A stretch of DNA of 20,582 nt from Chloroflexota bacterium. GTDB taxonomy: Bacteria > Chloroflexota > UBA6077. Where the stretch lies: contig JAJYKO010000010.1 in NCBI GenBank assembly GCA_021788565.1, forward strand, positions 1 to 20,582, given 5' to 3'. Position 1 is the first letter of the stretch; every line of letters starts with the position of its first letter. Of the stretch, positions 1 through 20,582 are shown one piece after another. A program made the position numbers and the translations under genes. The notes beneath the pieces are model-generated. The model did no database searches. It was not told the DNA's origin and saw only the letters and a program-made list of their open reading frames with translations.

Positions 1-571
1 CCTGGCTGAGAATGAACCGGTCCTCCCCAGTGTGTGGAAGGGACTCCCCCTGGCTTCGCCAGTTGTCGGTGATCTCCGCCGCGACCGAGTAGCTTCCTTC
101 GATACTCGCTATGACGTTCTCGCCGCCGACGAGCAGCGCAGCCGCACCATCGCCGTAAGTCGCTTCGAACGGCGAGCCCGGAGAGGCTTTGCGGAGATCG
201 GACGCTGCCACCATCACCTGTCGCGCCGAACCCGCGGCGACCGTGTCTACCGCCATCCTGAGGGCAGTCGTGCCTGCCTTGAGGGAGTCTGTCAGATCGG
301 CCGTCACCACTTGCTTTGGGAGATCGACCGCGGTCGCGATGATAGTCGCACTCTGCTTCTCGACGTACGGGGCAGTGGTAGAGGCGAAGTACAGGCCCTC
401 TACTTCGCCTCTACTACGGCTCGATAGGCAGTCAATACAGGCGGCGACGGCCATGGTGATGCTATCCTCGTCGAAATTGGCCACTGCCTTCTCGCCGCGA
501 CCTTTACCCACATCTGCTAGGTTGACCCGCCATAGTGGGACATATGCCCCGTATGAGACTATCCCAACCAT
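1..571 (-). CDS. HMG-CoA synthase-like (thiolase superfamily) protein, N-terminal part, runs off the window
   Basis: Reading leftward from an ATG at 569-571, the minus strand is open for 190 codons to the window edge. The start follows GAGAGG at a short distance. The protein opens MVGIVSYGAYVPLWR, then AVANFDEDSITMAVAA and LYFASTTAPY near residues 30-69. These are hallmarks of bacterial and archaeal HMG-CoA-synthase/KAS III-like proteins that are often fused or paired with an OB-fold domain. A conserved GDGAAALLVG stretch follows near 140-149. The position where archaeal HMG-CoA synthases carry the acyl-accepting Cys (Cys-Lys-Ala-Gly-Thr) reads Leu97-Lys-Ala-Gly-Thr, so the usual nucleophile is absent in this copy. 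It begins 16 bases after the CaiB-type gene stops and is the last visible gene of the minus-strand operon. Family assignment is strong; a true HMG-CoA synthase role is doubtful, and an acyl-CoA-handling role is inferred. Confidence 0.85.
   Translation of the reverse strand, partial: MVGIVSYGAYVPLWRVNLADVGKGRGEKAVANFDEDSITMAVAACIDCLSSRSRGEVEGLYFASTTAPYVEKQSATIIATAVDLPKQVVTADLTDSLKAGTTALRMAVDTVAAGSARQVMVAASDLRKASPGSPFEATYGDGAAALLVGGENVIASIEGSYSVAAEITDNWRSQGESLPHTGEDRFILSQ
375..417. repeat. 17-bp inverted repeat inside the HMG-CoA synthase-like gene
   Basis: The arms 375-391 and 401-417 are reverse complements with one mismatch in 17 positions (core GTAGAGGCGAAGTA, 14 bp perfect). They are separated by a 9-nt spacer. 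The right arm encodes the conserved Tyr-Phe-Ala-Ser-Thr motif on the minus strand and the left arm the variable loop before it. It would form a strong RNA hairpin within the coding region. Confidence 0.8.
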
Positions 572-587
572 CAGTGCCTCTCGACTG

Positions 588-1787
588 CTAGATGATGCCC
601 TGCCCTTTGAGGACCGCCAACCGCTCCCGGTCGACGCCCAGCCCCCGGTACACTTCCTCGTTATCCTGTCCCAACTTCCGTCCGGCCCACCGGATCTTGC
701 CGGGAGTCCCCAGCATCCGGAACATGACGTTCTGCATCTTCACCTGGCCCAACTCGTCGTCGGGCACGCCGACGATGCTCTGCAGTGCCTGGTACTGGGG
801 GTCAGCGAAGACATCAGCCACATCGTAGATGGGAGCCACGGCGGCCTCGGCTTCCTCAAAGGCGTGTATCACCTCATCCTGGTCGCGCTCGGCCACCCAT
901 CCACCGACCGCGGCATCGAGCTCGTCAGCGTGCTGCCTTCGCTCCTGCCCTGTCTTGAACCATGGCTCCTCGATCAGCTCTGGGCGACCCACCAACCGCA
1001 TCACCCGCTCCGCTACCGACAGGGAGGCGGTGGAGAGCGCCACCCACTTCCCGTTGCGCGTCCTGTAGCTGTTGCGAGGAGCGTTGGCGAACGATCTGTT
1101 GCCCATGCGGTTCTGGATCAGGCCAAGCTGGTCGTAGATGGTGGGTTGTTGGCCCAGGATAGTTAAGATGGGCTCGATTATAGCCAGGTCGATCACCTGC
1201 CCTTTACCGCCCCTGGCGTCTCGATTGTATAGGGCGAACATTATGCCCATGGCTCCCGCCACTCCGGAGACGGCATCGGCCAGGCCGAACGGGGGCAGAG
1301 TGGGGGGGCCGTTCTCCTCGCCCGTGATGTGTGCGAATCCGCTCATGCTCTCGGCCAGGGTGCCGAACCCCGCCCGATGCGCGTAGGGGCCGAACTGGCC
1401 GAAGCCACTGCACCGCATCAAGACCAGTCGGGGGTTCGTCTCGAGGAGACGCTCCGGAGATAGGTCCCACTTCTCCAGGGTTCCCGGCCGGAAGTTCTCG
1501 ATCAGCACGTCGGCGGACTTGACCAGCTCCAACAGGAGTTCCTGGCCCTCCGGCTTGGACATGTTCAGGGTGGTCGTGCGCTTGTTACGGTTTACAACCT
1601 TCCAGCAAAGCCCCACGCCGTTCTTCTGGAATCCGTAGGCCCGGATGGGGTCACCCTTCGGGTGCTCGATCTTTATGACGTCAGCACCGAAGTCGGCCAG
1701 GAAGGCGGCCATTAGCGGGCCGGCGAACAGGGTGGCCGCGTCCAGGACGCGGATGCCATTCAGGGCTCCGCTGAATTTGTCGCTCAT
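588..1787 (-). CDS. CaiB/BaiF family (class III) CoA-transferase
   Basis: This 399-residue protein matches the usual length of class III CoA-transferases, which move CoA between carboxylic acids through an aspartyl-CoA anhydride. The N-terminus has the family signature GIRVLDAATLFAGP, then LADFGADVIKIEHPKGDP (about 31-48) and the VLIENFRPGTLEKW block (about 94-107). The catalytic aspartate is Asp171 in the GLADAVSG context. The ATG at 1785-1787 is preceded by GGAG about 10 bases upstream. It sits between the flavin reductase-like gene (32-base gap) and the HMG-CoA synthase-like gene (16-base gap), so co-transcription is likely. Family members include formyl-CoA, carnitine, succinyl-CoA:benzylsuccinate and mesaconate-type transferases; the substrate cannot be told from sequence alone. 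Confidence 0.93.
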   Translation of the reverse strand: MSDKFSGALNGIRVLDAATLFAGPLMAAFLADFGADVIKIEHPKGDPIRAYGFQKNGVGLCWKVVNRNKRTTTLNMSKPEGQELLLELVKSADVLIENFRPGTLEKWDLSPERLLETNPRLVLMRCSGFGQFGPYAHRAGFGTLAESMSGFAHITGEENGPPTLPPFGLADAVSGVAGAMGIMFALYNRDARGGKGQVIDLAIIEPILTILGQQPTIYDQLGLIQNRMGNRSFANAPRNSYRTRNGKWVALSTASLSVAERVMRLVGRPELIEEPWFKTGQERRQHADELDAAVGGWVAERDQDEVIHAFEEAEAAVAPIYDVADVFADPQYQALQSIVGVPDDELGQVKMQNVMFRMLGTPGKIRWAGRKLGQDNEEVYRGLGVDRERLAVLKGQGII

Positions 1788-1819
1788 AGTCGCACGTCTC
1801 CGATGCTGTTCGAGACTGT

Positions 1820-2440
1820 CTACAAGATGTCCGGTTCAGGCCTGGCCATCGAGAAGATCCTGCCCAGGGTGGTGTGTTCGATCCGGCCCAACCGCCCGAC
1901 AGGCTTCAGCAGCTCCGGTTTCACGACCCAATCGGGACCGAGCAGTCCTTCCCGCAGGTGGCATCTCACTATCCGCCCTAACACCATCACGCTGCTTGAG
2001 CCCTCCACCGGTACGATCTGTGTAACCTTGGCCTCCATGGCGGCCAGTGCCTCGGATATCCGGGGCGGCCGCACTTTTACCGAAGGAAGAGGAGTCAGGC
2101 CGGCCAGGGTGAACTCGTTCACCCCGTAGGCGCACTCCATGGAGGTGGAGTTCATAGCCTCGGCCAGGGACTCGTCCACGACATTGACCACGAACTCGCC
2201 GGTCTCCCGAGAGTTCCTGAGGGTATCCTTCTCTCCCGTCCGGCGAGGGCTGTAAGAGACCATCACGATCGGCGGGCGGCCGGCGACCATGTTGTAGAAC
2301 GAGAAAGGAGCCAGGTTGACTGATCCATCCTTGCCCACGGTCGATACCCAGGCGATAGGTCGTGGTACCACAATGCTGGACACGAGACGGTAGGCGTCAC
2401 GCGGGTTCAACTCATCAGGATCAATCGAAACGATACTCAC
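1820..2440 (-). CDS. Flavin reductase-like FMN-binding domain protein (DIM6/NTAB family)
   Basis: The 206-residue protein has the split-barrel flavin reductase fold: PRPIAWVSTVGKDGS (about 26-40), the FMN-binding block NLAPFSFYNMVAGRPP (42-57) and the ETGEFVVNVV motif (79-88). Relatives use or bind FMN and reduce flavin with NAD(P)H, or serve as flavoprotein oxidoreductases. The start is a GTG (2438-2440). Its ribosome-binding site GAGAGG overlaps the TGA stop of the upstream EthD-like gene, which suggests translational coupling. No partner oxygenase is visible in this window, so a role as reductase of a two-component monooxygenase is only one option; a stand-alone FMN reductase is equally possible. 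Confidence 0.88.
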   Translation of the reverse strand: MSIVSIDPDELNPRDAYRLVSSIVVPRPIAWVSTVGKDGSVNLAPFSFYNMVAGRPPIVMVSYSPRRTGEKDTLRNSRETGEFVVNVVDESLAEAMNSTSMECAYGVNEFTLAGLTPLPSVKVRPPRISEALAAMEAKVTQIVPVEGSSSVMVLGRIVRCHLREGLLGPDWVVKPELLKPVGRLGRIEHTTLGRIFSMARPEPDIL

Positions 2441-2450
2441 TGCCTACCTC

Positions 2451-3125
2451 TCAGATAACTCGCTCGTAGACATTGCGCAGGACGCTGGTGTAATAGCGCC
2501 GTATGCGCCTGGTCCAGGGAGTGTTGGCTTTGCTCCGCCAGGCATCGGAGGAAAAGACGTCAGGGGTCTCTGCCTCATAGATGGCCAGATAATTCATCCT
2601 CACACCCCGATTGTCCTTGGCGTCGCTGTTGAGCCTGTAGCGCCTCCCGCGGACCGCTCCCGGAGCAGTAACCAGGGCCGGGACGTGCTCAGTGCTGTAC
2701 CAATCCTGGAACTCCTCGTCGTTCTCGGGATCGCTTGGTTCGAGAGCCCGAACCATCAGGCCGCGTGCCCTGTTTAGAATGGCGGCTTCGGGCTCGGGAT
2801 CGGGGGCGGTGAGGGTTCGCTCGTATATGCCGACTGTAAGATTGAGGCAAGCCTCGAACATGTTGGCTGCTGCACCCCCGCCGTTCTGGGCCCAACCCCG
2901 TAGCCTCAGGTACTCAAGCTGGTCGAACGACTCCAGACCCGCAGCCTCACACAGTGTCAGGTACTTGGGCACCCCATCCAGGGCCCGATAGAGCTGAGCG
3001 CTCAGCATTCCGGGCACCCTGCACATAGCCGGCAAATACTCCTCCCTGCACCACGGACTGAACTCTGCCTCACGCTTCGGTACCACGTCGTGCATCACCA
3101 CCAATAGCCCCCGGCTTGCCATCAT
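2451..3125 (-). CDS. Tandem EthD-like dimeric alpha-beta barrel protein, function unknown
   Basis: The 224-residue protein appears to be two ferredoxin-like halves. Half one (about 6-103) contains EFSPWCREEYLPAMCRVPGM and half two (about 118-215) contains EEFQDWYSTEHVPALVTAPG. Both follow the EthD/NIPSNAP-like pattern: acidic-Phe-x-x-Trp, then Glu-(Tyr/His)-x-Pro-x-(Leu/Met)-x-x-x-Pro-Gly. Such domains form dimeric barrels; here one chain would supply both halves. They are often found with degradative enzymes and can act on small cyclic or quinone-like compounds, but no specific reaction is supported. AGAGAGG lies 5 bases before the chosen ATG. It is flanked by the MBL hydrolase (54-base gap) and the flavin reductase (10-base gap) in the same operon. 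Confidence 0.75.
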   Translation of the reverse strand: MMASRGLLVVMHDVVPKREAEFSPWCREEYLPAMCRVPGMLSAQLYRALDGVPKYLTLCEAAGLESFDQLEYLRLRGWAQNGGGAAANMFEACLNLTVGIYERTLTAPDPEPEAAILNRARGLMVRALEPSDPENDEEFQDWYSTEHVPALVTAPGAVRGRRYRLNSDAKDNRGVRMNYLAIYEAETPDVFSSDAWRSKANTPWTRRIRRYYTSVLRNVYERVI

Positions 3126-3179
3126 ACTTACCTCTCTAGATTTTGGTGCCTCTGTCTCCGACAGGAATGGCTCTACTCT

Positions 3180-4142
3180 CTATGCCGGGTAGCTGCCGTC
3201 TCGAACCGCGTCCATATGTGCAACCAGCGACGGAGCGGCCGTCCTCGGCATGCGGGTCGCACGATCCAGAAGCTGGGGGATATGGAAGATCAGTTCGCCG
3301 AGGGCGGACAGTGCGATATCTCGTCTAGAGGCATCAGGCATTTGCCGTACGGCCTCGGCCACCACCTGATGCATCGTGTCTGCCGCCTGGATCGAAATAT
3401 CCAGTAGCGACCTCGCCTCCGGGCCCACCCGTGTGGGCAAGTTGGTGGGCGCCCCGCCCGGGAATGGATGGCTGCCGGCCAGCATCGAGAAGTCCAGCCC
3501 GGCCAGCTTTGCCAGGGAGCGGCGGTAATCGGAGGCGTTGGCGTAGGATGGGTAGGCTCCAATCCGTGCTCCGTATCCCTGCACGGCGTCCCCGGTCAGT
3601 ACGATACCTTCCGATTCCCAGTAGTATGAGACGGAGCCGGGGGTATGGCCGGGAGTGTGAAATACTCTCAACTGAATGCCGCGACCCAGGTCGATCACGT
3701 CGTTCTCCGCGAGCAGAGCGTCCGGCGGAACGGGCTCGCCGCAATTCCGGAGAATGTATGCGGCGCGTTGCTGCAGGGAGGCTGGCGAATGGCCGACCTC
3801 CTGGAAAGGTGCATTCATGAGTTCCACGAGGGCATCGTTCGAGCGGGCCACGGCCTCATCGGCGGGGTGAATGTGGATCGGGGCGCCAGAGGCTTGCTTG
3901 GCCGCGGAGTTCCCGCCGGTGTGGTCCATATGGGCGTGAGAATTCAAGATGAGATCCAGATCGGTGGGCGCAAGACCGATTTCGGATAGAGCGGGTTCGA
4001 GGACCTGATGAGGAGTATTGGCCACGCCCGTGTCGATGAGGGCGATGCGATCACCCTTCAACAGGTATAGATAGACGACTCCACCACCCTCGAATGGAGC
4101 GGTGATTCTATATATCGCCGGGTGAACTCGTTCTACAGTCAT
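3180..4142 (-). CDS. MBL-fold metallo-hydrolase
   Basis: This 320-residue metallo-beta-lactamase-fold protein has a complete metal site: His69-x-His71-x-Asp73-His74 (SHAHMDHTGGN), His166 in HTPGHTPGS, Asp185 in LTGDAVQGYG and His225 in GSHPFPGG. The N-terminus (VHPAIYRITAPFEGGGVVYLYLL) is typical of single-domain MBL hydrolases. The ~90 residues after the core are helical and may form a substrate lid. The start ATG lies one base after the stop of the CoA-transferase B gene, so the two are translationally coupled. The family includes thioesterases, lactonases and glyoxalase II-like enzymes. In a CoA-transferase operon, a thioester or lactone hydrolase is the best guess, by inference only. Confidence 0.88.
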   Translation of the reverse strand: MTVERVHPAIYRITAPFEGGGVVYLYLLKGDRIALIDTGVANTPHQVLEPALSEIGLAPTDLDLILNSHAHMDHTGGNSAAKQASGAPIHIHPADEAVARSNDALVELMNAPFQEVGHSPASLQQRAAYILRNCGEPVPPDALLAENDVIDLGRGIQLRVFHTPGHTPGSVSYYWESEGIVLTGDAVQGYGARIGAYPSYANASDYRRSLAKLAGLDFSMLAGSHPFPGGAPTNLPTRVGPEARSLLDISIQAADTMHQVVAEAVRQMPDASRRDIALSALGELIFHIPQLLDRATRMPRTAAPSLVAHMDAVRDGSYPA

Positions 4143-4143
4143 G

Positions 4144-4815
4144 CTAGGACTCCACGGTCTTGACTGGATCGAGGATCACCAGGCGAGCCTCGGTCGCCGC
4201 CTGCACCTGCTCCACCGTCACGCCGGGTGCGATCTCCTGCAGCACAAGTCCATCACGGGACACGGCGATCACAGCCATGTCGGTGAAAATCTTGGTCACC
4301 GCCCGCTGAGCGGTCAGCGGGTACGTTAGCCGCCGCACTATCTTCGGCGTGCCGTCTTTGGTGGTGTGGGTCATCATGATGAAGACTCGCGGCGTGGAAC
4401 TAGCTATGTCCATCGCTCCCCCTACGCTGCCGGCGCGCTCCCCCGGCAACTTCCAGTTCGCCATGTCGCCGTTCTCGGCTACCTGGAAAGCCCCGAGGAT
4501 GGCCGCGTCGAGGTGCCCACCGCGGATGATGGCGAAGGAGTCGGCGTGGTGAACGAAGCAGCCGCCCGGCATCAACACCACCGGGAACTTCCCCGGGCTG
4601 AGCAGGTCCGGGTCCGCCAGAGCCGGGTCAGTCACAATGGGGCCTATGCCAACTATGCCGTTCTCGCTGTGGAAGATGACGTCCCGGTCCGGCGGTACGT
4701 AGGGTAAGACCGACGTGGGCATCCCGATGCCGACGTTGACTAGCCAGCCGTCCTGCAACTCCATCGCAACACGACGCGCTATCTGGTCTTCGGTCAGTCT
4801 CGTCATATCTGCCAT
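4144..4815 (-). CDS. 3-oxoacid CoA-transferase family, subunit B
   Basis: Starting at ATG 4813-4815, which follows AGGAGG by about 7 bases, the product has 223 residues, normal for a class I (SCOT/PcaJ/GctB-type) beta subunit. It shows WLVNVGIGMPT (about 24-34) and the catalytic glutamate Glu51 in HSENGIVGIGP, the residue that forms the glutamyl-CoA thioester in this family. A longer reading from a TTG at 4848 would add 11 residues but would place the ribosome-binding site inside the gene, so I rejected it. It follows subunit A after 46 bases, and together they should make a heteromeric CoA-transferase acting on a short or 3-oxo acid. The natural substrate is not decidable here. Confidence 0.93.
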   Translation of the reverse strand: MADMTRLTEDQIARRVAMELQDGWLVNVGIGMPTSVLPYVPPDRDVIFHSENGIVGIGPIVTDPALADPDLLSPGKFPVVLMPGGCFVHHADSFAIIRGGHLDAAILGAFQVAENGDMANWKLPGERAGSVGGAMDIASSTPRVFIMMTHTTKDGTPKIVRRLTYPLTAQRAVTKIFTDMAVIAVSRDGLVLQEIAPGVTVEQVQAATEARLVILDPVKTVES

Positions 4816-4861
4816 TCCGGCCCCTCCTGGTGAAGAGATGGGCGACAACCTTACGCGTCAC

Positions 4862-5524
4862 TCACGGTCGAATGAAATAGCGGTCGACGAAAACCCCGGG
4901 GGTGATGATGCACTCAGGGTCAAGGCTACCCAGCGGCACCTCCTGGTTGGCCTCGACCACCACCGTCTTCCCCGCCATCGCCATCAAGGGATTGAAGTTG
5001 CGTGCCGCCTTTCGGTAGGTAAGATTGCCCAGCGGGTCCACCTTGTCGGCCCGAACCAGCGCGAAGTCGGCAGCGATAGGAACCTCGAGGAGGTACTGAC
5101 GACCTCCCACCTCGATCACCTGTTTGCCGTCTGCCAGCTCCGTCCCGAGCCCGGTGTGCGTCAGAAATCCCCCCAAGCCAGCACCAGCAGCCCGAATCCT
5201 CTCGGCCAGAGTGCCTTGTGGCACAATCTCCAGGTCGACTCGCCCCTCATTGTATGCGTTGCGGAAATGGTAAGCGTCCTTGGCCCAGGGGAAGCTGCAG
5301 ATCAGTTTGCGAGCACAGCCGGCCTTGACCAGCTTAGCGATACCTGTTTCCCCATACCCGGAGTTGTTGTTAATGATGGTGAGGTCGCGAACCCCCATCT
5401 CGCTGACGGCCTCCAGCAGAACCTCAGCGACTCCGGCGCGGCCAAACCCTCCGATCATGATTACCGCACCATCGAATATGCCGGATACTGCCTCGGCCGC
5501 GCTCTGCACCCGCTTCCGTTTCAT
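4862..5524 (-). CDS. 3-oxoacid CoA-transferase family, subunit A
   Basis: The 220-residue alpha subunit carries the glycine-rich CoA-binding signature VIMIGGFGRAGVAE (about 21-34), the LTIINNNSGYGETG motif (48-61) and the PIAADFALVRADKVDPLGNLTY-type block near 149-170. All are typical of SCOT/PcaI/AtoD-like subunits. ATG 5522-5524 is preceded by GGAGGGCTATGG, a good ribosome-binding site. It is the first gene of the minus-strand operon. The 133 bases upstream separate it from the response regulator gene and are the natural place for an operon promoter. The ScoAB-type enzyme would activate a carboxylic acid at the expense of succinyl-, acetyl- or acetoacetyl-CoA. Confidence 0.93.
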   Translation of the reverse strand: MKRKRVQSAAEAVSGIFDGAVIMIGGFGRAGVAEVLLEAVSEMGVRDLTIINNNSGYGETGIAKLVKAGCARKLICSFPWAKDAYHFRNAYNEGRVDLEIVPQGTLAERIRAAGAGLGGFLTHTGLGTELADGKQVIEVGGRQYLLEVPIAADFALVRADKVDPLGNLTYRKAARNFNPLMAMAGKTVVVEANQEVPLGSLDPECIITPGVFVDRYFIRP

Positions 5525-5657
5525 CCATAGCCCTCCAGCGTCAGCTTGGGGTTCGCTCTGTGCCAGGACGGGACTTTACGTCAGCCTCTCAAACCGGACG
5601 TTAACCTGTAATAAAAAGGCCACGAGGTTCGTAAACGCGGTATAAACTGAGGAAGGA
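5525..5657. other. Intergenic leader upstream of the CoA-transferase operon
   Basis: This 133-base gap between the response regulator stop and the first CoA-transferase gene is locally A+T-richer than its surroundings: a TTTTTATTACA-like stretch on the minus strand near 5610-5620 and TTTATACC near 5640. It is the likely promoter region of the minus-strand operon, but I see no confident -35/-10 pair, operator palindrome or strong terminator. Confidence 0.35.
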
Positions 5658-6347
5658 CTAAGGTCGGAAGACGTAACCAAGACCTGGCTCAGTTGAAAGA
5701 TGGAGGGGATTTGAAGGGTTATCTTCGATCTTCTGGCGGAGGCGGGCGATATAGACCCTGAGGTACTCCGTCTGGTTCCGGTACTCCGGACCCCAGATCT
5801 TGCTGAGCAAGATGTTATGGGAGATCACCTTGCCGCTGTTTCGCATCAGGTAGTCCAGCACGTCGAACTCAGTTCGGGTCAACCGCACTTCCCTGCCGGA
5901 AACGGTGACCTGACGGCTTTCCGGGTCCAGGGTGATCGGTCCCCTGACCAGGAGTCGCGCTCCCGCCTCCAGAGTTTCTCGGCGGGTTCGACGAAGGACA
6001 GCTCGCACCCGGGCAAGCAGCTCCTCTACTCCAAAGGGCTTCGTGAGATAGTCATCAGCGCCGAGGTTGAGGGCCACTACCTTGTCGGACTCCTCTCCTC
6101 TGGCCGAGAGGACAATTACGGGGACTTCGCTGAAGCTGCGTAACTCCTTGCAGACCTGCATCCCGTCTATCCCCGGCAGCATGAGGTCGAGGATCACCAA
6201 GTCCAGTGGCTCGTCGTGAGCCACCTCAAGCGCTGCCTCACCCGTGTCCGCCGAAATCACCTCGTAGCCGGCGACGCGCAGGTTTGAGCCAACAAACTTG
6301 ACCATGTTGGCCTGATCGTCAACAACCAGGATGCGAAGCCGTCTCAC
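5658..6347 (-). CDS. OmpR/PhoB-family response regulator (KdpE-like)
   Basis: This 229-residue two-domain regulator has a receiver domain at 1-120 with the acidic pair Asp10-Asp11, phospho-acceptor Asp54 (LVILDLMLPGIDG), Ser81 and Lys103 (LTKPF). The winged-helix DNA-binding domain is at about 130-229 (LTRTEFDVLDYL, then VYIARLRQKIE and GLGYVF). The start is a GTG at 6345-6347 preceded by AGGGGG. It lies 150 bases downstream of the histidine kinase on the same strand, so the pair is likely one two-component system. Immediately downstream is the CoA-transferase operon, which may be a target. The domain order and GLGYVF C-terminus match OmpR/KdpE regulators; the signal is unknown. Confidence 0.95.
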   Translation of the reverse strand: MRRLRILVVDDQANMVKFVGSNLRVAGYEVISADTGEAALEVAHDEPLDLVILDLMLPGIDGMQVCKELRSFSEVPVIVLSARGEESDKVVALNLGADDYLTKPFGVEELLARVRAVLRRTRRETLEAGARLLVRGPITLDPESRQVTVSGREVRLTRTEFDVLDYLMRNSGKVISHNILLSKIWGPEYRNQTEYLRVYIARLRQKIEDNPSNPLHLSTEPGLGYVFRP

Positions 6348-6497
6348 GTCGTACCCCCTGAGCGCGCTATTGGCTTGCTGCTCCCTGTCGCGCTACGTGA
6401 TCGGCAGGTCGGCTTGCCCCTGCCCTGCGTTGTTGGGCCACCAGACGGCGGGACCGAAAGCACCAACTCCAAGGGCCACGACCGCCCTGGCGCAGGG
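6348..6497. other. 150-bp gap between kinase and regulator genes
   Basis: This gap is unusually long for a kinase-regulator pair, whose genes normally overlap or nearly touch. I see no open reading frame with family resemblance, RNA gene or strong terminator. It may hold a separate promoter for the regulator. Confidence 0.35.
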
Positions 6498-8627
6498 TCA
6501 GTCCACTACGCCGGTTGGGTGACAGGGCACCCGCACCGTGAAGACGGAACCCTTCCGCGGCTCACTGTCGAAGGAGATCGTCCCGCCGTGGGCCTCCACT
6601 ATCCCTTGGCAGATGGCGAGTCCAAGCCCCACACCCCCAGGGCGCGCCTTTGGTCCCCGGTAGAACCGCTGGAAGACCTTGTCGCGCTCCTCGGCCTTGA
6701 TCCCGATGCCATGGTCCCGAACTCGCAGCAGGAAGTCGTCTCCTTCCATGGCAATCGAAACAGCAACGGTACTTCCGGGAGGCGAGTAGTGCACGGCGTT
6801 CTCGACCAGATTCCACACAACTCGCTCCAGGTATCTCCGATCGACGAAGCCGAGGACTGTGGTGCTGCCCACCTCAATGTTGACTTGGTGGTGGGCGATG
6901 ATCGGGGCCATGCGTCCCAGTATATCGGCCAGCAGCTCGGCCAAATCACACCACTCCCTATCCAGCCGGATCATGCCCGCCTCCAGCCGAGACATGTCCA
7001 GCAGACTCGTGACCAATCCGTCCAAACGATCCGCCTCGCGGTCGATCTGCTCAAGGAAGTCACGCTTGCTGGCCTCGTCCCAGACGACGTCGGATCGCAG
7101 GAGCGAGGTCGCGAAGCCCTTTATCGCTGCCAGCGGCGAGCGCAACTCGTGGGAGACGATGGACAGCATGCTCGCCTTCAGCCGGTCGATTTCGGCTCGT
7201 TGCGTGACGTCATGGACTAAGTAGCCCCGACCGAGCAGATCCCCCTGGGCCGAAAGCACTGGAAAGCCGTCCACTTCGAAATGCTGCTCGCATGGGAAGG
7301 AGACAACGAACTCAGTGGTTTGTGGCAAGTCGGTGTCCAGGGCCTTAAGCTTCTCAAGGGTCTCCGCCGGCGACGCGGATCTCTCCGCCAGTGCCTCCCA
7401 TACCCGGTCGACGGTTGTGTCAGGGGCCAGCTCCTGACCATGCCCATGGCAGTCAGCGAACCGCCGGTTAGCATAGGCCGCCGTGCCGTCTGGGTGGACC
7501 AGTAGGAGCCCTTCGTGCAAGCTTTCTACGACGGCCTCAAGGTTAGCCTTCTCGCGTCCAAGAGACTCGTAGAGCTTGGAGTGGGTGATCGCGATGGCAG
7601 CCTGCGCGGCCAAACCCTGTAGCAGGTCGACGTCGCTCGAGTCGAATCTCTGGCCAATTCTGGAATACACGTTGAGGGATCCGATTGCTACACCCTGGAC
7701 GACAAGCGGCACGCCAATGAAGGACTTGATTCCCTCCCGTTCGAACCACGAGCGAACTGGAGGGAAAGCCGAGTCGCGTACGGACGGAAGGAACAGCGGC
7801 CCCACGTGGCGAATCACCCAACCGCTGGCGCTCCCTTCGGCCGAGACGCGCCTGCCTACCCCAGCCAGAGACATTCCTGCGTCGGCCGCGACGTACAGGT
7901 CTCCCAGTTCGCTGTCGAGCAGTATCAGGGCGCTGCCCGCCGACGTAAACGCTTCGGCAATTCCACGAACTATATTGTCTAGGACGGCGGTGGGCTGGAG
8001 AGAGGCGCCAATAGCCTGCCCTATCTGGCTAAGATTGGCCAGGTCGCGTTGCCGAGTCCGCAGACTGGCACGCATCCGCTGATGCAACCGCGCGTTCGTA
8101 ATAGCCACGGCCGCGTGTTGGGCAAAGTATCCCAGCGAGAGTAATTGGTCGTGAGAGAAAGCAGCGATCGAAACCCCGCCCAGCAGAGCGGCGCCAAGCG
8201 ACTCGCCACCAGTAGAAATTGGAACTGCCACCACTGCCTCATTCTCACCCTGGTGGGCGCGGAGCGAGCCCAGCAAACTCCCGACGACCTCCGCCGACGC
8301 ACCTTCTAGAATTAAAGGGCTTGGCGATTCGAGGAGCACTGGAGGTATATGTTGGTCCAGGACGCGCTCGAGTGCGGGCCATCGTTCGGTGGCGATACTG
8401 TAAGCAGCGACAACCTTCGGGCGCAGATCTTCGGGGCTCAGAAAGTAGACGGCCACTACTCTGCATGGGGCGAGCTGTCGGAGTCCGGCCACCATGTCAG
8501 TGATGACCTCGTGCTGATCAAGCCTCGAGGCCATCTTCGCGGCGGCCTTCAGTGCTGTCGTGAGACCCGCTACACGCGCCTCAGCCCGTGGAGAGGAGCC
8601 GTCCGCAGCCGTGAGATCAGGGCTCAC
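6498..8627 (-). CDS. Soluble GAF-GAF-PAS hybrid sensor histidine kinase
   Basis: From a GTG at 8625-8627 (GGAG 7 bases upstream), the product has 709 residues. The order is GAF domain 1 (about 33-178), GAF domain 2 (about 198-348, with GVPLVVQGVAIGSLNV), a PAS-like domain (about 361-473, HEGLLLVHPDGTAAYANRRF), HisKA with the phospho-acceptor His493 in SIVSHELRSPLAAIKGF, and the HATPase domain. The ATPase has an N box (WNLVENAVHYSP, ~605-616), G1 (DHGIGI, ~638-643) and G2 (GVGLGLAI, ~665-672). No transmembrane segment or signal peptide is seen, so it should sense a cytoplasmic or diffusible signal. A longer reading from a GTG at 8708 adds 27 residues but has no ribosome-binding site. It precedes the response regulator on the same strand. 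Confidence 0.93.
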   Translation of the reverse strand: MSPDLTAADGSSPRAEARVAGLTTALKAAAKMASRLDQHEVITDMVAGLRQLAPCRVVAVYFLSPEDLRPKVVAAYSIATERWPALERVLDQHIPPVLLESPSPLILEGASAEVVGSLLGSLRAHQGENEAVVAVPISTGGESLGAALLGGVSIAAFSHDQLLSLGYFAQHAAVAITNARLHQRMRASLRTRQRDLANLSQIGQAIGASLQPTAVLDNIVRGIAEAFTSAGSALILLDSELGDLYVAADAGMSLAGVGRRVSAEGSASGWVIRHVGPLFLPSVRDSAFPPVRSWFEREGIKSFIGVPLVVQGVAIGSLNVYSRIGQRFDSSDVDLLQGLAAQAAIAITHSKLYESLGREKANLEAVVESLHEGLLLVHPDGTAAYANRRFADCHGHGQELAPDTTVDRVWEALAERSASPAETLEKLKALDTDLPQTTEFVVSFPCEQHFEVDGFPVLSAQGDLLGRGYLVHDVTQRAEIDRLKASMLSIVSHELRSPLAAIKGFATSLLRSDVVWDEASKRDFLEQIDREADRLDGLVTSLLDMSRLEAGMIRLDREWCDLAELLADILGRMAPIIAHHQVNIEVGSTTVLGFVDRRYLERVVWNLVENAVHYSPPGSTVAVSIAMEGDDFLLRVRDHGIGIKAEERDKVFQRFYRGPKARPGGVGLGLAICQGIVEAHGGTISFDSEPRKGSVFTVRVPCHPTGVVD

Positions 8628-8992
8628 TGGTCGTCTCCATGTCGATGCAGCAACGGCGCTTCCTTCGCTTGACACGTGGCCATTTCGGTGGAACAATGCG
8701 CCGTACACAGATGGTCGCTGCTGCTGATTCTCGCTTAGGCTGGCTAACTAATCCGCCCACCATCTTACCACAATCGCCATGTCTAGTTTGTTGAGAATCG
8801 GTCGTCTCTTCCTCCCCACCACGGTATCGTCCGATTCTTCCGTCCTCGTCTCTCCAAGAAGCGTTTATGCCGTATTTATCAAGCTCGATGCCTTTTTTGT
8901 GACCGGTTTACGTCGCGCATGGGAGGCTACAGCGGGCTCCAGCAGGAGTGCATTCGTATTCTCGTAGCCTCCGATGCCTGGTTGCGCTCCTC
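8628..8992. other. Divergent intergenic region, no gene seen
   Basis: About 365 bases lie between the kinase start and the ABC-transporter remnants. Codon-like structure is poor in all frames and there is a T-rich run (CCTTTTTTG) near 8890. It should contain the kinase promoter on the minus strand, but no convincing -35/-10 pair, operator or terminator hairpin stood out. The right end may hold decayed livG sequence beyond recognition. Confidence 0.4.
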
Positions 8993-9133
8993 ATGGCTGC
9001 GATCATGGCACTTTCGGATCGGATCCTGATGCCGCATGACGGGCGCCTGATCGCCGAGGGGACGCCATGTGAAGTGGCGGTGTCTCCGGCCGTCATCGAC
9101 GCCTATGTGGGGGAGAGGTACCTCATTGCTTGA
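8993..9133 (+). pseudogene. C-terminal remnant of a LivG-type branched-chain amino acid ABC ATPase
   Basis: About 46 codons remain, ending in a TGA at 9131-9133. The protein text LSDRILMPHDGRLIAEGTP, then VSPAVIDAYVGE, matches the conserved C-terminal end of LivG/BraF ATPases (normally near LSDRIxVLxxGxxIAEGxP and PxVIxAYLG). Everything upstream (Walker A, signature, Walker B, about 200 residues) is missing; the sequence before 8993 has no recognisable ABC character. The stop overlaps the start of the livF-like remnant, as in intact liv operons. It is clearly a relic with no independent function. Confidence 0.8.
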
Positions 9134-9632
9134 ACTAGGGAATATCGACGCCTTTCACGGCAATGTCCAGGCTTTGTGGTCGATCTCGTTAAGCATGAAG
9201 GAGGGGGATTTAGTGTCCCTGGGCGGATCGAACGCTATCGGGAAGAGCAAGCTGGTCAGTACGGTGGCGATGTTACAGCCCCCAGGGAGGAAAGATCCGC
9301 TTCCTGGGGAATGACGCCACGGGCATGCATGCCGTCGAAGTCGTCAAGCGGGGCCTGGCGCTGATCCCACTAGGGAAGTTAATGTTCCGTTGCTGATAAT
9401 GGACGAACCCTCGCTGGGGATTGCCACATTGACGGTGAAGAGAATGCTCGAGGTTGTTCGGCAGATCAATGCCGCCGACACCACTGTCTTGCTGGTCGAG
9501 CAGAATGTCCGGCATGCCCTGGCGATGGCAACCAGGGGTTGCATCGTGGAGAAGGACACGATTGTCGGGAGCAGCGCGGGCCTGAACCTTCTCGCCAACA
9601 CGCACTTGAGAAAAGCACGTGTAGAGCTGTGA
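9126..9632 (+). pseudogene. LivF-type ABC ATPase pseudogene (frameshift plus internal deletion)
   Basis: Three pieces of one ATPase are visible. Piece 1 (9126 to about 9290, TTG or ATT start overlapping the livG stop) gives LLELGNIDAFHGNVQALWSI and a degraded Walker A, GSNAIGKSK instead of GxNGAGKST. Piece 2, in the +1 frame (about 9292-9378), gives KIRFLGNDATGMHAVEVVKRG. Piece 3 returns to the first frame (about 9384-9632) with Walker B LLIMDEPSLG and the H-loop-like LLVEQNVRHALAMA. The roughly 65-70 residues that should lie between LALIP and LLIMDEP, including the ABC signature LSGGE, are gone. Intact relatives are ~235 residues. The protein cannot be a working ATPase. With the livG relic it marks the eroded tail of a transport operon. 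Confidence 0.85.
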
Positions 9633-9658
9633 ACCATTCGCAGGATGGAGAAGAGCAG

Positions 9659-10153
9659 ATGAGCCGGGCAGACCTGATTCGAGAACAACTGGAGCGGTGT
9701 GGCATCGAGTACCTCGTGTGGCTGCCGGACACCGAGGTACGAACGTTCTACGACAGCATACAGGCCGCGCAGAATTTGCAGCTGCTGCAAGTCTGCCACG
9801 AGGAAGAAGCGATTGGGCTATATACGGGCCTCTACCTGACCGGCAAGCGTGCAGCGATCCTAATCCAGAACAGCGGAATGCTGCATTCCTTGGACGCCCT
9901 GGGGCACCTGGTCGTGAAACTCCAGATCCCTCTACTGCTGATGCTGGGGTATCGCGGGTACCACAAGATGCTGAGCGGCCACCAGCCGCTGGACTACGCT
10001 GCCAAGTTCACTGAGCCGGTACTGGCCGCAATGGAGATCAAGTCCTACCTGGTAGACAACGACGAAGAGGTAGAAAACATCGGCCGCGCATTCCGAGAGG
10101 CGATGAACGGCGACAGGCCAGTAGCACTGCTGTTCGGCGCGGAGGACGAATGA
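9659..10153 (+). CDS. ThDP-dependent decarboxylase, N-terminal (PYR) subunit, sulfopyruvate/phosphonopyruvate decarboxylase alpha-like
   Basis: The 164-residue protein starts at ATG 9659-9661, shortly after the livF relic ends, with GGATGGAG just upstream. It is the pyrimidine-binding domain of a split ThDP enzyme, with the catalytic glutamate cluster at 48-50 in CHEEEAIGLYTG and the LIQNSGMLHSLDAL motif (about 68-81) typical of ComD and phosphonopyruvate decarboxylases. It pairs with the next gene (one base between stop and start), which carries the ThDP diphosphate-binding domain. Together they should decarboxylate a 2-oxo acid to an aldehyde. Whether it acts on sulfopyruvate, phosphonopyruvate or another acid is not resolved. 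A longer frame opening at 9539 overlaps the relic and lacks family resemblance, so I did not use it. Confidence 0.87.
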   Translation: MSRADLIREQLERCGIEYLVWLPDTEVRTFYDSIQAAQNLQLLQVCHEEEAIGLYTGLYLTGKRAAILIQNSGMLHSLDALGHLVVKLQIPLLLMLGYRGYHKMLSGHQPLDYAAKFTEPVLAAMEIKSYLVDNDEEVENIGRAFREAMNGDRPVALLFGAEDE

Positions 10154-10154
10154 C

Positions 10155-10718
10155 ATGATGGACAAACTTGAGACACTGAGACTCCTCTCGAGACACCGTA
10201 CGAACGAGATAGTCATTACCACCATGACTCAGACCTGGATTTGGCCGTCCATCACAGCCAATGCTGATCTGGACTACCCGGCCTACGGGGTTATGGGTCA
10301 TGCCGCCTCGGTCGGCCTCGGAGTGGCGATCGGCCGGCCGGATCGCCGAGTATGGATATTGAACGGCGACGGCAGCCAGCTCATGTATCTCGGCTCGATC
10401 GCCAGCATCGTTAGCGCAGGGGCTCGGAACGTCGTGCTGTTTATCCTGCAGAACGATCAGTACGAGATGACCGGTGGCCAGCCGATCCCGGGGGCAAGGC
10501 GAATCGATTTCGCCATGGTAGGGAAGGGGCTCGGCATGAAGAACGGCTACAACTTTGACAGCCTGTCAGATCTCGACGCGAAGCTTCCGGGTATCTTGAA
10601 AGAGGAAGGTCCAACGATCGTGGCCCTCAAGATCGGTACCGCCGAGGTCGCTAATCCTAGGTCCCCCATCATGAGGGAAGAGGTGCGGCGGTTCCGGGAG
10701 GTTCTAGCGCGGCTCTGA
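10155..10718 (+). CDS. ThDP-dependent decarboxylase, C-terminal (PP) subunit, ComE-like
   Basis: This 187-residue ThDP diphosphate/Mg-binding domain has the classical motif Gly71-Asp72-Gly73-Ser followed 26 residues later by Asn100 (NGDGSQLMYLG to FILQNDQYEMTGGQ). YGVMGHAASVGLGVAIGRPDRRV (about 44-66) is typical of ComE and acetolactate synthase-type enzymes. It starts one base after the PYR subunit stops, so the pair is translationally coupled and forms an alpha/beta enzyme. Downstream, 26 bases on, is the OYE-type reductase. The closest family names are sulfopyruvate decarboxylase beta and phosphonopyruvate decarboxylase C-terminal domain; no other coenzyme M or phosphonate genes are present, so a different 2-oxo acid is plausible. 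Confidence 0.88.
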   Translation: MMDKLETLRLLSRHRTNEIVITTMTQTWIWPSITANADLDYPAYGVMGHAASVGLGVAIGRPDRRVWILNGDGSQLMYLGSIASIVSAGARNVVLFILQNDQYEMTGGQPIPGARRIDFAMVGKGLGMKNGYNFDSLSDLDAKLPGILKEEGPTIVALKIGTAEVANPRSPIMREEVRRFREVLARL

Positions 10719-10744
10719 GTAGTCCGACGTCGGAGGAATCTGGA

Positions 10745-12670
10745 ATGACCCAAGCCATGGAGGCCCTGTTCACTCCCGGCCGGATCGGGACACTCGCGGT
10801 GAAGAATCGGCTGGCGATGCCACCTCTGTCCACCAACTACGCGGCTTGGACAGGCGAGGCTACTGATCGGCAGATCAGGTACTACGCTGAGCGGGCTCGC
10901 GGCGGCGTGGGCCTTATAACCGTCGAGTACGCCTACGTGCACTTCTCCGGCAAGATCGCCTTCTACACTTTGGGAATCCATAACGACGCCATGGTCCCGA
11001 GGCTGAAGGAGCTGGTGGACGCCATCCACTCGGAGGGCGCGAAAGCAAGCATCTTGATCGCCCACGGAGGTCGGCGGTGCAGGAGCGAGATCACAGGGAG
11101 CCAGCCGTTTGGACCCTCGCCTGTGCCGTGCCTCGGCGGTGAGGTGCCCAGGGAGCTAACAACAACTGAGATCCCAACTGTTCTGTCCTGGTTCGAGCAG
11201 GCGGCAGCGCGCGTGGGCGAGGCTGGCTTCGACGCGGTAACTCTCCATCTCACCGCAGGTTACCTACTAGAGAGCTTCCTCTCCCCGTACTCCAATCAGC
11301 GAAGGGATGAGTATGGCGGAAGCCTGGAGAACCGGATGCGCCTTTCACTCGAGGTGCTGGAGCGGGCGCGGAGCGCGCTGGGGAGGGATTTCCCGGTGCT
11401 CTGCCGGCTCTGCGTGGACGAGTTCATCGATGGCGGCCTGACGCTAGACGAGGCCAAGCGGGCGGCGCAGATGTTCGAGCGGGCCGGACTAGACGCAATA
11501 GACACCATAGCGGGCATCCCGGAGTCCATGCATCTACTCGCTCCTTCGATGGCGGTGCCAAAGGGGTACCTGGTGTCTCACGCACGGGCCATCAAGGAGG
11601 TGGTGAGCATCCCTGTTTTCGCTGTGGGCCGCATCAACGATCCTCTGTTGGCTGAGAGTATTCTGCGGGAAGGCAGTGCCGACTTCATCGACATGGGTCG
11701 GGCGCTAGTTGCCGACCCAGCGCTTCCCAACAAGGCAGCGGAAGGACGCTTCGACGATATCTGCCCGTGTATCGCCTGCAACGAGGGCTGCCACCAGCGG
11801 TTGTACGCCCAGGTCGACATCAGCTGCGTGACGAACCCTCTGGTGGGCCGCGAGGCCCTGTTCCCTGAGACTCCTGCTTCCCAACCAAAGAAAGTTCTGG
11901 TAGCTGGAGGTGGGCCCGCGGGGATGATGGCCGCCCTCACAGCGGCCAGGAGGGGCCACTCAGTCGTGCTGTGCGAGGAGGGAGACCGGATTGGCGGCCA
12001 GCTCTTGATGGGCTGTCTGCCCCCGCACAAGGAGGAGATCCGCACCCTTATCGATTACCTGACACACCAGGTGGCCAAGACTGGCGTCCAGGTCCGTACG
12101 CAGACTGCGGCGACCGAGGAACTGGTGAAGGAGACAGGCGCCGAGGTGGTGATCGTAGCGACCGGGGCAAGGCCGGCCCAGCTTAACATACCCTCCGTGG
12201 ACGCTAGGATCATCTCCGCGTGGGACGTGCTCTCCGGAAGGGAAACTGTTGGCTCGCGCGTTGTGGTGATCGGCGGCGGTGAGGTGGGCTGCGAGCTGGC
12301 CGAGCTCCTTGCCACCCAAGGCAAGGAAGTGACGATCCTGGAGCTCGCGGACGACCTGGCAACCAATATGGAGCCGAGGGGCAGGAAGATGCTGATCGGC
12401 CGGCTTCGAGAAGCGGGGGTAAAGGCGCTTATGAAGAGCGCGGTCAGCGAGGTGACCGGCCGCACAGTGCTCTACGAACAGGGTGGGCTGAAGAACCGGA
12501 TAGTAGAAGTGGATGCGGTCATCTTGGCCGTGGGTTCCGCGCCCCACAACGTTCTGGGCGGGGCGCTCAAACGCACGGGGACGACCGTCCACATTATCGG
12601 CGATAGCGTGAAGCCGAGGCGCATCCTAGAGGCGATCCGCGAGGGGTTCGAGCTGGGCTATGCGCTCTAG
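10745..12670 (+). CDS. NADH:flavin oxidoreductase / 2-enoate or 2,4-dienoyl-CoA reductase family
   Basis: The 641-residue protein has the three-part layout of FadH and 2-enoate reductases. An OYE-type FMN TIM barrel (1 to ~335) comes first (LFTPGRIGTLAVKNRLAMPP; LLESFLSPYSNQRRDEYGGS). Next are the [4Fe-4S] ligands Cys342-x2-Cys345-x3-Cys349-x11-Cys361, an FAD/NAD Rossmann motif GGGPAG at 388-393, and a second NAD(P) motif IGGGEVGCELAE near 510. GGAGG precedes the ATG by 8 bases. Oddly, the usual OYE active-site text His-Gly-Ala-His-Gly-Tyr-Leu reads His168-Leu-Thr-Ala171-Gly-Tyr-Leu, so the second His is lost. It should reduce an activated C=C bond with NAD(P)H; the substrate is unknown. It lies between the ThDP enzyme and the alcohol dehydrogenase. 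Confidence 0.93.
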   Translation: MTQAMEALFTPGRIGTLAVKNRLAMPPLSTNYAAWTGEATDRQIRYYAERARGGVGLITVEYAYVHFSGKIAFYTLGIHNDAMVPRLKELVDAIHSEGAKASILIAHGGRRCRSEITGSQPFGPSPVPCLGGEVPRELTTTEIPTVLSWFEQAAARVGEAGFDAVTLHLTAGYLLESFLSPYSNQRRDEYGGSLENRMRLSLEVLERARSALGRDFPVLCRLCVDEFIDGGLTLDEAKRAAQMFERAGLDAIDTIAGIPESMHLLAPSMAVPKGYLVSHARAIKEVVSIPVFAVGRINDPLLAESILREGSADFIDMGRALVADPALPNKAAEGRFDDICPCIACNEGCHQRLYAQVDISCVTNPLVGREALFPETPASQPKKVLVAGGGPAGMMAALTAARRGHSVVLCEEGDRIGGQLLMGCLPPHKEEIRTLIDYLTHQVAKTGVQVRTQTAATEELVKETGAEVVIVATGARPAQLNIPSVDARIISAWDVLSGRETVGSRVVVIGGGEVGCELAELLATQGKEVTILELADDLATNMEPRGRKMLIGRLREAGVKALMKSAVSEVTGRTVLYEQGGLKNRIVEVDAVILAVGSAPHNVLGGALKRTGTTVHIIGDSVKPRRILEAIREGFELGYAL

Positions 12671-12680
12671 GAAAGCCGAA

Positions 12681-12695
12681 GGGGCGGGCCGCCCC
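12681..12695 (+). other. GC-rich hairpin between reductase and alcohol dehydrogenase genes
   Basis: GGGGCG (12681-12686) and CGCCCC (12690-12695) form a perfect 6-bp stem with a 3-nt GGC loop, 11 bases after the reductase stop. No T-tract follows, so it is more likely an RNA-stabilising or attenuating hairpin than a classical terminator. Confidence 0.5.
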
Positions 12696-12735
12696 GATCC
12701 AGCTTGAGACACGATCCACAGGAGGTGAGCGGGCA

Positions 12736-13851
12736 GTGAGATCTAAGGCAGTTGTCCTCCGAGAGTTCAATCAGCCACTCAGCATTGAAGAAATCGACGT
12801 AGCTCCACCTGGCCGAGGGGAGGTGATGGTGCGCATTGTCAACGCCGGTGTGTGCCGGAGTGAGCTCCAGGCGATCAAGGGCAAGATGCCGCTTCTTCCC
12901 CGTCCCATCGTGCTCGGCCACGAAGGAGCCGGTGTGGTGGAGCAGGTGGGCGAGGGCGTCACCGGCGTGAGCCCTGGCGACCACGTGTGCCTGCTCTGGC
13001 GTGCCCCTTGCGGCCGTTGCTACTCCTGCGCTATCGGCCGACCCGCTCTCTGCGAGGAGGCGGTGACGGCAAGCGCCAATGGAGCCCTGCCGAGCGGTGC
13101 CGTGCGGTTCTCTAAGGATGGAGATCCCGTACATCATTACATCACTACCTCCTGTTTCCAGGAGCACACCGTCGTCAGTGAGAGATCTGTGGTGCCGATT
13201 CCAAAGGATTTCCCGATGCACATCGCTGGCGTCTTGGGGTGCGGGGTCTTGACTGGCATGGGGGCAGTAGTCAACACAGCACAGGTAAGAGCGGGGAGCA
13301 CCGTGGCGGTCTTTGGGGTCGGGGGAGTCGGGCTGAATGTGATCATGGGCGCACGGCTGGTCAGTGCCAGAAAGATCATTGCCGTGGACGTGTACGACGA
13401 CAAATTGGAGACAGCCCTATCGCTCGGAGCCACTGACGCGGTCAACTCTGCTGAGGGTGACCCAGTGGATGCCATCCTTAACATCACCGGAGGTCGAGGC
13501 GTCGAGTACGCTTTCGAGGTAACCGGGTTGGGCAGGGTCTTCGAGCAGGCATTCAACGCCACAGGCCGGGCGGGCACTACCATCATGGTAGGGATGCCGT
13601 CGGCAGGAGAGGTAGTCGGCCTCGACGCCCGCACCATTTTCGGCCAGGAGAGAACGGTGAAGGGGTCCTTCTACGGATCGACTAAGCCATACGCGGACAT
13701 ACCGTGGCTGGTGGGTCTCTACCAGGCAGGCGCGCTGCCACTGGATAAGCTGATCAGCCGACACTACCCGCTGGACGAGTACAACGAAGCGGTACGGGCA
13801 CTAGAAGCAGGCGAGGTGGCCCGAAGCGTCCTAGACGTAACACCGCTCTAG
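12736..13851 (+). CDS. Zinc-dependent MDR alcohol dehydrogenase
   Basis: The product has 371 residues, from a GTG start with AGGAGG 10 bases upstream. Catalytic zinc ligands are Cys40 (GVCRSE), His62 with Glu63 (GHEGAG) and Cys169 (GVLGCGV). The structural zinc lobe is complete with Cys92, Cys95, Cys98 and Cys106 (CGRCYSCAIGRPALC). The Rossmann motif is GVGGVG (194-199), with an acidic Asp218 after the second strand, which favours NAD over NADP. Length and the LGCG context resemble class I/III and aryl-alcohol type dehydrogenases. It is the last gene before a ~310-base gap. In context it could oxidise or reduce the aldehyde/alcohol produced by the ThDP decarboxylase, an inference from neighbourhood only. 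Confidence 0.95.
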   Translation: MRSKAVVLREFNQPLSIEEIDVAPPGRGEVMVRIVNAGVCRSELQAIKGKMPLLPRPIVLGHEGAGVVEQVGEGVTGVSPGDHVCLLWRAPCGRCYSCAIGRPALCEEAVTASANGALPSGAVRFSKDGDPVHHYITTSCFQEHTVVSERSVVPIPKDFPMHIAGVLGCGVLTGMGAVVNTAQVRAGSTVAVFGVGGVGLNVIMGARLVSARKIIAVDVYDDKLETALSLGATDAVNSAEGDPVDAILNITGGRGVEYAFEVTGLGRVFEQAFNATGRAGTTIMVGMPSAGEVVGLDARTIFGQERTVKGSFYGSTKPYADIPWLVGLYQAGALPLDKLISRHYPLDEYNEAVRALEAGEVARSVLDVTPL

Positions 13852-14163
13852 GAAGGCTCATGACAACCTGGGAACGCGCTTGCGATAGGGACCCGAGCTT
13901 CACCACCAGGGGTCACCATGGCAGTGAGACGGTATCCATCCGATCTCACCGACGCGGAGTCGGAGATGCTGAAGTCGCTGCTGCCGTACTGGACGGGCCA
14001 TCCCATGGAGCACAATCCGCAAGAGAACGTCAAATAAAGAGTCTTGGAGAAACCTCTCATCGGACCCGATGCCGGACAAATCGTCTGCCTCGGGGGGCCT
14101 TTGTCAGCGGTCTCGTAGGCAGCTATCCCGGTACCGTGCGATTGAAGCCGCGAACCCAACAGG
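13852..14163. other. ~310-bp gap with a transposase fossil between two gene modules
   Basis: Apart from the short IS5-like remnant at 13918-14037, no gene, RNA or convincing terminator is visible. The region separates the decarboxylase/reductase/dehydrogenase module from the corrinoid/methyltransferase module and looks like an old insertion scar. Confidence 0.5.
13918..14037 (+). mobile_element. IS5-family transposase N-terminal fossil
   Basis: An ATG at 13918 opens a 39-codon frame whose first ~23 residues read MAVRRYPSDLTDAESEMLKS followed by LLP. This is the recognisable N-terminus of IS5-type (DDE) transposases, which normally start with a pattern like RYPSDLTDxEWxxLxPLLP. The essential Trp of that pattern is already lost. 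Homology ends after the LLP, and the frame stops at TAA 14035-14037. No DDE catalytic residues remain and I found no terminal inverted repeats nearby. It is a dead remnant. Confidence 0.72.
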
Positions 14164-14814
14164 ATGGTGGTTGGACTTATGCTAGCACAGCTTGAGGGGG
14201 CCGTGATCGACGGCCAGGTGGACGAAGCCAGACAATTGACCCAGGAGGCGGTGGCGGCCGGCATTCCTCCGCACGTGGTCTTCTCCCAAGCCCTCTTTCC
14301 AGCAATGAGCGAGGTGGGCAGGCGCATGCAGGCGGGCGACTACTTCATCCCTGAGGTCCTGGTATCCGCCAAAGCGATGAAGGCAGCCGCAGAAATCCTG
14401 ATCCCCCTCATCGCGCGTACTGGTGAGAGCCGGTCCAGAGGAAAGGTCATGATGGGAACCGTCAAGGGAGACCTCCACGATATCGGCAAGAATCTCGTGA
14501 AAATGATGCTCGAGGGGGCAGGTTTCGAGGTAATCGATCTGGGAATCGACGTGGCGGCCGAGCGATTCGTTGCCGCGGTGAAGGAAACCCGACCTCAGGT
14601 GCTAGGTCTGAGCGCCATGCTCACCACCACCATGCTGCAGATGCCGAAGGTGGTGCGGGCGCTCCAGGAGGAAGGGGTTCGCCCCCTGGTGAGGATTATG
14701 GTGGGCGGCGCGCCGTTGAGCCAGAGCTTCGCCAACGAGATAGGCGCCGACGGTTTCGGCATGGATTCCGCGGCCGCGGTGGAATTAGTCCAGAGATGGG
14801 TGCCGGCGGAGTAG
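14164..14814 (+). CDS. Methyltransferase cognate corrinoid protein (MtbC/MttC/MtaC-like)
   Basis: This 216-residue protein has an N-terminal helical cap domain (about 6-85: LEGAVIDGQVDEARQLTQEAV, GDYFIPEVLVSAKAM) and a C-terminal cobalamin-binding Rossmann domain. The B12 signature is Asp103-Leu-His105-Asp-Ile-Gly108 in GTVKGDLHDIGKN, followed by LGLSAMLTTTM and GGAP. His105 would be the lower axial cobalt ligand. It shuttles methyl groups between a substrate-specific methyltransferase and an acceptor-side enzyme. No strong ribosome-binding site precedes ATG 14164; the ATG at 14179 (residue 6) gives the more typical family N-terminus. It is followed 9 bases later by a UroD-type methyltransferase. 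No MttB/MtaB-type enzyme or reductive activase gene is in the window. Confidence 0.94.
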   Translation: MVVGLMLAQLEGAVIDGQVDEARQLTQEAVAAGIPPHVVFSQALFPAMSEVGRRMQAGDYFIPEVLVSAKAMKAAAEILIPLIARTGESRSRGKVMMGTVKGDLHDIGKNLVKMMLEGAGFEVIDLGIDVAAERFVAAVKETRPQVLGLSAMLTTTMLQMPKVVRALQEEGVRPLVRIMVGGAPLSQSFANEIGADGFGMDSAAAVELVQRWVPAE

Positions 14815-14823
14815 GAGCGACGT

Positions 14824-15927
14824 ATGAGCAGCAAACCCAACTTTGAGCGGCTCCGGAGGGCCCTGCTCCTGCAGGGGGAACCCGACAGGGTCCCGATGCT
14901 GGAAACCAGCGTAGATCGGGATGTAAAGAAGGCGGTGCTGGGGCGCAGAGTGGTGACGGCCGAGGACGAGGTCGAGTTCTGGATGACCGCCGGCTACGAC
15001 TACGCTCCATTCGCCGTCGGCATGCGCCTGATGCTGAACACGGCCACCAATCGGGCGCAGCCTGCGCTGATGCTGGACCACGCGGAAAAGTCGACCCGCA
15101 CCACAAGCGCCCAGTACGCAGCTTTCGAAGACGAGGCGCGGGAACGCGCCTGGGCCGAGGAGGGTACTGGCATCATTGCCGGATCCGCAGAATTCGAGTC
15201 GATCAAGTGGCCAGATCCGGAAGCTATCGACTATACGGCGGCGGAGAATCTTGGGCGCTACTTGCCCGAAGAAACGAAAGTGGTGGCCAGCATCGGCTAC
15301 ATAATCGCCACCGTGATTCGCCTCATGGGGTTCCAGAACTTCTGTGAGAAGCTGATCGAGGAGCCGGACCTGGTGGCCCGCGTCTTTGACAAAGTCGGGC
15401 AATTCCAGCTTCGAGTGTTCGAGACGGTGGTAGCGATGGACGTCGTCGGAGCTACCGTCCAACATGATGACGTGGCCTATGCCGGTGGTCCGATGGTCAG
15501 CCCCGCGTTGTTGAGGAAATACCTCTGGCCGTGGTACGGGGAGATGTGCCGAATCTCCCGAGACAAGGGCAAGCCCATCGTCTACCACTCCGACGGCAAC
15601 GCCACCCGATTGCTGGACGACATCGTTGCAACCGGGTTCCATGGCCTCAACCCGATAGAGCCCAAGTTCATGGATATTGTCCAAGTGAAGCAGCGGTATG
15701 GAGATCGGCTAGCCCTCGTGGGCAACATCGACCTTGTTTACACGCTCACGCGGGGCACCCCGGAAGAAGTTGACGCTGAGGTGCGGCAGCGGATTCGCGA
15801 CTTAGCGCCAGGGGGAGGATACGCCCTGGCCTCCGCCAACTCGATAACCGAATACGTTCCTGTCGCGAACTACAACGCTATGCGTGAGGCCGTCTTCAAG
15901 TACGGGGCATATCCTATCCAGGTGTGA
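14824..15927 (+). CDS. Uroporphyrinogen decarboxylase (UroD)-family corrinoid methyltransferase
   Basis: This 367-residue TIM-barrel protein of the UroD/MtaA/MtbA/CmuA superfamily is placed directly after the corrinoid protein (GGAG ahead of ATG 14824). Recognisable blocks include NFERLRRALLLQGEPDRVPM near the start, YHSDGNATRLLDDI (about 254-267), GLNPIEP (274-280) and ALVGNIDLVYTL (297-308). In MtaA and MtbA the zinc site is His-x-Cys...Cys. Here the first part reads His255-Ser-Asp-Gly and no equivalent late Cys is seen (LASANSI), so it belongs to the HSDG subgroup. It probably transfers a methyl group between a methylated substrate or tetrahydrofolate and the corrinoid protein. True heme-biosynthetic UroD is unlikely from sequence and context. 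Confidence 0.9.
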   Translation: MSSKPNFERLRRALLLQGEPDRVPMLETSVDRDVKKAVLGRRVVTAEDEVEFWMTAGYDYAPFAVGMRLMLNTATNRAQPALMLDHAEKSTRTTSAQYAAFEDEARERAWAEEGTGIIAGSAEFESIKWPDPEAIDYTAAENLGRYLPEETKVVASIGYIIATVIRLMGFQNFCEKLIEEPDLVARVFDKVGQFQLRVFETVVAMDVVGATVQHDDVAYAGGPMVSPALLRKYLWPWYGEMCRISRDKGKPIVYHSDGNATRLLDDIVATGFHGLNPIEPKFMDIVQVKQRYGDRLALVGNIDLVYTLTRGTPEEVDAEVRQRIRDLAPGGGYALASANSITEYVPVANYNAMREAVFKYGAYPIQV

Positions 15928-15997
15928 CTGCAGGTCACGCAGCACCACGCCTTGAGATCGTCAGGCGCAGCAATATAGGGTAAAGGAGGGTCTCGGA

Positions 15998-17143
15998 ATG
16001 TCGCTGCGACGTGCATGCGCCGTCGTGGGCGTGGCCGAGTCGCGACTCGGAGTAGTGCCGGATGCGACGGTTCTGACCCTCCAGGCCGAAGCGGCGGCGG
16101 CCGCCCTAGCCGACGCCGGGCTCCAGAAGTCCGACGTTGATGGCTTGCTTTGCGCCGGCCGTTGGAGCTCCACGATGCAGCTTCAGCTCGCAGAGTACCT
16201 GGGCATCAACCCATCCTTCTCCGACGGGACTACCGTCGGAGGCGCCTCATTCGAATTCCACCTGGGTCATGCCGCCGCGGCGATCCGGGCGGGACTCTGC
16301 AACGTGGCCCTCATCCTCTACGGAAGCACACAGCGGTCGCGCCGGGAGCGGAGCCTCGGGAGCCGAGAGGCTGGGCTAGGCTACCAGTACGAGAGTCCAT
16401 ACGGGATGCCGTCCCCGGTCGGGGCGTACGCCATGGCGGCCTCCCGCCACATGGCGCTCTATGGGACAACCTCGGAGCAGCTGGCTGAGGTGGCAGTAGC
16501 GGCCAGGAAGTGGGCGACGCTGAACCCCAGGGCGTATCGTAGGGAACCCTTGACGGTGGAGGATGTGCTGGGCTCAGAGATGATCTCGACCCCGCTCCAC
16601 AAGCTGGATTGTTGCCTGGTTACAGATGGCGGCGGGGCAGTGGTCGTGGTCAGCCCGGAGATCGCGCGATCGCTGCGTAAGCCGCCGATCTGGCTTCTCG
16701 GACACGGAGAAGCCCATTCCCACGCCATGATCTCTCAGATGCCGGACCTCACAGTATCGCCTGCCGCTCAATCGGGCAGTCGCGCTTTCGCCATGGCCGG
16801 GCTTCGTCCCTCTGACGTCGATGTTGCGCAGATCTACGACTCCTTCACCATCACCGTGCTGCTGACTCTCGAGGCGCTCGGGTTCTGCAAACCCGGGGAG
16901 GCAGGCGCCTTCGTATCGGGTGGGAGGATAGCCCCGAGAGGAGAGTTCCCCCTGAACACCAGCGGCGGAGGCCTCTCCTACACTCATCCTGGCCAGTTCG
17001 GGATCTTCCTGATCATAGAGGCAGCGCGGCAGCTATGGGGCGAGTGCGGCGAACGGCAGGTACCGGACGCGGAGGTCGCACTTGTCAGCGGGACAGGCGG
17101 AGTACTCTCTTCCAACTCCACGTGCATTCTAGGGAGGGACTAG
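15998..17143 (+). CDS. Thiolase-superfamily protein lacking the condensing cysteines (SCP-x/Ltp-like)
   Basis: The 381-residue protein has a very strong ribosome-binding site (AAAGGAGGG, 9 bases before ATG). The fold is evident from ACAVVGVAESRLG at the start, VGGASFEFHLGHAAAAIRAGL (80-100), a helix-loop IYDSFTITVLLTLEALGF (279-296) and GGGLSYTHPGQFG (323-335). Where degradative thiolases carry the nucleophile Cys the text is Gly-Gly-Ala-Ser84-Phe, and the second Cys of the C-terminal loop is replaced in VSGTGG (363-368). His330 remains in the His-Pro-Gly loop, and Tyr280 and Tyr328 lie near the predicted pocket. It is followed after 2 bases by a DUF35 protein, the arrangement of Ltp2-ChsH2 retro-aldolases and of BbsAB-type thiolases. 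Aldol C-C cleavage of a CoA ester is my favoured role; a scaffold role is possible. Confidence 0.9.
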   Translation: MSLRRACAVVGVAESRLGVVPDATVLTLQAEAAAAALADAGLQKSDVDGLLCAGRWSSTMQLQLAEYLGINPSFSDGTTVGGASFEFHLGHAAAAIRAGLCNVALILYGSTQRSRRERSLGSREAGLGYQYESPYGMPSPVGAYAMAASRHMALYGTTSEQLAEVAVAARKWATLNPRAYRREPLTVEDVLGSEMISTPLHKLDCCLVTDGGGAVVVVSPEIARSLRKPPIWLLGHGEAHSHAMISQMPDLTVSPAAQSGSRAFAMAGLRPSDVDVAQIYDSFTITVLLTLEALGFCKPGEAGAFVSGGRIAPRGEFPLNTSGGGLSYTHPGQFGIFLIIEAARQLWGECGERQVPDAEVALVSGTGGVLSSNSTCILGRD

Positions 17144-17145
17144 AG

Positions 17146-17556
17146 ATGCCGGAGCAGATCATAGACCCAGACGCCGCTCCCTACTGGGAAGGCGTTGCCA
17201 AAGGCGAGCTCAGGTATCAGTGGTGCATGAGCTGCGGCCGGGCGTTCTTCTTCCCACGGACGGTGTGTCCGCACTGCCTGTCCAAAGAGCTGGAGTGGCG
17301 GAAGTCGCGAGGTCTGGGGCAGGTGTATGCCTTCACCGTGGTACACCGAGCCCCGGATGCGGCCTTCGCTCAGAGGGTGCCCTATGTTGTCGCGATGGTC
17401 GATCTGGAAGAGGGATTCCGCATGATGTCCAGCGTCGTCTCCTGCTCACCGGATGCCGTCCGCGTCGGAATGGAAGTCAGCCTTGTCTTTGGAACCGGCG
17501 TCGACGGCCAGCAGCTGCCCTATTTCCGGCCGAAGGTACCGGGTGAGGGGCGATGA
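17146..17556 (+). CDS. DUF35 Zn-ribbon/OB-fold protein, partner of the thiolase-like protein
   Basis: This 136-residue protein starts at ATG 17146, two bases after the thiolase-like stop; AGGGAGGG overlaps the end of that gene. The N-terminal helix (PYWEGVAKGELRYQWC) leads into a zinc ribbon with Cys27, Cys30, Cys41 and Cys44, followed by an OB-fold (about 53-125, GQVYAFTVVHRAP then PYVVAMVDLEEG). DUF35 proteins bind the thiolase-fold partner and help hold CoA substrates, as in archaeal thiolase/HMG-CoA synthase complexes and the Ltp2-ChsH2 aldolase. Strict coupling with the upstream gene supports a heteromeric complex. Confidence 0.93.
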   Translation: MPEQIIDPDAAPYWEGVAKGELRYQWCMSCGRAFFFPRTVCPHCLSKELEWRKSRGLGQVYAFTVVHRAPDAAFAQRVPYVVAMVDLEEGFRMMSSVVSCSPDAVRVGMEVSLVFGTGVDGQQLPYFRPKVPGEGR

Positions 17557-17560
17557 GACG

Positions 17561-18253
17561 ATGAGCGCACCGATGGTTCCGGTCTTCATCATGGGCAAGC
17601 GGTTCGAGGTCCCGCTCGGGCTGACCATTGTGAAGGCGTACGAGCACGCAGGCTTCCAACTGGTGCGGGGTGTGGGCTGCCGAGGTGGCATCTGCGGTGC
17701 CTGCGCCACGGTCTATCGTCTTCCTGGAGATCACCATCGTCGAACAGGGTTGGGCTGCCAGACGGCCGTCGTGCCTGGCATGATCCTCGCACCGGTGCCT
17801 TTCTACCCCACCCAGCGCCCGCCCTACGACTTGGATGCCATCACCGATCCCGCCCTCGGCGCCGCGCAGGTGTTTCCTGAGATTCAGAACTGTCTGGGCT
17901 GCAACGCCTGCAACAAGATCTGCCCGCAAGACATAGACGTCATGGGCTATGTGGCGGCCATCCTGGCGGGGGACCTGGAAAAGGCTTCCGACCTCTCCTT
18001 CGATTGCATTATGTGCGGCCTGTGCGCGAGCACCTGCCCGGCTGAGATATCGCAGTTCAACGTGGCTCTCCTCGCCAGGCGTCTTTACGCACGGTACATG
18101 ACGAAAGGCTCCTCCAAGGTACCGCGCCGGGCGGAGGAGATCCGGAACAGGAAATATGATGCGGAAGTGGCGCGCCTCGCAAGCCTCGGCGAGGTCGAAC
18201 TGAAGAAGCTGTATGCCTCCCGAGAAATGCTCACCGAGATGGTCACGAAGTGA
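17561..18253 (+). CDS. Iron-sulfur subunit with one 2Fe-2S and two 4Fe-4S sites (FrdB/TfrB-like)
   Basis: From ATG 17561 (AGGGG ahead) the product has 230 residues. A plant-type/SdhB-like 2Fe-2S domain has Cys40, Cys45, Cys48 and Cys66 (GCRGGICGACATVY; GLGCQT). Two ferredoxin-type clusters follow: Cys111-x2-Cys-x2-Cys-x3-Cys121-Pro and Cys149-x2-Cys-x2-Cys-x3-Cys159-Pro. Classical SdhB/FrdB has one 4Fe-4S and one 3Fe-4S/quinone-proximal site; here both look like full 4Fe-4S sites, as in TfrB/HdrC-type proteins. No membrane anchor gene is adjacent. It ends 13 bases before the flavoprotein, so the two should form an electron-transfer pair. The electron partner is unknown and may be soluble. Confidence 0.92.
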   Translation: MSAPMVPVFIMGKRFEVPLGLTIVKAYEHAGFQLVRGVGCRGGICGACATVYRLPGDHHRRTGLGCQTAVVPGMILAPVPFYPTQRPPYDLDAITDPALGAAQVFPEIQNCLGCNACNKICPQDIDVMGYVAAILAGDLEKASDLSFDCIMCGLCASTCPAEISQFNVALLARRLYARYMTKGSSKVPRRAEEIRNRKYDAEVARLASLGEVELKKLYASREMLTEMVTK

Positions 18254-18266
18254 TGAGAGGTCGATC

Positions 18267-19876
18267 ATGAGCTACCCGGTGGAGATGCAGAAGTCGTTGG
18301 ATCGCGCCTCCGCCACCCGGAGCCAACGGTTGAAGGAGACATTCCCCAGGCTGACACCCGAGGAGAAGGCGATCCTGCTGGAACGGCATCATCCCGACTA
18401 CAGAGCCACGGGGATGCGAGAGATAAGCCTGGGAGTGAATAAGGGCGACAGGGCGGTCCACGAGTTCGTCGATATCCTGGAGGCTCACAGCCGCGTTGCC
18501 ACCAACAATATAGACCTCAGCGCTCCGGACCGGGAGGTGGATGTCCTGGTGCTCGGCGCAGGCGGTGGAGGCTCGACGGCGGCGCTGATGGCTCACGATC
18601 AGGGGGCCAGGGTGCTGCTCGCAACCAAGCTGCGCCATGGCGACTCGAACACAATCATGGCAGAAGGAGGAATAGCGGCGGCCACGGAGCCTGAGGACTC
18701 TCCGATGGCACACTTCATCGATACCATGGGCGGCGGCAGATACCAGAACGTCCCAGAACTCGTCATGGCGCTGGTCCTTGAGGCCCCCCTCATTGTAGAG
18801 TGGCTGGAGAGCCTGGGCGTGATGTTCGATCGACTGCCGGACGGCTCAATCCTAACCCATGCCCCTGGCGGCCACAGCCGTCGACGCTCTCACTCCTGCC
18901 GAGACATGACGGGACTGGAGTTCATGCGGGTTCTTCGCGACCAGATCCGGACTCGCGGCATCGAAGTGTTGGAGTTCAGCCCCGCCATCGAACTGCTGAC
19001 CGACAGGACTGGCCGCTGCACCGGTGCGCTGCTGTACGACTTCGATACGCACACTTACCTGGTGGCCAGGGCGAAGACCACGATCCTGGCTACAGGGGGG
19101 ATCGGCCGGCTTCATCCCAGGCAATTCCCCACGTCCAATCACTACGGAGCCACGGCCGACGGCCTCGCCATGGCCTACCGGGCTGGAGCGAAGCTGATCT
19201 ATATGGATGCCATCCAGTACCATCCCACCGGGGTGGCCTGGCCGGAGCAGATACTGGGCCTACTGGTCTCTGAGGCGCTGCGAGCCCACGGAGCGCAGCT
19301 GGTGAACGCGGAAGGCCGGCAGTTCGTGCATCCACTCGAGACGCGGGACACTGTTTCCGCTGCAATCATCCGCGAGTGCGACGAGCGAAGGACCGGGGTT
19401 GTGACTCCAACTGGGATGCAGGGCGCCTGGCTGGACACGCCGATGATAGACATCTTAGGTGGCAGGGGGAAGTTCGAGCGGATGTTCACCGGCATATTCA
19501 AGCGGTTCCGCGGGTACGGTATCGACGTGACCCAGGAGCCGATCCTCATGTATCCCACGCAGCACTACCAGAATGGCGGATTGCTCACCGACGAGCATGG
19601 GCGAACCAGCCTCCACGGGCTGTACGCGGCAGGCGAGGTGGCTGGGGGAACCGACTCGGGGCCAACTCGCTGGTGGACATCTTCGTCTTCGGCCGCAGGT
19701 CCGGGCTCCACGCCGCGGCTCAGTCGAAGGAACTGGAGTTCGGCGATCTGGGTCTCGGGCACGTCCAGGATTACGAGGAGCAGCTCAGGTTGGCCGGCAT
19801 CGACACGACGAGGACCTCGCCGATCCTCCTCCCCGACTACACCACCCCCGAAACCAGGAAGAGGAGGGTCAACTGA
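18267..19876 (+). pseudogene. Succinate dehydrogenase/fumarate reductase-type (FrdA/NadB-like) flavoprotein, frameshifted
   Basis: It starts at ATG 18267 (GAGAGG 6 bases upstream). An ~85-residue N-terminal extension precedes the FAD Rossmann motif GAGGGG (97-102). The usual covalent-FAD His-Thr motif reads Asn128-Thr-Ile-Met-Ala-Glu-Gly-Gly, and GGHSRRR (201-207) is as in L-aspartate oxidase; the active-site loop is His319-Pro-Thr-Gly. The frame breaks at about 19644-19650. Up to there it reads AAGEVAG; from there the conserved NRLGANSLVDIFVFGRRSG is read only in the -1 frame (19646 onward), ending at TGA 19874-19876. The invariant Gly-x-His-Gly before Asn-Arg-Leu-Gly is missing, consistent with loss of ~13 nt. 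Without correction the original frame runs on into the fumarase beta gene. It is either a true inactivation or a sequencing/assembly deletion. Confidence 0.87.
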
Positions 19877-19877
19877 C

Positions 19878-20390
19878 GTGGAGCGTATGAGGATCGAGAC
19901 CCCCATACCCGCGGAGGTGGCGAAGAGCCTGCGGGTGGGACAGGCGTTCGAGATCTACGGCAAGATCCTGTGCGGTCGCGACGCGGTGCTGCCGAAATTG
20001 GTGAAGATGGCCTCCGAGGGCACGCTGGGCGATCTAGCCGGCCGGCTGGAGGGCTCGGTCATCTTCCACACGGCCGTCAGTCCGGCAGGGATCGGCCCGA
20101 CGAGCAGCAACAAGGTGGAGATCGAAGGCAGCATCGTTCCCCTTTCGACGGCTGGGGTGCGGGTCCACCTTGGTAAAGGGGCCATCGGCGCCGACACCAT
20201 CTCCGGCCTTTCGGCCAGCGGCAGCGTGTTCGCGGTGACCCCTCCCGCGACTGCTCTCTTCATGGACAAGATCGTTTCCCAGCGGGTGCTGGCGTTCCCC
20301 GAAGAGGGGATGGAGGCTCTGTTCGAGGTGGAAGTCGCGGGGCTTCCAGCCATCGTCGCCGCGGCCCAGGGTGAAAGTATCTTTGGGTAG
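19878..20390 (+). CDS. Class I fumarase / tartrate dehydratase, beta subunit (C-terminal Fe-S hydro-lyase domain)
   Basis: This is a 170-residue product from GTG 19878, which has AGGAGGG 9 bases upstream inside the flavoprotein tail; ATG 19887 is an alternative start. The family features are the early IETPIPAEVAKSLRVG, a GRDA motif at 33-36 (for the usual ARDAAH) and GPTSSNK at 73-79 (for GPTTSxRM). A glycine-rich C-terminal half has KGAIGADTISG. The beta subunit forms part of the active site of the two-subunit fumarate hydratase and L-tartrate dehydratase. It lies next to the alpha subunit (9 bases), which carries the Fe-S ligands. Together with the upstream FeS/flavoprotein genes it suggests a succinate-fumarate-malate step. 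Confidence 0.9.
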   Translation: MERMRIETPIPAEVAKSLRVGQAFEIYGKILCGRDAVLPKLVKMASEGTLGDLAGRLEGSVIFHTAVSPAGIGPTSSNKVEIEGSIVPLSTAGVRVHLGKGAIGADTISGLSASGSVFAVTPPATALFMDKIVSQRVLAFPEEGMEALFEVEVAGLPAIVAAAQGESIFG

Positions 20391-20399
20391 GGGAGAGGG

Positions 20400-20582
20400 A
20401 TGACACCGTACGACAAGATCGTCTCTGCGGCAAAGGAAGCGCTAATCACAGCCGCTACCACGTTCCGCGAGGACCAGTACGGGGCCTACGAGAGGGCCGT
20501 GGAGCGCGAAACCAACGAGCCGTCTCGATGGGCGATGCAGGCCATGATCGAGAACGCCCACATAGCTGCCGGAAAGAAGTAC
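20400..20582 (+). CDS. Class I fumarase / tartrate dehydratase, alpha subunit, N-terminal part
   Basis: The ATG at 20400-20402 is preceded by GGGGAGAGG, and 61 codons run to the window edge. The protein opens MTPYDKIVSAAKEALITAAT and includes the ending AMIENAHIAAGKK, which matches the helix ILENAxIAxxxxxPICQDTG that precedes the first Fe-S ligand cysteine in fumarase alpha subunits. The [4Fe-4S] ligands and catalytic part lie outside the window. It pairs with the beta subunit just upstream. Confidence 0.85.
   Translation, partial: MTPYDKIVSAAKEALITAATTFREDQYGAYERAVERETNEPSRWAMQAMIENAHIAAGKKY

What the first reader, a model, noticed from the sequence alone, without database searches (positions are those of the whole stretch)
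15998..17556. Cysteine-less thiolase-fold protein plus DUF35 partner: candidate CoA-ester retro-aldolase
Both positions that carry condensing cysteines in degradative thiolases are replaced (Ser84 region; SGTGG at 364-368). His330 and nearby Tyr280 and Tyr328 are kept. The gene is coupled to a DUF35 Zn-ribbon/OB protein. The same pairing and cysteine loss is known for steroid side-chain aldolases Ltp2-ChsH2, where tyrosines replace the thiolase chemistry. The neighbourhood here (corrinoid methyltransferase, FrdAB-like, fumarase) is not a steroid cluster, so this may be an aldolase for a different CoA ester.
Basis: partly seen in the sequence, partly recalled or inferred. Interest (0 to 1): 0.7.

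Follow-up and report, generated by a model that had tools for sequence, protein, structure and literature searches.

The report
Thiolase-like CoA-ester aldolase with DUF35 partner
A gene that databases call a thiolase has lost the cysteine a thiolase needs and sits on the same branch as two proven steroid aldolases, so it and its many uncharacterised relatives probably split or join carbon chains by aldol chemistry, here perhaps on non-steroid compounds.

Summary
ORF 15998-17143 (381 aa) is a thiolase-fold protein without cysteine at the catalytic positions, followed after 2 bases by a DUF35 Zn-ribbon/OB protein (17146-17556). The nucleophile position is Gly82 (not Ser84), the HDCF motif reads Y280-D-S-F, and the thiolase His (H330) is kept. 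The SGTGG site and Tyr328 tell nothing.

It belongs to a widespread subfamily (NCBIfam PRK06158, named acetyl-CoA acetyltransferase; solved relative 4u4e) for which I found no functional study. In the 40 rows of its clade G82, Y280 and H330 never vary; position 282 is Ser or Ala. Trees built without the active-site columns, rooted on FadA-type thiolases, give one Tyr-bearing clade lacking the nucleophilic Cys (100/100). In it the subfamily lies between the two proven steroid aldolases, Sal and Ltp2.

Best reading: a DUF35-dependent (retro-)aldolase of a probably non-steroid beta-hydroxyacyl-CoA, using Tyr280 and His330, a third catalytic set for this enzyme class. Neighbours (CoA transferases or ligases, acyl-CoA dehydrogenases, hydratases) show CoA-ester catabolism but do not decide the reaction: frequent SDRs leave a Cys-free beta-ketoacyl-CoA cleavage as a rival. 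Substrate and activity are unknown.

The parts
15998..17143 (+). thiolase-fold protein, 381 aa, no Cys at catalytic positions (Gly82, Tyr280-Asp-Ser282-Phe, His330, SGTGG 364-368); NCBIfam PRK06158 subfamily
   Evidence: ORF; NF004811, 525.8 bits, cut-off 421; residues; fold
17146..17556 (+). DUF35 partner, 136 aa: zinc ribbon (C-x2-C-x10-C-x2-C) plus OB fold, ChsH2-type
   Evidence: sequence; zf-ChsH2, OB_ChsH2_C; best matches 9myr_B, 6ok1_B; 2-base gap to the thiolase gene
14824..15927 (+). URO-D/MtaA-like methyltransferase, 70 bases upstream; probably same operon (inferred from spacing)
   Evidence: (below all NCBIfam cut-offs listed)
14164..14814 (+). corrinoid protein (B12-binding; MtgC/MtbC-like), 9 bases before the methyltransferase gene
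17561..18253 (+). FrdB-like iron-sulphur protein (Fer2 and Fer4-type domains), 4 bases after DUF35
18267..19876 (+). FrdA/TfrA-like flavoprotein; the reading frame breaks near 19,650
19887..20390 (+). fumarase C-terminal (beta) domain protein; start taken at the ATG at 19887 inside the ORF 18267-20390, so uncertain
   Evidence: (Fumerase_C, residues 535-706 of that ORF)
4862..5524 (-). family I CoA transferase, subunit A; 53-64% identical (12 hits listed) to CoA transferases at the loci of alphaproteobacterial relatives
   Evidence: (TIGR02429, 308.2 bits, cut-off 128.5)
4144..4848 (-). family I CoA transferase, subunit B; 58-62% identical to the partners in 11 loci; SENG stretch present (recalled as the catalytic-Glu motif)
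   Evidence: (TIGR02428, 266.6 bits, cut-off 243.55)

Best explanation
The pair is a DUF35-dependent aldolase of the thiolase fold that breaks (or, in reverse, makes) the Calpha-Cbeta bond of a probably non-steroid beta-hydroxyacyl-CoA, giving acetyl-CoA (or another short acyl-CoA) and an aldehyde or ketone. Shown here: predicted fold, loss of the cysteines at the catalytic positions, near-constant Tyr280 and His330, place in the tree between two proven aldolases, a DUF35 gene nearby in most relatives. Inferred: Tyr280 takes the proton from the beta-hydroxyl, as the same Tyr does in Ltp2 and Sal; His330 takes the role of acid or enolate stabiliser held by Tyr344 in Ltp2; backbone NH groups of Gly82 and Gly368 (the places of Sal Gly89 and Gly391) hold the oxygens; DUF35 shapes the substrate channel. 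Ser282 is probably not essential, because natural relatives have Ala. The substrate is an acid activated by a CoA transferase or ligase; it is unknown.
Confidence: 0.57

Rival explanations
1. A cysteine-free beta-ketoacyl-CoA cleaving enzyme: it completes an ordinary beta-oxidation (ligase or CoA transferase, dehydrogenase, hydratase, SDR as 3-hydroxyacyl-CoA dehydrogenase), with CoA or water attacking directly and His330 as base.
For: SDR gene just upstream in several relatives (L014, L152, L156) and within 5 kb in 44 of 89 loci; 3HCDH C-terminal domain upstream in L151; family I CoA transferase within 5 kb in 16 of 89 loci, as in classical beta-keto acid modules (recalled: atoDAB, pcaIJF).
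Against: I know of no thiolase that works without the nucleophilic Cys (recalled); Gly82 is in 198 of 200 rows. Tree and fold place it with aldolases. The motif His of Cys thiolases is replaced by Tyr in 199 of 200 rows.
Confidence: 0.17
2. The same aldol chemistry run only in the synthetic direction: it condenses acetyl-CoA (or propionyl-CoA) with an aldehyde or ketone (for example a 2-oxo acid) to a beta-hydroxyacyl-CoA.
For: Aldol reactions are reversible; dicarboxylate-type neighbours in the window (FrdAB-like, fumarase domain, CaiB gene with 201.5 bits to succinyl-CoA:mesaconate CoA-transferase, below cut-off) and in L151 (TcuAB, citrate-synthase-like lyase, TRAP transporter).
Against: The six plasmid regions read, with transporters, ligases, acyl-CoA dehydrogenases and IclR/GntR-type regulators, look catabolic.
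Confidence: 0.1
3. A malonyl-CoA-type decarboxylase (like the KS-Q logic): His330 and backbone groups stabilise the enolate after loss of CO2; the CoA transferase supplies malonyl- or substituted malonyl-CoA.
Against: CtSal shows no such activity (same paper); Gly rather than Gln at the nucleophile position; does not explain the near-constant Tyr280.
Confidence: 0.07
4. A non-catalytic scaffold or pseudoenzyme that binds acyl-CoA and holds a partner enzyme through DUF35.
For: Loss of the catalytic cysteines.
Against: Pocket columns stay fixed: Gly82, Tyr144, Tyr280, Asp281, Thr321, Gly323, Gly324 and Gly367 are among the 33 columns invariant in 47 rows, and His330 is among those at 90% or more.
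Confidence: 0.05

Closest known systems
CtSal-Shy(DUF35), bile-acid side-chain aldolase of Comamonas testosteroni (PDB 9myr; PMC12329534)
   Different: Sal has Cys304 as acid (here Ser282, Ala in some relatives) and Gln347/Gln352 (here Gly325/His330); its DUF35 has a C3H1 zinc site and is fused to a MaoC hydratase (here C4, separate); steroid substrate
Ltp2-ChsH2(DUF35), cholesterol side-chain aldolase of Thermomonospora curvata (PDB 6ok1)
   Different: Ltp2 uses His296 and Tyr344; here Ser282 and His330; steroid substrate
PDB 4u4e, putative thiolase of Sphaerobacter thermophilus DSM 20745
   Same: Same subfamily and same residues (VGG, YDSF, LSYTHPG, GTGG), 61.8% identity
   Different: No difference at the active site seen; function not found in print (no paper with 4U4E and thiolase in the library)
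BbsAB benzoylsuccinyl-CoA thiolase (PDB 7pxp)
   Same: Thiolase plus DUF35 architecture, GHP His
   Different: BbsB keeps the nucleophilic Cys and has HDAF; 28.8% identity; on the Cys side of the trees
Atf1-ChsH4 of Mycolicibacterium neoaurum (PMC10398937, passages)
   Different: Sal-type (56% identical to Sal1 in that paper); sterol substrate

Membership tests
Thiolase (acetyl-CoA C-acyltransferase) | nucleophilic Cys in the N-terminal half | tested here: not met
   Gly82; Gly in 198 of 200 rows, 2 gaps
Thiolase (acetyl-CoA C-acyltransferase) | GHP-type catalytic His | tested here: met
   His330; His in 196 of 200 rows
Thiolase (acetyl-CoA C-acyltransferase) | thiolase fold | tested here: met
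Ltp2 steroid aldolase | YDHF motif: Tyr base | tested here: met
   Tyr280; Tyr in 199 of 200 rows
Ltp2 steroid aldolase | second Tyr (Tyr344) as acid, and His296 | tested here: not met
   His330 and Ser282
Ltp2 steroid aldolase | complex with a DUF35 partner | tested here: inconclusive
   adjacent DUF35 gene of ChsH2 type; complex formation not tested
Sal steroid aldolase | Tyr302 plus essential Cys304 | tested here: not met
   Tyr kept, Cys is Ser282
Sal steroid aldolase | C3H1 zinc site in DUF35 | tested here: not met
   C-x2-C-x10-C-x2-C read from the sequence
BbsAB benzoylsuccinyl-CoA thiolase | NCBIfam equivalog cut-offs BbsB 750 / BbsA 250 bits | tested here: not met
   127.5 and 35.5 bits
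NCBIfam NF004811 (PRK06158) subfamily | score over the curated cut-off (421) | tested here: met
   525.8 bits
DUF35-coupled thiolase-fold aldolase (works like) | retro-aldol activity on a beta-hydroxyacyl-CoA | not testable with these tools
   needs an enzyme assay

The most novel reading that the evidence does not exclude
The PRK06158/4u4e subfamily, annotated as acetyl-CoA acetyltransferase, is a third catalytic design of thiolase-fold aldolases (Tyr base with the old thiolase His as acid, no Cys needed). It serves non-steroid beta-hydroxyacyl-CoA esters of organic acids in at least Pseudomonadota, Actinomycetota, Chloroflexota, Thermomicrobiota and Acidobacteriota. In this operon it is tied to a corrinoid methyltransferase and a fumarate-reductase-like pair, in a catabolic route not described so far.
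Probability: 0.38. Interest if true: 0.65.

Novelty: new variant of a known kind. Interest (0 to 1): 0.5.

Why it matters
If right, a widespread protein family now named as thiolases in genome annotation is misnamed, and pathway reconstructions that close a beta-oxidation cycle with it are wrong at the C-C cleavage step. It would also show that thiolase-fold aldolases are not confined to steroid breakdown, and give a third residue set (Tyr plus His) with which to test how the thiolase pocket was turned into an aldolase. The constant residues and small two-gene unit make it directly testable; a homologous crystal structure (4u4e) already exists.

Tried and rejected
Rejected: Ser84 as replacement nucleophile (the Cys column is Gly82). 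Tyr328 as the second catalytic Tyr (Tyr in BbsB, not in Sal or Ltp2). SGTGG as a sign of aldolase (Cys-type 6hsj, 7pxp and 7yvy also lack that Cys). Cys329, next to His330, is common (137 of 200) but Thr in the query. A BbsAB-type thiolase: fails the cut-offs.

Led nowhere: the whole genome of the window is not held, so host and other copies are unknown. The methyltransferase was used to look for the same operon: 3 of 301 genomes sampled from the phylum of G009 (the genome of L056, a Dehalococcoidia record) and 0 of 289 sampled from the class of G003 (the genome of L001) matched at 1e-60. One genome, G098, has two corrinoid/methyltransferase pairs 63-67% identical; one pair ends at its contig's edge, the other is followed by a TctC receptor gene, and the thiolase relatives of that genome lie on other contigs. 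Papers: none with 4U4E and thiolase, none with DUF35, thiolase-like, CoA-transferase and degradation together, none with PRK06158. DUF35 with thiolase and retro-aldol gave 5 papers, DUF35 with aldolase 20; judged from titles and abstract openings only, those on such enzymes concern steroids. The library is open-licence only; the Ltp2 structure paper is not held, so Ltp2 facts come from PMC12329534. PMC12409849 was read in passages and not used further.

Rows dropped from the trees: L011, L013, L070, L079 (broken or short ORFs), rows over 80% identical to one kept, L082, L084, L085 (same genes as L001, L010, L033), L100 (no hit) and L108 (185-aa fragment; it was still in a first tree). The second rooted tree also leaves out L092, L096, L098, L105, L107, L109 and L110 (long branches) and L165 (no ORF recovered). 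A first extraction of paralogues took the wrong strand for several rows and was redone. The table keeps the broken rows, which give its gaps.

Limits of the neighbour counts: the 89 loci are not independent; 19 are Mycobacterium or Mycolicibacterium and these hold 19 of the 23 MaoC, 19 of the 23 AMP-ligase, 19 of the 28 ECH and 19 of the 44 SDR loci. Ten loci carry Cys282; the five of these placed in the trees fall in sister YDCF groups. Of the 5 loci without a DUF35 hit, L068, L071 and L075 end near the gene; L021 and L041 do not have one within 5 kb downstream. CoA-transferase genes number 4 to 8 matches in each of 8 genomes, but these genomes were partly chosen because they had the pair, so no p-value is given. 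After this recount I lowered the best explanation from 0.60 to 0.57 and the novel case from 0.40 to 0.38, and raised the first rival from 0.15 to 0.17.

Full report
What is there. The window carries on the + strand a tight gene row: corrinoid protein 14164-14814, URO-D/MtaA-like methyltransferase 14824-15927, thiolase-like protein 15998-17143, DUF35 protein 17146-17556, FrdB-like protein 17561-18253, FrdA-like protein from 18267, and a fumarase C-terminal domain up to 20390. Gaps between the first six are 9, 70, 2, 4 and 13 bases. The thiolase-like protein scores 525.8 bits against NCBIfam NF004811 (PRK06158, "acetyl-CoA acetyltransferase"; cut-off 421) and far below cut-off for BbsB (127.5 against 750). 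The DUF35 protein matches Pfam zf-ChsH2 and OB_ChsH2_C. Its zinc ribbon reads C-x2-C-x10-C-x2-C, the C4 form that PMC12329534 gives for ChsH2, not the C3H1 form of Sal.

Residues. I aligned the protein with seven solved relatives. The nucleophile Cys of BbsB and SCP2 thiolase falls on Gly82. The HDCF/HDAF motif reads Tyr280-Asp-Ser282-Phe. The GHP His is His330. Ltp2 Tyr294/His296/Tyr344 correspond to Tyr280/Ser282/His330, and Sal Tyr302/Cys304/Gln352 to the same three. Over 200 rows (query, 80 genome loci, 119 database proteins) Gly82 is in 198 (2 gaps), Tyr280 in 199 (1 gap), His330 in 196 (3 Glu, 1 gap); position 282 is Ser in 180, Cys in 10, Ala in 9, gap in 1. In the 40 rows of the query's own clade Gly82, Tyr280 and His330 are in all 40, and 282 is Ser in 37 and Ala in 3. 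Two plasmid relatives also have Ala there. So Ser282 is probably not essential, which leaves Tyr280 and His330 as the constant pair. In an alignment of 47 rows that includes sister groups, Gly82, Tyr144, Tyr280, Asp281, Thr321, Gly323, Gly324 and Gly367 are among 33 invariant columns and His330 is among those at 90% or more; a dead pocket would hardly keep them.

Tree. With the four active-site stretches left out, a 73-row tree separates the 19 rows of the thiolase side from all 54 Tyr-type rows at 100/100. Of the 19, 16 have Cys at position 82 and 3 do not; 3 have Tyr at 280, so Cys loss also happened elsewhere and neither residue alone proves an aldolase. Rooting with 8 FadA-type thiolases and leaving out seven long branches gives one clade of 52 Tyr-type rows (100/100) that arose within the Cys-type enzymes, so the Cys was probably lost once on the way to this clade. 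Inside it the query clade, Sal and L069 form one set (98/95, 98/91), and the Ltp2-like rows with five YDCF rows form the other (88/73 and 89/89). The query clade therefore lies between two experimentally proven aldolases. The finer point, that Sal is its sister, is weak (93/61; 85/15). An AU test of holding Sal, Ltp2-like and the other Tyr-type rows together, apart from the query clade, gives p 0.043: only marginal against that tree.

Neighbours. I looked at 89 loci: the 80 best of one genome scan, 8 regions of an order grouped with a Chloroflexota genome, and the window. A DUF35 gene lies within 5 kb in 84 of 89. In the same radius: SDR 44, ECH 28, MaoC 23, AMP-forming ligase 23, acyl-CoA dehydrogenase 17, family I CoA transferase 16, ADP-forming acyl-CoA ligase 14. 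Nineteen of the loci are mycobacteria, which hold 19 of the MaoC, 19 of the AMP-ligase, 19 of the ECH and 19 of the SDR cases; in the other 70 loci MaoC is near in 4, ECH in 9 and SDR in 25. The CoA transferase stands near the pair in several arrangements: downstream A and B in most of the 13 alphaproteobacterial cases, upstream in Nitratireductor L010 and in L145, and as a fused gene upstream in L147 and L150. The window has its own CoA transferase A and B, 53-64% identical to these in the hits listed, about 10 kb away on the other strand. Of 233 plasmid records with a match, 25 were listed and I read six regions: they hold, in varying sets, acyl-CoA ligases, CaiB-type transferases, acyl-CoA dehydrogenases, MaoC or ECH hydratases, SDRs, solute transporters and regulators, and in one case TcuAB with a citrate-synthase-like lyase. 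L144 has two P450s, ligase, ECH, MaoC and SDR with the pair. The corrinoid and methyltransferase genes appear beside the pair only in the window (1 of 89).

How it most likely works. PMC12329534 (abstract and introduction start, passages, first part of the discussion) reports that the YDxx Tyr takes the proton from the beta-hydroxyl in both Ltp2 and Sal, while the acid differs: Tyr344 in Ltp2, Cys304 in Sal, where Cys304Ala, Ser and His are inactive. I infer that here Tyr280 is the base and His330 the acid or enolate stabiliser. The substrate would be a beta-hydroxyacyl-CoA made by CoA transfer or ligation, in some lineages after hydration, and the products a short acyl-CoA plus an aldehyde or ketone. 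SDRs could act on that aldehyde or ketone, or could make a beta-ketoacyl-CoA; the second possibility is the main rival and the data do not exclude it. I recognised no steroid-pathway gene in the window, but the window is short and the host genome is not held.

What is known. Sal, Ltp2 and the Sal-type Atf1-ChsH4 (PMC10398937, passages) are steroid enzymes. The nearest solved structure, 4u4e from Sphaerobacter thermophilus, is titled a putative thiolase; I found no paper on it or on PRK06158 in the library searched, which is open-licence only, so earlier work may exist.

Verdict. A new variant of a known kind: a DUF35-coupled thiolase-fold protein on the aldolase branch with its own catalytic residue set and an unknown, probably non-steroid substrate.

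Noticed in passing
window 2-571, - strand (cut by the window start): HMG-CoA-synthase/PhlA-like protein; in the alignment to PhlA the stretch around the usual catalytic Cys (place recalled) reads TDSLKAGTTAL, without Cys, and the two PhlA-type chains shown have none there either.
   Followed up: partly
window near 19650, + strand: The FrdA-like reading frame breaks: the FAD domain runs in one frame and its C-terminal part continues in another, then a separate fumarase-beta reading frame follows. Real or a sequencing error; not resolved.
   Followed up: partly
window 9656-12670, + strand: A two-subunit TPP enzyme like sulfopyruvate/phosphonopyruvate decarboxylase, followed by an old-yellow-enzyme-type flavoprotein (BaiCD/mycofactocin OYE-like), below the NCBIfam cut-offs listed.
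   Followed up: no
L010 3720-16764: Nitratireductor aestuarii cluster with DUF6282, FAA hydrolase, CoA transferase A+B, the thiolase/DUF35 pair, a 1037-aa open frame without a Pfam match at 0.001, acyl-CoA dehydrogenase, AtuA and ECH.
   Followed up: no
L139 35-1899 and L140 210-1960: One genome (G098) has two corrinoid/URO-D pairs 63-67% identical to the window's; the second is followed by a TctC receptor and an Nramp-like transporter.
   Followed up: partly
L074, L078, L080, L091: A further group without the nucleophilic Cys, with YDCF and no His at the 330 position; L074, L078 and L080 stand beside acyl-CoA dehydrogenase and ECH genes, L074 and L078 also beside CaiB. It falls on the Ltp2 side of the trees and may be yet another aldolase type.
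   Followed up: partly
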